A stretch of 64,000 nt of DNA. Origin: Bradyrhizobium sp. BR13661. GTDB lineage: Bacteria; Pseudomonadota; Alphaproteobacteria; Rhizobiales; Xanthobacteraceae. Under the pieces are notes generated by a model. The model saw only the letters and a list, made by a program, of their open reading frames with translations, was not told where the DNA came from and did no database searches. Of the stretch, positions 1 to 64,000 are shown piece by piece (position 1 is the stretch's first letter; each line of letters starts with the position of its first letter). The stretch is taken from the NCBI RefSeq assembly GCF_029892425.1, contig NZ_JARXWB010000002.1:124001-188000 (forward strand), in the 5' to 3' direction. Made by a program: the position numbers and the translations under genes.

Positions 1-30
1 GGGCGACTATGCCGGCGACAACGGCAGTGC

Positions 31-139
31 GTTCCCTCCCCCCTTGTGGGGGAGGGTTAGGGAGAGGGGTGGCTCCGGGAGAGATCTGAGTTTGTGGCTA
101 CCCCTCTCCCTGCCCCTCCCCCGCAAGGGGGGAGGGAAC
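31..139. repeat. GC-rich long palindromic intergenic repeat (GTTCCCTCCC family)
   Basis: The stretch opens with GTTCCCTCCC and closes with the complement GGGAGGGAAC. Long arms rich in GGGGAGGG and CCCCTCCC can fold into one long hairpin. The same element, with slight changes, recurs at 11543-11688 and 53972-54119, and a relative lies at 35550-35676. It contains no coding sequence and sits downstream of the sigma factor gene. It is a dispersed intergenic repeat of the kind common in Bradyrhizobium and may work as a strong RNA hairpin. Nothing else recognisable lies between positions 140 and 378. Confidence 0.8.
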
Positions 140-378
140 GAGAGAACGATGCCCGCCTCACTCGCGTGACCCCCAAATACAAAACGACCCGGAGGGGGGC
201 ATCCCGTCCGGGTCGCTGGAGGTATTGGGAGGTTTAACGAAACCGTATGTGATGCTTATAGGGACGAAGTTTTTCCGCCTGATGTTGTGGTTTGTTTCAT
301 TTGTTTCGTCAGCGGTAACGCTTTCGTGTCCCGGGATGGAACCAGGTATCGGGCCCTATCCCATTGAAATCCTTAGGC

Positions 379-990
379 TTAGGCGGCGAAGCGGTCGACG
401 CCGCAACCCTTAAGCAAATCGGCGAGCTGCTTGCGGGCGTAGAACATCCTGGTCTTCACCGTGCTCTGGGGGATGCCGATGATCTGGCCGACCTCCTCCA
501 CCGACTTCTCATGGTAGTAGACGAGGGTGATGATCTCGCGATGCGCGGGTGACAGTTTTTGCACGCAGGCGCGCAGGATGGCGCTGGTGTCGCTGCGGTC
601 GAGCGAGGTCTCGGGCGTGTCGCAATCGTCGGGGATCTGGCGCACGTCTTCCTGGTCGATGTCCTCGAAACGGCGCTGGCGCATCGCGGTCAGCGCCTTG
701 AAGCGGGCGATCGAGAGCAGCCAGGTCGAGACCTGCGAGCGGCCCTGGAACTGGCCGGCGGTGCGCCACACGTCCAGAAACACCTGGCTGACCAGATCTT
801 CTGCCGTGGTCGCGTCACGCACGATGCGCAGGATGAAGCGGTAGACCCGCACATTGTGACGGCAATAGAGAATGTGCATGGCCGTGCGGTTGCCGTCGGC
901 GATGCTTTCGAGAAGCATCTCGTCCGAGGTCGCCTGAGCGGCAATGATGCCCTGGCTGGCTTGGGCGTTGATGGCGATGACGTTCGGCAT
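379..990 (-). CDS. ECF-type RNA polymerase sigma factor
   Basis: This 203-residue protein is a sigma-70 family factor of the short extracytoplasmic-function type. Region 2 spans roughly residues 25-95 and includes the DxxSQVFLDVW helix and the STWLLSIARFKAL recognition segment. Region 4 spans about residues 135-190 and carries a helix-turn-helix ending SVEEVGQIIGIPQSTVKTR. The start chosen at 990 has an AGGAG ribosome-binding site about eight bases upstream; a longer frame to 1041 lacks this. No anti-sigma factor or PhyR/NepR gene lies beside it, so how it is controlled is not visible. The upstream region carries repeated GTTTCGT-type motifs that may be an autoregulatory site. Its target genes are unknown. 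Confidence 0.88.
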   Translation of the reverse strand: MPNVIAINAQASQGIIAAQATSDEMLLESIADGNRTAMHILYCRHNVRVYRFILRIVRDATTAEDLVSQVFLDVWRTAGQFQGRSQVSTWLLSIARFKALTAMRQRRFEDIDQEDVRQIPDDCDTPETSLDRSDTSAILRACVQKLSPAHREIITLVYYHEKSVEEVGQIIGIPQSTVKTRMFYARKQLADLLKGCGVDRFAA

Positions 991-1073
991 GGACTTGGCT
1001 CCTCGGTGACGCCGCAACCGAGCGGCGTTTCCTTGGGTCAAAGTGTTAATCAGCCAACGTTTCGGGACGTCTG

Positions 1074-1139
1074 CACGAAAAGGGGAAAATGGTTTCGTGG
1101 GCCGTTAAATTGTTTCGTCGCGCACATCGCGACGAAACA
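1074..1139. promoter_or_regulatory. Inverted-repeat cluster upstream of the sigma factor gene
   Basis: A perfect 12-bp inverted repeat (TGTTTCGTCGCG at 1111-1122 and its complement at 1128-1139, five bases between) follows a second inverted pair, CACGAAA at 1074-1080 and TTTCGTG at 1093-1099. The decamer TTGTTTCGTC at 1110-1119 also occurs at 301-310 on the other side of the sigma gene. The cluster lies 80-150 bp upstream of the sigma factor start, where a promoter or operator would be expected. The protein that binds it is not known. Confidence 0.5.
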
Positions 1140-1204
1140 TTCGGAGCAAAAAAGCGTGTAATTTCAATGTGTGGAAAATACGGTAGTGCCTGATTGGACT
1201 GCGC

Positions 1205-1229
1205 GGAACCAATTTCGGGGGCTTGCGTT
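1205..1229 (+). promoter_or_regulatory. Possible EcfG-type promoter motif (GGAAC-N16-CGTT)
   Basis: GGAAC at 1205-1209 is followed after exactly 16 bases by CGTT at 1226-1229, matching the known general-stress-response consensus of alphaproteobacteria. It points along the plus strand into the 3' end of the OmpR-type regulator gene, so it would give an antisense or small RNA rather than an mRNA. It could easily be a chance match. Confidence 0.25.
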
Positions 1230-1268
1230 GCGTGCGCCACCGCACACTTCGCTTTCGTCGCCCGATTG

Positions 1269-2006
1269 TTACGCCTTGTCGCCTGCCGGCGAGAACAAAT
1301 AGCCGCCGCCGCGGATGGTGCGGATCACGGCGGGCTTGGTCGGGTCGGGCTCGATCTTGCGGCGGATGCGCATGATGCGCAGGTCGACGGCGCGGTCGAA
1401 GGCTTCCGCGTCGCGCGCGTTGGCCAATTCCAGCAGGCGCTCGCGCGACAGCACGCGCTTGGGATTGGCCGCGAACACTTTCAAGAGCCCGAATTCGGAT
1501 GCGGTCAGCGGATGCTCGTTGCCCTCGTCGTCGCGCAGGGCCTGGGCTTCGAGATCGAGCCACTTTGTCCCAAAGCGTACCAATTGATCCTTGTCCGATT
1601 TCGCGGGCGCGGCCTCGGCACTCGCGGCCTTCGCCGGCGTGCTCCGCCGCAGCACCGAGCGGATGCGCGCCATCAATTCGCGCAGCTCGCAGGGCTTTGC
1701 GACATAGTCGTCGGCGCCGAGCTCGAGGCCGACGACGCGGTCGATCGGGCTCGCTGTCGCCGTGAGCATGATCACGGGCACGTTGATGCGGCTCTTGAGG
1801 TCGCGGATGATCGAGAGGCCGTCTTCCTCGGGCATGTTGAGGTCGAGCACGACGAGGTCGGGCATGCTGCCGTCGATTGCGGTGCGCAAGGACTTGCCGC
1901 CGTCGCACAGCGTCACGGTGAAGCCGTGCATCTTGAGGTAATCGCCGACCATCTCCCGGGCCGGGGCCTCATCGTCGACGATCATGATGTGCTGGCTTTG
2001 TGTCAT
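1269..2006 (-). CDS. OmpR-family two-component response regulator
   Basis: The protein has 245 residues. The receiver domain occupies residues 5-118, with the acidic pair at 11-12, phospho-acceptor Asp55 in VVLDLNMP and the conserved Lys104. After an Ala/Lys-rich linker a winged-helix DNA-binding domain follows at about 140-238 (LTASEFGLLKVF to IRTIRGGGYLF). It is the last gene of a minus-strand operon and begins 35 bases after the stop of the REC-DUF3369 kinase gene, so that kinase, the membrane kinase upstream, or both, are the likely phosphodonors. Target genes are unknown; the adjoining transport genes are plausible candidates. Confidence 0.93.
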   Translation of the reverse strand: MTQSQHIMIVDDEAPAREMVGDYLKMHGFTVTLCDGGKSLRTAIDGSMPDLVVLDLNMPEEDGLSIIRDLKSRINVPVIMLTATASPIDRVVGLELGADDYVAKPCELRELMARIRSVLRRSTPAKAASAEAAPAKSDKDQLVRFGTKWLDLEAQALRDDEGNEHPLTASEFGLLKVFAANPKRVLSRERLLELANARDAEAFDRAVDLRIMRIRRKIEPDPTKPAVIRTIRGGGYLFSPAGDKA

Positions 2007-2041
2007 GTCACTTCGGAATCTTGCAGATATTGGTGCTCAAA

Positions 2042-3787
2042 TCACGGCATCTCGGTCGCGGGCAGGGTGATGGTGAAGGTCGAGCCCTTGCCCGGCCCGT
2101 CGCTGTCGGCGGTTACCTCGCCGCCATGCATATCGATAATACGCTTGACGATGGACAACCCAAGCCCCGTCGAGCTCTCACCTGCCGTCGGTTTTGCGGA
2201 TAGCCGCTGGAACCGGCCGAACAGGCGGCCGAGATCCTCCGGTGACAGGCCGGCGCCCTCGTCGCTGACGCGGATGATGGTGTCGTTGCCCTCATGGCTG
2301 ACCGCCACAGTGATCTTGCCTGCGATCGGCGAGTATTTGATGGCATTGCTGATCAGATTGTCGATCGCCTCGCGGATGCGGTCGGTGTCGCACATGGTGA
2401 CGATGTTGGCCGGCGCAGTGACGTGGATCGCCTGCTGCTTGTTGACCGCGAGCGGCTGGTTGGCCTCGGCGACCTCCTTCACCAGCGCCGCGACGTCGAC
2501 CGGCTCGCGGCGGATGGTGATGTCGAAGGCATCCGCCATCGCGTCCGAGATCAGATGGTCGACCATCGTGGTCAGGCGCTTGGTGGCGTCGCGGATGTGA
2601 TCGACCTGCGCGACCACGCCTGACGCCGAGGCGCCGGTCGAGATCAGCTCCTTCAGCATCTCGGTGCGGCCGAGGATGACGCCGAGCGGGTTCTTCAGAT
2701 CGTGCGCGACGGTACCCAAAATCTCGTTCTTGAAGCCGTTGGCGCGCTGCAGCCGCAGCCATTGCGCCGAGAGCCGGCGGTTGGCTTGCATCAGCGCGCG
2801 GGTGCGCTGGGCGACGCGGTCTTCCAGCTGGGTGTTGGCGTCCTGGAGCTGCTGGTAGAGGATGACGTTGTCGAACGCGATCGAGAGCCGGCTCGAGAAG
2901 ATCTCGACCAGCGAGCGGTCGGTCTCCGACAGCTCGCGCTCGGCCTGCAGCAGCACCACGACCTCGCGGCCGGATCCGGTGCGCAAATAGATCACGCTGC
3001 GATGGTCGGCGAATTCGTTCTTGCGGCCCTGGAACGCGGCTTCCACCATCGCGCGCAAATCAGGATCGAGCGCCTTCGACGAGGTCGTGCCGATGAAGCG
3101 GCTGTAGCAGCCGCTGCCGGCAAGCACGGAGAGCTCGGGGTCGACGCCGCCATTGTCGCGCAGGACGAGGATGCCGGCGCAGTCGGCATTGAGCAGCGAG
3201 GCGAGCTGGGTCAGCACGCCCTCGGCGAGCCGCTGCATCGACTTGAAGTCGTACAGCGTCGAGGCGGCATCGATGATGATTTCGAGCCCGCGCCGCGTCT
3301 GCACCATGCGCTCGAGCTGCTGGTAGGAGCGCAGCGCCGCGGTCAGTGAGGTGAACAGCTTGTCGGCGGTGAGCTCGGTCTTGGCCTTGTAGTCGTTGAT
3401 GTCGTACTGCACGATCACGCGCCGCTCCGGCGCCTGGCCGGGCTGGCCGGTGCGCAGGATGATGCGCACGGTCTCGTTCTTGAGCTCGTTGCGGATGTAT
3501 TCGACGAGCTCGAGGCCGGCGACGTCGGTCTCCATGATGACATCGAGCAGCACTGCGGCAATGTCGCCGTGCGCAGCCATCAGCTTGCGACCTTCCGCCG
3601 CCGAATGGGCCGAGAGGATCTCCAGGCCCTGGCCGTTGAGGCTGTAGTCCGAGAGCGCAAATCGGGTGCCGTCGTGCACGGCCGGATCGTCGTCGATGAC
3701 GGCGATTTTCCATTTCCGGGCGTCCATATCCTCCGACGCGGTACCGGTATCGTCGATCAGGTGGAGGACATCGTCCTGTTCGGCCAT
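2042..3787 (-). CDS. Receiver-DUF3369-histidine kinase (cytosolic hybrid kinase)
   Basis: The 581-residue protein begins with a receiver domain (residues 25-150, phospho-acceptor Asp82 in LLDVIME). A DUF3369-type region with a GAF-like fold follows (about 160-310), then a short coiled coil. The HisKA domain has its phospho-histidine at His362 in the motif TVAHDLKNP. The HATPase domain has an N box near 465-480, DEGAG near 520 and GLGLSIVKRI near 550. No membrane segment is present, so it is cytosolic. The N-terminal receiver suggests it is itself a phosphorylation target, perhaps of the membrane kinase encoded just upstream, whose gene it overlaps by 31 bases. This makes a phosphorelay ending at the OmpR regulator plausible. 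Confidence 0.9.
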   Translation of the reverse strand: MAEQDDVLHLIDDTGTASEDMDARKWKIAVIDDDPAVHDGTRFALSDYSLNGQGLEILSAHSAAEGRKLMAAHGDIAAVLLDVIMETDVAGLELVEYIRNELKNETVRIILRTGQPGQAPERRVIVQYDINDYKAKTELTADKLFTSLTAALRSYQQLERMVQTRRGLEIIIDAASTLYDFKSMQRLAEGVLTQLASLLNADCAGILVLRDNGGVDPELSVLAGSGCYSRFIGTTSSKALDPDLRAMVEAAFQGRKNEFADHRSVIYLRTGSGREVVVLLQAERELSETDRSLVEIFSSRLSIAFDNVILYQQLQDANTQLEDRVAQRTRALMQANRRLSAQWLRLQRANGFKNEILGTVAHDLKNPLGVILGRTEMLKELISTGASASGVVAQVDHIRDATKRLTTMVDHLISDAMADAFDITIRREPVDVAALVKEVAEANQPLAVNKQQAIHVTAPANIVTMCDTDRIREAIDNLISNAIKYSPIAGKITVAVSHEGNDTIIRVSDEGAGLSPEDLGRLFGRFQRLSAKPTAGESSTGLGLSIVKRIIDMHGGEVTADSDGPGKGSTFTITLPATEMP

Positions 3788-5835
3788 TGCGAAGTCCCGT
3801 CACTTTCTGCGCTTTGCGCGCCGCCCTTGGCGATCCGCGGCATGATAATCCGAAAAGTAGTGCCTTGTCCCAGCTTGGATTCCAGCATCATCCGCCCGCC
3901 CAACTGCTGGGTGACGAGGTTATAGACGATATGGAGGCCGAGTCCCGTGCCACCTTCATTGCGCCTTGTGGTAAAGAATGGGTCAAAGGCCTGGCGCTGC
4001 ACGTCAGGCGTCATGCCGGCCCCGTCATCGGCAAAGATGATCTCGATATCGTCGGTGCCGCGCGGCTTGGCTGCGATCGTGATGGTGCCGGCGCGGCCGT
4101 CGGCAAAGGCGTGGTTGGCGGCGTTCAGGAAGAGGTTGGTCAGGATCTGGCCATAGGAGCCGGGATAGCCGTCGAGCAGCAGCCCCTCGGGCACGTCGAC
4201 CTGGAGCGTGGTCGGCGAGCGCTTGAGAACGGGTCGCAGGCTGGCGATGATCTGGTCGGTGGCTTCGCTCAATGAGAACTGACGGCGCTCGGCATGGGAG
4301 CGGTCGACCGCGACCTGCTTGAACGACTGGATCAGCTCGCCGGCGCGGGTGAGATTGGCGACCAACTGTTGCGAGGCATCGCGCGAGGACTGCACGAACT
4401 CTTCCAGCTGCGAGCGGCGCAAGCCCCCGTCGCCCCTGAGCTGGGCCTCGAAGATCTCGCTGCGCCTGGCAAAGCTCGAGGCCACGGTCAGGCTGATGCC
4501 GATCGGGTTGTTGACCTCATGCGCGACGCCGGCGACGAGGCCGCCGAGCGCGGCGAGCCTTTCGGCGTCGATCAGGTTCTGCTGCGCCGCGTTGAGTTCG
4601 AGCAGCGCGCTCTCGGCCTTTTCCTTCGACGCCCGCAATTCGTCCTCGGTCTCGCGCTTGGCGATCGCGTTCTCGCGGAACACTTCCACCGCGCGGGCCA
4701 TCGCGCCGACCTCGTCGCGGGCCTTGGTGCCCTGCACCTCGCGGCCGAGATCGCCGAGCGTGATCGCGCGCATCGCGGTCATGATCTGCTGCAGCGGCAG
4801 CCGGATTGACAGCGCGATCAGCACGCCGGCGGTGAGGATGATGCCGAGAAAGATCACCGCAATGGACAGCACGCGGCGTGAAATATCCGCCAGCGTGCGG
4901 TCGAAGGTTTCCTGCGCCTTCTGCTCGCGCTGGCGCATCTTGGTCGAGAGATCGTCGATGGCGCCGATCGCCTCGGCCTGGCTGGCGTCGATGGTGTTGC
5001 GCAATAGCTCGGTGCGGTTGGTCAGCTGCTCGGAGAGCTTTGCAAAGCCCTCGCGCATCGCCATGGTGCGGACCGCGAGCTTTTGCAGCGCCATCTTCTG
5101 CAGATCGTTGTCGGCAAGATCGATCATCACGGGGATGGTCTTCTCGATCGTCTCGGTGTGGCGGCGCGCGTCGTCAGCCGCGCCTGATGACTGCGACAGA
5201 TAGTACGAGTTGGCCGCGACCAGCATCGCGGTGAAGGCTTCGCGCGACTTGCCGAGCGAGGGCCAGATCAGCGCATCGCGATGGCCGGTGGCGCCTTCGA
5301 TGATCGAGTACAGGCCGGCCATGTCCCTGGCCGGGCCCTGCACCTGCTCCTCATAGGTCTTGGCGATGGTCGCCTGCACGCTGCGCAGCTCGCCAAAGCC
5401 GTTGAGGAAGCGGTCGGTGGTGCGCTCCAGCTCCTCGACCGAGCCGGACAGCATCGGGTCCTTGGCGGCGCGGTCGGTCAGCGTGCCCAGCACGGCCTCG
5501 CGCAACAGCAGGATCTCGGCGAACAGGTCCGGGCTCGGCTGGTTGATGTAGCGGTGGATCAGGTTCTGCAGGCGCCCGGTCTCGCTTTCGAGCAGCGCCA
5601 GGATCCGGTCGGATTCCCTGACCTGCCGCACGTCGTCCCAGGCCGAGCCCAGCACCTGCGCGCCGTTCCAGATCATCGCCACCAGCACGATCACCACCGC
5701 GGAGTTCAGCGCCGCGATCGACAGGATGCGCCAGCGGATCGGCACCGCCCGCAGCACGCCGACGAGGCGCGCGCGCAGCCGCCCGACCGGGCCGGACGGC
5801 CGTTCTGCGATCTCGCTGGTGCCGGGCGCGATCAA
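3757..5835 (-). CDS. Membrane sensor histidine kinase with large periplasmic domain and HAMP
   Basis: The protein has 692 residues. Two membrane helices (about 36-57 and 321-343) enclose a mostly helical periplasmic sensor region of roughly 260 residues. A HAMP linker (about 343-395) and a coiled coil follow. The HisKA domain has His439 in the motif GVAHEVNNPIG, and the C-terminal HATPase carries DDGAGM and GGTGLGLHIVYNLV. This H-box variant is typical of C4-dicarboxylate DctB-like kinases. The gene starts six bases after the stop of the TRAP binding-protein gene and its end overlaps the next kinase gene by 31 bases, so all are almost certainly cotranscribed. The ligand is unknown; the neighbouring binding protein is the obvious candidate for delivering it. 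Confidence 0.92.
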   Translation of the reverse strand: MIAPGTSEIAERPSGPVGRLRARLVGVLRAVPIRWRILSIAALNSAVVIVLVAMIWNGAQVLGSAWDDVRQVRESDRILALLESETGRLQNLIHRYINQPSPDLFAEILLLREAVLGTLTDRAAKDPMLSGSVEELERTTDRFLNGFGELRSVQATIAKTYEEQVQGPARDMAGLYSIIEGATGHRDALIWPSLGKSREAFTAMLVAANSYYLSQSSGAADDARRHTETIEKTIPVMIDLADNDLQKMALQKLAVRTMAMREGFAKLSEQLTNRTELLRNTIDASQAEAIGAIDDLSTKMRQREQKAQETFDRTLADISRRVLSIAVIFLGIILTAGVLIALSIRLPLQQIMTAMRAITLGDLGREVQGTKARDEVGAMARAVEVFRENAIAKRETEDELRASKEKAESALLELNAAQQNLIDAERLAALGGLVAGVAHEVNNPIGISLTVASSFARRSEIFEAQLRGDGGLRRSQLEEFVQSSRDASQQLVANLTRAGELIQSFKQVAVDRSHAERRQFSLSEATDQIIASLRPVLKRSPTTLQVDVPEGLLLDGYPGSYGQILTNLFLNAANHAFADGRAGTITIAAKPRGTDDIEIIFADDGAGMTPDVQRQAFDPFFTTRRNEGGTGLGLHIVYNLVTQQLGGRMMLESKLGQGTTFRIIMPRIAKGGAQSAESDGTSQWPNRTMSST

Positions 5836-5841
5836 GCGGCG

Positions 5842-6852
5842 TCACTCCACCTTGCGAATGCGTTCGATCAGTGCGGCCGCGGTAGGATCCTGCGCGGTCT
5901 TGGCGTAGATCGGCGCCATCGCGTCCTCGAACGGCTTGCGGTCAATCGTCCTGATCACGGAAATGCCGGCGGCCTCCGCCTTGCGCTGCGACTGCTCCTC
6001 GAGGTCGCGCCATTTCTCGCGCATGTACAGGCTCGAGCGCGCCGCGGCTTCCCTGAAGATGGTCTGGTCCTCGGCCGACAGGCTCTTCCAGGCCTTGAGC
6101 GAGATCACCAGCACTTCGGGGCTCATCGTGTGCTCGGTGAGAGTGTAGTAGACGGCGTGCTTGTAATGGTCTGTGGTCACGAAGGATGGCCAGTTGTTCT
6201 CGGCGCCGTCGATCAGATGGGTCGCGAGCCCCGTGAGCACCTGCCCATACGGCAGTTCGATCGGCTCGGCGCCGAGGGCGCGGATCATATCGCTCATCAA
6301 CTCCGATTGCTGCACCCGGATCCGCAAACCCTTGAGATCGGCGATGCTCTTCACCGGACGGACGTTGTTGTAGATCGAGCGTGCCCCGGAATCGTAGAAG
6401 GCGAGCCCGACGAAGCCGTAGGGCTCGAAGCTGCCGAGGATTTCCTTGCCGATCGGCCCGTCCAGCACCTTCTGCATGTGCTCGATGGACCGGAACAGGA
6501 ACGGCATGGCCAGCACGTTCATCGCCGGAACGAAATTGCCGATCAGGGCGACGTTGGTCCGGTTGAGGTCGATCGCGCCGGCGCGCGTCTGCTCGATCGT
6601 CTCCTTCTCCTCGCCGAGCTGGCGGGAGTGAAACACCTTGATCTCGTGGCGGCCGCCGGTGCGCTCAGCGATCAGGGCGCCCATGTAGCGCAGCGCCTGG
6701 ACGGTCGGGTAGTTCTCGGTCTGGGTGTCGGCGGCGCGGAATTCGCGCGCAGCCACGCTCGTCGCGCCCACGTCCATCGTGAACGTGGCGAGCAGAAGCG
6801 CGACGAAAATCACCCCGGTCCGTGAGAGTTCGGCACGGTTTAACACTGGCAC
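5842..6852 (-). CDS. TRAP-type (DctP family) periplasmic solute-binding protein, no permease genes nearby
   Basis: The protein is a DctP-family extracytoplasmic solute receptor of about 336 residues. It has a hydrophobic signal segment (TGVIFVALLLATFTM) and the family features of a REFRAADTQ start, SRQLGEEKETIEQ, a central LKGLRIRVQQS and GAENNWPSF. The frame stays open to 7122, but the GTG at 6852 is preferred because it has a GAGG ribosome-binding site and puts the signal peptide at the N-terminus; a TTG at 6858 is also possible. No DctQ or DctM permease gene is present. Instead the gene heads a two-component operon, which suggests a sensory rather than, or as well as, a transport role. Confidence 0.85.
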   Translation of the reverse strand: MPVLNRAELSRTGVIFVALLLATFTMDVGATSVAAREFRAADTQTENYPTVQALRYMGALIAERTGGRHEIKVFHSRQLGEEKETIEQTRAGAIDLNRTNVALIGNFVPAMNVLAMPFLFRSIEHMQKVLDGPIGKEILGSFEPYGFVGLAFYDSGARSIYNNVRPVKSIADLKGLRIRVQQSELMSDMIRALGAEPIELPYGQVLTGLATHLIDGAENNWPSFVTTDHYKHAVYYTLTEHTMSPEVLVISLKAWKSLSAEDQTIFREAAARSSLYMREKWRDLEEQSQRKAEAAGISVIRTIDRKPFEDAMAPIYAKTAQDPTAAALIERIRKVE

Positions 6853-6910
6853 ACTCAACCCCTCGGAGATGGAGTCTATGGCGGGACCAAAAGGTTCAAT
6901 GCAATCTAAA

Positions 6911-6954
6911 GCGTTTTCGAGCGAAGTGGATACCGGTTCGCGTGAAGAAAACGC
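6911..6954. repeat. Short rhizobial palindromic repeat (GCGTTTTC...GAAAACGC)
   Basis: GCGTTTTC at 6911-6918 pairs with GAAAACGC at 6947-6954, with a GC-rich centre that includes the hexamer ACCGGT. This looks like a dispersed intergenic element widespread in Rhizobiales. It lies in the 257-bp divergent region between the TRAP binding-protein gene and the UgpB-like gene. No clear promoter could be picked out there. Confidence 0.6.
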
Positions 6955-7109
6955 GTCAAAGCTAAAAATCCAGATGGTAAAGGGAAGGCCATCCCGCCCG
7001 GGCCGGTGATTGTGCGGTGCCGCCGCCGTCATTCCCGGTTGAAACGTTGGGTGCCGCGCCTTAAGCAGGGTGCGGCCGCCTTTTGCCGCTTGATACGGGA
7101 AGAGCCATC

Positions 7110-8435
7110 GTGATTTCAGCATTGCGCCTTTTGCAGGTCGTCGCGGTGACCGCGGTCCTTACGTCAAGCTTACAGGCGCAAGCGGCCACCGATATCGCGT
7201 GGTGGCACGCCATGTCGGGTGAGCTCGGCAAGCAGCTCGAAAAGCTCGCCACCGATTTCAACGCTTCGCAGTCCGATTACCGCGTCGTGCCATCGTATAA
7301 GGGCAATTACACCGAGACGGTGACGGCCGCGATCTTCGCCTTCCGCTCGCGCAGCCAGCCGGCGATCGTCCAGGTCAACGAGGTCGCCACCGCAACGATG
7401 ACCGCCGCCAAGGGCGCGATCTATCCGGTCTACAGCATGATGCGCGACATGGGCGAGCCGTTCTCGCTCAACGACTATCTTCCGGCGGTCTCCGGCTATT
7501 ACACCGATGCGTCAGGCAATCTGCTGTCGTTCCCGTTCAACTCCTCGACGCCGATCCTCTATTACAACAAGACCATGTTCCGCGCCGCCGGCCTTGATCC
7601 CGAGACGCCGCCGAAGACGTGGCCCGAACTCGGCGCGCTTGCAAAGCGCCTGCGTGATTACGGCGCTGTCTGCGGCTTCACCACGTCGTGGCCGTCCTGG
7701 ATCCATGTCGAGAATTTTTCGGCGTTCCACAATCTTCCGCTGGCCACGCGCGCCAATGGCTTTGGTGGCCTCGATGCGGAATTGACCATCAACAATCCTG
7801 TGGTCGTCAAGCACATCGCCCAGCTCGCCGAATGGCAAAAGACAAAACTGTTCGACTATAGCGGCCGCGGGCAGTCGGCCGAGCCGCGCTTCCAGAACGG
7901 CGAATGCGGCATCTTCATCGGCTCTTCGGCGACGCGCGCCGACATCAAGGCTAATTCAAAGTTCGACATCGGCTACGGCATGATGCCGTACTGGCCAGAC
8001 ATAGCAGGCGCGCCGCAGAATTCCATCATCGGCGGCGCCACGCTCTGGGTGCTGCGCGACCGGCCGCGCGAGGAGTACAAGGGCGTGGCGCGGTTCTTCG
8101 CTTATCTGTCGCAGCCCGGCGTGCAGGCCGTCTGGCATCAGAACACCGGATATCTGCCAATCACCCGCGCCGCCTTCGAGCTGACGCGCGCGCAAGGCTT
8201 CTACGAGCGCAATCCGGGCTCGGCGATCTCATTCGAGGAGATCACGCTGCATCAACCGACCGAGAATTCGAAGGGCATCCGGCTCGGCTCCTTCAACCTG
8301 ATCCGTGGCACGATCGAGGATGAGCTGGAGCAGGCCTTTGCCGGCCAGAAGAGCGCGCAAGCCGCCCTCGATTCCGCCGTCGAGCGCGGCAACAAGCTCC
8401 TGCGCCAGTTCGAGCGCGCCAGTCCGGAACGGTAG
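7110..8435 (+). CDS. ABC transporter substrate-binding protein, UgpB/glycerol-3-phosphate-like
   Basis: This family-1 extracellular binding protein of 441 residues resembles UgpB, the sn-glycerol-3-phosphate receptor. A signal peptide (about residues 1-25, ending LQAQA) precedes ATDIAWWHAM, with FPFNSSTPILYYNKTMF and FTTSWPSWIHVENFSAFHN further on, all typical of UgpB. The GTG at 7110 is chosen because GGGAAG lies about eight bases upstream; an in-frame TTG at 7083 would give an odd leader. No UgpA, UgpE or UgpC genes are present, so it is an orphan. The substrate is inferred from family resemblance only. Confidence 0.85.
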   Translation: MISALRLLQVVAVTAVLTSSLQAQAATDIAWWHAMSGELGKQLEKLATDFNASQSDYRVVPSYKGNYTETVTAAIFAFRSRSQPAIVQVNEVATATMTAAKGAIYPVYSMMRDMGEPFSLNDYLPAVSGYYTDASGNLLSFPFNSSTPILYYNKTMFRAAGLDPETPPKTWPELGALAKRLRDYGAVCGFTTSWPSWIHVENFSAFHNLPLATRANGFGGLDAELTINNPVVVKHIAQLAEWQKTKLFDYSGRGQSAEPRFQNGECGIFIGSSATRADIKANSKFDIGYGMMPYWPDIAGAPQNSIIGGATLWVLRDRPREEYKGVARFFAYLSQPGVQAVWHQNTGYLPITRAAFELTRAQGFYERNPGSAISFEEITLHQPTENSKGIRLGSFNLIRGTIEDELEQAFAGQKSAQAALDSAVERGNKLLRQFERASPER

Positions 8436-8481
8436 GGGGATGGGAGCTCGGCGTTGCTTGGAGCGCGAGACCTCTCCACGC

Positions 8482-8563
8482 CGTCATGGCCGGGCCTGTC
8501 CCGGCCATCCAGTTTTGCGGCAGCCGAAGAACGTGGATGCCCGGGACAAGCCCGGGCATGACG
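8482..8563. repeat. GC-rich palindromic intergenic repeat (CGTCATGGCCGGG family)
   Basis: CGTCATGGCCGGGC at the left end is mirrored by GCCCGGGCATGACG at the right end, with internal complementary blocks. The element fills most of the 150-bp gap between the UgpB-like gene and the phosphotransferase gene. It probably forms a long stem in RNA and may stop or insulate transcription. Confidence 0.7.
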
Positions 8564-8585
8564 AGCTCAAACTATTAGGCGTGCG

Positions 8586-9533
8586 ATGTCGATAACACTG
8601 CCTCACTTCGCTGACACTCAGCCCTTCCGCGCCTTTCGCGCCGATCCCCAGCAATGGCTGCCAACCGCGCTCGACATCGCGCACAGCCGCGGCATCGACG
8701 TCTCCGCACCGCACGTCTTCTCGACCGGCACCAATCTCGTGGTCGGCCTCGGCGACACGCTGATCCTGAAAATCTTCCCGCCGCTCTTACGCGCGCAATT
8801 CGTCTCCGAGCGCGGCTCGCTGATGCAGCTCAAGGGCCGGCTTGATCTGCCGATCCCCGAGATCGTCGCGGAGGGGGAGCGCGATGGCTGGCCCTATCTC
8901 GTCATCACGCGCCTCACAGGCGCGCTCGGCTCGGAAGTCTGGCCGCGACTCGCGGAAGCGCAGAAGGAGCGCGTGCTGCGCCAGATCGGCGAAACCATCG
9001 CCGTCGTGCAACGTGTGCCGCTCGGCCCCCTCGCAGAGATCGAGCCGCGCTGGGGCGCGTTCATGCGCGCGCAGATGCAGGGCTGCCGTCACAGGCACAC
9101 GCGTCTCGGCCTCGCGCCGAAATTTCTCGCCGGCCTCGACGATCTCCTGCGCGATGCCGCAACGCTGATCCCGATGGACGCACCGCCGGTGATCCTGATC
9201 GGCGAATACATTCCGGAGAACTTCCTGCTCGCCTGCCACGACGGCGACTGGTCGCTCGCCGGCCTGTTCGACTTCGGCGATGTCAGGGCCGGATGGCGCG
9301 ACTACGATCTGCTCGGCCCCAGCGCCTTCATGGCGGCCGGCCGGCCCAGGAGGGTGCGCAGCCTGCTCGAAGGCTTTGGCTACACCAATCCCGATTTCGC
9401 GCTGAAGCGGCTCCTGATGGCCTTGATGCTGCTGCACCAGGCCAGCGACCTCAACAGCCACATCTGCATCGAGGGCTGGCAGGAGCAGGCGAATAATCTG
9501 GTTGAACTGCAGGAGTTGATCTGGGCGGAGTGA
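8586..9533 (+). CDS. Phosphotransferase-fold protein (aminoglycoside phosphotransferase family) with altered catalytic loop
   Basis: The 315-residue protein has the APH/choline-kinase-like fold: a small N-lobe with a nucleotide-binding region (FSTGTNLVVGLGDTLILKIF), the hinge-like PYLVITRLTGA, and a large helical lobe. The usual catalytic loop HGDxxxxN appears here as IGEYIPEN, so the His is Ile and the catalytic Asp is Glu. The metal-binding DFG-like motif is kept as LFDFGDVRAGWRDYDLLGP. Antibiotic phosphorylation cannot be assumed, since many members act on small metabolites. It is a single gene flanked on both sides by palindromic repeats. The substrate is unknown. Confidence 0.8.
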   Translation: MSITLPHFADTQPFRAFRADPQQWLPTALDIAHSRGIDVSAPHVFSTGTNLVVGLGDTLILKIFPPLLRAQFVSERGSLMQLKGRLDLPIPEIVAEGERDGWPYLVITRLTGALGSEVWPRLAEAQKERVLRQIGETIAVVQRVPLGPLAEIEPRWGAFMRAQMQGCRHRHTRLGLAPKFLAGLDDLLRDAATLIPMDAPPVILIGEYIPENFLLACHDGDWSLAGLFDFGDVRAGWRDYDLLGPSAFMAAGRPRRVRSLLEGFGYTNPDFALKRLLMALMLLHQASDLNSHICIEGWQEQANNLVELQELIWAE

Positions 9534-9555
9534 ATGCTTCCGCTCTACGCCTCCC

Positions 9556-9661
9556 CGTCATTCCGGGGCGCCGCAGAGTGGCGAGCCCGGAATCCATTCT
9601 CCGGCGAGTTCTGCAGCCCGATGGATTCCGGGCTCGATGCTGCGCATCGCCCCGGAATGAC
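9556..9661. repeat. GC-rich palindromic intergenic repeat (GTCATTCCGGGGC family)
   Basis: GTCATTCCGGGGC at the left end and GCCCCGGAATGAC at the right end form perfect arms, with internal pairing of GGAATCCAT and ATGGATTCC. A relative lies at 48608-48686. The remainder of the 354-bp gap (9662-9887) is AT-richer and holds the sigma-54 promoter described separately. Confidence 0.75.
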
Positions 9662-9829
9662 AGGCTCTGCCTATTAGACGTGCCGGCTTCGAGTCTGGCC
9701 TACAAAATGAGCAAAAGTTTTTCTTTGCATGCAATGCGCGAAACCCAAGCTTCGAGGCCCCGTCCGCTGCATGCGATAATATATAAGCAAGATCAATGAT
9801 TTATTCTTGATTTAACCTCTCGCTAAGCC

Positions 9830-9845
9830 TTGGCACGAACCTTGC
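9830..9845 (+). promoter_or_regulatory. Sigma-54 (RpoN) promoter, -24/-12 type
   Basis: TTGGCACGAACCTTGC matches the sigma-54 consensus TGGCAC-N5-TTGC exactly (TGGCAC at 9831-9836, TTGC at 9842-9845). It ends 42 bases before the ATG of the family-5 binding-protein gene, leaving a normal 5' leader. The region upstream is AT-rich and includes the inverted pair ATCAA/TTGAT around 9792-9811, a possible activator contact. Sigma-54 control fits nitrogen regulation of the transporter and amidase genes downstream. No convincing NtrC site was found by eye. Confidence 0.8.
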
Positions 9846-9887
9846 GAATCCTGTTCCAACCAGAAACTTCCGCGTTGGAGCATCACC

Positions 9888-11510
9888 ATGAAGCGTCGCG
9901 ATTTCCTCAAGTCCGTATCGGGATTGGCAGCAGGCGCGGCGCTTCCGGCGGTGCCACAGGTCATCTCCTCGGCCTATGCCGATGCCCGTTCGGAGACGCT
10001 GCTGATCGTCTCGGAAGGCGGCCCCAACAATCTCGACATCCATGGCGTCGGCACCAACGTGCCCGGCTATGAGGTGTCCTGGAATTGCTACGACCGGCTG
10101 ATCAGCCACGAGATGAAGAGCGGCCCCGGCGGGGTGCCCTATTACGACCGCGACAAGTTCAAGGGCGAGCTCGCCGAGGAGTTCAAGATCGACGACATGT
10201 CGGTCACCTTCAAGCTGAAGAAGAACGCCAAATTCCACGACGGCACGCCCGTCACCGCCAAGGACGTGAAGTGGTCGCTCGATCGCGCCGTCAGCGTCGG
10301 CGGTTTCCCGACCTTCCAGATGAGTGCGGGCTCGCTCACCAAGCCCGAGCAGTTCGTCGTGATCGATGACTATACTGTGCGCGTTGACTTCCTGAAGAAG
10401 GACAGGCTGACGGTCCCCGATCTCGCCGTCATCGTCCCCTGCATCGTCAACTCCGAGCTGGTGAAGAAGAACGCCAGCGAGAAGGATCCCTGGGGTCTCG
10501 AGTTTACAAAACAGCAGACCGCGGGCTCCGGCGCCTACAAGGTGACGAAGTGGACCGCCGGCACCGAAGTGATCATGGAGCGCAACGAGGATTGGGTCGG
10601 CGGGCCGCTGCCGAAGATCAAGCGCGTAATCTGGCGCATGGTGCCGCAGGCCGGCAACCGCCGCGCGCTGCTCGAGCGCGGTGACGCCGACATCTCCTAC
10701 GAACTTCCGAACAAGGATTTCCAGGAGATGAAGGCCAACGGCAAGCTCAACGTGGTGTCGCTGCCGTTCTCCAACGGCATCCAGTATATCGGCATGAACG
10801 TCACCAAGCCGCCCTTCGACAATCCGAAGGTGCGCCAGGCGGTGGCCTACGCGCTGCCCTATCAGAAGATCATGGACGCCGTGATGTTCGGGCTGGCGAA
10901 CCCGATGTTCGGTGCGCCCAAGGACAAGCCGACCGAAGTCGCCTGGCCGCAGCCGCACAAATATAACACCGACATCGAGAAGGCGAAGGCGCTGATGGCG
11001 GAGGCCGGCGTCGCGGGCGGCTTCGAGACCACGATCTCGTTCGACCTGAATTTTGCCGGCGTCAACGAGCCGCTCTGCGTGCTGGTGCAGGAGAGCCTCG
11101 CCCAGATCGGCATCAAGACCACCATCAACAAGGTGCCCGGCGCCAACTGGCGCACCGAGTTGAACAAGAAGGAGATGCCGCTCTTCACCAACGTGTTCTC
11201 GGGCTGGCTCGATTACCCCGAATACTTCTTCTACTGGTGCTATCACGGCAACAATTCCGTCTTCAACACCATGAGCTACAAGTCAGCCGAGATGGACAAG
11301 CTGATCGACGGCGCGCGCACCGCCGCCGCGACCGGCGACACCGCGACCTACGAGAAAGACGTGAAGGGCTTCGTCGACCTCGCCTTCACCGACATCCCGC
11401 GCATCCCGCTGTATCAGCCCTTCGTCAACGTCGCGATGCAGAAGAACATCTCGGGCTACCAATACTGGTTCCACCGCCGCCTGGATTATCGCGCGCTGGC
11501 GAAGGGGTGA
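9888..11510 (+). CDS. Family-5 ABC transporter substrate-binding protein (peptide/nickel/opine type), Tat signal
   Basis: This SBP_bac_5 protein of 540 residues begins with a twin-arginine signal (RRDFLK at residues 3-8) and a hydrophobic stretch ending AYA near residue 31. Family blocks include FKLKKNAKFHDGTPVTAKDVKWSLDRAV, GSGAYKVTKW and GIQYIGMNVTKPPFDNPKVRQAVAYA. It is the first gene of an operon that continues with two permeases and a double ATPase, and it has the sigma-54 promoter in front. The ligand is unknown. The downstream AtzE/AtzG/AtzH genes suggest a nitrogen-rich small molecule such as a urea- or biuret-like compound rather than a peptide. Confidence 0.93.
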   Translation: MKRRDFLKSVSGLAAGAALPAVPQVISSAYADARSETLLIVSEGGPNNLDIHGVGTNVPGYEVSWNCYDRLISHEMKSGPGGVPYYDRDKFKGELAEEFKIDDMSVTFKLKKNAKFHDGTPVTAKDVKWSLDRAVSVGGFPTFQMSAGSLTKPEQFVVIDDYTVRVDFLKKDRLTVPDLAVIVPCIVNSELVKKNASEKDPWGLEFTKQQTAGSGAYKVTKWTAGTEVIMERNEDWVGGPLPKIKRVIWRMVPQAGNRRALLERGDADISYELPNKDFQEMKANGKLNVVSLPFSNGIQYIGMNVTKPPFDNPKVRQAVAYALPYQKIMDAVMFGLANPMFGAPKDKPTEVAWPQPHKYNTDIEKAKALMAEAGVAGGFETTISFDLNFAGVNEPLCVLVQESLAQIGIKTTINKVPGANWRTELNKKEMPLFTNVFSGWLDYPEYFFYWCYHGNNSVFNTMSYKSAEMDKLIDGARTAAATGDTATYEKDVKGFVDLAFTDIPRIPLYQPFVNVAMQKNISGYQYWFHRRLDYRALAKG

Positions 11511-11542
11511 GGGGACATGAGTGAGGTGAGCACACTCGTCAG

Positions 11543-11688
11543 GCTCCCTCCCCCCTTGCGGGGGAGGGTTGGGGAGAGGGGTAGCCACGAACTCAGACCC
11601 CTCCCGGAGCCACCCCCCTCCCTAGCCCTCCCCCACATCCGCCTTCGCCCGAAGGCGGGCTTCGGCGGACAAGAGGGGGGAGGGAACG
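11543..11688. repeat. GC-rich long palindromic intergenic repeat (GTTCCCTCCC family)
   Basis: This is the same family as 31-139 and 53972-54119. It carries an extra internal hairpin in the right half, where CCGCCTTCGCCC pairs with GGGCTTCGGCGG around 11638-11668. It separates the binding-protein gene from the first permease gene. In such operons a hairpin here would let the binding protein be made in excess over the membrane parts; that role is inferred. Confidence 0.8.
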
Positions 11689-11737
11689 CAGCGACGCGCG
11701 CGGCTTGCAGAGTGCGCAACAAGCGCAGGAGCACCCC

Positions 11738-12751
11738 ATGCTGACCATGATCGGCAAGCGCCTGATGTTCGCGATTCCCTCGCTGATCGGCGTCGTCATC
11801 GTCACCTTCCTGCTGACGCGCGCGCTCCCTGGCGACCCGGCGGCATATTTCGCAGGTCCCGCCGCGACCAAGGAGGCCGTCGAGCAGATCCGGAAAAAGC
11901 TCGGCCTCGACAAGCCTCTGATCGAGCAGTTCTTCCACTACACCAACGATCTCGCCCATGGCGATTTCGGCAACTCGCTCACCACGGGTCAGCCGGTTGC
12001 GACCGAAATCCGCAATCGCCTGCCGGCCTCGGCTGAATTGACGCTGCTCGGTCTCATCGTCTCCATCGTCATTGCCATTCCGCTCGGCGTGCTGGCGGCG
12101 ACACGACCAGGATCCTGGGTCGATCATCTCTGTCGGGTGACGACAACAGCGGGCGTCTCGCTGCCGGTATTCTTCACGGGCCTCGTGCTGGTGTACTTCT
12201 TCTACTTCCAGCTCGGCTGGTCACCCGCGCCGCTCGGCCGTCTCGACGTGTTCTACAGCGCGCCGCCCACGGTCACCGGCTTCTACCTGATCGACACGCT
12301 GATCGCCCGCGACTTCGAGGCGTTTCGCTCGGCGCTGAGCCAGCTCATTTTGCCAGCGACGACGCTCGCGATCTTCTCGCTGGCGCCGATCGCGCGCATG
12401 ACCCGCGCCTCGATGCTGGCGGTGCTCGCGTCCGAATTCGTCCGCACCGCGCGCGCCAGCGGCCTGTCACCGACGACCGTCATCGTCACTTACGCCTTCC
12501 GCAACGCGATGCTGCCCGTGATCACCACGCTCAGCATGGTGTTCTCGTTCCTGCTGGGGGCCAACGTGCTGGTGGAAAAAGTGTTCGCCTGGCCGGGTAT
12601 CGGCTCCTACGCGGTGGAAGCCCTGATCTCGTCGGACTTCGCGCCGGTGCAGGGTTTCGTCCTCACCATGGCGGTGATGTACGTGCTTTTGAATCTGGTG
12701 ATCGACATTCTCTATGGCGTGATCGATCCGCGCGTGCGGTTGGAGGGCTAA
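11738..12751 (+). CDS. ABC transporter permease, DppB type
   Basis: The inner-membrane permease has 337 residues. It opens with the family signature of an N-terminal helix followed by LTRALPGDPA. Several hydrophobic segments follow, and the ATPase-coupling EAA loop is near residue 235 (ASEFVRTARASGLSP...RNAMLPVIT). The start at 11738 is chosen because AGGAG lies six bases upstream; the frame can be extended to a TTG at 11705 inside the repeat, which is unlikely. It overlaps no neighbour and lies four bases before the second permease, with which it should form a heterodimer. Confidence 0.93.
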   Translation: MLTMIGKRLMFAIPSLIGVVIVTFLLTRALPGDPAAYFAGPAATKEAVEQIRKKLGLDKPLIEQFFHYTNDLAHGDFGNSLTTGQPVATEIRNRLPASAELTLLGLIVSIVIAIPLGVLAATRPGSWVDHLCRVTTTAGVSLPVFFTGLVLVYFFYFQLGWSPAPLGRLDVFYSAPPTVTGFYLIDTLIARDFEAFRSALSQLILPATTLAIFSLAPIARMTRASMLAVLASEFVRTARASGLSPTTVIVTYAFRNAMLPVITTLSMVFSFLLGANVLVEKVFAWPGIGSYAVEALISSDFAPVQGFVLTMAVMYVLLNLVIDILYGVIDPRVRLEG

Positions 12752-12755
12752 ACCA

Positions 12756-13655
12756 ATGAGCTCCGTTGCGCCTGCGGTTGAGCCCGCCGGTCCCGCGCGA
12801 ACCTCGGGACTCACTGCGATCCTCGAACAGACCCGCTATGTCCTGAGCGAGAACAAGGTCACGGGCTTTTCCTTCGCCCTGCTGATCGTGATTCTCCTTG
12901 CCGCGGTCTTCGGTCCCTATGTGGTGCCGTACGATCCACTGGCGTCCGACACCGCGGCGGCGCTGAAGCCGCCCTCGGCCGCGCACTGGTTCGGCACCGA
13001 CCAACTCGGCCGCGACATCTTCAGCCGCGTCGTCGTGGCGACGCGGCTGGATACGTTCATCGCGGTCGCCTCCGTCGTGCTGGTGTTCCTGATGGGCGGC
13101 CTCGCCGGCATTGCGGCTGGCTATTTCGGCGGCTGGACCGACCGGATCGTCGGCCGCATCGCCGACACCATCATGGCGTTCCCGCTGTTCGTGCTGGCGA
13201 TGGGCATTGTCGCCGCGCTCGGCAATACCGTGCAGAACATCATTCTGGCGACCGCCATCGTGAACTTCCCGCTCTATGCCCGCGTCGCGCGCGCCGAGGC
13301 CAACGTCCGCCGCAATGCCGGCTTCGTTCAGGCCGCGCGGCTCTCGGGTAATGGCGAGTTCCGCATCCTCCTGGTGCACATCTTGCCCAACATCATGCCG
13401 ATCATGATCGTGCAGATGTCGCTGACCATGGGCTACGCGATTTTGAACGCCGCTGGCCTCTCCTTCATCGGCCTCGGCGTCCGGCCGCCGACCGCCGAGT
13501 GGGGCATCATGGTCGCCGAGGGCGCGGGCTTCATGGTGTCAGGCGAATGGTGGATCGCGCTGTTCCCTGGCCTCGCGCTGATGATCGCCGTGTTCTGCTT
13601 CAACCTCCTCGGCGACGGCCTGCGCGACATCGTCGACCCCCAGCGGAGGACGTGA
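12756..13655 (+). CDS. ABC transporter permease, DppC type
   Basis: This 299-residue partner permease has a cytosolic N-terminus of the OppC_N type, a first membrane helix near 30-50, the HWFGTDQLGRDIFSR motif characteristic of DppC proteins and an EAA loop (NAGFVQAARLSGNGE...LPNIMP). It begins four bases after the DppB-type gene. The 88 bases that follow, before the ATPase gene, show nothing but a weak leader. Confidence 0.93.
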   Translation: MSSVAPAVEPAGPARTSGLTAILEQTRYVLSENKVTGFSFALLIVILLAAVFGPYVVPYDPLASDTAAALKPPSAAHWFGTDQLGRDIFSRVVVATRLDTFIAVASVVLVFLMGGLAGIAAGYFGGWTDRIVGRIADTIMAFPLFVLAMGIVAALGNTVQNIILATAIVNFPLYARVARAEANVRRNAGFVQAARLSGNGEFRILLVHILPNIMPIMIVQMSLTMGYAILNAAGLSFIGLGVRPPTAEWGIMVAEGAGFMVSGEWWIALFPGLALMIAVFCFNLLGDGLRDIVDPQRRT

Positions 13656-13743
13656 TGGTCTGGCAGAAATTATCCAATGATTTCAGTGGTTTTTCTACTG
13701 TGCATGGGGTTGTTTTTGGCGTCTCGAGCGACAGGAGCGAGCG

Positions 13744-15465
13744 ATGACCGCCCAACCGCTGCTCGACGTCCAGGATCTCACCGTCGAATTCACCACCCGC
13801 CGCGGCATCGTCAAGGCCGTGCAGCACGTCAACATATCAGTCGCCAAGGGCGAGACGCTGGCCATCGTCGGCGAGTCCGGCTCCGGCAAGTCGGTGACGT
13901 CGTATGCGGTGATGCGCATCCTCGACCGTGCCGGCAAGATCGCCGAGGGCTCGGTGATGTTCTCCGGCATCGACGTCAAGGCCGCGACTGAAAGCCAGAT
14001 GCGCGATCTGCGCGGCCGCGAAGTTTCGATGATCTTCCAGAACCCGCGCGCCGCGCTCAACCCGATCCGCAAAGTCGGCGACCAGATCGAGGACGTGCTG
14101 CGCACCCATGTGCAGCAGGCGATGGTTTCGGACCACGGCGAAAAGGCGATCGAGGCGCTGGAGCAGGTCAAGATCGCCCGCCCGCGCGAGCGCTATCACG
14201 CCTATCCGTTCGAGTTGTCAGGCGGCATGTGCCAGCGCGTCGTCATCGCGCTTGCACTCGCCTGCAATCCGCAGCTGCTGATCGCGGACGAGCCGACGAC
14301 CGGCCTCGATGTCACCACGCAGAAAGCGGTGATGGACCTGATCGTCGAACTCACAAAACGCAAGGCGATGTCGACCATCCTGATCACCCACGATCTCGGC
14401 CTCGCCGCTGCCTATTGCGACAGGGTCGTGGTGATGGAAAAGGGCCGCGTGGTCGAGACCGCCAAGGCCGCCGACATCTTCGCCAACCCGCAGCACCCCT
14501 ACACCAAGAAGCTGATGCGCGCGACGCCGCGGCTGGGGGTCAGCTTGCGCGATCTGCTGCCGGAGGAGGAAGGCGCTGTGTCGGCCGCGCCCGCGGCCTC
14601 CGCTCCGGGCACCGCCGCAGAGAGCCAGAAGCCGCTCCTGCTCATCGAAAAGCTGGTCAAGGAATATCCCCGCCAGGGCGCCACCGCCACGCTCGGAAAG
14701 CTGTTCGGTCGCAAGCCGCCCGTCGAGCCCGATGTGTTCCGCGCCGTCGACGGCATCAGCTTCTCCATCGGCCACGGCGAGAGTGTCGGCCTCGTCGGCG
14801 AATCCGGCTGCGGCAAATCGACCACCTCGATGATGGTGATGCGGCTACTGGACCAGACCTCCGGCCTGATCCAGTTCGACGGCGAGGACATCGGCGGCAT
14901 TGCGCCTGCCAATTTCGCCCGGCTGCCGCAGCGCAGCCGCATCCAGATGGTGTTCCAGGATCCGACCGACAGCCTCAACCCGCGCTTCACCGCGGTGCGC
15001 GCCATCGCCGACCCGATCATGCAGCTCGGCGACATCAGGGGCCGCGATGCGCTGCGCACCCGCTGCGAGGAGCTGGCGACCATGGTCGGCCTGCCGCACA
15101 ATTTGCTGGATCGCTTTCCGCACCAGCTCTCCGGCGGCCAGAAGGCCCGCGTCGGCATCGCCCGCGCCATCGCCCTGCATCCGAAGCTCGTGATCCTGGA
15201 CGAGCCGACGGCGGCGCTGGACGTCTCGGTGCAGGCCGTCGTCCTGAACCTGCTTCAGGATCTCAAGGCCCGGCTAGGTATGAGCTATCTGTTCGTCTCT
15301 CATGATTTGAATGTAGTGCGCTTGTTGTGCGATCGTGTCATTGTGATGCGAACGGGGCGGATCGTCGAGGAAGGCTCTTCCGAGAAGGTCCTGAGCGATC
15401 CGCAGGACGACTACACCAAGGAGCTGCTGACGGCGATCCCGCATCCGCCGTTACAAGTCCACTAA
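13744..15465 (+). CDS. Fused double ABC ATPase (DppD-DppF type)
   Basis: The 573-residue protein carries two complete nucleotide-binding domains in one chain. The first has Walker A GESGSGKS at 43-50, signature LSGGMCQRV near 158 and Walker B LLIADEPTTGLD. The second has Walker A GESGCGKS near 353-360, signature LSGGQKARV near 462 and Walker B LVILDEPTAALD. Oligopeptide-type C-terminal extensions follow each domain. It energises the two permeases encoded upstream in the same operon. The gene is intact and the catalytic motifs look normal. Confidence 0.95.
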   Translation: MTAQPLLDVQDLTVEFTTRRGIVKAVQHVNISVAKGETLAIVGESGSGKSVTSYAVMRILDRAGKIAEGSVMFSGIDVKAATESQMRDLRGREVSMIFQNPRAALNPIRKVGDQIEDVLRTHVQQAMVSDHGEKAIEALEQVKIARPRERYHAYPFELSGGMCQRVVIALALACNPQLLIADEPTTGLDVTTQKAVMDLIVELTKRKAMSTILITHDLGLAAAYCDRVVVMEKGRVVETAKAADIFANPQHPYTKKLMRATPRLGVSLRDLLPEEEGAVSAAPAASAPGTAAESQKPLLLIEKLVKEYPRQGATATLGKLFGRKPPVEPDVFRAVDGISFSIGHGESVGLVGESGCGKSTTSMMVMRLLDQTSGLIQFDGEDIGGIAPANFARLPQRSRIQMVFQDPTDSLNPRFTAVRAIADPIMQLGDIRGRDALRTRCEELATMVGLPHNLLDRFPHQLSGGQKARVGIARAIALHPKLVILDEPTAALDVSVQAVVLNLLQDLKARLGMSYLFVSHDLNVVRLLCDRVIVMRTGRIVEEGSSEKVLSDPQDDYTKELLTAIPHPPLQVH

Positions 15466-15494
15466 GAGTACACTGAGATCAGCTTGAGAGAGTG

Positions 15495-15674
15495 ATGGCC
15501 GAGCCGCTGGACGATTATATCGACGCCGTATCGAAAGCGCTGGCGCTGCCGGTCGAGGAGGCCTGGAGGCCGGCGATCCGCGCCAATCTCGACGTCTCGC
15601 TGCGGCTTGGCCGCCTGGTCGACGAATTCGTGCTGCCGGACGAGACCGAGCCGGCGCCGATCTTCACGGCCTGA
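15495..15674 (+). CDS. atzG: AtzG-like small subunit (DUF4089)
   Basis: This 59-residue protein of the DUF4089/AtzG family contains LDDYIDAVSKALALPVEEAWRPAI, followed by a helix with LRLGRLVDEFVLPDETEPAPIF. In the cyanuric acid pathway AtzG forms a complex with the amidase AtzE and is needed for its stability; the homologue HpxX sits next to HpxY in ureide pathways. Here it stands seven bases before the AtzE-type gene, as expected for such a complex. The ATG at 15495 is chosen over an overlapping GTG at 15492; GAGAG lies just upstream. Confidence 0.85.
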   Translation: MAEPLDDYIDAVSKALALPVEEAWRPAIRANLDVSLRLGRLVDEFVLPDETEPAPIFTA

Positions 15675-15681
15675 TGCTGCC

Positions 15682-17076
15682 ATGACCACCAAGCCAGAGA
15701 CGGCCGCGGACATCGCAAAGGCGGTGGCCGGCGGCCAATTGTCCGCACTCGCTGCCACCGAGTCCGCGCTCGCGCGCATCAAGCAGCACGACGGCATCCT
15801 CAACTCCTTCACCGACGTCACCGCCGATCGCGCCCGCGCCAAGGCGCGCGCGATCGATGCCGACATCGCCGCCGGCAAGAGCGTCGGCCCGCTCGCTGGC
15901 GTGCCGTTCGCGGTGAAGAACCTGTTCGACGTCGCGGGCCTTGCCACGCGCGCCGGCTCGAAGATCAACCGCGACCTCGCCCCCGCCAAGCGCGATGCGA
16001 CGCTGATCGAGCGGATGGAAGCGGCCGGCGCCGTCCTCGTCGGCGCGCTCAACATGGGCGAATATGCCTACGACTTCACCGGCGAGAACGTCCACGACGG
16101 TCCCTCGCGCAATCCGCATGACACCACGCGGATGAGCGGCGGCTCCTCCGGCGGCTCGGGGAGCGCCGTCGGCGGCGCGCTGGTGCCGATTGCGCTCGGC
16201 TCCGACACCAACGGTTCGATCCGTGTGCCGTCGTCCTTCTGCGGCATCTTTGGTTTGAAGCCGACCTATGGCCGGCTGTCCCGCGCCCGCTCGTTCCCGT
16301 TCGTGGCGAGCCTCGATCATCTCGGCCCGTTCGCGCGCTCCGTCACCGATCTCGCGCTCGCCTATGATGCGATGCAGGGACCGGATGCCGACGATGCCGC
16401 CTGCACCGCTTCGCGTGGTCTGGAGCCGACGCTGCCGCTGATCGCCAATCCGATTTCGGACCTGCGTATCGCGATCGCCGGCGGCCATTTCCAGAAGAAC
16501 GTGTTTCCGGAAGCCGTCGAAGCCGTCAGCCGCGTCGCCAAGGCCCTGAACGCGACCAAGGTCATCGATATCCCCGAAGCCTCGCGCGCGCGGGCAGCGG
16601 CCTATGTCATCACCACCACCGAAGGCGCCTCGCTGCATCTCGATCGCCTGCGCAAGCGTCCGAATGATTTCGACGCCGCTGTGCGCGACCGGCTGATTGC
16701 GGGCGCGATGGTGCCCGCACCGTTGGTCGACCGCGCGCAAAAATTCCGCCGCTGGTATCGCGCGCAGCTTGCCGACATCTTCAAGTCCGTCGACGTGCTG
16801 CTCGCGCCGGCGACGCCCTGCACCGCACCAAAGCTCGGCCAGGTGAATTTCAATCTCGATGGCGTCGAGTTGCCGGTGCGCGCCAATATCGGCATCCACA
16901 CCCAACCGATCTCGTTCATCGGCCTGCCTGTCGTTGCGGTGCCGGTACCACTCGAGCCGCTGCCGATCGGCGTGCAGATCATTTGCGCGCCCTGGCGCGA
17001 GGACATCGCGCTACGCGTCGCGTACGCATTGGAAAAGATGGGCGTGGTCGCAGCGCCAGCCCCAAGGGGATTTTGA
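15682..17076 (+). CDS. atzE: AtzE-family amidohydrolase (amidase-signature enzyme)
   Basis: This 464-residue amidase-signature enzyme has the catalytic triad as Lys79 (VPFAVKN), Ser155 (GGSSGGS) and Ser179 (SDTNGSIR). Family resemblance is to AtzE (1-carboxybiuret hydrolase) and HpxY. With the AtzG partner gene directly upstream and an AtzH/HpxZ-type gene directly downstream, the module is the conserved G-E-H set. The cyanuric acid hydrolase AtzD that normally feeds AtzE is not in the window, so the real substrate is open: carboxybiuret, oxalurate-like compounds or another carbamoyl amide. The long frame start at 15607 lies inside atzG and is rejected. Confidence 0.9.
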   Translation: MTTKPETAADIAKAVAGGQLSALAATESALARIKQHDGILNSFTDVTADRARAKARAIDADIAAGKSVGPLAGVPFAVKNLFDVAGLATRAGSKINRDLAPAKRDATLIERMEAAGAVLVGALNMGEYAYDFTGENVHDGPSRNPHDTTRMSGGSSGGSGSAVGGALVPIALGSDTNGSIRVPSSFCGIFGLKPTYGRLSRARSFPFVASLDHLGPFARSVTDLALAYDAMQGPDADDAACTASRGLEPTLPLIANPISDLRIAIAGGHFQKNVFPEAVEAVSRVAKALNATKVIDIPEASRARAAAYVITTTEGASLHLDRLRKRPNDFDAAVRDRLIAGAMVPAPLVDRAQKFRRWYRAQLADIFKSVDVLLAPATPCTAPKLGQVNFNLDGVELPVRANIGIHTQPISFIGLPVVAVPVPLEPLPIGVQIICAPWREDIALRVAYALEKMGVVAAPAPRGF

Positions 17077-17088
17077 GAGGATTTTGAG

Positions 17089-17481
17089 ATGGAGATCGAT
17101 CTCCCCGACGTGATCGCGGAAGTCAAAGCCGCGTTCGAACGCTATGAGCAGGCCCTCGTCAGCAACGACGTCGCCGTGCTCGGCGAATTGTTCCGCAACG
17201 ATCCCCGCACGCTGCGCTACGGCATCGGCGAGAACCTCTACGGCTATGAGGCGATCTCCGGCTTTCGCGCCGGCCGCTCGCCGGTTGGGCTGAACCGCCG
17301 CACCGCCAAAACGGTGATCTCGAGCTACGGCCGGGACACGGCGGTCGCCTCGACTCTGTTCTATCGCGATACGGCTCCCGGCAAGGTCGGCCGGCAGATG
17401 CAGACCTGGATTCGCTTCCCGGAGGGCTGGCGCGTCGTCGCCGCCCATGTCAGCATCATCGACGAGACGAAAGAGACCTGA
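17089..17481 (+). CDS. atzH: AtzH/HpxZ-like protein (DUF3225, NTF2-like fold)
   Basis: The protein has 130 residues of the DUF3225 family, with an SnoaL/NTF2-like cone fold. Recognisable blocks are [48 protein letters not shown] and [16 protein letters not shown]. AtzH in cyanuric acid operons and HpxZ in oxalurate operons belong to the same family and accompany AtzE/HpxY. The gene follows atzE by 12 bases and precedes the GntR regulator gene by four. A separate enzymatic activity on the short-lived product of AtzE has been proposed for this family; that cannot be judged here. Confidence 0.85.
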
Positions 17482-17485
17482 CCGT

Positions 17486-18208
17486 ATGACGCTTGACGAT
17501 TTTCCGCCCGGGATACTGCCGGCCGAGCCGGTGGTGCCGCGCGTCGACCGGGCGCTGCCGTCGGTGCAGAAGGTCACGCGCGCCGAGGAACTCCGTCTCC
17601 AGCTTGCCGACGAGATCGTGCGTGGAACCCTGGCCCCCGGGGCGCCGCTGGACGAAACCGACATCGCGCGGCGCTTCAGCGTGTCGCGGACGCCGGTGCG
17701 CGAGGCGCTGCGCCAGCTGGTCGCGAGCGGCCTGGTCGAAGCGCGGCCGCATCGCGGCGCGGTCGTCGCGCAGCCCTCGATCGAGCGTCTCAAAAGCATG
17801 TTCGAGGCGATGGCGGAGCTGGAGGCACTGTGCGCCGGCCTTGCCGCCGAGCGCATGTCGGCCGCCGAGCGCCATGGCCTGGAGGCGGTCCACGAAGAGC
17901 TGCGTGTGCTCAGCTACGCCGGTAATCCCGATCGCTTCCACGAGGTCAACGAGCGCTTCCACAACACGATCTATGCAGGATCGCAGAACGGCTACATCGC
18001 CGAGATCACGCTTGCGACGAGGGTGCGCGTACAACCATTCCGTCGCGCCCAGTTCCGCAATCTCGGCCGCCTGGCAAAGTCGCAAGCCGAGCACGACCGT
18101 GTCGTCGTCGCCATCATGCGCGGCGACAAGCAGGGCGCCGCCGCCGCGATGCGTGCGCATATCGAGCTGGTGCGCGGGGAGTACGAGATTTACGCGGTGT
18201 CGGTGTAG
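17486..18208 (+). CDS. GntR-family (FadR/FCD) transcriptional regulator
   Basis: The 240-residue regulator has an N-terminal winged helix-turn-helix at about 30-95 (LRLQLADEIVRGTLAPGAPLDETDIARRFSVSRTPVREALRQL) and a C-terminal FCD ligand domain that includes the metal-ligand-like block DRFHEVNERFHNTIY. It is the last gene of the transporter-amidase operon and lies convergent with atzF. It most likely senses a pathway intermediate and controls this operon, atzF or both. No operator could be assigned by eye. Confidence 0.9.
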   Translation: MTLDDFPPGILPAEPVVPRVDRALPSVQKVTRAEELRLQLADEIVRGTLAPGAPLDETDIARRFSVSRTPVREALRQLVASGLVEARPHRGAVVAQPSIERLKSMFEAMAELEALCAGLAAERMSAAERHGLEAVHEELRVLSYAGNPDRFHEVNERFHNTIYAGSQNGYIAEITLATRVRVQPFRRAQFRNLGRLAKSQAEHDRVVVAIMRGDKQGAAAAMRAHIELVRGEYEIYAVSV

Positions 18209-18216
18209 GGCCGCGC

Positions 18217-20034
18217 CTACGCCGTGGCTGCTTCCGCCATGAACTTCCGCCAGCCGCCATAGCTGGTGATATCCCGCGCCTCGCCCAGCACTTCCGGCTC
18301 GACCAGAAAGCCCTTCAGGCTGCGGCCATCGGCCAATCGAATTGTGCCGATCGCCATCGGCGCCGGGATCGCGTTGACGAACTTGCCGAAGGCGGACGGC
18401 GACAGCGACCAGATCTCCAGCTCGATTGACGCGCCCTTGCCGGCCTCGACGCGTAGCAGGCCCGGCTTCGGCGGCGTGGTCTTTAGCGCGTAGAGCATGT
18501 AGTCGGGCGCGGTCTTCGTCGCCTCGATCAGCTTTGCATCAAGTGCTTTCAGCTCGCCGTTCAGCGCCATGCCCGACAGATGCGCGCCGACGACGGCGAT
18601 CGGGATCTCGTCGCCACTGCCTGCGGGAAGGGAGGCGAGCGGCGCCTGCGCGACGCCCTTCGCGCCAACCGTCAGCCTGGTGTCGGCATGGAAGACCCGG
18701 CCAATACTCGCAAGCATCGCATCGCGTCCCGCGGGCGCGAGCAGCGTGATCCCGAACGGAATGCCGTCTGCGCGCATCGCCGCCGGCACGGCGAGACCGC
18801 AGAGGTCGAGCAGATTGACAAAATTGGTGTAGGTGCCGAGCCGGCTGTTGAGCTCGATCGGATTGGCGAGCACCTGCGCGGTCGTATATGCCGTCGGCGC
18901 GGTCGGCAGCACCAGCGCGTCGATGTTTGCAAAGGTGCGTTCAGCGATCTTGCGCAGGCCCTGCAGGCGATAGAGCGCAGAGAAGGTGTCTGCCGCCGTG
19001 AGCCGCGCACCTGCCGCGGTGATCTCGCGCGTCACCGGATGAATAGAGTCCGGCGCGGACGCCAGCAGATTCTTGATCACGAGATAGCGCTCGGCGACCC
19101 AGGGGCCCTCATAGAGCAGCCGCGCCGTCTCGTAGAACGGTTCGAGATCGAACTCGACCAGCGTTGCGCCGAGCGCGGTCCAGCGTTTCAGCGCATCTGC
19201 ATAGGCGGCTTCCGATTTCCTGTCGCCGAAGAAGATCAGCTGCCCATTGCGCGGCACGCCGAGGCGGAGGTTTGCCTGGAACTGCGTGAGTGCGCCAAGC
19301 GGCCGGTCGCGCGAGAACGGATCGGCCTGGTCGGGGCCCGCCATGACGGACAGTGCGAGCGCGGCGTCGTCCACCGTCAGCGCAAACACCGAAATGCAGT
19401 CGAGCGTGCGGCAGGCCGGCACGAGACCCGCGGTCGAGATCATGCCGAGGCTCGGTTTCAGCCCGACGATGTTGTTGAGCATCGCGGGCACGCGGCCCGA
19501 GCCGGCCGTGTCGGTGCCGAGCGTCAGCGGTACGAGGCCCGCACCGACGGCGGTGGCCGAGCCCGAGCTCGATCCGCCGGGAATGAGATCCTCGCGGATC
19601 GAATTTTTGGGAATGCCATAGGGTGAACGCACGCCGACGAGACCGGTCGCGAACTGGTCGAGATTGGTTTTGCCGATGATGATCGCGCCCGCGGCGCGCA
19701 GCCGTTCCACCGCGGTCGAATCGTGTGTCGGATTGTAGGAGAACGCCGGGCACGCCGCCGTGGTCGGAAAGCCCAGGGCGTCGATGTTGTCCTTCACCGC
19801 AACTGGCACGCCGTAGAGCGGCAGGCTTGCGGCGTCCTTCGCGGCGAGCTTTTCGGCTTCCGCGATCGCGTCCTTCTCGTCGCGCAGGCTGATGAAGACG
19901 GCTGGGTCATTGTGGTCGCGGATGCGCTGATAGGTCCGCGCGACCGTCTGCGCCGGCGTGAGCGTGCCCGCGCGATGCGCGGCCACAATCGCGGCGATCG
20001 TTTCAGGCTGCTCAGCCCCCATTTCAGCCTTCAT
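18217..20034 (-). CDS. atzF: Allophanate hydrolase (AtzF)
   Basis: The enzyme has 605 residues, the usual AtzF length. The amidase-signature domain occupies about residues 1-450, with Lys81 (VPVAVKDN), Ser155 (GGSSSGS) and Ser179 (TDTAGSGR). A C-terminal allophanate-hydrolase domain from about 470 ends near LVEPEVLGEARDITSYGGWRKFM. It splits allophanate, or the dicarboxyurea proposed in newer work, to ammonium and CO2. It converges with the GntR gene nine bases away and shares its nitrogen-release theme. The frame is open to 20202, but the ATG at 20034 gives the family N-terminus. No urea carboxylase genes are nearby, so a biuret-like route is more likely than a urea amidolyase route. Confidence 0.93.
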   Translation of the reverse strand: MKAEMGAEQPETIAAIVAAHRAGTLTPAQTVARTYQRIRDHNDPAVFISLRDEKDAIAEAEKLAAKDAASLPLYGVPVAVKDNIDALGFPTTAACPAFSYNPTHDSTAVERLRAAGAIIIGKTNLDQFATGLVGVRSPYGIPKNSIREDLIPGGSSSGSATAVGAGLVPLTLGTDTAGSGRVPAMLNNIVGLKPSLGMISTAGLVPACRTLDCISVFALTVDDAALALSVMAGPDQADPFSRDRPLGALTQFQANLRLGVPRNGQLIFFGDRKSEAAYADALKRWTALGATLVEFDLEPFYETARLLYEGPWVAERYLVIKNLLASAPDSIHPVTREITAAGARLTAADTFSALYRLQGLRKIAERTFANIDALVLPTAPTAYTTAQVLANPIELNSRLGTYTNFVNLLDLCGLAVPAAMRADGIPFGITLLAPAGRDAMLASIGRVFHADTRLTVGAKGVAQAPLASLPAGSGDEIPIAVVGAHLSGMALNGELKALDAKLIEATKTAPDYMLYALKTTPPKPGLLRVEAGKGASIELEIWSLSPSAFGKFVNAIPAPMAIGTIRLADGRSLKGFLVEPEVLGEARDITSYGGWRKFMAEAATA

Positions 20035-20227
20035 GGCGACAAAACTCCGGCAACATGCGTCACCCGGAACGAAGCAAGCGATGTGCCATTGTGTACAGAA
20101 TCCGGGCAGACCTGATGCTTCCGATATTATCGTGAGATCAGTGGGTTGTGCGATATTTTGACGATCGACCGGGCCGCGATCCCGCCGCCTCGTAACGGGC
20201 ATCTGCTCAAATCATGAGCAGTGACGA

Positions 20228-20722
20228 TCAGGTAAAGCCAGCGAGGATCTGCAGCAGCCGCTCGCGGTTCGCCTTGCCGATCTTCTCCTCGACATGCCGC
20301 TCGTGCTCGGCGGCGAGGCGCTTGAACTTCGTCAGTGCTGTCTCGCCTTGGGCGGTGAGGTGCAGCGCGTGCGAGCGCCGATCTGATTTGGACTTGATCC
20401 GCTTCACGAGCTTGCGCTGCTCGAGGCTGTCGAGCAGATGCACCAGCCGGGCGCGCTCGATGCCGAGCCGCTTGGCCACCGCCATCTGCGACAGGCCGGG
20501 ATTGGCGCCGATCACCGTCAGCACCGAATACTGCGTCGGCCGGATGTCGACGTCACCGAGCGTCTTGATGAAATCCTGAAAGATCCAGATCTGGAAGCGC
20601 CGTACCGCATAGCCGGCATGGCCGACCAGTGCGTCGAGGCCGATCTCGTCCGTGTCGATCCGCCGCGCCGCGCCATTGACGGCGCGTTTCCGTTGGGGAG
20701 TCTGGGCTGCACTGGCGGTCAC
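20228..20722 (-). CDS. MarR-family regulator beside feruloyl-CoA synthase
   Basis: The protein has 164 residues with a MarR winged helix (PTQYSVLTVIGANPGLSQMAVAKRLGIERARLVHLLDSLEQRKLVKR, then the wing SKSDRRSHALHLT). The GTG at 20722 is preferred because GGAG lies seven bases upstream; a TTG at 20743 is the alternative. It is transcribed divergently from the feruloyl-CoA synthase gene, and a strong palindrome lies between them. Related regulators of hydroxycinnamate genes (FerR, CouR types) are released by the aryl-CoA product, so feruloyl- or coumaroyl-CoA is the likely effector. The effector is inferred from family and context. Confidence 0.9.
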   Translation of the reverse strand: MTASAAQTPQRKRAVNGAARRIDTDEIGLDALVGHAGYAVRRFQIWIFQDFIKTLGDVDIRPTQYSVLTVIGANPGLSQMAVAKRLGIERARLVHLLDSLEQRKLVKRIKSKSDRRSHALHLTAQGETALTKFKRLAAEHERHVEEKIGKANRERLLQILAGFT

Positions 20723-20772
20723 ATCAGGTCTCCTGCCGCCCAACCTTAGCGGCTCGGCGGTTCCAGCGAAAG

Positions 20773-20793
20773 ATTGTTGTTGACGACAACAAT
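20773..20793. promoter_or_regulatory. MarR operator between marR and fcs
   Basis: ATTGTTGT at 20773-20780 and ACAACAAT at 20786-20793 are perfect 8-bp inverted arms separated by five bases (TGACG). The 21-bp site lies in the middle of the 147-bp divergent region and has the size and symmetry of MarR dimer sites. It would block transcription of both genes until an aryl-CoA accumulates. Confidence 0.8.
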
Positions 20794-20869
20794 TGCCATG
20801 CCCAACATTATGGCCAAGGCGGCCCGGAACGAGGCTGCGACCGATCCCGGATACGGGCGAGGAGGAACT

Positions 20870-22717
20870 ATGACGTCAGCCCCGCGCGGTGACGCTTCGA
20901 GCCTGTTCGCAACCCCCAAGACCGTCGCCGAGCATCGCGCTGACGGCAGCATCGTCCTGCGTTCGCCGGAGCCTCTGCGCGAGAGCGCGCGCTGTATCGG
21001 TGATTGGCTGGAGCAATGGGCGCGGCAAACGCCGGACACGATCTTCCTCGCCGAACGCGACGGCGCCGACACGCCGTGGGCCACCGTGACTTACGCGGGA
21101 GCCCTGCGGCGGGTCCGCGCGGCGGCGTCGTGGATCGTGGCGCAGGGGCTCAGCGCGGAGCGTCCCGTCGTCATTCTCTCCGACAACGGCATCGATCATG
21201 CGTTGCTTGCGCTTGCAGCGCAGCATGTCGGCGTACCGTCAGCCGCGATCTCGCCGGCCTATTCGCTGATGTCCAGGGATTTCGACAAGCTGAAAAGCAT
21301 GATCGCGCTGCTTGAGCCCGGTGCGATCTACGTGTCCGCGACCAAACCATTTGCCGCGGCGCTGGCTGCGATCAGGCCGCTGCATAAAGCGCAGATCATC
21401 AGCGGCAATGCTGGTGATGCCGATGCGCTCGCCTTCCGCGCCATCGCGGCTACCCCTGAGACACCAGATGTCGCAGCAGCTTTCGCGAAGGTGACGCCCG
21501 ATACGATCGCCAAATTCCTGTTCACCTCTGGTTCCACCGGCACGCCCAAGGCGGTCATCAACACCCAGCGCATGCTGACCTCGAGCCAGCAGGCGAAGGC
21601 ACAGACCTGGACCTTTCTCGAGCAGGGTGGCGATCTCGTCATTCTCGACTGGCTCCCCTGGAGCCACACCTTCGGCGCCAACCACAATTTCAATCTTGTC
21701 CTGCGCAATGGTGGCTCGCTTTACATCGACGGCGGAAAGCCGGCGCCGGGCCTGTTCTCGACCTCGCTGGCCAATCTGAAAAGCGTGATGCCGACGGTCT
21801 ATTTCAACGTGCCGCGCGGCTTCGATATGCTGATTGCGGCGCTACGCGGCGACGAGGAGCTGCGCCGACGCTTTTTCAGCGACGTGAAATTCGCGTTCTA
21901 TGCCGGCGCCGCGCTGCCGCAGAATCTGTGGGATGCTCTGGAAGAGCTCTCGATCAAGACTATGGGCCGTGCGCTACCGATGGTCTCGGCCTGGGGCTCG
22001 ACCGAAACCTCGCCGCTGGCGGCGGACTGCCATTTCCTCGCCGAGCGTTCCGGCAATATCGGCGTGCCGATTCCCGGGACCGAATTGAAGCTCGTCACTT
22101 CCGGCGACAAGCTGGAGGTGCGCGTGCGCGGCCCCAATGTCACGCCAGGCTACTGGAAAGCGCCTGAACTGACGAAGCAGGCTTTTGACGAGGAGGGTTT
22201 CTATCTCATCGGCGACGCCGTGAAGCTTGCTGATCGTGAGCGGCCAGAGCGCGGCCTGTTCTTCGACGGCCGCGTCGCGGAAGATTTCAAGCTGAACTCC
22301 GGCACCTGGGTCAGCGTCGGCACCTTGCGTATCGCTGGTATCGCCGCCTTGGCGCCGCTGGCGCAGGACATCGTCGTCGCCGGCCATGGCGGCGACGAGG
22401 TACGCTTTCTGGTGTTCCCGAACATTGCCGCGTGTCGCGCTCATGCCGGTCTGCCCGAGGCGGCGAGCGTGAACGACGTGTTGGCGCATGAGAAGGTCAG
22501 GACTGCCGTCGCGCACGGCCTGGCAAAACTGAAGCAGCAGGGCCCCAACTCCTCCGGCCACGCCACGCGCGCATTGTTGCTCGCCGATCCGCCATCGGTT
22601 GACGGCGGGGAGATCACCGACAAGGGCTACATCAACCAGCGCGCCGTGCTGACGCGGCGGGCCGATGCGGTCAAGCTCTTGAATGACGATGCATCGGTTG
22701 ATTGGATCGCCCTTTAG
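20870..22717 (+). CDS. fcs: Feruloyl-CoA synthase (hydroxycinnamate-CoA ligase)
   Basis: This ANL-superfamily acyl-CoA ligase has 615 residues. The AMP-binding motif FLFTSGSTGTPKAV starts near residue 216. SAWGSTETSPLA, YWKAPELTKQAFDEEGFYLIGD and the C-terminal DGRVAEDFKLNSGTWVSVG are characteristic of the feruloyl-CoA synthase family. It activates ferulate, p-coumarate or caffeate with ATP and CoA. The start at 20870 has GGAGGA just upstream. No enoyl-CoA hydratase/aldolase or vanillin dehydrogenase gene follows, so later steps of side-chain removal must be encoded elsewhere. Regulation is probably by the divergent MarR protein. Confidence 0.9.
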   Translation: MTSAPRGDASSLFATPKTVAEHRADGSIVLRSPEPLRESARCIGDWLEQWARQTPDTIFLAERDGADTPWATVTYAGALRRVRAAASWIVAQGLSAERPVVILSDNGIDHALLALAAQHVGVPSAAISPAYSLMSRDFDKLKSMIALLEPGAIYVSATKPFAAALAAIRPLHKAQIISGNAGDADALAFRAIAATPETPDVAAAFAKVTPDTIAKFLFTSGSTGTPKAVINTQRMLTSSQQAKAQTWTFLEQGGDLVILDWLPWSHTFGANHNFNLVLRNGGSLYIDGGKPAPGLFSTSLANLKSVMPTVYFNVPRGFDMLIAALRGDEELRRRFFSDVKFAFYAGAALPQNLWDALEELSIKTMGRALPMVSAWGSTETSPLAADCHFLAERSGNIGVPIPGTELKLVTSGDKLEVRVRGPNVTPGYWKAPELTKQAFDEEGFYLIGDAVKLADRERPERGLFFDGRVAEDFKLNSGTWVSVGTLRIAGIAALAPLAQDIVVAGHGGDEVRFLVFPNIAACRAHAGLPEAASVNDVLAHEKVRTAVAHGLAKLKQQGPNSSGHATRALLLADPPSVDGGEITDKGYINQRAVLTRRADAVKLLNDDASVDWIAL

Positions 22718-22779
22718 CGTCGCCGGATCAAGTTGAGCAATAAGCCAGCCATCCTGCCGCAATATACCGCACGATTCTT

Positions 22780-22798
22780 TTGTTGCCGAAGCAACTAA
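22780..22798. other. Palindrome in a gene-free convergent gap
   Basis: TTGTTGC and GCAACTAA flank CGAA, giving a perfect GTTGC/GCAAC stem; read on the minus strand it becomes a stable C(TTCG)G tetraloop. It lies in the 229-bp stretch between the end of fcs and the end of the second MarR gene, where no gene was found. It could be a terminator hairpin without a T-run, or an operator that has lost its gene; it resembles half of the MarR site at 20773. Confidence 0.4.
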
Positions 22799-22946
22799 TT
22801 TGTGCGAACCGTTCCAGACAAGGATGACGGCGAGGAAACCGCTGCGCCTGTTCATGGAGGAGACGATGCTCGGCAGAGAGGGTGCCGCGGGCAAGCGCCT
22901 GCGCATGCCTGAAAGTGATACGGGATCGCGCCTGGCGCGTCCCCCG

Positions 22947-23468
22947 TCAGCTCTCGGTGCCGCCGGTCACGGCGCCGAGATTCTCGTGCAGCCGGCGCAG
23001 CAGATCGATCAGCACCTCGCGCTCGTCTTTCGACAGACACGACAGCAGCCGCCGCTCCCGTTCGAACGCGGCGGCGATGACCTTGTCGTGGGTGGTGCGG
23101 CCCTTCGCCGTCAGCGAGATCGAATGGGTGCGGCCGTCGTTCGGATCGGTGCGGATCGACACGTGCCCGCGCTTCTCCAGGCCGGCAAGCGTGCGGCTCA
23201 CCGGGCCCTTGTCGAAACCAATAACGTGGCAGATGCGCGAGGCCGGGATGCCGGGCTCGATCGCCAGCAGCGACATGATCCGCCATTCCGTGACGTTGAC
23301 GCCGAACTGCTTCTGATAGAATGCGGTCGCACTGTTCGAGAGCTTGTTGGCGATGAAAGTGATGAAGGCCGGCACGTAACGATCAAGATCGAGCGTCGGC
23401 CCGGCATCAGTGGGCGCAGGTTTTTGGCGGGATCTGGTCGAAAGCGGCATCTCGGGAATCTGTTTCAC
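22947..23468 (-). CDS. MarR-family regulator beside the P450 gene
   Basis: The 173-residue protein has a MarR winged helix (GVNVTEWRIMSLLAIEPGIPASRICHVIGFDKGPVSRTLAGLEKRGHV, wing DPNDGRTHSISLT) and a helical C-terminus for dimerisation. It is divergent from the cytochrome P450 gene with only 65 bases between the start codons, so it probably controls that gene and itself. The start is uncertain: GTG at 23468 or ATG at 23450, neither with a strong ribosome-binding site. The effector is unknown; an aromatic acid or its CoA ester is a reasonable guess from the neighbours. Confidence 0.87.
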   Translation of the reverse strand: MKQIPEMPLSTRSRQKPAPTDAGPTLDLDRYVPAFITFIANKLSNSATAFYQKQFGVNVTEWRIMSLLAIEPGIPASRICHVIGFDKGPVSRTLAGLEKRGHVSIRTDPNDGRTHSISLTAKGRTTHDKVIAAAFERERRLLSCLSKDEREVLIDLLRRLHENLGAVTGGTES

Positions 23469-23533
23469 GGCGTGGCCAATGACCTAAAGGCAAGCGCCGC
23501 CCTTTCACAAGATCAAAATGAGGGAGGACTTTC

Positions 23534-24742
23534 ATGAGCGCACCCGGCTCCGCGACATCAGGCGTCCCGCATCTCGATGTCGATCCCTTCGACATGAACT
23601 TTCTTGCCGATCCCTATCCGGCCCACGAACTGCTGCGGGAGACCGGCCCGGTGGTCTATCTCGACAAATGGAAACTCTATGGCGTGGCGCGCTACGCCGA
23701 AGTGCATGCCGTGCTGAACGATCCCGCCACCTTCTGCTCCAGCCGCGGCGTTGGTCTCTCCGACTTCAAGAAGGAAACGCCGTGGCGGCCGCCGAGTCTG
23801 ATCCTCGAGGCCGATCCGCCGGAGCACAGCCGGACCCGCGCCGTGCTGGCAAAAGTGTTGTCGCCGACCGTGATGAAGGGGCTGCGCGACCGCTTTGCCG
23901 CGGCGGCGGAGGAGCGGGTCGAACTGCTGATCCAAAAGCGCAGCTTCGATGCGATTGCCGATCTTGCGGAAGCCTATCCGCTCTCGATCTTCCCCGACGC
24001 GTTGGGGTTGAAGCCTGAGGGCCGCGATCACCTCATCCCGTATGCAAGCCTCGTCTTCAACGCGTTCGGCCCGCCGAACCAGCTGCGCCAGGACGCAATC
24101 GCGCGTTCGGCACCACACCAGGCCTATGTCACCGATCAGTGCCAGCGGGACAACCTCACGCCCGGTGGTATCGGCGCCTGCATCCATGCCCATGTCGACG
24201 AGGGTGTGATCACGGCGACCGAGGCCCCGCTGCTGGTGCGTTCGCTGCTGTCTGCCGGCCTCGACACCACGGTCAATGGCATCGGCGCGGCCCTCTATTG
24301 CCTGGCTCGCTTTCCAGATCAGTGGCAGCGCCTGCGCGGCGACCTCACGCTCGCGCGCAATGCGTTCGAGGAGGCTGTGCGGTTCGAGAGCCCGGTGCAG
24401 ACGTTTTTCCGCACCACTACGCGGGAAGTCGAACTGTCGGGGGCGGGGATCGGCGAGGGCGAGAAGGTGCTGATGTTCCTCGCCGCGGCCAACCGCGATC
24501 CCAGACGCTGGGATCAGCCCGACAGCTACGACATCACCCGTCGCACATCGGGCCATGTCGGCTACGGCTCCGGCATTCACATGTGCGTCGGTCAGCTTGT
24601 GGCGCGGCTCGAGGGCGAGACGATGCTCTCGGCGCTGGCACGCCGCATCGAGAAGATCGAGATCGCGGGCGAGCCGAAGCGGCGTTTCAACAACACGCTG
24701 CGCGGGCTCGACAGCTTGCCGGTCGCGATCACGCCGGCATGA
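23534..24742 (+). CDS. Cytochrome P450, CYP199A-like (para-substituted benzoate/cinnamate oxidation)
   Basis: This soluble bacterial P450 has 402 residues. The I-helix carries AGLDTTVNG, the K-helix carries FEEAVRFESPVQTFFR, and the haem ligand is Cys351 in GSGIHMCVG. Long stretches match what I recall of CYP199A2 and CYP199A4 of Rhodopseudomonas palustris (VVYLDKW, SSRGVGLSDFKKE, LRGLDSLP). Those enzymes hydroxylate or O-demethylate para-substituted benzoates and cinnamates such as 4-methoxybenzoate. A P450 of this class needs a ferredoxin and reductase; in R. palustris the ferredoxin gene is adjacent, but here the next gene is a binding protein. Specificity within the family is inferred. 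Confidence 0.9.
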   Translation: MSAPGSATSGVPHLDVDPFDMNFLADPYPAHELLRETGPVVYLDKWKLYGVARYAEVHAVLNDPATFCSSRGVGLSDFKKETPWRPPSLILEADPPEHSRTRAVLAKVLSPTVMKGLRDRFAAAAEERVELLIQKRSFDAIADLAEAYPLSIFPDALGLKPEGRDHLIPYASLVFNAFGPPNQLRQDAIARSAPHQAYVTDQCQRDNLTPGGIGACIHAHVDEGVITATEAPLLVRSLLSAGLDTTVNGIGAALYCLARFPDQWQRLRGDLTLARNAFEEAVRFESPVQTFFRTTTREVELSGAGIGEGEKVLMFLAAANRDPRRWDQPDSYDITRRTSGHVGYGSGIHMCVGQLVARLEGETMLSALARRIEKIEIAGEPKRRFNNTLRGLDSLPVAITPA

Positions 24743-24779
24743 CGCTGCTGGCGACGAAAACAATGAAGGGAAGGGATCA

Positions 24780-25991
24780 ATGAGGAATTTGAAGTGGACG
24801 CTCGCGCTGGCAGCGAGCCTGATCGGCAGCGCGGCGAGCGCCGAGATTTCAGATAATGTCGTGCGCGTCGGCGTGCTCAACGACATCTCCGGCATTTTCC
24901 AGGACACCAACGGCATGGGCTCGGTCGAGGCCGCGCGCATGGCGGCCGAGGATTTCAACGGCGGCGGCAAGGGCATCAAGGTCGAGATCGTCTATGCCGA
25001 TCACCAGAACAAGGCCGATGTCGGCAATGCGATTGCGCGCAAATGGCTCGATGTCGAAGGCGTCGATGCCATCGTCGACGTGCCGAATTCGGCGGTCGGC
25101 CTCTCCATCAACACGCTGCTGCGCGATAGCCGCATGACGTACCTCGCGTCGTCGACCGCGAGCGCCGATCTCACCGGCAAGGCCTGCTCGCCCAATACCA
25201 TTCAATGGGTCAACGACACCTGGGCAACCGGCAACACCACGGCAGCGGCGATGATGTCGCGCGGCGGCAAGGACTGGTATTTCCTGACGGTCGACTACGC
25301 GCTCGGCAAGGGCATCGAGGCGGAAGCGCAGAAGTATATCGAAGGGCACGGCGGCAAGGTGCTGGGCTCCTCAAAACATCCGCTCGGCACGTCGGACTTC
25401 GCCTCGTTCCTGTTGCAGGCGCAGGGTTCGAAGGCGCGAGTGATCGGCCTCGCCAATGCCGGCGGTGACACCATCAACGCCGTGAAGCAGGCCGCCGAAT
25501 TCGGCATTCAGCAGAGCGGGCAGAAGCTCGTTGCCTTCCTGCTCTTCATCAACGACGTCCACGGCATGGGCCTCAAGGTCGCGCAGGGGCTTCAGCTCAT
25601 GGAAGCCTTCTATTGGGATATGAACGACGACACCCGCGCCTTCGCAAAACGCTTTGCTGCGCGGCCCGGCATGAACGGCAAGATGCCGAGCGGCAACCAG
25701 GCGGGGGTCTATGCCTCCACGCTTGCTTATCTCAACGCGGTCGCCGCGGCCGGCAGCGATAACGCCAAGGATGTCGTGCCGGAGATGAAGAAGTTCAGAG
25801 GCAAGGACAAGCTGTTCGGCGACACCGCGATCCGCCAGGACGGCCGCGTCGTGCATCCGATGTACCTGTTCGAGGTGAAGAAGCCGGAGGAGTCGAAATA
25901 TCCGTATGATTATTACAAGCTGGTCTCGACGATCCCGGCAGAGCAGGCGTTCCGGCCGATGGCGGAAGGTGGGTGCGAGCTGGTGAAGTAG
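24780..25991 (+). CDS. Liv-type ABC transporter substrate-binding protein
   Basis: The periplasmic binding protein has 403 residues of the branched-chain-amino-acid (Peripla_BP_6) family. Its signal peptide ends AASA near residue 21, followed by VRVGVLNDISGIFQDTNG. Members of this subgroup, with the WVNDTWATGNTTAAAMMSRGGKDWYFLTVDYALG pattern, often carry aromatic acids rather than amino acids. It lies 37 bases behind the P450 gene and is probably cotranscribed, so it may bring in the P450 substrate. No permease or ATPase genes follow, so it must share membrane parts encoded elsewhere. A GGGAAGGG ribosome-binding site precedes the ATG. Confidence 0.9.
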   Translation: MRNLKWTLALAASLIGSAASAEISDNVVRVGVLNDISGIFQDTNGMGSVEAARMAAEDFNGGGKGIKVEIVYADHQNKADVGNAIARKWLDVEGVDAIVDVPNSAVGLSINTLLRDSRMTYLASSTASADLTGKACSPNTIQWVNDTWATGNTTAAAMMSRGGKDWYFLTVDYALGKGIEAEAQKYIEGHGGKVLGSSKHPLGTSDFASFLLQAQGSKARVIGLANAGGDTINAVKQAAEFGIQQSGQKLVAFLLFINDVHGMGLKVAQGLQLMEAFYWDMNDDTRAFAKRFAARPGMNGKMPSGNQAGVYASTLAYLNAVAAAGSDNAKDVVPEMKKFRGKDKLFGDTAIRQDGRVVHPMYLFEVKKPEESKYPYDYYKLVSTIPAEQAFRPMAEGGCELVK

Positions 25992-26000
25992 CGAAACTGC

Positions 26001-26024
26001 ACCCTCTCCCGCAAGGGGGAAGGG
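26001..26024. terminator. Imperfect GC-rich hairpin between convergent genes
   Basis: ACCCTCTCCC and GGGGAAGGG can pair around GCAAG in the 60-bp gap between the convergent binding-protein and slipin genes. It lacks a T-run, so it is either a weak terminator or a short relic of the larger palindromic repeats. Confidence 0.4.
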
Positions 26025-26051
26025 AAAGGGCACCCGCGGTGGAACGGCGTC

Positions 26052-26849
26052 TCACTCCTTCGCGGCCATCACTTTCGCTGCATCTGCAATCCCTCGCGCC
26101 ATCGAGACGAACTCGCTCGGCATCATCACCAGCGTCATCGTGTTCTGCTCGGCGCCGACTTCGGTGATCATCTGCATGCGGCGGAGCTCGAGGCCGGCGG
26201 GGTTCTGCATGATGACTTCGGCGGCCTGGCGCAATTGCTCGGCCGCGTCGAGCTCGGCCTCGGCCTTGATCAGACGGGCGCGCTTTTCGCGGAGCGCTTC
26301 AGCTTCCTGAGCAAGTGCGCGCTGCATGCTCGGCGGAATCTCCACGCTCTTCATCTGCACCAGCTCGACCTTGACGCCCCAGGGCTCAGTGGTCGTGTCG
26401 ATTGCTTTCTGCATGACCTCGGCGATGGTGTCCTGCGCTTTCAGGATTTCATCGAGCGTATGCTGCCCGAGCACGGCACGGAGCGTCGTCAGCGAGACTT
26501 GCACGACCGCATTGGAAACGGCCTTGACCTCCATGACCGCAAGCTCGGGATCGACGATGCGATACCAGACCACTGCGTCGACCTTGATCGGCACGTTGTC
26601 GCGTGTGATGCCTTCCTGCTGCTCGACATTCGCGGTGATGGTGCGCAAATCGAGCTTGGTCTGCCATTCGAGAAACTGCCAGACCAGATACAGGCCCGGG
26701 CCGGCGGTGCGGTTAAATCTGCCAAGCCGGAACACGACGCTGCGTTCATATTGATTTGCGACGCGAATGCTCCCGAGGAAATAGGCGAGTGCTAGAAGAA
26801 CGATGATCGTCAGATAAGGATGTGCGGCGACAAGCTCCATGATGAGCAT
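26052..26849 (-). CDS. Slipin (SPFH/band 7 membrane protein)
   Basis: The protein has 265 residues with one N-terminal membrane helix (about 10-30, LTIIVLLALAYFLG), followed by the SPFH domain starting VANQYERSVVFRLGRF. GPGLYLVWQFLEWQTKLDLRT, VEQQEGITRDNVPIKVDAVVWYRI and the C-terminal coiled coil (EAEALREKRARLIKAEAELDAAEQL) are typical of stomatin-like slipins. These oligomerise on the inner membrane and are usually encoded next to an NfeD protease-like partner. No NfeD gene is present here. The gene is isolated, facing away from the downstream oxidoreductase gene cluster by about 160 bases. Confidence 0.92.
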   Translation of the reverse strand: MLIMELVAAHPYLTIIVLLALAYFLGSIRVANQYERSVVFRLGRFNRTAGPGLYLVWQFLEWQTKLDLRTITANVEQQEGITRDNVPIKVDAVVWYRIVDPELAVMEVKAVSNAVVQVSLTTLRAVLGQHTLDEILKAQDTIAEVMQKAIDTTTEPWGVKVELVQMKSVEIPPSMQRALAQEAEALREKRARLIKAEAELDAAEQLRQAAEVIMQNPAGLELRRMQMITEVGAEQNTMTLVMMPSEFVSMARGIADAAKVMAAKE

Positions 26850-27010
26850 GGATGCCTCCTGTTATTCATTGCGCGGCAAATTAAGTGACGCCGATCCCCC
26901 CTTTTCAAGGCCGCCGGCCGTGCACCCTTGGGCATATTTTTCGCAGTTAGCCTCTTGACGACTGGATCACGGCGTCTCGATTGAACGGTGCAGGAAAGGT
27001 GGAAGAAGCC

Positions 27011-28273
27011 CTACACCACCTTGCTGCTCCCCTGCGTGATCAGCCGCGCCGCGCGCTGGTCTCGTGCGTAGATCCAGAGCCAGCTCAGCGCGACGCTGAG
27101 GCGGTGACGCAGGCCGATCAGGAAGTAGATGTGGGCGATGCCCCAGATCCACCAGGCGATGGTGCCACGCAGTTTGACCTTGCCGAAGTCGATGACCGCG
27201 AGCCGCTTTCCGATCTGGGCTAGGCTGCCGGCGTGCTTGTAGCGGAACGCGCCCTTGCTCTCGCCGCGCAGTCGCGCCCTGATGGTCTCGGCGACATGCT
27301 TGCCCTGCTGCTTCGCCGCCGGCGCGATGCCCGGCACAGGCTTGCCGTCCCAGGCGTTGATGTTGATGGTGTCGCCAATCGCGAAGATCTCGGGATGGCC
27401 GGGGATGGTGAGATCCGACTCCACCTGCACGCGCCCGGCGCGATCCGCCGGCGCGCCCAGCCATTCGGCGGCGGGCGAAGCGCGCACGCCGGCAGCCCAG
27501 ATCCGTGTCTTGGCATTCAACAGCTGACCGCCGAACACGACGCCCTCGCGGTTGATTTCGGTGACGGCTTGCCCGAGCACAACCTCGACGCCGATTTTTT
27601 CGAGCGAGGCCTGCGCGTAAGCCGAGAGGTCGTCAGGAAAACCCCCGAGCACGCGCGGTCCGGCTTCGATCAACACCACGCGCGCTTTGGTCGTGTCGAT
27701 ATTGCGGAAATCGCCGGGCAGGGTGTGGTGCGCCATCTCGGCGATGGTGCCGGCGAGTTCGACGCCGGTTGGACCGGCGCCGACGATGACGAAGGTCAGC
27801 CGCGCCGCGCGCCTTGCCGGGTCGGTCTCGCGCTCGGCGCGCTCGAACGCCACCAGAATGTGCCGGCGGAGCGTGGTGGCATCTTCCAGCGTCTTCAGGC
27901 CCGGTGCCCATGTCTCCCACTCGTCATGGCCGAAATAGGCGTGGCGTGCGCCGGTCGCGAGCACAAGCGTGTCGTAGGGCACCTCGCTGCCGTCGTCGAT
28001 CAGCACGCAGCGCCTGTCAGCATCGACGCCGCTGACCGTCGCAAACAGCGTCGTCACCTCGCGCCGGTCGCGCATGAGATGGCGGATCGGCCAGGCGATC
28101 TCGCTGGTCGCAAGCGATGCGGTCGCGACCTGGTAGAGCAGCGGCTGAAACAGATGGTGGTTGCGGCGGTCGATCAGCGTGATCTCGACCGGCGCGCCCG
28201 CGAGCCGGTAGGTCGTCTCCAGCCCGCCGAAGCCGGCCCCGACGATGACAACGCGATGGGGAGTTGCGGCCAT
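27011..28273 (-). CDS. Type II NADH dehydrogenase-like FAD oxidoreductase
   Basis: This pyridine-nucleotide-disulphide-family flavoprotein has 420 residues. The FAD site is GAGFGG at 12-17, the NAD site is VGAGPTGVELAGTIAEMA near 168, and the second FAD motif is GHPEIFAIGDT near 296. HLFQPLLYQVATASL and GWWIWGIAHIYFLIG-like C-terminal hydrophobic residues are typical of Ndh-type enzymes that reduce quinone without pumping protons. It is membrane-associated. It stands alone; the divergent neighbour is a binding-protein gene 302 bases away. Confidence 0.9.
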   Translation of the reverse strand: MAATPHRVVIVGAGFGGLETTYRLAGAPVEITLIDRRNHHLFQPLLYQVATASLATSEIAWPIRHLMRDRREVTTLFATVSGVDADRRCVLIDDGSEVPYDTLVLATGARHAYFGHDEWETWAPGLKTLEDATTLRRHILVAFERAERETDPARRAARLTFVIVGAGPTGVELAGTIAEMAHHTLPGDFRNIDTTKARVVLIEAGPRVLGGFPDDLSAYAQASLEKIGVEVVLGQAVTEINREGVVFGGQLLNAKTRIWAAGVRASPAAEWLGAPADRAGRVQVESDLTIPGHPEIFAIGDTININAWDGKPVPGIAPAAKQQGKHVAETIRARLRGESKGAFRYKHAGSLAQIGKRLAVIDFGKVKLRGTIAWWIWGIAHIYFLIGLRHRLSVALSWLWIYARDQRAARLITQGSSKVV

Positions 28274-28575
28274 GATGCACCCTTCGAATCTCGCTGCGTC
28301 TCACCTTCATTTAAGAGCGGATTGAGCGCTGAGGTCCAATAGCTGTCATCAATCACTGCATAGGCTCGGCGTATCGATATTCCCCGTGAAAAAGCGCCGC
28401 AGCCTCAGCCGAAGTGAGTAGCATTATATTTCTTGCCATCCCCATTTGGGGCGAAATATGGTGCAGGGGCGGGCACTGAGCCATTGGCGGCGCGACGGAT
28501 TTTGCGTTCAATAGCGAGTGACCCGGGGCGGCGATCACCCGGTTTCCGGGATCAATAATTTGGAGGGGAGTGGTT

Positions 28576-29748
28576 ATGAGGACGGCATTCTGGCTGGCGG
28601 GCGCAGCGGCGCTGGTTCTGGCAAGTCCGGCATTCGCCGGCGACAGCATCAAGATCGGTTTCGTCTCGACCTTCAGCGGCCCGACCGCCGTGATCGGCAA
28701 CGACATGCGCAACTCCTTCGAGCTCGCGCTCGATCATCTCGGGCGCAAGATGGGCGGCAAGCCTGTCGAGGTGATCTATGAGGACGATGGCCAGAAGCCT
28801 GACGTCGGCAAGCAGAAGACCGAGAAGCTGGTGCAGTCCGACAAGGTCGATTTTCTCGTCGGCTACATCTGGTCGAACGTGCTGCTGGCTTCGCTCAAGA
28901 CCGCGGTGGATTCGCAAACCTTCATGATCTCCGCCAATGCCGGCCCGTCGCAGCTCGCGGGCGAACTGTGCAGCCCTTACGTGTTTTCGACCTCGTGGCA
29001 GAACGACCAGACGCCGGCCGCCATGGGCCTCTACATGAACGCGAACGGCGTCAAGAGCGTGTTCCTGATCGGGCCGAACTACGCCGCCGGCAAGGACATG
29101 CTTGCGGGCGTAAAGAGCACGTTCAAAGGTGAGGTCAAGGGTGAGGAATACACGGTGTGGCCGAGCCAGCTCGACTTCTCGGCTGAGCTGGCGAAAGCCC
29201 GTGCCTCCGGTGCCGAATCGATCTTCGTATTCTATCCCGGTGCGGCCGGTGCGCAGTTCCTCAATCAATATGTCCAGGCCGGCATGAAGAGCACCATGCC
29301 ACTCTATACCGCCTTCACCGTCGACGAGACGACGCTGCCGTTGCAGAAGGAGAATGCGTTCGGCGTGCCCGGTGCGCAGGAGTGGGTGAACGACTTGCCC
29401 AACGAGCAGAACAAGAAGTTCGTCGCCGACTACCGCGCGAAATATCCCAGCGCTCGCCCGAGCTATTATGGTGCGCAGGCCTATGACGCGGCTCAGCTCA
29501 TCAACAGTGCGGTGGTCGCCGTCGGCGGTGACACCTCCAAGAAGGATGCGATGAAGGCCGAAATGGAAAAGGCCAACTTCAAGTCACTGCGCGGCGCGTT
29601 CAAATACGGCAACAACCACATCCCGATCCAGAACTTCTATCTGCAGGACGTGGTGAAGGGCGCCGGTGGCGAGCTCGGGCTGAAGACCGTCGCGACCATC
29701 GTCACCAACGATCAGGACCGCTTCCACGACAAGTGCCCGATGAAGTGA
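28576..29748 (+). CDS. Liv-type ABC transporter substrate-binding protein (orphan)
   Basis: The binding protein has 390 residues. The signal peptide ends PAFA near residue 21, then GDSIKIGFVSTFSGPTAVIGNDM. A later VFSTSWQNDQTPAAMGLYMNANGVKSVFLIG and FYLQDVVKG are typical of the amide/aromatic branch of the Peripla_BP_6 family. GGAGGGG lies eight bases before the ATG. No permease or ATPase gene accompanies it. The 302-bp region upstream, shared with the divergent NADH dehydrogenase gene, holds a small CCCGG/CCGGG hairpin but no recognised promoter. Confidence 0.9.
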   Translation: MRTAFWLAGAAALVLASPAFAGDSIKIGFVSTFSGPTAVIGNDMRNSFELALDHLGRKMGGKPVEVIYEDDGQKPDVGKQKTEKLVQSDKVDFLVGYIWSNVLLASLKTAVDSQTFMISANAGPSQLAGELCSPYVFSTSWQNDQTPAAMGLYMNANGVKSVFLIGPNYAAGKDMLAGVKSTFKGEVKGEEYTVWPSQLDFSAELAKARASGAESIFVFYPGAAGAQFLNQYVQAGMKSTMPLYTAFTVDETTLPLQKENAFGVPGAQEWVNDLPNEQNKKFVADYRAKYPSARPSYYGAQAYDAAQLINSAVVAVGGDTSKKDAMKAEMEKANFKSLRGAFKYGNNHIPIQNFYLQDVVKGAGGELGLKTVATIVTNDQDRFHDKCPMK

Positions 29749-29758
29749 GGCCTTGCCT

Positions 29759-29788
29759 CTTCCCCTTTCCTCGCGCGGAGAGGGGAAG
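29759..29788 (+). terminator. Terminator-like hairpin
   Basis: CTTCCCCTTTCC and GGAGAGGGGAAG pair over 11 of 12 positions around TCGCGC, beginning ten bases after the stop of the binding-protein gene and followed by TTCTC. It is a likely transcription stop, though the T-run is weak. Confidence 0.5.
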
Positions 29789-29953
29789 TTCTCGCCTTGC
29801 TTGCGCCGGTGGGCTGCGACCGATTGATGACGGCTCCCGCTTGAGCGCGCCGCGCAAAATCTTGCGCCGGTCCGATTTCAGACTCAAATCCGCCAACGAT
29901 TGATTCGAACCTATCTGAATAGGGCCGGGGGCATGTCCTTGGGGGACTCGCCG

Positions 29954-30244
29954 ATGAGTGACAAAGATTTATCGCAGTCTAAGGCGCGGACAATTAATTC
30001 AACGGCGGACGGAATCGTGTCCGACGATGCTCTCGAACTTCTATCGCCGCAACTACGGGAGGAGTTCGACGACGATGAATCGCCGTCGAACGAGGTCTTG
30101 CAATTGCTCGAGGAGAATGCGCGGCTTCGGGCGCTCAACGTCGAGCTCTCGAACCTGCTCGGCGATTTGCCTGATATCGCGTGGGGGGCTGCGTTGACGT
30201 CCGCAGAGGCGATCCGGTCCATTCGCCGAAAGATCGCGACTTAA
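29954..30244 (+). CDS. Small acidic coiled-coil protein, function unknown
   Basis: This hypothetical protein has about 96 residues. A polar N-terminus is followed by an acidic part (EEFDDDESPSNE), then a leucine-rich helix likely to form a coiled coil (VLQLLEENARLRALNVELSNLLGDL) and a short C-terminal helix ending RSIRRKIAT. The frame extends upstream to 29900; starts at 29933 and 29954 are both possible, and the latter is taken because a G-rich stretch precedes it. No family function is recognised. Confidence 0.65.
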   Translation: MSDKDLSQSKARTINSTADGIVSDDALELLSPQLREEFDDDESPSNEVLQLLEENARLRALNVELSNLLGDLPDIAWGAALTSAEAIRSIRRKIAT

Positions 30245-30285
30245 GTGTTGCAGCGAGATGCGGCGAGACGGGCGCCGCATCCGCC

Positions 30286-32157
30286 TCACACCCGCGGGAT
30301 GCTCGCGGGTCGCACCTCGCGTGCCTGCGCCGCGAGTCTGATGCCGGCATTGGGCGCGCCAAAGCCCTGGTAGCTCCTGCGCTCGACGATCTCGAAGAAG
30401 AAGCGCTCGTCGAAAATGTGGGTGTAGACCTGGAAGAATTCGCCGTCGCCCTCGCGGTCGTAGAGGATGTGGTTGGTGCGGAGCTTGGCCATGACATCAG
30501 GGGCGAGGTCGTATTTGGCTTCGATGTCGTCGTAGTAATTGTCGGGGATGTCGAGGAAGCCGGCGCCGCGGGCGCGCATCGCGGCGACGGTGGCGAAGAT
30601 GTCCTCGCACGCGAACGCGACGTGCTGCACGCCCGAGCCGAAGAACTCCGAGATGAAACGCGCCGGCAGCGTGCGGTTGGCGGAGGAGCCGTTGACGACG
30701 AAGCGCAGGCTTTGGTCGCCATTGATGAGCGCCTGGCTCTGAACGAGCCCGCGAGGGTCCGCGATCTCCATCTGCGGCAGGCGCTTGAGGTCGAGGATGC
30801 CGGTGTAGAACAGCAGCCAGGACAGCATGTCGTCATAGGGCATCGACTGCGCGATATGGTCGACCGCGAGCAGCGCATCCGCGCTGGCATCGCTTGCGAT
30901 GGCTTCGAAATCCGTGTCCCAGTTCTTGCCGGCCTGATCGAGGAAATAGAGCAGGCTGCCGCCGACCCCGTGGATCGCGGGGATCTCCAGCTCGCCCGGT
31001 CCGACCGGCTGGTAGAAGGTACGCGCCTTCAGCGTCTCGGCCCGCTGCATGGCAAGGCCGGCATTGTCGACATCGAGCGCGATGGCGCAGACGCCGGGGC
31101 CGTGGGTCACGTAATGCGAATGCGCAAAGCCGTCGGTCTCGGAGTTGATCACAAGCTCGACCTTACCCTGAGACCAGCGCTCCACCGCCTTGCTGCGATG
31201 CTTACCGGTCTTGCGGAAGCCGAGTTGCGAAAACAAATGCGCAAGCTCGCCGGCCTTGGTCTCGTTGACGGCGAACTCGATGAAGCCGGTGCCGCTGCTC
31301 TTGGCCTTCGGTGCCAGCGGTTCGCCGACCAGCTTCGGCCAATCGGGTGCAAGCTGGTCCTGCAGCAGGATCAGCGAGCGCAGGCCGTCGACCGCGGTCT
31401 GCGCCGCCGAGCCGGCGCGGAACTGGTCGTTGAAGATCTCGAGCGACCACGGGCCGGAATAGCCAGTCGCCGCGATTGCCTGCATGAATTCGACGACTGG
31501 CAGGTCGCCCTGGCCGGGGAATGAGCGGAAGTGCCGGCTCCACGACAAAATGTCGAGCTCGAGCTTGGGCGCATCGGCGAGCTGCACCAGAAAGATCTGG
31601 TCGCCGGGGATCGAGGCCATCGCGCGGACGGGGAAGCCTGGCGCCAGCGCATGAAAGCTGTCGAGGATGACGCCAATCGCAGGATGATCGGCGCGCCGCA
31701 CGATCTCCCAGGCGTCGCGATAGTCGTTGACGTGGCGGCCCCAGGCCAGCGCCTCGTAACCGACGCGCAAGCCGCGCTTGGCGGCGCGGTCGCCGAGCTC
31801 GCGAAAATCATCCGCGGCGCGGTCGATACCGCCGAGCGAGGCGGGCGACACGTTGGAGCAGATCAGCAACAGGTCAGTACCGAGCTCCTGCATCAGATCG
31901 AACTTGCGATCCGCGCGGGCGAAGTTGCGCGCGCGCTGCGGCTCCGGCATGCCCTCGAAATCGCGGAACGGCTGGAATGCACAGATCTCGAGATTGAGGT
32001 CCTTGCAGAGCTTTGCGATGTCGCGTGGGCCAGAACCGAACGATAGCAAATCGTTCTCGAAGATCTCGACCGCCTCGAAGCCCGCGGATGCAATGGCGCG
32101 CAGCTTTTCGTCCAGGGCGCCTGAGAGAGAGACGGTTGCGATCGAGCGTTTGTTCAT
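30286..32157 (-). CDS. quiC: 3-Dehydroshikimate dehydratase (QuiC type) fused to HPPD-like domain
   Basis: The protein has 623 residues in two parts. Residues 1-280 form a xylose-isomerase-like TIM barrel with metal-ligand-type residues in YEALAWGRHVND, GVILDSFHAL and SLEIFND; this domain dehydrates 3-dehydroshikimate to protocatechuate. From about 290 to 600 there are two glyoxalase-fold units resembling 4-hydroxyphenylpyruvate dioxygenase (SGTGFIEFAVN, GVQHVAFACEDIF, GEFFQVYTHIF). The same fusion is known from Pseudomonas QuiC1, where the C-terminal part is structurally HPPD-like. It is the last gene of the liv-aroE unit and its ATG overlaps the stop of the LivF-type gene by four bases. Confidence 0.88.
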   Translation of the reverse strand: MNKRSIATVSLSGALDEKLRAIASAGFEAVEIFENDLLSFGSGPRDIAKLCKDLNLEICAFQPFRDFEGMPEPQRARNFARADRKFDLMQELGTDLLLICSNVSPASLGGIDRAADDFRELGDRAAKRGLRVGYEALAWGRHVNDYRDAWEIVRRADHPAIGVILDSFHALAPGFPVRAMASIPGDQIFLVQLADAPKLELDILSWSRHFRSFPGQGDLPVVEFMQAIAATGYSGPWSLEIFNDQFRAGSAAQTAVDGLRSLILLQDQLAPDWPKLVGEPLAPKAKSSGTGFIEFAVNETKAGELAHLFSQLGFRKTGKHRSKAVERWSQGKVELVINSETDGFAHSHYVTHGPGVCAIALDVDNAGLAMQRAETLKARTFYQPVGPGELEIPAIHGVGGSLLYFLDQAGKNWDTDFEAIASDASADALLAVDHIAQSMPYDDMLSWLLFYTGILDLKRLPQMEIADPRGLVQSQALINGDQSLRFVVNGSSANRTLPARFISEFFGSGVQHVAFACEDIFATVAAMRARGAGFLDIPDNYYDDIEAKYDLAPDVMAKLRTNHILYDREGDGEFFQVYTHIFDERFFFEIVERRSYQGFGAPNAGIRLAAQAREVRPASIPRV

Positions 32158-32891
32158 GCTGCTGTCTCCTCCATGGCTCCCCCGAGGAAGAGCTGGCCGA
32201 TTCTTGGATCGTTCAAGATGCGCTTCGCGCCGTCGACCATGCGGGTCTGGCCGAGTTCGAGCACGATGCCGATGTCCGAGATTTCCAACGCCGAGCGGGC
32301 GTTCTGCTCGATCATCAAAACGGTGACGCCGCGGTCGCGCAAGGATTTGAGAATGTCGAAGGTCTGCTGCACCATCAGCGGCGACAGGCCGATCGAGGGT
32401 TCGTCGATCAGCACCAGCTTCGGTTCGAGCAGCAGCGAGCGCGCGATCTCGAGCTGCTTCTGCTCGCCGCCCGAAAGCGTCGACGCCTGCTGCGTCGACT
32501 TCTTCCTCAGCGCGGGAAACAGATCAAGGGCGGCCTCGATTCGTGCCGGGAGGTCGATGCCTTTGCCGGCGGAAACGCCGCCGAGCTCGATGTTGCTGCG
32601 GACCGAGAGCTCGGGAAAGATGTTGCGGCCCTGCGGCACGTAGCAGATGCCGGCATTGAGCAGCGCGCGCTGGCTCAGGTTCGTGACATCGCGTCCGGCA
32701 AAGCTGATCTTGCCTTCGCGCAGCTTCAGGAGGCCGAAGATCGCCTTGAACACGGTGGATTTGCCGGCGCCGTTAGGGCCGATGATCGTGGTAATCGTCG
32801 CCGGCGGCACCGCGAATGTGGTGCCGTTCAAGATCGTCATCTTGCCGTAGCCGCCGACGAGATTGTGAACCGAGAGGATCGGGTCGCTCAT
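32154..32891 (-). CDS. LivF-type ABC transporter ATPase (quinate/shikimate cluster)
   Basis: The ATPase has 245 residues with Walker A GPNGAGKST near 38, Q-loop, signature LSGGEQKQL near 142 and Walker B LVLIDEPSIGLSP. It pairs with the LivG-type ATPase encoded 12 bases upstream. Its stop overlaps the quiC start by four bases, so transport and dehydroshikimate dehydration are translationally linked. The cargo is probably quinate, shikimate or a related acid, judged from the operon rather than from the protein itself. Confidence 0.92.
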   Translation of the reverse strand: MSDPILSVHNLVGGYGKMTILNGTTFAVPPATITTIIGPNGAGKSTVFKAIFGLLKLREGKISFAGRDVTNLSQRALLNAGICYVPQGRNIFPELSVRSNIELGGVSAGKGIDLPARIEAALDLFPALRKKSTQQASTLSGGEQKQLEIARSLLLEPKLVLIDEPSIGLSPLMVQQTFDILKSLRDRGVTVLMIEQNARSALEISDIGIVLELGQTRMVDGAKRILNDPRIGQLFLGGAMEETAA

Positions 32892-32903
32892 GGCTCGCGC
32901 TCC

Positions 32904-33647
32904 CTAATGTCCGAGATAGGCTTCGATCACGGCGGGGTTCTTGCGGACCTCGTCCGGCCGTCCCATCGCCAGCACCTTGCCCTCCGCCATCACCATTACG
33001 CGCGAACACAGCGACATCACGAATTCCATGTTGTGCTCGATCACGACGAAGGTCGCGTTCTTCTCGCGGTTGATGGCGACGAGCCTGTCCTTGAGATCCG
33101 CCAGCATCGACGGGTTGACGCCGCCGGCGGGTTCGTCGAGCAGCACCAGGCGGGGCCCACCCATGAACGCCATCGCGGCATCGAGCAGCTTTTGCTGGCC
33201 GTAGGAGAGGCCGCCGGCCGGCTCGTCGGCGAGATGGTCGAGCTTGAAGAAGCCGATCATCTGGTTGGCTGCATCTGTCAGGCCGGCATCGGAGCGGCCG
33301 ACCAGGCGCGAGGCCATGTTGCCCTGGTGCTCCTGTCCCGCGAGGATCAGGTTCTCGCGCACGGAGAGTTTTGGAAAGACTTGCAGGAGCTGGAAGGTGC
33401 GGCTGACGCCCAACTTGTTCAGTTCTGACGGGCGCAGGCCGGTAACGAGCTTGCCGTCGAGCTTGACCTCGCCGCCCGTCGGAGTGAGCTGGCCGAGAAT
33501 GCAGTTAAACAACGTCGACTTGCCGCAGCCGTTCGGGCCGATCAGGCCGAGGATCTCGCCTTCGCGCACGTCGAAGGAGACGCCGTCGACTGCGGTGATG
33601 CCGCCAAAGCTCTTCTTGATATCTGTGACTTCGAGCACCGCACTCAT
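32904..33647 (-). CDS. LivG-type ABC transporter ATPase (quinate/shikimate cluster)
   Basis: The ATPase has 247 residues with Walker A GPNGCGKST near 37, signature LSYGQQKLLD near 157, Walker B LVLLDEPAGGVNP and the LivG-specific C-terminal extension ending VIEAYLGH. The ATG at 33647 overlaps the stop of the LivM-type gene by four bases (ATGA). A much longer frame in this register runs into the permease gene and is not real. Confidence 0.93.
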   Translation of the reverse strand: MSAVLEVTDIKKSFGGITAVDGVSFDVREGEILGLIGPNGCGKSTLFNCILGQLTPTGGEVKLDGKLVTGLRPSELNKLGVSRTFQLLQVFPKLSVRENLILAGQEHQGNMASRLVGRSDAGLTDAANQMIGFFKLDHLADEPAGGLSYGQQKLLDAAMAFMGGPRLVLLDEPAGGVNPSMLADLKDRLVAINREKNATFVVIEHNMEFVMSLCSRVMVMAEGKVLAMGRPDEVRKNPAVIEAYLGH

Positions 33648-34642
33648 TGCGCCGTCTCCAGGCGGGATTTGGCGACGGCGCGCAGCGCTGAGGCCGCCTT
33701 GGTGCGTCGGGCGGCCGTGGTGCGGTCGAGGATCCCGAGAATGCCGGTCGGTGACCAGATCAGAAGCCCCATCACCGCGACCGCGTAGAGCATCAGATAG
33801 TAGCCTTCGGTGAAGCGCAGCCATTCCGGCAGCAGCACCGCGATCATCGCTCCCAGGAAGGGGCCGAAATAGAATCCGGCGCCGCCGACGATCACCATCA
33901 TCAGGAGATCGAGCGAGAGCGACAGGTTGAACGGAACGGGGTCGATATATTGCGTCAGTGGCGCGTAGAGCGCCCCGGCGACGCCGCCGAGTGCCGAGCC
34001 GATCGCGAAGGCCATCAACGTGTAGCGGCGGGTGTCGATGCCGAGCGACTGGGCGCGCAGCGGATTCTCGCGCAGCGCCATGAAGGCGCGGCCCCAGGGT
34101 GAGCGGATCAGCCACCACACCGCGAGCGATACGATCGCAAGCGAGCCGAGGCAGACATAATAGAACGGCAGCGGCTTGTTGGTCGGGATGCCGAAAAAGT
34201 GGGGACGGGGAATATTGGAGATCCCGTAGATGCCGCCGGTGAGCCAGCTCTCGTTGCGGAACACCAGGAAGGCCAGCGTCGAGAAGGCGAGCGTGACGAA
34301 GGCGAGGTAGTGATGCTGCACGCGCAGCGCGGGATAACCGAGCACCCAGCCGACCGCGAAGGCAAGCACGATCGCCGCTACGATCGCGGCCGGCAGCGGC
34401 CAGCCATGCGTCGTCATGATCGCGGAAGCATAGGCGCCGATGCCGACGAAAGCGCCCTGTGCCAGCGATACCTGTCCGGCATAGCCGAGCGTGAGGTTGA
34501 GGCCCATCGCGGCGATGGTCATCACCGCCCATTGGCTAAGGATGAACAGGCCGTAGCGGTTGAAGTTCATGGGAATCACGATCAGACCGGCGACGACGAT
34601 GAGGCCGAGCGCGATCTTCAGGGGTTTGGCGAAACCGCTCAT
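33644..34642 (-). CDS. LivM-type ABC transporter permease (quinate/shikimate cluster)
   Basis: The permease has 332 residues and eight to ten membrane helices. The LivM blocks are present: MGLNLTLGYAGQVSLAQGAFVGIGAY near the N-terminus, the coupling loop SPWGRAFMALRENPLRAQSLGID, and GGAGFYFGPFLGA. The start at 34642 overlaps the stop of the LivH-type gene by four bases. The C-terminus ends with a short cytosolic Ala/Arg/Lys-rich tail. Confidence 0.93.
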   Translation of the reverse strand: MSGFAKPLKIALGLIVVAGLIVIPMNFNRYGLFILSQWAVMTIAAMGLNLTLGYAGQVSLAQGAFVGIGAYASAIMTTHGWPLPAAIVAAIVLAFAVGWVLGYPALRVQHHYLAFVTLAFSTLAFLVFRNESWLTGGIYGISNIPRPHFFGIPTNKPLPFYYVCLGSLAIVSLAVWWLIRSPWGRAFMALRENPLRAQSLGIDTRRYTLMAFAIGSALGGVAGALYAPLTQYIDPVPFNLSLSLDLLMMVIVGGAGFYFGPFLGAMIAVLLPEWLRFTEGYYLMLYAVAVMGLLIWSPTGILGILDRTTAARRTKAASALRAVAKSRLETAQ

Positions 34643-35514
34643 ACCGTGCGCTCCTCGGCGCGGCCGAGCAGCCCTTGTGGCCGGAACAGGATGACGGCGA
34701 TCAGGAAGATCATCGGCACCGCGGCGCGGTACTGCGTCGAGACATAGGCGGCGGCGAGGTTGTCGAGCACGCCGATCAAGAGGCCTCCGGCGATGGCGCC
34801 GCGCACCTGGTTGAAGCCGCCGACGATCGCCGCGATGAAGGCGGCCTGGCCCAGCACTTCGCCGGACGAGAACTTTGCCAGATAGATCGGCGTGATCAGC
34901 AGCGAGGCCAGCGCGACCAGGAAGGCGTTGATCAGGAAGGTCAGCAGGATCATGCGCTCGACCGGCACGCCGATGATGCGTGCGACCGTCGGGTTCTGCG
35001 CCGCCGCCTGCATCTGGTGGCCGAGCGAGGTGCGGTTGAGCAGCGTCGTCAGGCCGAAAACGGCGAGGATGGCGACGGCGAGGACGCCGATGCTTTGCAG
35101 CGATACAGCGTAGCCGAGGATGGAGATGTCGCCTGTGGGCACGATCGACGGGAAAGGCGACGCCTCCGCGCTGAAGAATTGCTTCACCGCCTCCTTGATC
35201 CCGATCGCCAGCGCCATCGTCGCGATTGCCAGTGGCAGCACGCCATGGCGCATCATTGGATCCACCAGCAGCATCTTGAACGCGAGGCCGAGCAGGATCA
35301 TCGAGAGCAGGATGCCGAGGATGATCGCGAGCCAGAACGGCGCGCCGACATGCATCACCGCCAGCATCAAAAACGCCGGCAGCATCACGAACTCGCCTTG
35401 GGCGAAATTGATGGTCTGCGAGGTCTGCCACAGCAGCGTGAAACCGACCGCCACCAGCGCATAGATCGCGCCGGTGGCGAGGCCCGCGACCAGAAGATCG
35501 AACAGATTTGACAT
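34639..35514 (-). CDS. LivH-type ABC transporter permease (quinate/shikimate cluster)
   Basis: The permease has 291 residues. The N-terminus has GLATGAIYALVAVGFTLLWQTSQTINFAQGEFVMLPAF, the family hallmark, and the coupling loop is RTSLGHQMQAAAQNPTVARIIGV. A GAGGA ribosome-binding site lies just before the ATG at 35514; the frame reaches 35565 but those codons lie in the leader. It follows the binding-protein gene across a 209-bp gap that contains a palindromic repeat. Confidence 0.93.
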   Translation of the reverse strand: MSNLFDLLVAGLATGAIYALVAVGFTLLWQTSQTINFAQGEFVMLPAFLMLAVMHVGAPFWLAIILGILLSMILLGLAFKMLLVDPMMRHGVLPLAIATMALAIGIKEAVKQFFSAEASPFPSIVPTGDISILGYAVSLQSIGVLAVAILAVFGLTTLLNRTSLGHQMQAAAQNPTVARIIGVPVERMILLTFLINAFLVALASLLITPIYLAKFSSGEVLGQAAFIAAIVGGFNQVRGAIAGGLLIGVLDNLAAAYVSTQYRAAVPMIFLIAVILFRPQGLLGRAEERTV

Positions 35515-35549
35515 GTTCCTCTTTCGTGTCCCTTGCCCGGCTCCGTCGT

Positions 35550-35676
35550 CTCCCTCGCCCCGCACTTGCGGGGAGAGGGGCGGGGTGAGGGGCTATCTCC
35601 GCGAATTCAACTGTCACCGCCATTGCGGAAGCGGCCCCTCACCCCACCCCTCTCCCCGTAAGAACGGGGAGAGGGA
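35550..35676. repeat. GC-rich palindromic intergenic repeat (TCCCTCGCCCC family)
   Basis: The left half (CTCCCTCGCCCCGCAC to GGGGTGAGGGGC) and the right half (GCCCCTCACCCC to GGGGAGAGGGAG) are complementary. The element separates the LivK-type gene from the LivH-type gene. As at 11543, this lies between a binding-protein gene and its permease genes, which may lower expression of the membrane components. Confidence 0.75.
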
Positions 35677-35723
35677 GAAGAAGGATTTCTCCCCGCGAAA
35701 GGTGAGGTGAAAGACCTCGTCCC

Positions 35724-36854
35724 TCACTTCAGCTTCGGCAGCACCTGCTTCACCACCTGCTTGCCCTCGACGACCTCGACCAGGAAGCTCTGCCGATCGA
35801 TGTCGCCGTTCCCATCGAAGGTGACGTCCATCAGGATGCCGGGCTCCTCAGTGGCCTTGATCGTCAGGCCGTGCAGTGTGTCGGCGAACGCCTTGGAATC
35901 GACCTTGCCCATCTTCTCGGTGGTGGCCTTCACCATGTAGACGGCGAGATAACCCTTCAGGCCGTTATGGTCGGGGACGTAATTGTACTTCTTGGAGAAG
36001 CGGTCACGGAATCCCTTGATCAGGTCGACCGGCGCATCGGTGGTGAGGCCGACGTGGCCGCGCGCGCCGTTGGCGGCATCGCCGGCGAGCTCGATCACCT
36101 TCTGGCCGATCAGCGTGGTCTCGCCCATCAGTGGCGCTGTGACGCCCTGGCGCTTGAGCTCCTTCAGGATGCGCGCGCTCTCTTCCTCGTTGAGATAGAC
36201 GAACACGGCGTCGGGATTGGCGGCCTTGATCTTGCCGACGTCGGCGGCGAAATCGGCTTGTCCCGCTTCGGTGGAGAGATCGGCGACGACCTTCGAGCCA
36301 AGGCGCTCGAGCTCCTTGGTTACGACGTCACGCCCGCCACGGCCAAAGTCATTGTTGACCCAGACCACCGCGACCGACTTCGCCTTCATGTCGTCGTGGA
36401 TGTACTTTGCGACCTTCGGCATCGAGGATTGCTGACCGAACGAAGTGCGGAACAGGAACTTGTTGCCGGCCTGCGTCAGCTCCGCCGCTTCACCACCCAT
36501 GATCTGCGCGATGCCAGCTTCGGCGGCGAGCGGTGCGGTGACCTTCACGGAGCCGGAATAGCCTGGCCCGAGCAGCACATAGGGTTCGGCGTCGAGCGCC
36601 TTCTGAACCTGCGCGCGGGCAACGCCGGGATTGGATTGCGAATCGGCGTGGGTGACTTCAAGCTTGCGGCCGAGCACGCCGCCCTTGGCATTGATCTCCT
36701 CGATCGCGAGGTCGATGCCGTTCTTCCAGTTGGTGCCGACGGTGGCACCGCCACCCGAAAGCTCAGCGACGTCGGCGAGCTTGATCGCCTGTGCGAAAGC
36801 GCTCGTGGTCGTGATTGCGGTGAGCAGCGCGCCCACCAATAGCGTCGATTTCAT
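35724..36854 (-). CDS. LivK-type ABC transporter substrate-binding protein (quinate/shikimate cluster)
   Basis: The binding protein has 376 residues with a signal peptide ending SAFA near residue 21, then KLADVAELSGGGATVGTNWKNGIDLAIEEINAKGGVLGRKLE. Later come GPGYSGSVKVTAPLAAEAGIAQIMGGEAAELTQAG and a C-terminal FDGNGDIDRQSF that is typical of the family. It lies 55 bases behind the shikimate dehydrogenase gene and ahead of LivHMGF, giving a full transporter. The ligand is inferred to be a quinate-like hydroaromatic acid. Confidence 0.92.
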   Translation of the reverse strand: MKSTLLVGALLTAITTTSAFAQAIKLADVAELSGGGATVGTNWKNGIDLAIEEINAKGGVLGRKLEVTHADSQSNPGVARAQVQKALDAEPYVLLGPGYSGSVKVTAPLAAEAGIAQIMGGEAAELTQAGNKFLFRTSFGQQSSMPKVAKYIHDDMKAKSVAVVWVNNDFGRGGRDVVTKELERLGSKVVADLSTEAGQADFAADVGKIKAANPDAVFVYLNEEESARILKELKRQGVTAPLMGETTLIGQKVIELAGDAANGARGHVGLTTDAPVDLIKGFRDRFSKKYNYVPDHNGLKGYLAVYMVKATTEKMGKVDSKAFADTLHGLTIKATEEPGILMDVTFDGNGDIDRQSFLVEVVEGKQVVKQVLPKLK

Positions 36855-36909
36855 CGTCCTCTCCTCCCGTTACAGTTTTGCAAGCGGCCTTGTGTCCGGC
36901 CGCTTCGCC

Positions 36910-37788
36910 TCAAGCTGCCTGATAGGCGGCGCTGCGCGCAGCCATCACGGCGTCAAAAGCCTCTCCCATGACTTCGGTCGATGGGGCAAGGCCCGTGAAC
37001 AGTTCGAACGCGTCGGCGGCCTGGTAGATCGCAAGCTCGCGTCCGGTCATGATCCGCGTACCTTTTTCCCGCGCTGCGGCAAGGAGCGGCGTGATCAGCG
37101 GGGAATAGACGGCGTCGGCAACCCACAGATCGGCGCGCAGAAGTGCCGGCGCGACCGGGGTGTCGCGGTTCGGGAGCATGCCGACCGGCGTGCCGTTGAC
37201 GAGGCCGGTTGCGCCGTCGAGCGCATCTTCCGCGCTCGTGGCCACTCGCGCGCCACCATGCGGGGCCAGCAGCGCGGCGAGCTTTTCGGCCCGCGCCGGC
37301 TCGCTGTCGAAAATGCGGAGGTCAGTCACCTTCAGGCTCGCCAGCGCAAAGGCGATCGCCTTGCCGACGCCGCCGGTCCCGATTACGGCGACCGCATTTC
37401 CGGCAGGTGCAAGCAGCGGCTTGACGGCGCGTGCAAAGCCGGTGGTGTCGGTATTGTGGCCGATCAACCGGCCGTTCTTGACGACGATCGTGTTGACTGC
37501 GGCCATGGTGGCCGCGGTCGTGGCCAACTCGTCGAGCAGCGGCACCACGGCTTCCTTGTAGGGGAAGGTGACGTTGACGCCGGCAAAGCCGAGCCGCCGG
37601 ACGCCCTCGAGCATCATGTTGAGCCCGGCGGCATCGGCTCCCGCGACCTCGATGAGCTGGTAATGGCCGCGCAGGCCGAGCGCCTCGGCCGCGCGCTCAT
37701 GCATGGCGGGGGAGGCGGAATGGGCGATCGGCGCGCCGATCAGGCCGGTCAGGAGTTTTTTGGAGGCAGCAGGTCCGCGGCTAGACAT
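36910..37788 (-). CDS. Shikimate/quinate dehydrogenase (AroE family)
   Basis: The protein has 292 residues. The substrate-binding block is IGAPIAHSASPAMH, catalytic Lys and Asp lie in NVTFPYKEAV and GHNTDTTGFA, and the nucleotide site is GTGGVGKA. It oxidises or reduces quinate/shikimate at C3. Its position as the first gene of a transporter-quiC unit behind a LysR regulator argues for a catabolic quinate/shikimate dehydrogenase rather than the biosynthetic AroE. NAD versus NADP preference was not deduced. A 3-dehydroquinate dehydratase, needed for quinate use, is not in the window. Confidence 0.88.
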   Translation of the reverse strand: MSSRGPAASKKLLTGLIGAPIAHSASPAMHERAAEALGLRGHYQLIEVAGADAAGLNMMLEGVRRLGFAGVNVTFPYKEAVVPLLDELATTAATMAAVNTIVVKNGRLIGHNTDTTGFARAVKPLLAPAGNAVAVIGTGGVGKAIAFALASLKVTDLRIFDSEPARAEKLAALLAPHGGARVATSAEDALDGATGLVNGTPVGMLPNRDTPVAPALLRADLWVADAVYSPLITPLLAAAREKGTRIMTGRELAIYQAADAFELFTGLAPSTEVMGEAFDAVMAARSAAYQAA

Positions 37789-37900
37789 GATCCATTATCG
37801 TCTCTTGGTCGTCGCTCGATCGCATTTTCGGGCGCGTTGATATCGGGCCATTAGCGGGGAAATCCGCGCAATTCCAAGAGCGACGATAGTCATTCTCCTG

Positions 37901-37945
37901 CCTAACACAATTACCCTTTTGTCCGCCAAACCTAACATAATGTTA
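37901..37945. promoter_or_regulatory. Tandem LysR-type sites ahead of the quinate/shikimate operon
   Basis: CCTAACACAAT at 37901-37911 and CCTAACATAAT at 37931-37941 are direct repeats exactly 30 bp (about three helical turns) apart. The second is part of a perfect palindrome TAACATAATGTTA at 37933-37945, which has the T-N11-A form of LysR targets and overlaps the lysR stop codon. Both lie 110-160 bp upstream of the dehydrogenase start, the usual distance for LysR activation. Confidence 0.6.
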
Positions 37946-38881
37946 TTTCTTTCGCCCGCGCCCCGACGCGGTTTTGCCGCTGCCGCGGGACGGCTCGACC
38001 GCGCGCATCTCCGCGCGCAGCGACTCGATGAAATATTCGACATGCAGCGACAGCGGCGCGCCGCGCTTGACCGCGATGTAAGTGTCGAACCGGGTCGGCT
38101 CGGTGATCTTGATGAGCTCGATCCCGGGATAGCCGCCATGGGCCACCGTGAATTGGTCGATGATGGCGATGCCGAGGCCTGCCTTGACCAGTGCGCACAC
38201 CGTGGTCCCGAAGCGCGCACGGATGGTGATGTTGTAGTCGAGCCGGTGGCGCGCAAAGATCTCGGCCATGATCCGGCCGTAGGGATCGTTCGGATCGATG
38301 CCGATCAGCGGATAGCGGGTGATCTCGGCGGCGGAGACCTGCTTGCGGCCGGCAAGCTCGTGGCCCGGTGGCACGATGCAATAGAGCTCGCCCGAGGCGA
38401 GCGGCATGAAGTCGAGTCCGGAATGCTCGAGCCGGTAGCTCATCGCCACGCATTCGCCGCGGCCGAGCATGAGGTAGTCGATGGCTTCTTCCAGCTTGAG
38501 GATGTTGATGTCGATGCCCAAATCAGGATAGCGGCGGCGGACGCGCTCGATCGCGCGCGGCACCATCACCTGCGAGATGCTCGGCACCGAGCCGATGCGC
38601 AGCTCCGACAATCCGCCGCGACCGATCTTGGAGATGATCTCGGATAGATCGTCGACTTTCTTGTAGACGCCGTTGATCTGCTCGAAAATGTTCTCGGCTT
38701 CCGGCGTCGGGAAGTAGCGGCCGTTCTGTCGCTGGAAGAAGCGGATGCCGAGCGAGCGCTCGGTGTATTTGACAAGCCGGCTGATCCCAGGCGCCGACAC
38801 GTTCAGCAGCTTGGCCGCGCCGCCGATGGTGCCCGTCACCATCACGGCACGGATCACTTCAACCTGGCGCAGCGTCATCAT
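37943..38881 (-). CDS. LysR-family transcriptional regulator
   Basis: The regulator has about 312 residues. The N-terminal helix-turn-helix (LRQVEVIRAVMVTGTIGGAAKLLNVSAPGISRLVKYTERSLGIRFFQR) spans about residues 3-60, and the ligand domain follows (LRIGSVPSISQVMVPRAIERVRRRYPDLGIDI). The start at 38881 gives the usual family N-terminus; the frame is open to 38950. It is transcribed in the same direction as, and 154 bases upstream of, the dehydrogenase operon rather than divergently. It probably activates that operon in response to quinate, shikimate or dehydroshikimate. Confidence 0.88.
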   Translation of the reverse strand: MMTLRQVEVIRAVMVTGTIGGAAKLLNVSAPGISRLVKYTERSLGIRFFQRQNGRYFPTPEAENIFEQINGVYKKVDDLSEIISKIGRGGLSELRIGSVPSISQVMVPRAIERVRRRYPDLGIDINILKLEEAIDYLMLGRGECVAMSYRLEHSGLDFMPLASGELYCIVPPGHELAGRKQVSAAEITRYPLIGIDPNDPYGRIMAEIFARHRLDYNITIRARFGTTVCALVKAGLGIAIIDQFTVAHGGYPGIELIKITEPTRFDTYIAVKRGAPLSLHVEYFIESLRAEMRAVEPSRGSGKTASGRGRKK

Positions 38882-39098
38882 GGTCTTGGCATCCGAGAGA
38901 GATCGTCGCGGCGATCTTCTCACGAGAGCCGCCATGTCAGCTAGCGGCAAGTATGCTCTTTCAAGCGCGGGCTTTGATGGGAATGGAGAAGGGCGAGCAC
39001 GTTCACGATCAGGGTGTTTCGACGCAGATCAGGTTCTCACACCGAAGGACGTCGTCGCGCGAATGGCTGCGTCGGCGCTGTCTGTCACAACCTTCGTC

Positions 39099-39275
39099 CT
39101 AGCGCGTCGGTCCCTCTGGCGATGCGCTGCCGGCGCGTTCGTCTCGCTCGCTCTGCAACACCTCCCGCGCGAACTCGATGATTTTCTGCTTGTTCGCCGT
39201 ATCCCGGACCGCGAAAAACACGCGGTTCAATTCCAGGCCGAGCACGCTGTTGAGCGCGATGTTCTCGTCTTCCAT
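39099..39275 (-). CDS. Small conserved-looking protein, function unknown
   Basis: A 58-residue protein with good codon use begins MEDENIALNSVLGLELNRVF and contains AVRDTANKQKIIEFAREVLQSERD before an Ala/Ser/Pro-rich tail. A GGGAAAG ribosome-binding site lies five bases before the ATG. It is mostly helical and charged. It sits alone between lysR and bjaR. No function is recognised. Confidence 0.65.
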   Translation of the reverse strand: MEDENIALNSVLGLELNRVFFAVRDTANKQKIIEFAREVLQSERDERAGSASPEGPTR

Positions 39276-39443
39276 CGTGGCTTTCCCGCTCTAGACGCCC
39301 TAGGTGTAACTGGACGTCACTTCCTCCACAAGTAGATTAAATCTTCGGTGCCGATGCCACACCGGGGAATTACGGACGCGGGTGAATTGAGGCTGTCCCC
39401 CAAGACGTGTTATACGGAAGAGCGAGGGTCAGGGAACGCACCG

Positions 39444-40172
39444 ATGTCCGCCGTGGATTATGGCCGGGAGGCGCTGGACTTCATTGAAGGTCTGGGAGCC
39501 TATGACAAGGTCCCGGATGCGATGAATGCGCTCGAATCGGCGTTTGGTCGTTTCGGCTTCGAGACCATCATCGTCACCGGCTTGCCGAATCCCGATCAGC
39601 GGTTCGCGCAGATGGTGCTCGCCAAGCGCTGGCCGGCAGGATGGTTCAGCCTTTACACGCAGAACAATTACGACCGGGTCGATCCGGTGGTGCGGCTGTG
39701 CCGGCAATCGGTCAATCCGTTCGAGTGGTCGGAAGCGCCCTACAATGCCGAGCTCGAGCCTGATGCCGCTGAGGTGATGAACCGCGCCACCGACTTCCGG
39801 ATGTCGCGCGGCTTCATCGTCCCCATCCACGGGCTCACCGGCTACGAGGCCGCGGTGTCGCTCGGCGGCGTCCATCTCGATCTCAATTCCCGCAGCAAGC
39901 CGGCTCTGCATCTGATGGCGATGTACGGTTTCGACCACATCCGCCGCCTGCTCGATCCGGCGCCGTCTCAATCGACGCGCCTGACCCCGCGCGAGCGCGA
40001 AGTGATTGCGTGGGCGTCACAGGGCAAGTCGGCCTGGGAGATCGGCGAAATACTGCACATCACGCAGCGTACCGCTGAAGAGCATCTTGCAACTGCTGCG
40101 CGCAAGCTCGGTGCCGTCAACCGTACGCATGCAGTCGCGCTCGCGATTCGTCACAAGATCATCAATCCCTAA
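39444..40172 (+). CDS. bjaR: LuxR-family quorum-sensing regulator, BjaR type
   Basis: The protein has 242 residues. An autoinducer-binding domain fills the first 165 residues (GWFSLYTQNNYDRVDPVVRLC with the conserved Trp, Tyr, Asp and Pro). A LuxR helix-turn-helix fills about 177-240 (LTPREREVIAWASQGKSAWEIGEILHITQRTAEEHL). It lies directly upstream of the bjaI-type synthase gene and matches the arrangement of BjaR/BjaI, which in B. japonicum responds to isovaleryl-homoserine lactone at very low levels. The ATG at 39444 is chosen; the frame extends to 39348. Confidence 0.92.
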   Translation: MSAVDYGREALDFIEGLGAYDKVPDAMNALESAFGRFGFETIIVTGLPNPDQRFAQMVLAKRWPAGWFSLYTQNNYDRVDPVVRLCRQSVNPFEWSEAPYNAELEPDAAEVMNRATDFRMSRGFIVPIHGLTGYEAAVSLGGVHLDLNSRSKPALHLMAMYGFDHIRRLLDPAPSQSTRLTPREREVIAWASQGKSAWEIGEILHITQRTAEEHLATAARKLGAVNRTHAVALAIRHKIINP

Positions 40173-40181
40173 GCGACGTAC

Positions 40182-40195
40182 TGGGAAATTTCCCA
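40182..40195. promoter_or_regulatory. lux-box-like palindrome upstream of bjaI
   Basis: TGGGAAATTTCCCA is a perfect 14-bp palindrome located ten bases after the bjaR stop and about 60 bases before the bjaI ATG. This is the position expected for the BjaR binding site that gives positive feedback on the synthase. Assignment as the lux box is by position and symmetry. Confidence 0.75.
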
Positions 40196-40254
40196 ATATC
40201 GACTCCGCGCCTTTTCGCAGAGGCTGCCTCCATTGAGTCTGAATGGGGGTTTTT

Positions 40255-40914
40255 ATGATTCACGCAATTTCCGCGGTCAATCGCCACCTATACGAAGACG
40301 TGCTCGAGCAGCATTTCAGGTTGCGCCACGACATATTCGTCGAGGAACGGCACTGGGAGACTCTCCGCAAGCCGGATGGTCGTGAGATCGATTCCTATGA
40401 CAATGAGGACACTGTCTATCTGCTTGCGCTGGAGGGGCGCCGCGTCATCGGTGGCCACCGGCTTTATCCGACCACAAAGCCCTCGATGATGAGCGAGGTG
40501 TTCCCGCACCTGGCGGCCGTGCGCGGTTGGCCTGCGGATCCGCTGGTCTGGGAGTGGTCGCGCTATTTCGTCGTTCGCGATCGGCGCGACGGTTCGCTTA
40601 ACCTGCGACTGATGGCGGCGGTGCAGGAATTCTGTCTCGACCAGGGAATCGCGCGTGTCAGCGCGATCATGGAGACCTGGTGGCTGCCGCGCTTCCACGA
40701 GGCCGGCTTCATCGTGACGCCGCTTGGCCTGCCCGCACTGGTGGAGAATGCCTGGACCATGGCCGCGACCATCGACATTCGCCAGGAGACGGTCGATGCC
40801 CTGCATGATCGCATCGGCATGGCCTCGGTCGTCCATCAGGACGGACCGCGTCTCGACTGCATCGCCCGTGCCAACCTCTGCGGCCACACCGCCGCGCAAC
40901 GAAAGAGCGCCTGA
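40255..40914 (+). CDS. bjaI: Acyl/aryl-homoserine lactone synthase, BjaI type
   Basis: This LuxI-family autoinducer synthase has 219 residues. Conserved residues are visible: Arg24, Phe28, Trp34, Asp46, Asp49, Arg69, Glu100 and Arg103 in RLRHDIFVEERHW, EIDSYDNEDTVYLLAL, GGHRLYPT and WEWSRYFV. BjaI and its relatives (RpaI, BraI) are unusual in using acyl-CoA rather than acyl-ACP: isovaleryl-CoA for BjaI, p-coumaroyl-CoA for RpaI and cinnamoyl-CoA for BraI. Overall the sequence looks closest to BjaI, so isovaleryl-homoserine lactone is the best guess. It is preceded by the palindrome at 40182. Confidence 0.92.
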   Translation: MIHAISAVNRHLYEDVLEQHFRLRHDIFVEERHWETLRKPDGREIDSYDNEDTVYLLALEGRRVIGGHRLYPTTKPSMMSEVFPHLAAVRGWPADPLVWEWSRYFVVRDRRDGSLNLRLMAAVQEFCLDQGIARVSAIMETWWLPRFHEAGFIVTPLGLPALVENAWTMAATIDIRQETVDALHDRIGMASVVHQDGPRLDCIARANLCGHTAAQRKSA

Positions 40915-40915
40915 G

Positions 40916-41134
40916 ATGTCGAACATGATGCGAGATAGCCAAATCATGGCGCAAACCAAGGACGAGAATCTAGGCTACATGTCCGACATGGCGCTCGAGC
41001 TCGCGCAGATGGCGGAAGACTCCGGGCTGGCAACGCTGGCTTATCTGTTCCGGATGGCCGCGCTGGAGGCCTCGACGGCCAATAGCGAGCTCAACGTGCC
41101 GGATGATCTGCCCCGCCAGGTCACGTCGCACTAG
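40916..41134 (+). CDS. Small protein cotranscribed with bjaI, function unknown
   Basis: A 72-residue protein starts one base after the bjaI stop codon, so it is almost certainly on the same mRNA and translationally coupled. It is a helical, methionine-rich acidic protein (SDMALELAQMAEDSGLATLAYLFRMAALEAS). No known domain is recognised. Given its position it may be made in step with the autoinducer synthase. Confidence 0.75.
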   Translation: MSNMMRDSQIMAQTKDENLGYMSDMALELAQMAEDSGLATLAYLFRMAALEASTANSELNVPDDLPRQVTSH

Positions 41135-41236
41135 AGCATGATCCGGAAAGTGTGAAGCGGTTTTCCGGAAAGATCATGCTCAAACAAAGAGCTAAAGCGC
41201 AATGACGATTCAACCCAATCTCATCGCGCTTTAGAC
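41134..41236. repeat. Rhizobial palindromic repeats behind the bja operon
   Basis: GAGCATGATC with CCGGAAA at the left is mirrored by TTTCCGGAAAGATCATGCTC ending at 41181, a dispersed Rhizobiales element that overlaps the stop codon of the small gene. A second palindrome follows, GCTAAAGCGC to GCGCTTTAG (41191-41234). Together they fill the start of a 392-bp gap before the LivH-type gene; the remainder (41291-41526) shows no gene and no clear promoter. Confidence 0.75.
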
Positions 41237-41262
41237 CTCACCATTATTCCGACCTCACTCAG

Positions 41263-41290
41263 ACCCTCTCCCTGGAAACAGGGGGAGGGT
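41263..41290. terminator. GC-rich hairpin
   Basis: ACCCTCTCCCTG pairs with CAGGGGGAGGGT (one mismatch) around a GAAA loop, followed by TGTCGTTT. It probably ends transcription coming from the bja genes, though it is also similar to the right arm of the larger palindromic repeats. Confidence 0.5.
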
Positions 41291-41526
41291 TGTCGTTTGG
41301 GTGCGGCAGGCTGCCCCATCCTGTGCGGCAGCCTTCTTGCAAGGCCGATGTTGATCGCATGCATCGGCTTGCAACAAAGTGCATGTCTGGCGTTGAATCA
41401 CTCTTGCCTCGGAACGATACTGCCATTACCCATTTTTCGGCCTTGGAGAGGCGGGGGGAGCTCTTTCACTGATGGCGACTGTGTTCGGACATCGGCGCGC
41501 GTCCGCGTGCGCCTGAAAGAGCTTTG

Positions 41527-42444
41527 ATGCTGCTCGTCGTCGAACAGTTCTTGAACGGATTGCAGTTCGGCCTGCTGCTGTTCCTGCTTGCCGCCGGCCT
41601 GACGCTGGTGTTCGGGATCATGGATCTCGTCAATCTCGCGCACGGCTCGCTCTACATGATGGGCGCCTATTTCGCCGCGACCTTCGCGGCGTGGAGCGGC
41701 AGCTTCCTGCTCGGTGCGCTGCTGGCGCTGGGTGCGACGCTGATCCTCGGCATCGTGCTGGAAATGAGCGCGCTGCGGCATCTCTACGGGCGCGATCATC
41801 TCGACCACGTGCTCGCGACCTTCGGCCTGATCCTGTTTTTCAATGAAGCCGTGCGATTGATATGGGGGCCGGCGGGCCTTGCGCTGCCGCTGCCGGCCTG
41901 GCTCACCGTGCCGGTGCCGATCCTGCCCGGCATTCACTATCCCGCTTACCGCCTCGCCATCATCGCCGTGGCGTTGCTGGTGGCGCTGCTGCTCTATCTT
42001 GGCGTGATGCGCACCCGCATCGGCATGCTGATCCGCGCCGGCGCTTCCAACCGCGAGATGATCGGCGCGCTTGGTATCAACATCAAGCTGCTCTACACGC
42101 TGGTGTTCGGCCTCGGCGCTGCGCTCGCCGGCCTTGCGGGCCTGATGCAGGCGCCGATCCTCACCGTGCAGATCGGCATGGGTGAGAACATCCTGATCCT
42201 CGCCTTCGTCATCATCGTGATCGGCGGCATCGGCTCGATCCGCGGTGCGTTCCTGGCCGCGATCTTCGTCGGCATGATCGATACGCTCGGCCGTGCCTTC
42301 CTGCCCAATCTGCTGCGGCAGGTGCTGAGCGGCGCCGCTGCCTCGACCGCCGCGCCCGCACTGTCGTCCATGCTGATCTACCTCTTGATGGCGATCGTGC
42401 TGGTGGTGCGGCCGGAGGGGCTGTTTCCGGCCAACCGCCGATGA
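41527..42444 (+). CDS. LivH-type ABC transporter permease
   Basis: The permease has 305 residues. The family N-terminus is GLQFGLLLFLLAAGLTLVFGIMDLVNLAHGSLYMMGAY, and the coupling loop is RTRIGMLIRAGASNREMIGALGI. It heads a four-gene transporter operon (H-M-G-F) that has no binding-protein gene of its own. The ATG at 41527 directly follows an alternative TTG at 41524. Liv-type cargo ranges from branched-chain amino acids to aromatic acids, so the substrate is open. Confidence 0.93.
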   Translation: MLLVVEQFLNGLQFGLLLFLLAAGLTLVFGIMDLVNLAHGSLYMMGAYFAATFAAWSGSFLLGALLALGATLILGIVLEMSALRHLYGRDHLDHVLATFGLILFFNEAVRLIWGPAGLALPLPAWLTVPVPILPGIHYPAYRLAIIAVALLVALLLYLGVMRTRIGMLIRAGASNREMIGALGINIKLLYTLVFGLGAALAGLAGLMQAPILTVQIGMGENILILAFVIIVIGGIGSIRGAFLAAIFVGMIDTLGRAFLPNLLRQVLSGAAASTAAPALSSMLIYLLMAIVLVVRPEGLFPANRR

Positions 42445-42457
42445 AGAGCTTGCGCCG

Positions 42458-43402
42458 ATGAAGACGTTCACGGTGAGCAAGGTCGTCACGGCCCTGATGC
42501 TGGCGGGCCTCGTGCTGCTGCCGCTCTATTCGTATCTTTCGGGTAACGTCTTCATCCTGACGCTGTTCACCCGCATCGTCATCCTGGCGCTGGCCGCGGC
42601 GAGCCTGAACCTCATCATGGGCTTCGGTGGGATGATGAGCTTTGGCCACGCTGCCTATCTCGGCATCGGCGGCTACGCCGTCGGCATGCTCGCGCAGGAA
42701 GGCGTGGGAAGCGGCTTCATCCAGTTTCCGGTTGCGCTGGCGGCGTCAGCGACCTACGCGCTCGTGATCGGCGCACTCAGCTTGCGCACGCGCGGCGTCT
42801 ATTTCATCATGATCACGCTCGCCTTCGCGCAGATGGCCTATTACGTCGCCTCAGGGTTGGCGCGTTACGGCGGCGATGATGGCCTCACCGTCTACAAGCG
42901 CAGCGATTTCTCCGGCCTGATCAACCTGTCGAACCGCACGCAGTTCTATTATCTCTGCCTCGCCTGCCTGTTCGCGGTGATTTTCCTGATCTGGCGCATC
43001 GTCAACTCGCGCTTTGGCCTCGTGGTGCAGGGCCTGCGCTCCAACGAACAGCGCATGCAGGCGATCGGCTTCCCCGCAAAGCGTTATCAGCTGGTCTGCT
43101 TCGTGATCTCAGGCACGATGTGCGGTCTTGCCGGCGCGCTGCTCGCCAACAACACCGATTTCGTCAGCCCGGCCGTGATGTACTGGACCCGCTCCGGCGA
43201 CCTCATGGTGATGGTGATCCTCGGCGGCATGGGAACGCTGTTCGGCCCTGTGATAGGCGCTGTGGTCTATCTGCTGCTGGAAGAATTCCTGTCGCAGATC
43301 ACCGAATATTGGGCGCTGATCATGGGCCCGCTGCTGCTGTTGATCGTGCTGTTTGGCCGCGGCGGCATCATGGGCCTGCTCGGGAGGCTCAATCGTGGCT
43401 GA
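42458..43402 (+). CDS. LivM-type ABC transporter permease
   Basis: The permease has 314 residues with LivM blocks LNLIMGFGGMMSFGHAAYLGIGGYA near residue 50, the coupling loop NSRFGLVVQGLRSNEQRMQAIGF, and GGMGTLFGPVIGA. It starts 13 bases after the LivH-type gene, and its stop overlaps the GTG start of the LivG-type gene. Confidence 0.93.
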   Translation: MKTFTVSKVVTALMLAGLVLLPLYSYLSGNVFILTLFTRIVILALAAASLNLIMGFGGMMSFGHAAYLGIGGYAVGMLAQEGVGSGFIQFPVALAASATYALVIGALSLRTRGVYFIMITLAFAQMAYYVASGLARYGGDDGLTVYKRSDFSGLINLSNRTQFYYLCLACLFAVIFLIWRIVNSRFGLVVQGLRSNEQRMQAIGFPAKRYQLVCFVISGTMCGLAGALLANNTDFVSPAVMYWTRSGDLMVMVILGGMGTLFGPVIGAVVYLLLEEFLSQITEYWALIMGPLLLLIVLFGRGGIMGLLGRLNRG

Positions 43403-44162
43403 ACCGCTGCTCCGCGTCGAAAAGCTGATGCGCCGCTTTGGCGGCATCATCGCAACGGACAATGTCTCGCTCGACGTCGCGAGCGGCGAGTTGCACGCCA
43501 TCATCGGCCCGAACGGCGCCGGCAAGACCACGCTGATCAGCCAGCTCACGGGACATCTCGAGCCGCATTCCGGCAGCGTCTCGCTTGATGGCCGCGACAT
43601 CACTTACTTGCCGGCCTACCGCCGCTGCGCGCTCGGCCTCGCACGCTCGTTTCAGATCACCTCGCTGCTGCTCGACTTCACCGCCGCCGACAACGTCGCA
43701 CTCGCGGCGCAGGCGCATGCCGGCACCTCGTTCCGCTTCTTCGCCAATGCGCGCAAGGAGCGATCCTTGCGCGATGCCGCGCATGCGGCGCTTGATCGCG
43801 TTGGCCTCGCCCATCGCGCCGATGTCCTGGTGTCGAAGCTCAGCCATGGCGAGCGGCGCCAGATCGAGCTCGCGGTCGCGCTCGCCAGCAAGCCGAAATT
43901 GCTGCTGCTCGACGAGCCCATGGCCGGGCTCGGCGTCACCGAATCCCAGGGCATGGTGAAGCTGCTCCAGGAGCTGCGCAAGGAAGTCTCGATCGTGCTG
44001 GTCGAGCACGACATGCCGGCGGTGTTCGCGCTCGCCGACCGCATCTCGGTGCTGGTCTATGGCCGCGTCATCGCTTCCGGCGACCCCGACGCGATCCGCG
44101 CCAACGAGGACGTCAAGCGTGCCTATCTCGGCGACCAGCATGTGGTAACGCGCCATGGCTGA
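43395..44162 (+). CDS. LivG-type ABC transporter ATPase
   Basis: The ATPase has 255 residues with Walker A GPNGAGKTT near 37, signature LSHGERRQIELAVALA near 155 and Walker B LLLLDEPMAGLG. The GTG start at 43395 overlaps the end of the LivM-type gene by eight bases. The signature Ser-His-Gly-Glu variant is common in this branch. Confidence 0.93.
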   Translation: MAEPLLRVEKLMRRFGGIIATDNVSLDVASGELHAIIGPNGAGKTTLISQLTGHLEPHSGSVSLDGRDITYLPAYRRCALGLARSFQITSLLLDFTAADNVALAAQAHAGTSFRFFANARKERSLRDAAHAALDRVGLAHRADVLVSKLSHGERRQIELAVALASKPKLLLLDEPMAGLGVTESQGMVKLLQELRKEVSIVLVEHDMPAVFALADRISVLVYGRVIASGDPDAIRANEDVKRAYLGDQHVVTRHG

Positions 44163-44883
44163 AGAGACGATGGTTGACACGCTGCTCGACGTTGAAGGCA
44201 TCGAGACCTGCTACGGCCTCAGCCAGGTGCTGTTCGGCCTGTCGCTGTCGATCAAATCAGGCGAGATGGTCTCGCTGATGGGCCGCAACGGCATGGGCAA
44301 GACCACGACGATTCGCTCGATCATGGGACTGACCCCGGCGCGATCAGGCGCGATCCGCTTTGCCGGCGCGGAAGTCAGGCAGCTTCCGTCATACCGAATC
44401 GCGAAACTCGGTATCGGCCTCGTCCCTGAGGGACGCCAGATCTTCCCGAACCTCACCGTGCGCGAGAATCTGATCGCAGCCGCCGCTGATCGCTTTGGCA
44501 GCGCAAATCCCTGGACGCTCGCCGCGATCTACGTGCTGTTCCCTCGCCTTGCCGAGCGCGCCGGCAACATGGGCAACCAGCTCTCCGGCGGCGAGCAGCA
44601 GATGCTCGCGATCGGTCGCGCGCTGATGACCAACCCGAAGCTTTTGATCCTGGATGAGGCGACCGAGGGCCTTGCGCCGCTGATCCGCGAAGAGATCTGG
44701 CATTGCCTGTCGCTGCTGAAGAGCCGGGGGCAGTCGATCCTGGTCGTCGACAAGAACGTCGACCATCTCGCCCGCATCTGCGACCGCCACTTCATCATCG
44801 AGCGCGGCAAGACCGTGTGGAGCGGGACGTCGAACGAACTGATGGCCGAGCCGGATCTTCAGCACAAGTATCTGGGAATTTGA
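44155..44883 (+). CDS. LivF-type ABC transporter ATPase
   Basis: The ATPase has 242 residues with Walker A GRNGMGKTT near 43, signature LSGGEQQML near 143 and Walker B LLILDEATEGLAP. The ATG at 44155 overlaps the LivG-type gene by eight bases; a downstream ATG at 44170 is also possible. In Walker B the usual Pro after Glu is Ala (DEATEG), as seen in many LivF proteins. It closes the operon. Confidence 0.92.
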   Translation: MAEETMVDTLLDVEGIETCYGLSQVLFGLSLSIKSGEMVSLMGRNGMGKTTTIRSIMGLTPARSGAIRFAGAEVRQLPSYRIAKLGIGLVPEGRQIFPNLTVRENLIAAAADRFGSANPWTLAAIYVLFPRLAERAGNMGNQLSGGEQQMLAIGRALMTNPKLLILDEATEGLAPLIREEIWHCLSLLKSRGQSILVVDKNVDHLARICDRHFIIERGKTVWSGTSNELMAEPDLQHKYLGI

Positions 44884-44907
44884 GGTGAGGGGCGGGACGC
44901 TGGACCC

Positions 44908-45252
44908 CTACCAATAAATCCCGTGCCGGTGCAGTTCGCGGATCACACGCGCCTCGGCGGACGGCTCGCGGTGCTTCGGCTTAGCGGTTTCGGCAACCGG
45001 CTGTGTAGCCGTGGCGGCTGGCGCGGTCGCGGTTTGCGGTGATGTGACCGGTTGCGGCGAAGCCGGTGCGGTTGTCGCCGTCTTGACATTCGCAGGCGGT
45101 GTTGCAGTCGGAGCTTGCGTAGCCTGGGGCGGAGCCGTCGTCGCCGGCTGCTCGGTCACCTGGCTCGCCGCAAGGCTGAGGCCTCTTGAGCCACCCGCAT
45201 AGGCTTGGGTCGCCAGCAACGACATCGTCGCGATCAAGATCAGCTTGCGCAT
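44908..45252 (-). CDS. Secreted low-complexity Ala/Thr/Pro-rich protein
   Basis: The protein has 114 residues with a signal peptide (MRKLILIATMSLLATQAYA). A long disordered segment of Ala, Thr, Pro and Gln repeats follows (about residues 30-95), and a short charged helix ends RVIRELHRHGIYW. The start at 45252 has AAGGGGA upstream; the frame runs on to 45429 but that part would put the signal peptide inside. The conserved-looking C-terminus suggests a real exported protein. Function is unknown. Confidence 0.75.
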   Translation of the reverse strand: MRKLILIATMSLLATQAYAGGSRGLSLAASQVTEQPATTAPPQATQAPTATPPANVKTATTAPASPQPVTSPQTATAPAATATQPVAETAKPKHREPSAEARVIRELHRHGIYW

Positions 45253-45329
45253 GGAAATCCCCTTCGTTTGGTCAACCCGTCTGACCTGACTTGGGCCGCC
45301 TGACTTGGACCGCCCGACTTGCGGGCCCC

Positions 45330-45416
45330 CTAGCGGGCGAGGCGGTGCGTGCCGATCTCGATCAGGGTGGTCCGGCAGGACAGGCGATAGATCAGACTGA
45401 ACAATTGACCCAACAT
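45330..45416 (-). CDS. Possible 28-residue peptide
   Basis: A very short frame begins MLGQLFSLIYRLSCRTTLIE and ends GTHRLAR. GGAG stands seven bases before the ATG at 45416. An amphipathic or membrane-seeking helix is followed by basic residues. The strong ribosome-binding site is the main support; there is no recognised family. Confidence 0.4.
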   Translation of the reverse strand: MLGQLFSLIYRLSCRTTLIEIGTHRLAR

Positions 45417-45545
45417 GACCGAACTCCATTGTTGATCATGGCTGGCAACTCTAGACCGCATGTCTTTCAGGCGGTTTTCGCGGCGCAAGGAAAATGGCTT
45501 CGTCGCGCGAGGCAGGGATGTCGTCGGAACAGACCGCACGAAGCC

Positions 45546-45630
45546 GCCTCACAGGGGTGTGAGGCGAGATGCCTCTTTCATCGTCATTCCAGGCGGGCGA
45601 GGGTCCCCGATGCACAATTGCGCATCGGGG
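45546..45630. repeat. Palindromic intergenic repeat with two perfect hairpins
   Basis: GCCTCACA (45546-45553) pairs with TGTGAGGC (45558-45565) around GGGG. CCCCGATGC (45605-45613) pairs with GCATCGGGG (45622-45630) and is followed by TTTCGG. The block lies in a 284-bp gap without a supported gene and resembles Bradyrhizobium intergenic repeats. It may stop transcription in either direction. Confidence 0.6.
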
Positions 45631-45700
45631 TTTCGGTACTTGCGCACCATCCCGGAGCGACGCCGTGTCCTCAAAGATCCTCGAAGTGTTGCCGACGCCC

Positions 45701-46459
<759 letters not shown>

Positions 46460-46719
46460 GTCCTCCCTCCGCTTGCGCCCGAATATGAGCGTCGTTGTTG
46501 TTTGCTTCAGCGCGGGCAGGCTATGCCGGATCGTCGCGCAGCGGGTAACAAGCCGCTACTACCGCGCGATCGGGCGAAGTCGTGTGACTGAAGACGGAAA
46601 GGCGCGTATTAGCCGGTTACTACGTGCGCGACGGGAAAGGTGTGGCGGCGCTTGCATCACCGGCGTAAACTTCAACTGTTCGCGGTCAATGCAAGCTACG
46701 CCGTCGCGCGGAGGCGCTT

Positions 46720-47097
46720 ATGTGCAAGATCTTCGTTCGTGCCGACCCGGTCCTCTACGAGACCAGCACCCGATCGCTGCGGCTGCACGGTGTGGTGACG
46801 AGCATCCGGCTGGAGAATCTGTTCTGGCGTGTGCTGGATGAAATCGGCCGGCGCGACGGCATGAGCGTCAACCAGCTCATTACCAGGCTTTATGATGAGA
46901 TCATCGAAGCGCGCGGCGAGGTGCGAAATCTCACGTCGTTCCTGCGCGTGTGCTGCCTGCGCTACCTGTCGCTGCAGGTTATCGGCGGCATTCCGGGTGA
47001 CGTCTCGGTGCCGATCTGGTCGCTTGACGCCAATGCCGTACTGGCTCAGGAGCGCAGTGCGTTCGAGCAGCCGGCTTCATCTGTCCAGCCAGCATGA
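46720..47097 (+). CDS. Ribbon-helix-helix domain protein
   Basis: The protein has 125 residues. A central ribbon-helix-helix segment (VVTSIRLENLFWRVLDEIGRRDGMSVNQLITRLYDEI) resembles the RHH_4 family, in which the fold binds DNA or serves as an oligomerisation unit. The C-terminal third is less conserved. GAGG lies just before the ATG. It is monocistronic, divergent from the isochorismatase-fold gene and convergent with the glutamine-synthetase-like gene. The target is unknown. Confidence 0.85.
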   Translation: MCKIFVRADPVLYETSTRSLRLHGVVTSIRLENLFWRVLDEIGRRDGMSVNQLITRLYDEIIEARGEVRNLTSFLRVCCLRYLSLQVIGGIPGDVSVPIWSLDANAVLAQERSAFEQPASSVQPA

Positions 47098-47137
47098 AGC
47101 TTCGGCACCGCGCGCCATTTCGCGGCGGCGGTCGTCC

Positions 47138-48586
47138 TCAAAACATCTCGAAATATTCGCGATGTTCCCAATCGGTCACCTCCGCGAGGAAGCGGTCGAT
47201 CTCGGCGTCCTTGATGTGGGTGTAGTAGCCGATGAACTCCGCGCCGAATTTTTCGCGGAAGAACGGATCCTCCTTCACGGCGGCGACCGCGTCGCGCAGG
47301 CTCTTCGGCAGGAATGGCGCCTCGGTTTCGTAGGGCGTGTCGGCGGAAGGACCGGGATCGAGTTTGCGATCGACGCCGTCGAGGCCCGCGAGAACTTGTG
47401 CGGCCATGTAGAGATAGGGATTGGCGGCCGGCTCGCCGACGCGGTTTTCCAGCCGCGTGGCCGCATCGCCAGCGCCGCCGAGCACGCGGATCATCACGCC
47501 TCTGTTGTCGCGGCCCCAGATCGCGCGGTCCGGCGCCAGCGAATAGGAGCGGTAGCGCTTGTATCCGTTGATGGTCGGCGTGGTGAACACGGTGGCCGCG
47601 CGGGCGTGATCGAGCAGACCTGCGAGATAGAAGCGGCCGAATTCGCTGAGCGGCTGACCGGTGTCCTTGGCCGCCTCCTTGGCCATGAACAGGTTCTCGC
47701 CAGTTGCGCGCGAGACGATCGACTGATGCAGATGCCAGCCGCTCGCGAACAGGTTCGGCAGTTTCGGCCGGCACATGAAGGTGGCGTGATAGCCGTGGCG
47801 GCGCGCGATCTGCTTCACGGCGCTGCGAAACAGCACCATGTTGTCGGCGGGCTCCAGGCCCCTCTTTGGCGCGAAGGTGAATTCGCACTGGCTCGGCCCG
47901 AACTCGACCTCGACGGAGCGCAGGGGCAAGCCGAGGGCGACGATGTCACGCCGCAAAATCTCCAGCACCGGCTCCATCTGATCGAAGCGCTGCTCGGTGA
48001 GATATTGATAGCCGTGAGAGAGCAGGCTGACGGATGGCGGCGTGCCGGGCTGTCCCGAATCGTCCGGACGCATGTGCGGATCGTCGAGCTTGAAGATATG
48101 GAGTTCGACCTCGAGCCCCGCGACGAAATCGTGGCCGCGGCGGCCGAGCTCGTCGAGTGCCTTGCGATAGAGCCCGCGCGTCGCGAACGGCACCGGGCGG
48201 CCGTCGTTGAAGTAGAGGTCGCAGAGCACCCAGCCGGTGGCGGGCGCCCAAGGCAGCACGCGAAACGTGGCGGGATCGGCAACCATCAGCACGTCGGCCG
48301 CGCCCTCCATCTCCTTCATGCCGAAGCCGCCGCCTGCGGTGAACACCGGAAACACCGTGCGGTGCGAGGTGTCCTTGGCGAGCATGGTGGTGGTGATGGA
48401 GCAGCCGCTCTCCAGCGAGGCGATGGCTTCCGAGGCAATGATCGTCTTGCCGCGCAGGATGCCATGCTGGTCGGGGAAGGCGAGGCGGATGACCTCGAGG
48501 TTCTTCTCCTCGACGATGCGGCGCATCCGCGCTGCCGCGTCCTTCTGCTCATCCGACCACAGCGCATGACGCGCGACGAAAGTCAC
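47138..48586 (-). CDS. Glutamine synthetase-family ligase (non-canonical)
   Basis: The protein has 482 residues of the glutamine-synthetase fold. A beta-grasp N-terminus (VIRLAFPDQHGILRGKTI) is followed by the catalytic barrel with EVEFGPSQCEFTF, ATFMCRPKLPNLFASGWHLHQS and a C-terminal RDNRGVMIRV. It is not housekeeping GlnA: relatives couple glutamate to amines such as putrescine, ethanolamine or anilines. It is encoded in tandem with a Rieske oxygenase, 112 bases behind it, with a palindromic repeat between. That pairing recalls aniline-type pathways where gamma-glutamylation precedes ring or N-dealkylating oxidation. The amine is unknown. Confidence 0.87.
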   Translation of the reverse strand: MTFVARHALWSDEQKDAAARMRRIVEEKNLEVIRLAFPDQHGILRGKTIIASEAIASLESGCSITTTMLAKDTSHRTVFPVFTAGGGFGMKEMEGAADVLMVADPATFRVLPWAPATGWVLCDLYFNDGRPVPFATRGLYRKALDELGRRGHDFVAGLEVELHIFKLDDPHMRPDDSGQPGTPPSVSLLSHGYQYLTEQRFDQMEPVLEILRRDIVALGLPLRSVEVEFGPSQCEFTFAPKRGLEPADNMVLFRSAVKQIARRHGYHATFMCRPKLPNLFASGWHLHQSIVSRATGENLFMAKEAAKDTGQPLSEFGRFYLAGLLDHARAATVFTTPTINGYKRYRSYSLAPDRAIWGRDNRGVMIRVLGGAGDAATRLENRVGEPAANPYLYMAAQVLAGLDGVDRKLDPGPSADTPYETEAPFLPKSLRDAVAAVKEDPFFREKFGAEFIGYYTHIKDAEIDRFLAEVTDWEHREYFEMF

Positions 48587-48607
48587 GTTGATTGCTCCTT
48601 GCTACCT

Positions 48608-48686
48608 GTCATTCCGGGGCTCGCGGAGCGAGAACCCGGAATCTCGAGGTTCCGGGTTCGATGCTATTGCATCGCCCCGGAACGAC
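48608..48686. repeat. GC-rich palindromic intergenic repeat (GTCATTCCGGGGC family)
   Basis: GTCATTCCGGGGC on the left and GCCCCGGAACGAC on the right pair, and the inner AACCCGGAATCTCGAGGTTCCGGGTT forms its own stem. It fills the gap between the Rieske and glutamine-synthetase-like genes and is related to 9556-9661. Confidence 0.75.
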
Positions 48687-48697
48687 GGTGCCTCTAG

Positions 48698-50056
48698 TCA
48701 CTCCGCCGCCGTCAGCCGATGCACGTTGTCGGCAATGTCCTTCGGCACCGGCGCCGTCCACGGCGCGCCGCGACGTCGCTTGACGTCGACTTCCATCCAA
48801 TAGGTCTCCCAGCCGCGCGTCGGCCCTATGCCGTCCATCGTCGCCGGCCCCTGGATCGAGCGCGCATTGGCCTCGTCCAGGAACAGCATCGGCTTCTCGC
48901 CGCCAGAGACCTTCTCGATCTCCTGCCGCAGCAGGCGGCGATATTGCACGATCGCCTTGTCGCTCGAGCCGAGATGCTCCTTGGTGCGATCCTGGATCGC
49001 GCCCATCGATTCCACCGCCCACTGGTCATGGACGTTGATGTCGTTGCCCATGCCGGTATAGGTCGCGGTCTGCTGCTCGTGCGGATCGAAGCCGTAATCG
49101 TTGCCGCGGTTCTTGCGCGAGACGTAGTCCGGCAGTTCGTAGAGCTCGAGCCGCTGGTCGCGCATCTTTGTCTTGTCGACCGGGTTCGAATAGCTGGTGA
49201 AGATCGCGTACCAGTAGCAGTTCTCATCGTCGACAGGCACATGCCACTGGGTGATCGTCATCTCCGTGCTCATGGGAATGACGAAGGCGTGCGGGAACAG
49301 CTGATTGGTGACGCGGACATGCGTCCGCTCCTCGTCGATCTCGCGCAGCGCGATCAGCCGCAGGCCGTATTCGGTATGCTCGACATTGATGATCGGGCGA
49401 TCGTACTCGCGCAGGATCTTCGTCATTGGCAGGTCGCTGCCGGCGGACGCGCCGCGGAACTGTTTGCCGTAGGCGGTGGAAGTGTCCTCGTCCTCGAAGA
49501 AGCGGTGCAGATAGGAAGCGTGCGCGGGATCGATGCCGACTTCCAGCGCCTGCAGCCAGTTGCAGGCCATGTGACCCTTGAAGGCAAAGGTGTGCGTGGC
49601 GGGCGCGACGAAGCAGTCGATCTCCGGGAAAGCCGGCGGCTCACCTTCGCCCAGATAAGCCCAGAGGATGCCGCTCTTCTCCACCACGGGATACGAGCGC
49701 TGGCGGATGTTCTGGCAGAGCTTTGAATCCTTCGGCTCGGCAGGCGTCTCGATGCACTGGCCAGATGCGTCGAACAGCCAGCCGTGGAAGGCGCAGCGCA
49801 GTCCGCCATGCTCGAGACGCCCGAAGGCAAGGTCGGCGCCGCGATGGGCGCAGTGGCGATCGATCAGGCCGTAACGTCCGGTCTCGTCGCGAAACAGCAC
49901 CAGGTTTTCGCCGAGCAAGCGCACGGGGCGGATCGGCCGCGCACCTTCAAGCTCATCGACCAGCGCCGCCGGTTGCCAGTAGCTCCGCATCAGCTTGCCG
50001 CACGGGTCTTTCGGCCCGGTGCGGGTGATGAGGTCGTTCTGCTCCTGGCTCATCAT
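48698..50056 (-). CDS. Rieske non-haem iron oxygenase, alpha subunit
   Basis: The protein has 452 residues. The Rieske cluster ligands are Cys69 and His71 (CAHRG) and Cys88 and His91 (CAFHGW). The mononuclear iron site has His179 and His184 in IDPAHASYLH, with a bridging acidic residue just before. It belongs to the phthalate/vanillate-type oxygenases with no beta subunit. The ATG pair at 50053-50056 is taken as start; the frame runs on into the divergent promoter and the IclR gene. No reductase or ferredoxin gene accompanies it. Control is probably by the divergent IclR protein. Confidence 0.9.
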   Translation of the reverse strand: MMSQEQNDLITRTGPKDPCGKLMRSYWQPAALVDELEGARPIRPVRLLGENLVLFRDETGRYGLIDRHCAHRGADLAFGRLEHGGLRCAFHGWLFDASGQCIETPAEPKDSKLCQNIRQRSYPVVEKSGILWAYLGEGEPPAFPEIDCFVAPATHTFAFKGHMACNWLQALEVGIDPAHASYLHRFFEDEDTSTAYGKQFRGASAGSDLPMTKILREYDRPIINVEHTEYGLRLIALREIDEERTHVRVTNQLFPHAFVIPMSTEMTITQWHVPVDDENCYWYAIFTSYSNPVDKTKMRDQRLELYELPDYVSRKNRGNDYGFDPHEQQTATYTGMGNDINVHDQWAVESMGAIQDRTKEHLGSSDKAIVQYRRLLRQEIEKVSGGEKPMLFLDEANARSIQGPATMDGIGPTRGWETYWMEVDVKRRRGAPWTAPVPKDIADNVHRLTAAE

Positions 50057-50089
50057 GGCGGGTCGCGTCCTTTTCGCGAGGCATTTTTG

Positions 50090-50106
50090 TTCGTCTATTG
50101 AACGAA
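50090..50106. promoter_or_regulatory. Candidate IclR operator
   Basis: TTCGT at 50090-50094 and ACGAA at 50102-50106 are inverted arms with seven bases between, in the middle of the 114-bp divergent gap. Short arms with an AT-richer centre are usual for IclR-family sites. Confidence 0.5.
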
Positions 50107-50170
50107 TGGGCGAATTATGACATGACTTGAAATAGCGGCAAGCACTATTTTGCAGGACGATCCCGACGCC

Positions 50171-50956
50171 ATGCCCAAGCTGAAGCGGAGCGACACTGAC
50201 GAGCGCGCGACGGACTTCGTCGAAGCGCTCGATCGCGGCCTGCGCCTCCTGCAATGCTTCGGCACCAACGCAGGTCCAATGACGCTGAGCGATCTTGCCC
50301 GCGCCGCCGAACTGCCGCGCGCGACTGCGCGGCGCATGCTGTTCACGCTCCAGCGCGGCGGCTTTGTCAGCGGCGACGGAAAACTGTTCTCGCTGACGCC
50401 GCATGTGCTGACGCTGGCGGCGTCTTATCTGCGCTCCAACCAGCTCGTCGCCGTGTTGCAGCCGGTGCTCGATCGCGTCGCGACCGCGGCCAACGAAATT
50501 TCCTCGCTCGCGGTGCTCGACGGCGACGACGTCGTGTTCATCGCCCGCAGCAGTCCGGCGCGGATGTTTTCGGGCGGGCTGGAGATCGGGTACCGGCTGC
50601 CGGCATTTTGCACGTCGGTCGGCCGCGCCATGCTCGGTCAACTCAATGAAGCCGATTTACTCGCGCGCTTGAAAAAGACGACGCGCGAGGCGCTGACGCC
50701 GCAGACAGTGACCGATGCCAAGACGTTGCTCGCGCGCATCACCGAGGATCGAGCGCAGGGCTATTCGCTGGTCGACCGCGAAGCCGAGCCGCATTTCCGC
50801 TCGATCTCGGTGCCGGTGCGCCGCTACGACGGCGTCATCGTCGCCGCCATCAACATGGGCGCGCATGTCGACCGTGTTCCGGCGCAGGAGCTGATCGACC
50901 GCTTCCTGCCGCTGTTGCGCGAGGGGGCGGCGTCGGTGCGTTCGCAACTGCTGTGA
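50171..50956 (+). CDS. IclR-family transcriptional regulator (PcaR/PobR-like)
   Basis: The regulator has 261 residues. The N-terminal winged helix-turn-helix (FVEALDRGLRLLQCFGTNAGPMTLSDLARAAELPRATARRMLFTLQRGGFV) and the C-terminal effector domain (YRLPAFCTSVGRAMLGQL, GYSLVDREAEPHFRSISVPVR) match the branch that controls protocatechuate and 4-hydroxybenzoate genes. It is divergent from the Rieske gene and most likely regulates it. The ATG at 50171 is chosen over an in-frame TTG at 50150. Confidence 0.92.
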   Translation: MPKLKRSDTDERATDFVEALDRGLRLLQCFGTNAGPMTLSDLARAAELPRATARRMLFTLQRGGFVSGDGKLFSLTPHVLTLAASYLRSNQLVAVLQPVLDRVATAANEISSLAVLDGDDVVFIARSSPARMFSGGLEIGYRLPAFCTSVGRAMLGQLNEADLLARLKKTTREALTPQTVTDAKTLLARITEDRAQGYSLVDREAEPHFRSISVPVRRYDGVIVAAINMGAHVDRVPAQELIDRFLPLLREGAASVRSQLL

Positions 50957-50962
50957 GCAGTG

Positions 50963-51355
50963 CTAGCGGTTGCGCATCCAGTCGGCGAGGCCGGATATCG
51001 CCTTGTCGAGGTCCTGCCGCGCGGCGGCGTCGGTGACAGTCTCCTCCATCGCCCCGCGCATGCAGAGCAACCACGCGTCGCGCTCGGCATCGCCGATGGC
51101 AAAGCCGATGTGCCGCTGCCGCAGCCGCGGATGGCCTTTCTCGGGGGAATAGAGCTTTGGGCCGCCGGTCCATTCGGTGAGATAGCGCTTCAGCACGTCC
51201 CGGATCAGGCCGAGCTCGTCGGCGTGCATCGCGCGGATGGTCTTCGCCTCCGGCAGCGTGTCCATGCGGTCGTAGAAGCGGTCGACGAGGGCGTCGATCG
51301 TGGCACGGCCGCCGATCCGCTCGAACATGGAGGTGGTAACGTCGGTGGAGGTCAT
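50963..51355 (-). CDS. Group II truncated haemoglobin
   Basis: The globin has 130 residues of the 2-over-2 type. It begins MFERIGGRATIDALVDRFYDRM. The haem-proximal region is GGPKLYSPEKGHPRLRQRHIGFAIG, with the proximal His in RQRH; Trp in the G helix (RDAWLLCMRGAM) marks group II. Such proteins bind oxygen or nitric oxide. It is the second gene behind boxR, separated by two bases, so it is cotranscribed with the benzoyl-CoA-responsive regulator. The pairing suggests a role in oxygen supply or sensing for the oxygen-requiring BoxB step; this is inferred. Confidence 0.92.
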   Translation of the reverse strand: MTSTDVTTSMFERIGGRATIDALVDRFYDRMDTLPEAKTIRAMHADELGLIRDVLKRYLTEWTGGPKLYSPEKGHPRLRQRHIGFAIGDAERDAWLLCMRGAMEETVTDAAARQDLDKAISGLADWMRNR

Positions 51356-51357
51356 TT

Positions 51358-52266
51358 CTACAGCGCCACGCTCCGCAGCCCAAAGCTGCGCGCCTCGTTT
51401 TGCAGCACCGGGCGCACCGCATCGATCAGCCTTGCCGCCGCGGCGTCGACCGACAATCCTGCCGTATCCACCACCGCCGTCGCGCGCGCATAGAGCGGTT
51501 CGCGGCTGAGCAAAATATTGCGTAGCTCAGCCATCGCGGAGCGATCGTCGGCCATCGGCCGCAGATCGCCCTGGCGTCGCACGCGCGCCATGTGCTCTTC
51601 CGGCTCGGCCTTCAGCCAGATCGTGTAGAACGACGACAGGATCTGGTCGAAGGTCAGCGGCTCCGAGACGATGCCGCCGCCGGTCGCCAGCACCATCAGC
51701 TCGTTGCGCGCGAGCAGCTGCTGAAGTGCGGCCTGCTCCATGCGACGAAAGCCTTCCTGGCCGTAGAGCGCGATGATCTCGGCGACCGAGAGGCCGTTCT
51801 GCTGCTCGACCTCCTTGTTGAGCTCGACGAAGCTCCAGCCGATCTTCTTCGCCAGCATCCGCCCGAGCGTCGACTTGCCGGCGCCGCGCAGGCCAATCAG
51901 CGCGATGCCGCAGAACGGCGCGCGCCGCGGCGCGGAGGCGCTGCCGCCTGCGAGCAGATCCTTGGCTTGCGCGATTTGCGCGGGCGTTGCCTTGCGCAGG
52001 AGATCGCGAAACATCTGCCAGTCCGGCGTCGGATCGGCTGAGGGCAGCAAATCTTCGAGATGCGCGCCCATCGCGTCGGAGACGCGTCGGAGCAGCACGA
52101 TCGAGACATTGCCCTTGCCGCTCTCGAGCTGCGCGATGTATCGCTCCGAAATTCCTGATACCTTGGCGAGCACTTTGCGCGACATGCCGCGTAGCGCGCG
52201 CATGGTGCGCACGCGCTGGCCGAGCTGTTCGAGAAAGCGGGATTCGGCGTCGGGACTGTCGGTCAT
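51358..52266 (-). CDS. boxR: BoxR/BzdR-type regulator (HTH plus shikimate-kinase-like domain)
   Basis: The protein has 302 residues. A Cro/C1-type helix-turn-helix at about 12-70 (RTMRALRGMSRKVLAKVSGISERYIAQLESG) is joined by a linker to a shikimate-kinase-like domain with P-loop GLRGAGKST at 125-133. This architecture is that of BzdR and BoxR, repressors of benzoate genes released by benzoyl-CoA. It is divergent from the benzoate-CoA ligase gene, and TGCA-containing sites lie in between and again before boxC. It also leads an operon with the truncated haemoglobin gene. Confidence 0.93.
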   Translation of the reverse strand: MTDSPDAESRFLEQLGQRVRTMRALRGMSRKVLAKVSGISERYIAQLESGKGNVSIVLLRRVSDAMGAHLEDLLPSADPTPDWQMFRDLLRKATPAQIAQAKDLLAGGSASAPRRAPFCGIALIGLRGAGKSTLGRMLAKKIGWSFVELNKEVEQQNGLSVAEIIALYGQEGFRRMEQAALQQLLARNELMVLATGGGIVSEPLTFDQILSSFYTIWLKAEPEEHMARVRRQGDLRPMADDRSAMAELRNILLSREPLYARATAVVDTAGLSVDAAAARLIDAVRPVLQNEARSFGLRSVAL

Positions 52267-52301
52267 GAGCCTTCTTTACAGGTGTCCTGCGGCGCGTTTT
52301 A

Positions 52302-52353
52302 ATGAAACATAGTGCCTGCTGGCATTGACAGCAAGCTGCTGCAGTGTCTTTCT
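52302..52353 (+). promoter_or_regulatory. Promoter and BoxR-type operator ahead of benzoate-CoA ligase
   Basis: TGAAACATAGTGC (52303-52315), followed by TGGCATT (52320-52326), strongly resembles the block at 55551-55577 before boxC. A TTGACA box at 52325-52330 is followed by a TGCA-containing CTGCAG (52339-52344) and an AT-rich stretch around 52351-52370 that could hold the -10. It stands in the 121-bp gap between boxR and the ligase gene. Confidence 0.6.
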
Positions 52354-52387
52354 ATGAATTATAATTCTAAATTCTGGGGAGACGACC

Positions 52388-53929
52388 GTGAGCGAGGGAT
52401 CCTACAACGCGGTGGCCTGGCTGCTCGACCGAAACGTCGAGGCGGGCCGAGGCAGCAAGCTTGCCTTCGACGATACCGTCTCACGTCTCACCTATGGCGA
52501 GCTCCAGCGCGAGACGCGTCGCGCCGCGAACATGCTTCGCCGGCTCGGCGTCCGCCGCGAGGAGCGCGTGGCGATGATCATGCTGGATACGGTCGACTTT
52601 CCGATCGTGTTCCTGGGCGCGATCCGCGCCGGCGTGGTGCCGGTGCCGCTCAACACGCTGCTGACCGCGGACCAATACGCCTACATCCTTGCCGACTGCC
52701 GCGCCCGCGTGCTGTTCGTCTCCGAGGCGCTTTATCCCGTCATCAAGGATGTCGTCGGCCGCATGCCCGATCTCGAGCATGTCGTGGTCTCCGGCGCCAA
52801 GCAGAATGGCCACAAGCAGCTTGCCGAGGAGATCGCTGATGAGAGCGACCAGTTCACGACGGCTGCAACGCATCCGGACGAGCCGGCGTTCTGGCTCTAT
52901 TCGTCGGGATCGACCGGCATGCCCAAGGGTGTGCGTCACATCCATTCGAATTTGCAGGCGACCGCCGACACCTATGCGAGCCAGGTGCTCGGCATCCGCG
53001 AGAGCGACGTCTGTCTCTCCGCGGCAAAACTGTTCTTTGCCTATGGCCTCGGCAATGCGCTGACTTTCCCGATGTCGGTCGGCGCCACCGTGGTGCTCAA
53101 CAGCGAGCGCCCGACGCCGGCGCGGATGTTCGATCTGATGAACCGTTACAACCCGTCGATCTTCTACGGCGTGCCGACCTTGTTCGCGGCGATGCTCAAC
53201 GACGAGACGATGAAAGCCGAGCGCTGCGGCAAGTCCTTGCGCATCTGCACCTCGGCCGGCGAGGCGCTCCCCGAATCCGTCGGCAAAAGCTGGAGATCGC
53301 GCTTCGGCGTCGACATTCTCGACGGCGTCGGATCGACCGAGCTGCTGCACATCTTCCTGTCGAATGCGCCCGGCGACATCAAGTACGGCTCGTCAGGCAA
53401 GCCGGTGCCGGGTTACGCGGTGAGGCTCGTCAACGAGGCCGGCCAGGACGTGGCCGATGGCGAAGTCGGTGAGCTCCTGGTCGATGCGCCCTCGGCAGGT
53501 GAAGGCTACTGGAACCAGCGCCACAAGAGCCGCCGCACCTTTGAAGGCCCCTGGACCCGCACCGGCGACAAATATGTCCGCGACGCCGAGGGCCGCTACA
53601 CCTTCTGCGGCCGCGCCGACGACATGTTCAAGGTCTCCGGTATCTGGGTCTCGCCCTTCGAGGTCGAGAGCGCGCTGATCACGCACCCCGCAGTGCTGGA
53701 GGCCGCTGTTGTGCCTGAAGCCGATCCGGAAGGGCTGTTGAAACCAAAGGCCTTCGTCGTGCTGCGCCAGGGCGCGACGACGAGCGATCTGCAGGAAATG
53801 CTGAAGGAGCACGTCAAGCAGAAGATCGGCCCGTGGAAATATCCGCGCTGGATCGACGTGGTGGACTCGCTGCCGAAGACCGCGACGGGGAAGATCCAGC
53901 GGTTCAAGCTGCGGGAAGGGGCGAATTGA
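52388..53929 (+). CDS. Benzoate-CoA ligase family protein
   Basis: The ligase has 513 residues of the ANL superfamily. The AMP-binding motif LYSSGSTGMPKGV is at about 170-182, followed by KLFFAYGLGNALTFPMSVGATVVL, which is typical of benzoate-CoA ligases. GSTELLHIFLSN and the catalytic Lys region KTATGKIQRFKLRE close the C-terminus. It makes benzoyl-CoA from benzoate, CoA and ATP and so feeds BoxB. The GTG start at 52388 has GGGGAG seven bases upstream. It is the first gene of the box gene group and is divergent from boxR. Confidence 0.93.
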   Translation: MSEGSYNAVAWLLDRNVEAGRGSKLAFDDTVSRLTYGELQRETRRAANMLRRLGVRREERVAMIMLDTVDFPIVFLGAIRAGVVPVPLNTLLTADQYAYILADCRARVLFVSEALYPVIKDVVGRMPDLEHVVVSGAKQNGHKQLAEEIADESDQFTTAATHPDEPAFWLYSSGSTGMPKGVRHIHSNLQATADTYASQVLGIRESDVCLSAAKLFFAYGLGNALTFPMSVGATVVLNSERPTPARMFDLMNRYNPSIFYGVPTLFAAMLNDETMKAERCGKSLRICTSAGEALPESVGKSWRSRFGVDILDGVGSTELLHIFLSNAPGDIKYGSSGKPVPGYAVRLVNEAGQDVADGEVGELLVDAPSAGEGYWNQRHKSRRTFEGPWTRTGDKYVRDAEGRYTFCGRADDMFKVSGIWVSPFEVESALITHPAVLEAAVVPEADPEGLLKPKAFVVLRQGATTSDLQEMLKEHVKQKIGPWKYPRWIDVVDSLPKTATGKIQRFKLREGAN

Positions 53930-53971
53930 GCGCAGCGTGTGACTCGCGTGGCTGCCGCAAACTCCACTGCG

Positions 53972-54119
53972 CTCCCTCCCCCCTTGCGGGGGAGGGCGGG
54001 GGAGAGGGGTAGCTCAGCAATTGGTGTTTGTCGTCGTGCACGCGATGTTCTTCGTCACACCGGCAGTCCCCGTGTGACACCCCTCTCCCTAGCCCTCCCC
54101 CGCAAGGGGGGAGGGAACG
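53972..54119. repeat. GC-rich long palindromic intergenic repeat (GTTCCCTCCC family)
   Basis: This is the third copy of the family at 31-139 and 11543-11688, with the boundaries CTCCCTCCCCCC and GGGGGGAGGGAACG. It fills the 250-bp gap between the ligase gene and the alpha/beta-hydrolase gene. Confidence 0.8.
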
Positions 54120-54179
54120 ACCGAGCGAGTGGCGCATGATTGCGTCCCACGTTGGATACGACGGAAGAAGAGTGACAGC

Positions 54180-54998
54180 ATGACCAATCTCACCCCCACC
54201 GGCTTCCTCAGCATCGGCAGCGCCAGCCTCGAATATGAATGGCTCGCACCATCAGCCTCCGACGCACCCACCATCGTCATGCTGCATGAAGGCCTCGGCT
54301 CCGTCGGCCTCTGGGGTGACTTCCCTGAAAAGCTCCAGCAGGCCACCGGCGCCGGCATTTTCGCGTACTCACGCGCGGGCTATGGCCAATCGAGTCCCGT
54401 GACGCTTCCGCGTCCGCTCGATTACATGCAGCGCGAGGCGCTCGACGTGCTGCCGAAAGTGCTCGACGCGATTCCCTTCAGGCGCGGCCTGCTGCTCGGC
54501 CATTCCGACGGCGCCTCGATCGCGACGATTTACGCCGGTTCACACCAGGATCATCGCCTGAACGGCCTCGCGCTGATCGCGCCGCATTTCATCGTCGAGG
54601 ACCTCTCTGTGAAGTCTATCGCCGCAATCAAGACCACCTATGAGACCACCGATCTCAAGGCAAAGCTGGCGCGCTGGCACAAGGACGTCGACAATGCCTT
54701 TTACGGCTGGAATGGCGCCTGGCTCGACCCGAAATTCCGTGACTGGGACATCTCGGAATACCTGGCCTATATCCGCGTTCCCGTATTGGTCGTGCAGGGA
54801 AGGGATGACCAATATGGGACATTGCGCCAGGTCGAAATTGCGCAGGAAGAGTGCTACTGTCCGGTAGATTTGAAAATTATTTCAGACGCGGGCCATTCCC
54901 CGCATCGTGAAGCGCCAGGGGTGACGCTTGACGCGATTGAGCAATTTGCAAGCGCGGCCCTGCGCGACGATCAGGGTCTTCGGGGACACGCCGCATGA
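54180..54998 (+). CDS. Alpha/beta hydrolase in the box gene group
   Basis: The hydrolase has 272 residues. The oxyanion region is IVMLHEGLGSVGLW, the nucleophile elbow is GHSDGAS with the catalytic Ser, a late acid lies in VQGRDDQYG, and the His is in DAGHSPHRE. It stands between the benzoate-CoA ligase gene and boxC. A role in hydrolysing a ring-opened lactone or a CoA-thioester side product is plausible, but the substrate is not deducible. The ATG at 54180 is preferred to an upstream start at 54129, which lies just after the repeat. Confidence 0.88.
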   Translation: MTNLTPTGFLSIGSASLEYEWLAPSASDAPTIVMLHEGLGSVGLWGDFPEKLQQATGAGIFAYSRAGYGQSSPVTLPRPLDYMQREALDVLPKVLDAIPFRRGLLLGHSDGASIATIYAGSHQDHRLNGLALIAPHFIVEDLSVKSIAAIKTTYETTDLKAKLARWHKDVDNAFYGWNGAWLDPKFRDWDISEYLAYIRVPVLVVQGRDDQYGTLRQVEIAQEECYCPVDLKIISDAGHSPHREAPGVTLDAIEQFASAALRDDQGLRGHAA

Positions 54999-55016
54999 TC
55001 ATGCGGAGGCATATCC

Positions 55017-55541
55017 ATGAATATGCCTTCACATGTGAGCGGTCCGCTGCCGTGGCCGCGATGGACCTATGTGCCGGGCGAGACGGCCGAACTGGATGCC
55101 GATTACCAGACACTTGATATGGCCAAGGCGCTGGTGCCCCCGGCCTTCCGCGGCTACGTGCCGGCGCGCCATCCGGCGTTGCGCTATGGGCTGGCGCTGA
55201 ACGACCGCGGCTATTTCTGGGAATCGCAGGAGGTGCTGGAGGCGCTATGGGCCGCGGCCCCGCAGGGCGGCCGCGAGCGTATCCTGTTGCGAGCTTGCAT
55301 CCATGTCGCCAACGCAAATTTGCGGCTGCGCATGCAGAAGGCACATTCGGCCGCGCGGCTGTTCGGGGATGCCCTCACTGAGCTGCGCGCGTTGAGCGCG
55401 CGCAAGGTCGGACCTGCCGGCGACGGCTTTGTCGAGAGCTTTCCAGTGCCGGCGTTGACGGCCTCGCTCCAGGCCAAGCTCGGCCGTAGCAAGCTCACCA
55501 AGGCCGATTGGATCGCGCTTGGCGCTATCGTGCGGTCATGA
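55017..55541 (+). CDS. DUF309 domain protein
   Basis: The protein has 174 residues. The DUF309 signature is seen in residues about 60-105: GYFWESQEVLEALWAAAPQGGRERILLRACIHVANANLRLRM, with the conserved Glu-His-type helix pair. It begins 18 bases after the hydrolase stop and is probably cotranscribed. DUF309 proteins are small all-helical proteins without an assigned role. Presence in the box group could be chance or a small accessory function. Confidence 0.88.
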   Translation: MNMPSHVSGPLPWPRWTYVPGETAELDADYQTLDMAKALVPPAFRGYVPARHPALRYGLALNDRGYFWESQEVLEALWAAAPQGGRERILLRACIHVANANLRLRMQKAHSAARLFGDALTELRALSARKVGPAGDGFVESFPVPALTASLQAKLGRSKLTKADWIALGAIVRS

Positions 55542-55550
55542 GCGACCTCA

Positions 55551-55618
55551 TGAAACAAAGTGCATGTATCTGGCACTAGGGGCTAGACGCGCTCCTAAAG
55601 ATGCACTATTGTGCATCT
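55551..55618 (+). promoter_or_regulatory. BoxR-type operator region ahead of boxC
   Basis: AGATGCACTATTGTGCATCT at 55599-55618 is a palindrome with perfect 8-bp arms and a TATT centre; each arm carries TGCA, the core of BzdR/BoxR sites. Upstream, TGAAACAAAGTGC (55551-55563) and TGGCACT (55571-55577) copy the block before the ligase gene. The site lies 35-100 bases before the boxC start. Confidence 0.8.
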
Positions 55619-55652
55619 AACGGTAAAACCAAGACGAGCTCAAGGGTGGCCC

Positions 55653-57341
55653 ATGGCCGGGGAAGATCGACGCCTTGCAGGCGGCGCGACATTCATCGAT
55701 TTCCAGACCGAACCGTCCCGCTACAAGCACTGGAAGCTTGCGGTCGACGGTAGCGTCGCGACGCTGACTATGGACGTCGACGAGAACGGCGGCCTGTTCG
55801 AAGGCTATCTGCTCAAGCTGAATTCCTACGATCTCGGCGTCGACATCGAGCTTGCGGATGCGGTCCAGCGGCTGCGTTTCGAGCACCCCGAGGTGAAGGT
55901 CGTGGTGCTGCGCTCGGCCAAGAACCGCGTGTTCTGCGCCGGCGCCAACATCCGCATGCTCGCGGGCTCGACCCACGCCCACAAGGTGAACTTCTGCAAG
56001 TTCACCAACGAGACCCGCAACGGCATGGAGGATTCGTCCGAGAATTCCGGCCAGCGCTTCATCACCGTGGTGAACGGCTCGGCTGCCGGCGGCGGCTATG
56101 AGCTCGCACTTGCGACCGACCACATCATCCTCGCCGACGACGGCGCCTCTGCCGTGGCGCTGCCTGAAGTGCCGCTGCTGGCGGTGCTGCCGGGCACCGG
56201 CGGCCTCACCCGCGTCGTCGACAAGCGCAAGGTGCGCCGCGACCACGCCGACTTCTTCTGCACCATCGAGGAAGGCGTGAAGGGCAAGCGCGCCGTGCAG
56301 TGGCGCCTGGTTGACGAGATTGCGCCGAACTCCAAGCTCGAGGCCAGGATCGTCGAGCGCGCGAAGGAGTTCGCCGGCCAATCGAAGCGCGCCGGGGGCG
56401 GCAAGGGCATCGCGCTGGCGCCGCTCAAGCGGATGATCGACGAGACCAGCATCCGCTACGGCTTTGTCACCGTCGACATCGACCGCGCCGCGCGGATCGC
56501 CACCATCTCGATCAAGGCGCCGGAAGCAGCTCCCCCGGCCGACATCGACGGCATGATGGCGCAGGGCGCCTCGTTCTGGCCGCTGCAGGTCGCGCGCGAG
56601 CTCGACGACGCCATCCTGCACCTGCGCATCAACGAGCTCGAGATCGCGATGCTCGTCTTCAAGAGCCATGGCGACCGCGCCCATGTGCTCGCTGGCGATG
56701 CCTTCCTCGAAGCCAACAAGGCGCACTGGCTGGTCAACGAGATCAGGCATTACTGGAAGCGCGTGCTCAAGCGCATTGACGTCACCTCGCGCACGCTGGT
56801 GACGTTGGTCGAGCCCGGTTCGTGCTTTGCCGGTACGCTCGCCGAGCTCGTCTTCGCTGCCGACCGCTCCTACATGCTGATCGGCACGCGGCAGGGCGAC
56901 AACCAGCCGCCTCCGTCGATCGAATTGTCTGCAATGAATTTTGGCCCGTACCCGATGAGCCATGGCCTGACGCGGCTGGAGTCGCGCTTCCAAGCCGATC
57001 CGGCTGACGTGGAGCGCGCCGAAGCCACACTCGGCACCGCGCTCGACGCCGAGCAGGCCGAAGAACTCGGCCTCGTCACCTTCGCGCTCGACGATATCGA
57101 TTGGGACGACGAAGTCCGCGTGTTCCTGGAGGAGCGCGCCAGCTTTTCGCCCGACAGCCTCACCGGCATGGAAGCGAGCCTGCGCTTCGTCGGTCCGGAG
57201 ACGATGGAGTCGAAGATCTTTGCGCGCCTCACCGCCTGGCAGAACTGGATCTTCCAGCGCCCGAACGCGGTCGGCGAGGAAGGCGCGCTGCGCCGCTATG
57301 GCAGCGGCCAGAAGCCGAAATTCGATATGACGCGGGTTTAA
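55653..57341 (+). CDS. boxC: 2,3-Epoxybenzoyl-CoA dihydrolase (BoxC)
   Basis: The protein has 562 residues, a tandem crotonase-fold enzyme. The first crotonase-like half contains VVVLRSAKNRVFCAGANIRMLA and VVNGSAAGGGYELALATDHIILADD (oxyanion-hole region). The second half contains LVEPGSCFAGTLAELVFAADRSYML. The C-terminus ends GALRRYGSGQKPKFD. BoxC opens the epoxide ring of 2,3-epoxybenzoyl-CoA hydrolytically, releasing formate. The ATG at 55653 is chosen; the frame extends upstream into the operator. boxB follows after a palindromic repeat. Confidence 0.94.
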   Translation: MAGEDRRLAGGATFIDFQTEPSRYKHWKLAVDGSVATLTMDVDENGGLFEGYLLKLNSYDLGVDIELADAVQRLRFEHPEVKVVVLRSAKNRVFCAGANIRMLAGSTHAHKVNFCKFTNETRNGMEDSSENSGQRFITVVNGSAAGGGYELALATDHIILADDGASAVALPEVPLLAVLPGTGGLTRVVDKRKVRRDHADFFCTIEEGVKGKRAVQWRLVDEIAPNSKLEARIVERAKEFAGQSKRAGGGKGIALAPLKRMIDETSIRYGFVTVDIDRAARIATISIKAPEAAPPADIDGMMAQGASFWPLQVARELDDAILHLRINELEIAMLVFKSHGDRAHVLAGDAFLEANKAHWLVNEIRHYWKRVLKRIDVTSRTLVTLVEPGSCFAGTLAELVFAADRSYMLIGTRQGDNQPPPSIELSAMNFGPYPMSHGLTRLESRFQADPADVERAEATLGTALDAEQAEELGLVTFALDDIDWDDEVRVFLEERASFSPDSLTGMEASLRFVGPETMESKIFARLTAWQNWIFQRPNAVGEEGALRRYGSGQKPKFDMTRV

Positions 57342-57350
57342 CGATTTTCT

Positions 57351-57466
57351 TGTCCCGGGCGCGGCGCAGCGCGAAGCGGTGCGACGCAGAACCGGGACCT
57401 AGACGGACCAGGCAATTGGTCCCGGCTCAGCAGTGCAGCACTTCGCGCCGCACTGCGTCCGGGACA
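57351..57466. repeat. GC-rich palindromic intergenic repeat (TGTCCCGGGC family)
   Basis: TGTCCCGGGCGC at the left end and GCGTCCGGGACA at the right end pair, with inner complementary GGTCCCGG and CCGGGACC. The repeat fills the 149-bp gap between boxC and boxB. Confidence 0.75.
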
Positions 57467-57490
57467 CGAGACGGAGCAAGGAGCACGGCC

Positions 57491-58942
<1,452 letters not shown>

Positions 58943-58984
58943 AGGTTGCTAGCGAGACGCGATGGCCGCGCCAAACTCTCTCCT

Positions 58985-59111
58985 GTCGTCCCGGCGAAGG
59001 CCGGGACCCATAACCACAGGACGTGGCTTGGCGAAGATTGGTTGTTCGGTACACCGACCAACCGCAATCGATAGATTCCGCGGTATGGGTCCCGGCCTTC
59101 GCCGGGACGAC
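58985..59111. repeat. GC-rich palindromic intergenic repeat (GTCGTCCCGGCG family)
   Basis: GTCGTCCCGGCGAAGGCCGGGACC at the left and its complement ending CCGGGACGAC at the right give very long arms; the middle includes GGTTGTTCGGTACACCGACCAACC, a smaller stem. It separates boxB from the convergent SDR gene. A close variant is at 60007-60129. Confidence 0.8.
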
Positions 59112-59147
59112 ACCGGAGTGTGGCGCGATACCGCGCCGTGAGCCCGC

Positions 59148-59948
59148 CTACCCCGCGATCTCCAGCCCCGCATTGGCGTACACCACGCCGCCATCGACCG
59201 CGATGGTGTTGCCCACCACGTAATCGCCCGCGCGCGAGGCGAGATAGATCGCAACGCCCGCCATGTCCTCGTCGGTGCCGATGCGGCGCGCCGGAATGCG
59301 TTTTGCCACTTCGTCCGAATGGTCGCGCGCGGCGCGGTTCATGTCGGACTTGAACGCGCCCGGCGCGATCGCGGTGACGTTGATGTTGTCCTTGATCAGC
59401 TTCGTCGCCATGCGCCGCGTCAGATGGATCACCGCCGCCTTGCTCGCGGCATAGGAATAGGTCTCGCCCGGATTGACGAAAATGCCATCGACCGAGGCGA
59501 TGTTGATGACCTTGGCGGGCCGCTCATGCGAGGCCGCCGCGCGCAGCGGCTTGGCCAGCGCCTTGGTCAGGAAGAACAGCGATTTGACGTTGAGGTCCAT
59601 CACCTTGTCCCAGCCGCTCTCGGGGAATTCGTCGAACTCCGCGCCCCAGGCCGCGCCCGCATTGTTGACGAGGATGTCGAGCTTCGGCTCGAGCTTGATG
59701 ATTTCGGATGCAAGCTTGTTGCAGCCCTCGACGGTCGAGATGTCGATCGGCAGCGCGATGCATTCGCCGTCATATTGCGCCGAGAGTTCTTTTGCCGTGG
59801 CTTCGCAGGGACCGGCCTTGCGCGCGGTGATGTAGACCTTCGCAGCGCCGGCGCCAAGGAATCCGGCCGCGATCATCTTGCCGATGCCGCGCGAGCCGCC
59901 GGTCACGAGTGCGATACGGCCTTTGAGCGAGAATAGATCGTTGGACAT
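59148..59948 (-). CDS. Short-chain dehydrogenase/reductase
   Basis: This classical SDR has 266 residues. The nucleotide site is TGGSRGIG at 16-23, NNAG lies near 92, the active-site Tyr and Lys are in YSYAASKAA near 168-176, and the PG motif follows (IAPGAFKSDM). The C-terminus has the FabG-like GNTIAVDGGVVY. The substrate is unknown; proximity to the box genes may be incidental, because the gene is convergent to boxB and set off by repeats on both sides. Confidence 0.92.
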   Translation of the reverse strand: MSNDLFSLKGRIALVTGGSRGIGKMIAAGFLGAGAAKVYITARKAGPCEATAKELSAQYDGECIALPIDISTVEGCNKLASEIIKLEPKLDILVNNAGAAWGAEFDEFPESGWDKVMDLNVKSLFFLTKALAKPLRAAASHERPAKVINIASVDGIFVNPGETYSYAASKAAVIHLTRRMATKLIKDNINVTAIAPGAFKSDMNRAARDHSDEVAKRIPARRIGTDEDMAGVAIYLASRAGDYVVGNTIAVDGGVVYANAGLEIAG

Positions 59949-60006
59949 GATGCCTCCCTTGAGTTTGCGACGTTTTGAGCGCCGCCGGGAGGGGAGTCAA
60001 TCTCAA

Positions 60007-60129
60007 CGTCGTCCTGGCGAAAGCCAGGACCCATTACCCCAGGGAGTGGCCGTTAGAATGAGCTGTGGCCCGCACGCGTCGCAAAACGGGCGGCGGTGAT
60101 AATGGGTCCTGGCTTTCGCCAGGACGACG
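60007..60129. repeat. GC-rich palindromic intergenic repeat (GTCGTCCTGGCG family)
   Basis: CGTCGTCCTGGCGAAAGCCAGGACCC and its complement ending GGACGACG bound the element. It is a close relative of the repeat at 58985 and lies in the 212-bp gap between the SDR gene and the deacetylase gene. Confidence 0.8.
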
Positions 60130-60160
60130 GCTGAATCTGCGGCGATGGTGGGGATTGAAA

Positions 60161-61219
60161 CTAAGCCGCAGCAAACCGCCGAAAGCCGTTCCACATCGCG
60201 GTTGCTGCTCCTGATGTCAGCACCGGCAGGATGCGCGCATCCTGGTAATTTCCGTTGAGCGAGACACGCGGCAGCGCCGTCATGTGGCCCGCGTTCTCGG
60301 CGAACAGCATGCCGGGCCGCGTCGTCACCGCGGTCTTGAAGCCGGCGGATGCAGCCAGCACGAATTCGCGCGTTCCCGCAGCCTCGCGGTCGCCATAGGG
60401 GTAGGCGAGATGCAGCACCTCGCGCTCCAGCGCGTTCTCGATCCGGACCCGGCTCACGGCCATCTCCTGCGCGGCGATCTCCTCGCTCTGCCTGGCGAGA
60501 TTGCAGTGGCTGATGGTGTGGGCGCCGATCGTCACCAGCGGATGGGCTGCGAGCTGTTTCACCTCGTCCCAGGACAGGCAGAGGCCGCGGCACAGCGCCT
60601 CCAAGTCGACACCGTGCGCGGCGCAGAGCGCCTCGATCTCGCGTTTGAGATCGTGCTCGCCCGGCAGCGCGCGCAGCCAGTCATGCAGGCGGTCGAATGC
60701 CGCCTGCTTCGCAGGCAGCGTGCTCGCATCGAGCCGAAGCGCGGAGCGGCCGATCTGCACGTCGACCTGCTCGGCCTTGGCGATGACGGCTTCCAGTGCG
60801 GTCCACCATAGCCGTCCCGTGCCTTCGGCGAAGTCGCTGGCGACATAAATGGTCGCGGGCGCGTCAAATTCGCGCAGCACCGGCAGGGCATGGTCACGGT
60901 TGTCGCGATAGCCGTCGTCGAGGGTGAAGGCGGCGAAGCGGCGGTCGAACCGGCCCTGCACCAGCCGGTCGTGCAGCTCGTCCATGCTGACGATGTCGAT
61001 CTCGCGCGACCGCAAATGGCACAGCGTGGCGCGCAGGAAATCGGGAGTGACCTCGAGGTGCCGGTTCGGCTGGAACGCGCCCTCACGGGCCGGCCGCACG
61101 TGGTGCAGCATGAAAATGGCGCCGACGCCCGACAGCAGCGGGCGCAGCAGATGATGCGCCCCGCTGAAATAGAGTGCTCCCAGCCCGGCGCGAATAACGT
61201 TGTTCCGCAGTTGTTTCAT
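60161..61219 (-). CDS. Polysaccharide deacetylase-family protein
   Basis: The protein has about 352 residues of the NodB/chitin-deacetylase fold. The metal-site motif is FTLDDGYRDNRDHALPVL near 95 (Asp-Asp), and HTISHCNL near 235 carries the second metal-binding motif. A later YPYGDREAAG is typical of the fold. No cleavable signal peptide is evident, although the N-terminus is hydrophobic in part. Its substrate is probably a cell-surface polysaccharide. The start is uncertain (61219 or 61243); 61219 is taken because it gives the usual family N-terminus. Confidence 0.88.
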   Translation of the reverse strand: MKQLRNNVIRAGLGALYFSGAHHLLRPLLSGVGAIFMLHHVRPAREGAFQPNRHLEVTPDFLRATLCHLRSREIDIVSMDELHDRLVQGRFDRRFAAFTLDDGYRDNRDHALPVLREFDAPATIYVASDFAEGTGRLWWTALEAVIAKAEQVDVQIGRSALRLDASTLPAKQAAFDRLHDWLRALPGEHDLKREIEALCAAHGVDLEALCRGLCLSWDEVKQLAAHPLVTIGAHTISHCNLARQSEEIAAQEMAVSRVRIENALEREVLHLAYPYGDREAAGTREFVLAASAGFKTAVTTRPGMLFAENAGHMTALPRVSLNGNYQDARILPVLTSGAATAMWNGFRRFAAA

Positions 61220-61385
61220 GACCGGCTGGCCGACCCCTGGCATTCCACCCCAGACTTTAAGGAACGACCCTTGAAGAAAAAGTTATTCCAATAGTTCACG
61301 TCTGGCCCCTGAATGGGCCCTATTTCCGGTTTGACAGCCCGCCAAGGGTTTGTTTTGTCTCCGGTTCCAGAGTTCGGGTCGTCGA

Positions 61386-62780
61386 ATGCAGAAGCTTTTC
61401 AGGTGGGCCAGCAAATGGTGGCCAGGGCTGATTCCCCTGGCCGTCATGTGGGGATTTGCGGCCTGGAATAACACCTTGCCTGTCGAGGCCGACCTTTCGG
61501 CCCGCAGCTCGGCCGCGCTGAGGGATACCGTCCTGGACAAGACCCGGATCGCCGTCGATGGCCGTGACGTCAGTTTGGGCGCGGATGCCTTCTCCGAGGA
61601 AGGGCGTCGCGACGCCGTGACGACGGTCGAGATGGTTCCCGGCGTTCGGCTCGTCGTTGACCAGACCCGCCTTGCGCCTGAAGCCAAGCCGTTCGTCTGG
61701 AATGCCGAGCGTGACGTGGTGCGGGTGACGCTGTCGGGCTCGGCGCCGTTGCCGTCAATGAAGGCGCGCCTGACCGAGGCCGCGCGAAAAGAGGTCAACG
61801 GGGGTGAGGTCGCCGATCAGATGGGTCTTGCCCGTGGTGCGCCGCCGCGCTTCGAGGCGGCGGCGATGCTGCTGCTCGATCAGATCGGCAAGCTGAAGGA
61901 CGGCAAGATCACGATCTCGGATACCAAGGTCAATCTGTCAGGGATGGCGCGCGACCTCGGCGGCCGCGAGGCCATTGCCGCCGCGCTGAAGAATTTGCCC
62001 GAAGGTTTCTCGATCGCAGCCAACGAGATCAAGGCGCCGCCTTACATCTTCCAGGCTTACAAGGATCCGGTCGCCGCCACCGTGACAATGACCGGCTACG
62101 TACCTGACAACAACGTGCACGCTGCGATCGCGACCAGCGCGTCGCGAAAATTCTTCACCGAGAAAGTCGTCGATAATCTCAAGGCCAGCGTCGGTGCGCC
62201 CAGCTCCTTCAACACCGCGGTGATCGCGGCGCTCGGCGCGCTGTCGCGGTTGTCGACCGGCACGCTCGTGGTCTCGGATCGCGAGGTCAAGCTGTCCGGC
62301 GATGCACTGTACGAAGGCGCGGCCAACGACATCCGCGCCGGCCTCGGCAAGGACTTTCCAAAAAGCTGGCAATACAAGCCTGAAATCACGGTGAAGCCCG
62401 CGGCCGGGCCGGTCGACGGCACCGTCTGCCAGCAATTGTTTTCGGAGCTCCTGGCCAGGGGCAAGATCCGGTTCGAGTCCAAGCGCGCTGATATCGATCC
62501 CGACTCCGCAGGCGTCCTCGACCATCTGATCGAGACGGCACTGCGCTGCCCCACCACCAATATCGAGGTCGCCGGCCACACCGATGCCGACGGCGAGGAC
62601 TCGTTCAACCAGGCGCTCTCCGAGAAGCGCGCACAGTCCGTGATCGACTATCTGGTCAAGGCCGGCCTGCCGGCAGACCGCTTCACCGCGGTCGGCTATG
62701 GCAGCACGCAGCCCGTCGCCGGCAACGACACCGACGACGGCAAGGCGCAAAACCGCCGCATCGAATTTCTGGTGAGGTGA
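61386..62780 (+). CDS. OmpA-family outer envelope protein with BON-like domains
   Basis: The protein has 464 residues. A single N-terminal membrane helix (about 13-30, GLIPLAVMWGFAAWN) leads into several BON-like repeats (LRDTVLDKTRIAVDGRDVSLGADAF and similar). A C-terminal OmpA peptidoglycan-binding domain follows (residues about 350-464, with the motif IEVAGHTDADGEDSFNQALSEKRAQSVIDYLV). It probably links the inner membrane or periplasm to peptidoglycan. Its stop overlaps the possible GTG start of the following small membrane-protein gene. Confidence 0.9.
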   Translation: MQKLFRWASKWWPGLIPLAVMWGFAAWNNTLPVEADLSARSSAALRDTVLDKTRIAVDGRDVSLGADAFSEEGRRDAVTTVEMVPGVRLVVDQTRLAPEAKPFVWNAERDVVRVTLSGSAPLPSMKARLTEAARKEVNGGEVADQMGLARGAPPRFEAAAMLLLDQIGKLKDGKITISDTKVNLSGMARDLGGREAIAAALKNLPEGFSIAANEIKAPPYIFQAYKDPVAATVTMTGYVPDNNVHAAIATSASRKFFTEKVVDNLKASVGAPSSFNTAVIAALGALSRLSTGTLVVSDREVKLSGDALYEGAANDIRAGLGKDFPKSWQYKPEITVKPAAGPVDGTVCQQLFSELLARGKIRFESKRADIDPDSAGVLDHLIETALRCPTTNIEVAGHTDADGEDSFNQALSEKRAQSVIDYLVKAGLPADRFTAVGYGSTQPVAGNDTDDGKAQNRRIEFLVR

Positions 62781-62782
62781 CC

Positions 62783-63085
62783 ATGCCCTATCTCGTCTCG
62801 TTCCATATGGGCTGGCTGATCGGCTCGGTTCTGCTGGGCTTCTGCATGGGCTGGATTTCGGTGGTCCAGCGCGGCACCGGCACCTCGAAGGTGGCCGCGC
62901 GCTGGCTCGCCGTGCTCGTCGCGGGCCTGGTCGCGGCCTCATTCGCGCATGTGGTGCCGGGTCGCTTCGGCTATTGGCTCGACCTCGGCCTCGTCATGTT
63001 CGCCTGCTACCTCGTCGGCTGCACCATCGGTGCGTGGCTGCGCTATTGGGTGGTCTCGCGCAACCAGCCTGCGGCCGCACTGTGA
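62783..63085 (+). CDS. Small membrane protein
   Basis: The protein has 100 residues and three probable membrane helices (about 5-25, 40-60 and 70-90), beginning MPYLVSFHMGWLIGSVLLG. It starts two bases after the OmpA-type gene (a GTG at 62777 overlaps it), so it is translationally coupled. The C-terminus ends VVSRNQPAAAL. No function is recognised; it likely belongs with the OmpA-type protein. Confidence 0.8.
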   Translation: MPYLVSFHMGWLIGSVLLGFCMGWISVVQRGTGTSKVAARWLAVLVAGLVAASFAHVVPGRFGYWLDLGLVMFACYLVGCTIGAWLRYWVVSRNQPAAAL

Positions 63086-63534
63086 TGCTGCCGTGCACCC
63101 TGACCCACGCGGTCGGAGGCTGGCCGGGGGGCGTTCGGCAGATCGGAAAACCGTGAACGGCAGCCCCGCCTGCCCCTCTTTCAACGGGTGGGTGCGGTTC
63201 ATAGATTGATTTCGACTTAAGCCGTGCCGGAGCATTGTCCGTTCGAAATCATCAAAACTTCATGGCCCTTGCGCAGGATTGCCATGGAGATTCGCCTCAA
63301 GCTTGCCGTCGAAAGCGCCAAACCGTGCATCATGAGCTCGCAAGCCTGCCTAAAATATTGAAGGCACGTGATTTTGTTCGAATTGGCGAATTCCACTCCG
63401 CCCCAAAACGCGCTAGTGGAGGGACGGGGGGCATGCGCGAGACCGGAGCCGACGGCGAGGGTTCGTCGAGTGCCAGTGCGTCGTTCGCCTGTTCGCCGGC
63501 CACCCTGGCCGCTGAAGCGTTGTTCGAGGTCTAG
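63086..63534. other. 449-bp gene-poor leader ahead of mprF
   Basis: No reliable gene was found. An open frame of 99 codons runs along the plus strand but starts with TTG, lacks a ribosome-binding site and has an unlikely composition. A CCACT/AGTGG inverted pair near 63400-63418 is the only feature noted. The stretch may be the promoter and 5' leader of mprF. Confidence 0.5.
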
Positions 63535-64000
63535 ATGCTGGAAGCCATACGCAGGGCGATGACGTTTCTGCGCCAGAAGCAAGTCCTGCATAAGCTTGGA
63601 GTTGTGATCAGCGTCGCGGTCATCGGCATCGCTTGCTATGTGCTCTACCACATGCTGCGCGGCATCGATCGCAACGAGGTGATCGAGGCGATCAAGAGCA
63701 CCGAGCCGCGCCAGATTGCGATGGCGGCACTGTTCGTGGCCGCGGGCTATTTCACCCTGACCTTCTACGATTGGTTCGCCGTGCGCGCGATCGGCCACGC
63801 GCACGTGCCCTATCGCATCAACGCGCTCGCGGCCTTCACCAGCTATTCGATCGGCCACAATGTCGGCGCCAGTGTCTTCACCGGCGGCGCGGTGCGCTAC
63901 CGCATCTATTCGGCCTATGGGTTGAATGCGATCGACGTTGCAAAAATCTGCTTCCTCGCCGGTCTGACCTTCTGGCTCGGCAACGCCGCCGTACTCGGCC
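63535..64000 (+). CDS. mprF: MprF-type phosphatidylglycerol lysyltransferase/flippase, 5' part only
   Basis: The first 155 codons of a gene that runs past the end of the window are read from the ATG at 63535. The translation begins with a short basic segment and a membrane helix (VVISVAVIGIACYVLYHML). The conserved MprF flippase blocks follow: TFYDWFAVRAIG, AFTSYSIGHNVGASVFTGGAVRYRIYS and AKICFLAGLTFWLG. The complete family joins an N-terminal lipid flippase with a C-terminal aminoacyltransferase that adds lysine to phosphatidylglycerol and changes envelope charge. Whether the C-terminal part is intact cannot be seen. Confidence 0.9.
   Translation, partial: MLEAIRRAMTFLRQKQVLHKLGVVISVAVIGIACYVLYHMLRGIDRNEVIEAIKSTEPRQIAMAALFVAAGYFTLTFYDWFAVRAIGHAHVPYRINALAAFTSYSIGHNVGASVFTGGAVRYRIYSAYGLNAIDVAKICFLAGLTFWLGNAAVLG

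Follow-up and report, generated by a model that had tools for sequence, protein, structure and literature searches.

The question raised by this locus is why a DctP-family receptor of the TRAP type, with no DctQM permease genes in its locus, should share a gene cluster with two histidine kinases and a response regulator. It was addressed in a 64,000-nucleotide stretch of the Bradyrhizobium sp. BR13661 genome (hereafter, the window) and in related loci of other genomes.

Structure and gene content of the locus

The analysis of ORFs and Pfam matches disclosed the gene order that had originally been described, i.e., DctP receptor, membrane kinase, receiver-DUF3369-kinase, and OmpR regulator (Table 1), and the ORF coordinates agree with the claimed spacings (a 6 bp gap, a 31 bp overlap, and a 35 bp gap). 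The periplasmic domain of the membrane kinase, expected to span about 260 residues, measures about 264 between the hydrophobic segments near 36-56 and 321-341; His439, Asp82, His362, and Asp55 occupy the predicted positions, and the lack of DctQM was borne out, since none of the DctM/DctQ matches of the genome falls within the 64-kb window.

Table 1. Features of the locus and of its upstream region, with positions in the window.
Feature	Position	Strand	Details	Basis
DctP-family (TRAP) receptor, orphan	5842..6852	-	Signal peptide, then mature protein from ~residue 36	ORF, Pfam
Receptor residue R158	6379-6381		Hexuronate-type	
Receptor residue R179	6316-6318		Hexuronate-type	
Receptor residue N219	6196-6198		Hexuronate-type	
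Membrane histidine kinase	3757..5835	-	TM1 ~36-56, periplasmic sensor 57-320, TM2 ~321-341, HAMP, H439 (4519-4521), HATPase	ORF, Pfam, hydrophobic segments
Membrane-distal sensor module	5026..5373	-	Kinase residues 155-270	Changes upon receptor loss
Leu189	5269..5271	-	Tip loop of kinase sensor	
Val236-Leu240	5116..5130	-	Tip of kinase sensor	
Receiver-DUF3369-HisKA-HATPase protein	2042..3787	-	D82 (3542-3544), H362 (2702-2704)	
OmpR-type response regulator	1269..2006	-	D55 (1842-1844)	
Divergent upstream region shared with UgpB-like gene	6853..7082	-		
Divergent UgpB-like ABC solute-binding protein	7083..8435	+		

The start codon of the receptor at 6852 is a GTG, backed by homologues beginning at the same place; an alternative, longer ORF, extending to 7122, would overlap the divergent gene. 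The upstream region contains the element TTGAACCTTT at 6890-6899, starting 47 nt before the GTG of the receptor; as chance alone would give 1.0 matches in the window and one is seen, the evidence in its favour is its recurrence in relatives. When the region was inspected for regulator sites, the only recurrent elements were a promoter-like box and TTGAACCTTT.

The receptor matches the Pfam DctP model with 282 bits, and the NCBIfam models TRAP_S1 and dctP above cut-off. The membrane kinase matches only HAMP and HATPase_c; the HisKA model is unmatched, yet an AHEVNN box containing His439 is present. Response_reg, DUF3369, HisKA, and HATPase_c were all found in the second kinase, which is not expected to carry a membrane segment, and Response_reg and Trans_reg_C in the regulator. 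In the alignment of related loci, H439, D82, H362, and D55 show no variation among the rows that have a residue at the position.

As for the ligand, the receptor is closest to the proteins of known structure 4N8Y, 4MHF/4MIJ, 4OVR, and 4X8R. According to the consulted parts of PMC11668362 and PMC7660916, galacturonate is bound in 4N8Y, glucuronate in 4X8R, and a uronate by the 4MHF protein, and the latter source describes two Arg and one Asn holding the uronate in hexuronate-type DctP receptors. The aligned residues R158, R179, and N219 are invariant in 38 receptors, their correspondence to the uronate-holding triad being our own reading of the alignment. The ligand would be a carboxylated sugar, probably a hexuronate, with galacturonate as one candidate. 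The locus shares its receptor family and ligand residues with the TRAP hexuronate transporters (4N8Y type, STM3169), from which it differs in the absence of DctQM. The genome also encodes its own 4N8Y-like receptor, on contig C19 and adjoining DctQ and DctM genes; it is a closer relative of 4N8Y than the orphan receptor, which is its 49% identical paralogue. An AlphaFold2 model of the receptor built from 11 rows was of low confidence (pLDDT 38.7). Other orphan DctP genes are present in the genome according to the ORF listing.

Conservation of the gene order and loss of the receptor

A search of genomes for the four-gene order without DctQM, as had been suggested, retrieved it in the organism's own family and in families f192 and f200, and in a decayed form in f186; of the 14 loci read from these three other families, 12 show the permease-free order, which is intact in two of the families. 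Class-wide searches (385 genomes) detected the full-length kinase within the genus only, and an order-wide search added three more families bearing it. The permease-free arrangement is old. Since DUF3369 occurs once in the BR13661 genome and the gene order is kept across families, the locus is more than a chance association. Given that the OmpR regulator is missing beside the kinases in one genus, the membrane kinase and the receiver-DUF3369-kinase were taken as the core.

The tree of the receptor agrees with that of the core (49 rows): 25 of 29 strongly supported core splits were recovered, and none of the 16 strong receptor splits is in conflict with it. Sequence comparison therefore supports the co-inheritance of receptor and kinase without a permease. 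The possibility that the receptor is a local oddity was ruled out, the gene order being old across families and the trees concordant. Of the 97 family loci, the 90 whose kinase and DUF3369 proteins are nearly complete entered the trees; L078 was left out, its genome being fragmented and the frames of both proteins broken. A second collection, comprising the best 80 of 250 relatives, partly overlaps the first (e.g., G587 and L186, judging by length, are one contig); one of the added loci (L259), a short contig without DUF3369, was left out of the tree, and the enlarged set retained 156 of 166 rows after identical rows had been dropped.

The original prediction that the receptor is wired to the kinase stands as far as co-inheritance is concerned, but the association is not fixed: among the 97 family genomes harbouring the kinase, the receptor is intact in 38, lost or broken in 57, and not judgeable in 2. 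Frameshifted, partial, and remnant receptors were scored as lost, and some of those in draft contigs could be sequencing errors. At the 57 receptor-less or broken loci, the DUF3369 partner is visible in 56, the remaining one being cut off by a contig end, and the phospho-acceptor residues stay intact. The receptor is dispensable.

An ordinary orphan TRAP receptor might serve a DctQM pair encoded elsewhere, and lie in this operon because the regulator controls its expression. The genome contains 14 DctP matches, 8 DctQ matches, and 8 genes for DctM (from 9 matches, as two are pieces of one frame on contig C6), the nearest DctP genes to the C6 permease are about 10 kb away, and the Bordetella receptor BctC does both transport and signalling, as far as the consulted text of PMC5812351 goes. 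Judging by position, though, seven of the eight permeases have their own adjoining DctP gene, and matches to the receptor above 54% identity adjoin this kinase only, never lying away from it in 43 whole genomes; no relocated receptor of receptor-less genomes was seen in that search. The flanks of receptor-bearing loci, as far as they were read, contain no DctM/DctQ match, and the single permease match among the 97, 80, and 14 loci (E 1e-4) belongs to L081, which has no receptor. Of seven queries for DctM, at least four found the control locus; three over-long ones, possibly in wrong frames, did not. This explanation is considered quite unlikely, also in view of the changes in the sensor described below, which it leaves unexplained.

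It is very improbable that the divergent UgpB-like protein, rather than DctP, is the partner of the kinase. A match to it flanks the operon in 81 of the 97 family loci, including 51 of the 57 where DctP is lost or broken, and no permease gene adjoins the UgpB-like gene in the window; against this, neither the deep loci of the family (L078-L084 and L180-L182) nor the 14 other-family loci gave a match to it, DctP being present in 12 of the latter, and its assignment as a UgpB equivalog is clear (561 bits, cut-off 411).

The kinase sensor and its evolution upon receptor loss

The periplasmic domain of the kinase matched no Pfam sensor model at E 0.01, so that a place in the HBM sensor family is not borne out by sequence, and a profile search against PDB sequences yielded nothing related (best E 6.5). 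Its AlphaFold2 model (pLDDT 73.9, pTM 0.46) is an all-helical two-bundle structure, similar to McpS (Foldseek E 1e-4, Z 17.6) and TorS (E 1e-2, Z 16.3; about 15 for TorS-TorT complexes). TTYH channels (Z 16.4) and further helical bundles (Z up to 13.6) score nearby, so that the margin is moderate; the predicted fold of the sensor is helical and TorS/McpS-like.

The change of the sensor upon receptor loss was analysed on 240 branches common to all partition trees, by means of bootstrapped branch-length ratios, matched resampling, and a six-module comparison; the enlarged set was rerun as new-only, old-only, short-branch, and leave-one-out, and the proximal/distal split was tested by parsimony and by branch length, with tip/internal matching as well. 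On 21 loss branches, the change of the membrane-distal module relative to the five other modules was 0.235 versus 0.122 on matched branches, i.e., about twice, an excess reached in 0/5000 resamplings and also present on tip and internal branches taken separately; the matched-branch resampling is a heuristic and not a fitted model. The proximal module was not raised (p 0.08 under one of two matchings), and the kinase domain was slightly raised (p 0.015-0.024). An earlier matched resampling against two reference domains had given p 0.02 and 0/5000. The six losses added from the second collection showed, alone, a weak effect (p 0.06 for the distal module and 0.17 for the whole sensor), the DUF3369 receiver reaching p 0.03. 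A general relaxation of the sensor after loss was rejected, later branches evolving at the earlier rate; after loss, the distal module is somewhat faster (0.151 versus 0.119) and the proximal one slower (0.096 versus 0.141).

At the level of single sites, Leu189, Val236, Asp239, and Leu240 are conserved without exception in the 49 receptor-bearing rows and are variable once the receptor is lost, Leu189Pro being recurrent. Asp239 underwent no changes on receptor-present branches and 18 on loss or later ones (corrected p 4.5e-5); it is retained in 30 of 56 family losses and in both order-level losses, and Leu189 in 25 of 56 family losses. In an out-of-sample check, the four residues were kept in 12/12 receptor-bearing loci of other families, which had not been used for site discovery, and Pro189 was found in both other-family loci with a lost or truncated receptor. 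Two other candidates from the site test, G174 and E231, failed out of sample and were dropped.

The sensor might instead bind its ligand directly, as McpS does, with the receptor scavenging the same compound and a change of diet driving both its loss and the change of the sensor. The McpS fold does bind ligands itself (structures with malate and succinate exist), the phospho-acceptors outlive the receptor, and the constraint on the sensor after loss equals that before (0.236 against 0.249); nonetheless, it is in the distal module that the change is concentrated, and the sites affected most map, according to the predicted helix layout, to its tip. We regard this explanation as unlikely. The specificity of the distal-tip change for receptor loss is what would be expected of a docking receptor. 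A further, tentative suggestion, which we hold to be somewhat doubtful, is that the kinase was freed about 23 times from its co-receptor (21 branches in the enlarged tree plus two order-level loci) through changes at the tip, recurrently Leu189 to Pro, which would have turned a receptor-gated kinase into a receptor-free one with the relay kept.

A putative receptor-coupled phosphorelay and its known counterparts

On the whole, we consider it fairly probable that the locus encodes a receptor-coupled phosphorelay, in which DctP binds a sugar acid, docks on the kinase tip, and modulates the relay, being itself dispensable. The DctP protein would bind a carboxylated sugar in the periplasm and, as the comparative evidence suggests, dock on the membrane-distal tip of the helical sensor; by analogy with TorT-TorS, its ligand state would shift the sensor through TM2 and HAMP. 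This might control phosphotransfer from H439 to D82 in the receiver-DUF3369-kinase; H362 of the latter would then feed D55 of the OmpR regulator. The receptor would modulate the relay without being required, the kinase and its partner persisting without it in many lineages, where the input probably comes via the membrane-proximal module or another route. The idea that the receptor presents a ligand to the kinase thus gains comparative support from co-inheritance and from the distal-tip change, in the reduced form of an optional co-receptor. A branched relay is possible, with two kinases, two receivers, and all acceptors conserved; the data fit branched and linear schemes alike.

Several systems invite comparison. 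TorT-TorS-TorR of E. coli and Vibrio uses an OmpR-type regulator; TorT, which is not a DctP protein, contacts the membrane-distal part of TorS, a hybrid kinase carrying receiver and phosphotransfer domains in the same chain. In ChvE-VirA-VirG of Agrobacterium, a sugar/sugar-acid receptor stimulates a membrane kinase that works with a regulator of the OmpR type; this receptor, ChvE, belongs to the ABC-type sugar receptors, phenolics are a further input of VirA, and the system is not known to include a DUF3369 protein. In the consulted literature extracts, TorT is a periplasmic binding protein, and the sensor kinase on which it docks is an all-helical double bundle, an architecture that the predicted sensor studied here would share. 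The differences concern the receptor (TorT family there, DctP here), the kinase (receiver and HPt within TorS; here HAMP and HATPase_c only, with the receiver on the second, DUF3369 kinase), and the frequent receptor loss observed here.

In Bordetella, BctC-BctE/BctD (with a TTT receptor) offers a case of a secondary-transporter-family receptor signalling to a sensor kinase, as proposed here; unlike the present locus, the operon of BctC, a TctC-family protein, includes the permease genes bctBA, according to the accessible portion of PMC5812351. Characterised contacts between binding proteins and kinases are few, about 10, and at least 13 families include members that bind to signalling receptors, according to PMC9602780; the portions of the literature on binding-protein signalling that were covered name no case of a DctP-family receptor acting on a kinase without a permease. 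In the literature covered, DUF3369 is named in work on c-di-GMP.

The repeated loss of the receptor is a natural mutational scan of the interface, which names the residues to test and allows direct tests of how co-receptors are gained or lost by sensor kinases. The locus also points to a role for DUF3369 kinases, and suggests that Bradyrhizobium and related bacteria may possess a sensor of plant sugar acids.

Gene content and genomic setting

The four-gene make-up of the original prediction (a DctP-family receptor, a membrane kinase, a receiver-DUF3369-kinase and an OmpR regulator) was borne out by both open reading frames and domain matches. In the membrane kinase, two hydrophobic stretches, at about residues 36-56 and 321-341, bracket 264 residues; a HAMP domain and the catalytic domain, which carries His439, come after them. 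The other kinase, with the architecture receiver-DUF3369-HisKA-HATPase, is the sole DUF3369 protein of the genome. The claim that no TRAP permease (DctQM) accompanies the receptor also held, as neither DctM nor DctQ was matched inside the 64-kb window. The whole genome yields 14 DctP, 8 DctQ and 9 DctM matches, the last corresponding to 8 DctM genes because two of the matches are pieces of a single frame on C6.

Features of the operon, its surroundings and the rest of the genome (G000 with C-numbers denotes contigs of the window genome; other positions refer to the window)
Feature	Position	Strand	Observation
ECF-type sigma factor	379-1041	-	PRK12515 family, 349 bits; downstream of the regulator, same strand
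OmpR regulator	1269-2006	-	Asp55
Receiver-DUF3369-kinase	2042-3787	-	Asp82, His362
Membrane kinase	3757-5835	-	His439
DctP-family receptor	5842-6852	-	
UgpB equivalog	7083-8435	+	561 bits; divergent from the operon
Second, larger kinase (L047)	G000:C5:144973-145848		Catalytic part 55% identical to that of the window membrane kinase
DctM frame	G000:C6:77448-78902		Single frame matched as two pieces with partly repeated profile coverage; this permease may carry an insertion

Matches to the sigma factor were obtained in 29 of 40 inspected loci, and to the UgpB equivalog beside the operon in 81/97 family loci; no UgpA/E/C genes stand beside the latter in the window. In the operon's upstream regions in relatives, a GATAGCCA box, present in 34/95 regions (shuffled mean 7), precedes a CTGCTAAAAT-like box, and TTGAACCTTT occurs in 52/95 (shuffled mean 5.5). 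The GATAGCCA and TTGAACCTTT boxes recur upstream of receptor-bearing, remnant and receptor-less loci alike; the former was not seen in the window itself.

Distribution, inheritance and loss of the receptor

The sensor domain was detected in 97 of the 296 genomes sampled from the family, with one match per genome, except for one broken copy in two pieces. The flanks of all 97 loci, window included, were read, and the receptor beside the kinase is intact in 38, frameshifted in 1, reduced to a remnant in 6, absent in 50 and at a contig edge in 2. In five remnants (L109-L111, L142 and L144), a frame of 82-96 codons upstream of the kinase retains the start and the signal peptide, continuing in L109 into the receptor's own C-terminus and ending in the other four beside the kinase start; these frames possibly encode small secreted proteins. 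Away from the kinase, no receptor match above 54% identity was found in 43 genomes searched whole.

When named genomes were scanned and the best 80 of 250 relatives taken, the loci belonged to Bradyrhizobium or to unclassified alphaproteobacteria, with one named Frankia, and the receptor was full in 72, partial in 6 and missing in 2. The locus filed under the name Frankia sp. RB7 has a kinase sensor that shares 95% identity with the window's; the record is probably mislabelled or contaminated. Two operon copies with identical receptor sequence (L250 and L251) lie on one Bradyrhizobium japonicum draft contig, representing either a duplication or an assembly artefact.

Order-wide, the sensor is present in 33/397 genomes; three other families contribute 17 of these, and 14 of the 17 loci were read. 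The search for the same four-gene order suggested by the original prediction disclosed 12 loci of two of these families (f192 and f200) with the same genes in the same order. The receptor is absent from another f200 locus (L277), and in the single locus read of f186 (L273) it is truncated, with the regulator reversed and on the other side; counting the window's own, the intact order is found in three families. DctM and DctQ queries on the 97 + 80 + 14 loci gave one match, in a locus (L081) itself lacking the receptor. Among 385 genomes of the class, the sensor was not found outside the genus.

Of the 29 strongly supported splits of the core (membrane kinase and receiver-DUF3369-kinase), 25 reappear in a receptor tree of 49 receptor-bearing loci, none of the 16 strong receptor-tree splits conflicts with the core, and the Mantel r between receptor and kinase is 0.91. 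Since the two trees agree, the receptor was present early and lost later. Well-supported branches of a 90-row tree force at least 11 receptor changes; loss-only counting gives 14 losses in this tree and 21 in an enlarged 156-row tree, to which the order-level loci add two.

Sensor change on receptor-loss branches

Each module's share of change on receptor-loss branches was compared with that on branches matched for change elsewhere. In the first set (14 losses) the sensor was the only one of six modules to be raised (0.403 vs 0.267, p 0.0002); in the enlarged set (21 losses) the values were 0.341 vs 0.242 (p 0.0003, and at most 0.017 in leave-one-out runs), and for the six added losses alone 0.297 vs 0.239 (p 0.17). 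The sensor was divided into proximal and distal modules on the basis of the predicted-model helices, a split fixed in the script ahead of seeing the outcome. The effect sits in the membrane-distal module (kinase residues 155-270): parsimony counts give distal vs proximal odds of 1.51 (p 1.3e-4), and by branch length distal-module change is 0.235 on loss branches vs 0.122 on matched ones (0 of 5000), the proximal module not being raised (0.136 vs 0.130, p 0.38). The effect is present in 13 tip and 8 internal branches taken separately. The kinase domain is also somewhat raised (p 0.015-0.024), one of the matchings brings the proximal module to p 0.08, and the six added losses alone leave the distal module at p 0.06.

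At the level of single sites, Asp239 shows 0 changes on receptor-present branches and 18 otherwise (corrected p 4.5e-5); Val236, Leu240, Leu189 and Gly174 come next and do not survive correction, nor does any kinase-domain site. According to our reading of the predicted helix layout, these five residues would lie near helix ends meeting at the membrane-distal tip. The 12 order-level receptor-bearing loci, unused in finding the sites, all retain Leu189, Val236, Asp239 and Leu240, whereas Gly174 and Glu231 are retained in 3/12. Pro189 occurs in both order-level loci with a lost or truncated receptor and in 10/56 family losses. Counter to this pattern, Asp239 is still there in both order-level losses and in 30/56 family losses, and Leu189 in 25/56.

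The AlphaFold2 model of the sensor is all-helical (pLDDT 73.9), and in structure comparisons it comes closest to the McpS chemoreceptor's ligand-binding domain and to the sensor of TorS, both by itself and in complex with TorT, a TTYH channel ranking between them; the predicted fold thus appears to be one that elsewhere either binds its ligand directly or has a receptor docked on it. Published accounts present TorS as a stack of two four-helix bundles and also cover its complex with TorT (excerpts of PMC8534201 and PMC6321045).

Ligand, relay and output

The solved structures nearest to the window receptor are 4N8Y, 4MHF/4MIJ, 4OVR and 4X8R. Galacturonate is held in 4N8Y and glucuronate in 4X8R (excerpt of PMC11668362), and 4MHF is a glucuronate/galacturonate binder (excerpt of PMC7660916). 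In our alignment with the published residues, R158, R179 and N219, invariant across 38 receptors, would correspond to the uronate-holding Arg, Arg and Asn. Because several of the nearest structures hold or bind uronates and these residues align, the ligand is probably a hexuronate. Another receptor of the genome, on contig C19 and 49% identical to that of the window, is far nearer 4N8Y (681 bits vs 343); DctQ and DctM genes come next to it, likely forming an uptake system.

His439, Asp82, His362 and Asp55 are retained in every row covering them, receptor-bearing or receptor-less; the one departure among the other catalytic residues tested is an N-box Asn replaced by Asp in one receptor-bearing row. 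Because these phospho-acceptors stay and the sensor rate after receptor loss equals the earlier one, the relay seems to go on without the receptor. In genus g285 the regulator was not found adjoining the kinases in six loci (L085-L088, L178 and L179), one of them near a contig end with little room, and five genomes searched whole hold no close orthologue of it (best match 48% identical or none), so that the relay output there may be something other than the OmpR regulator. The lasting core is the membrane kinase with the receiver-DUF3369-kinase.

In the literature searched, no receptor of the DctP family was found to act on a kinase, which does not prove that none has been published; the nearest case there is BctC-BctE, in which BctC, unlike the window receptor, is a TTT receptor (excerpt of PMC5812351). 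Comparison of sequences shows co-inheritance of receptor and kinase and tip-specific co-change. In the proposed mechanism, the receptor would bind its ligand and dock on the sensor, the signal would run from receptor to kinase, and phosphate would pass in the order H439-D82-H362-D55; a branched relay is possible. Overall, we consider it reasonably probable that a DctP receptor is coupled to the phosphorelay.
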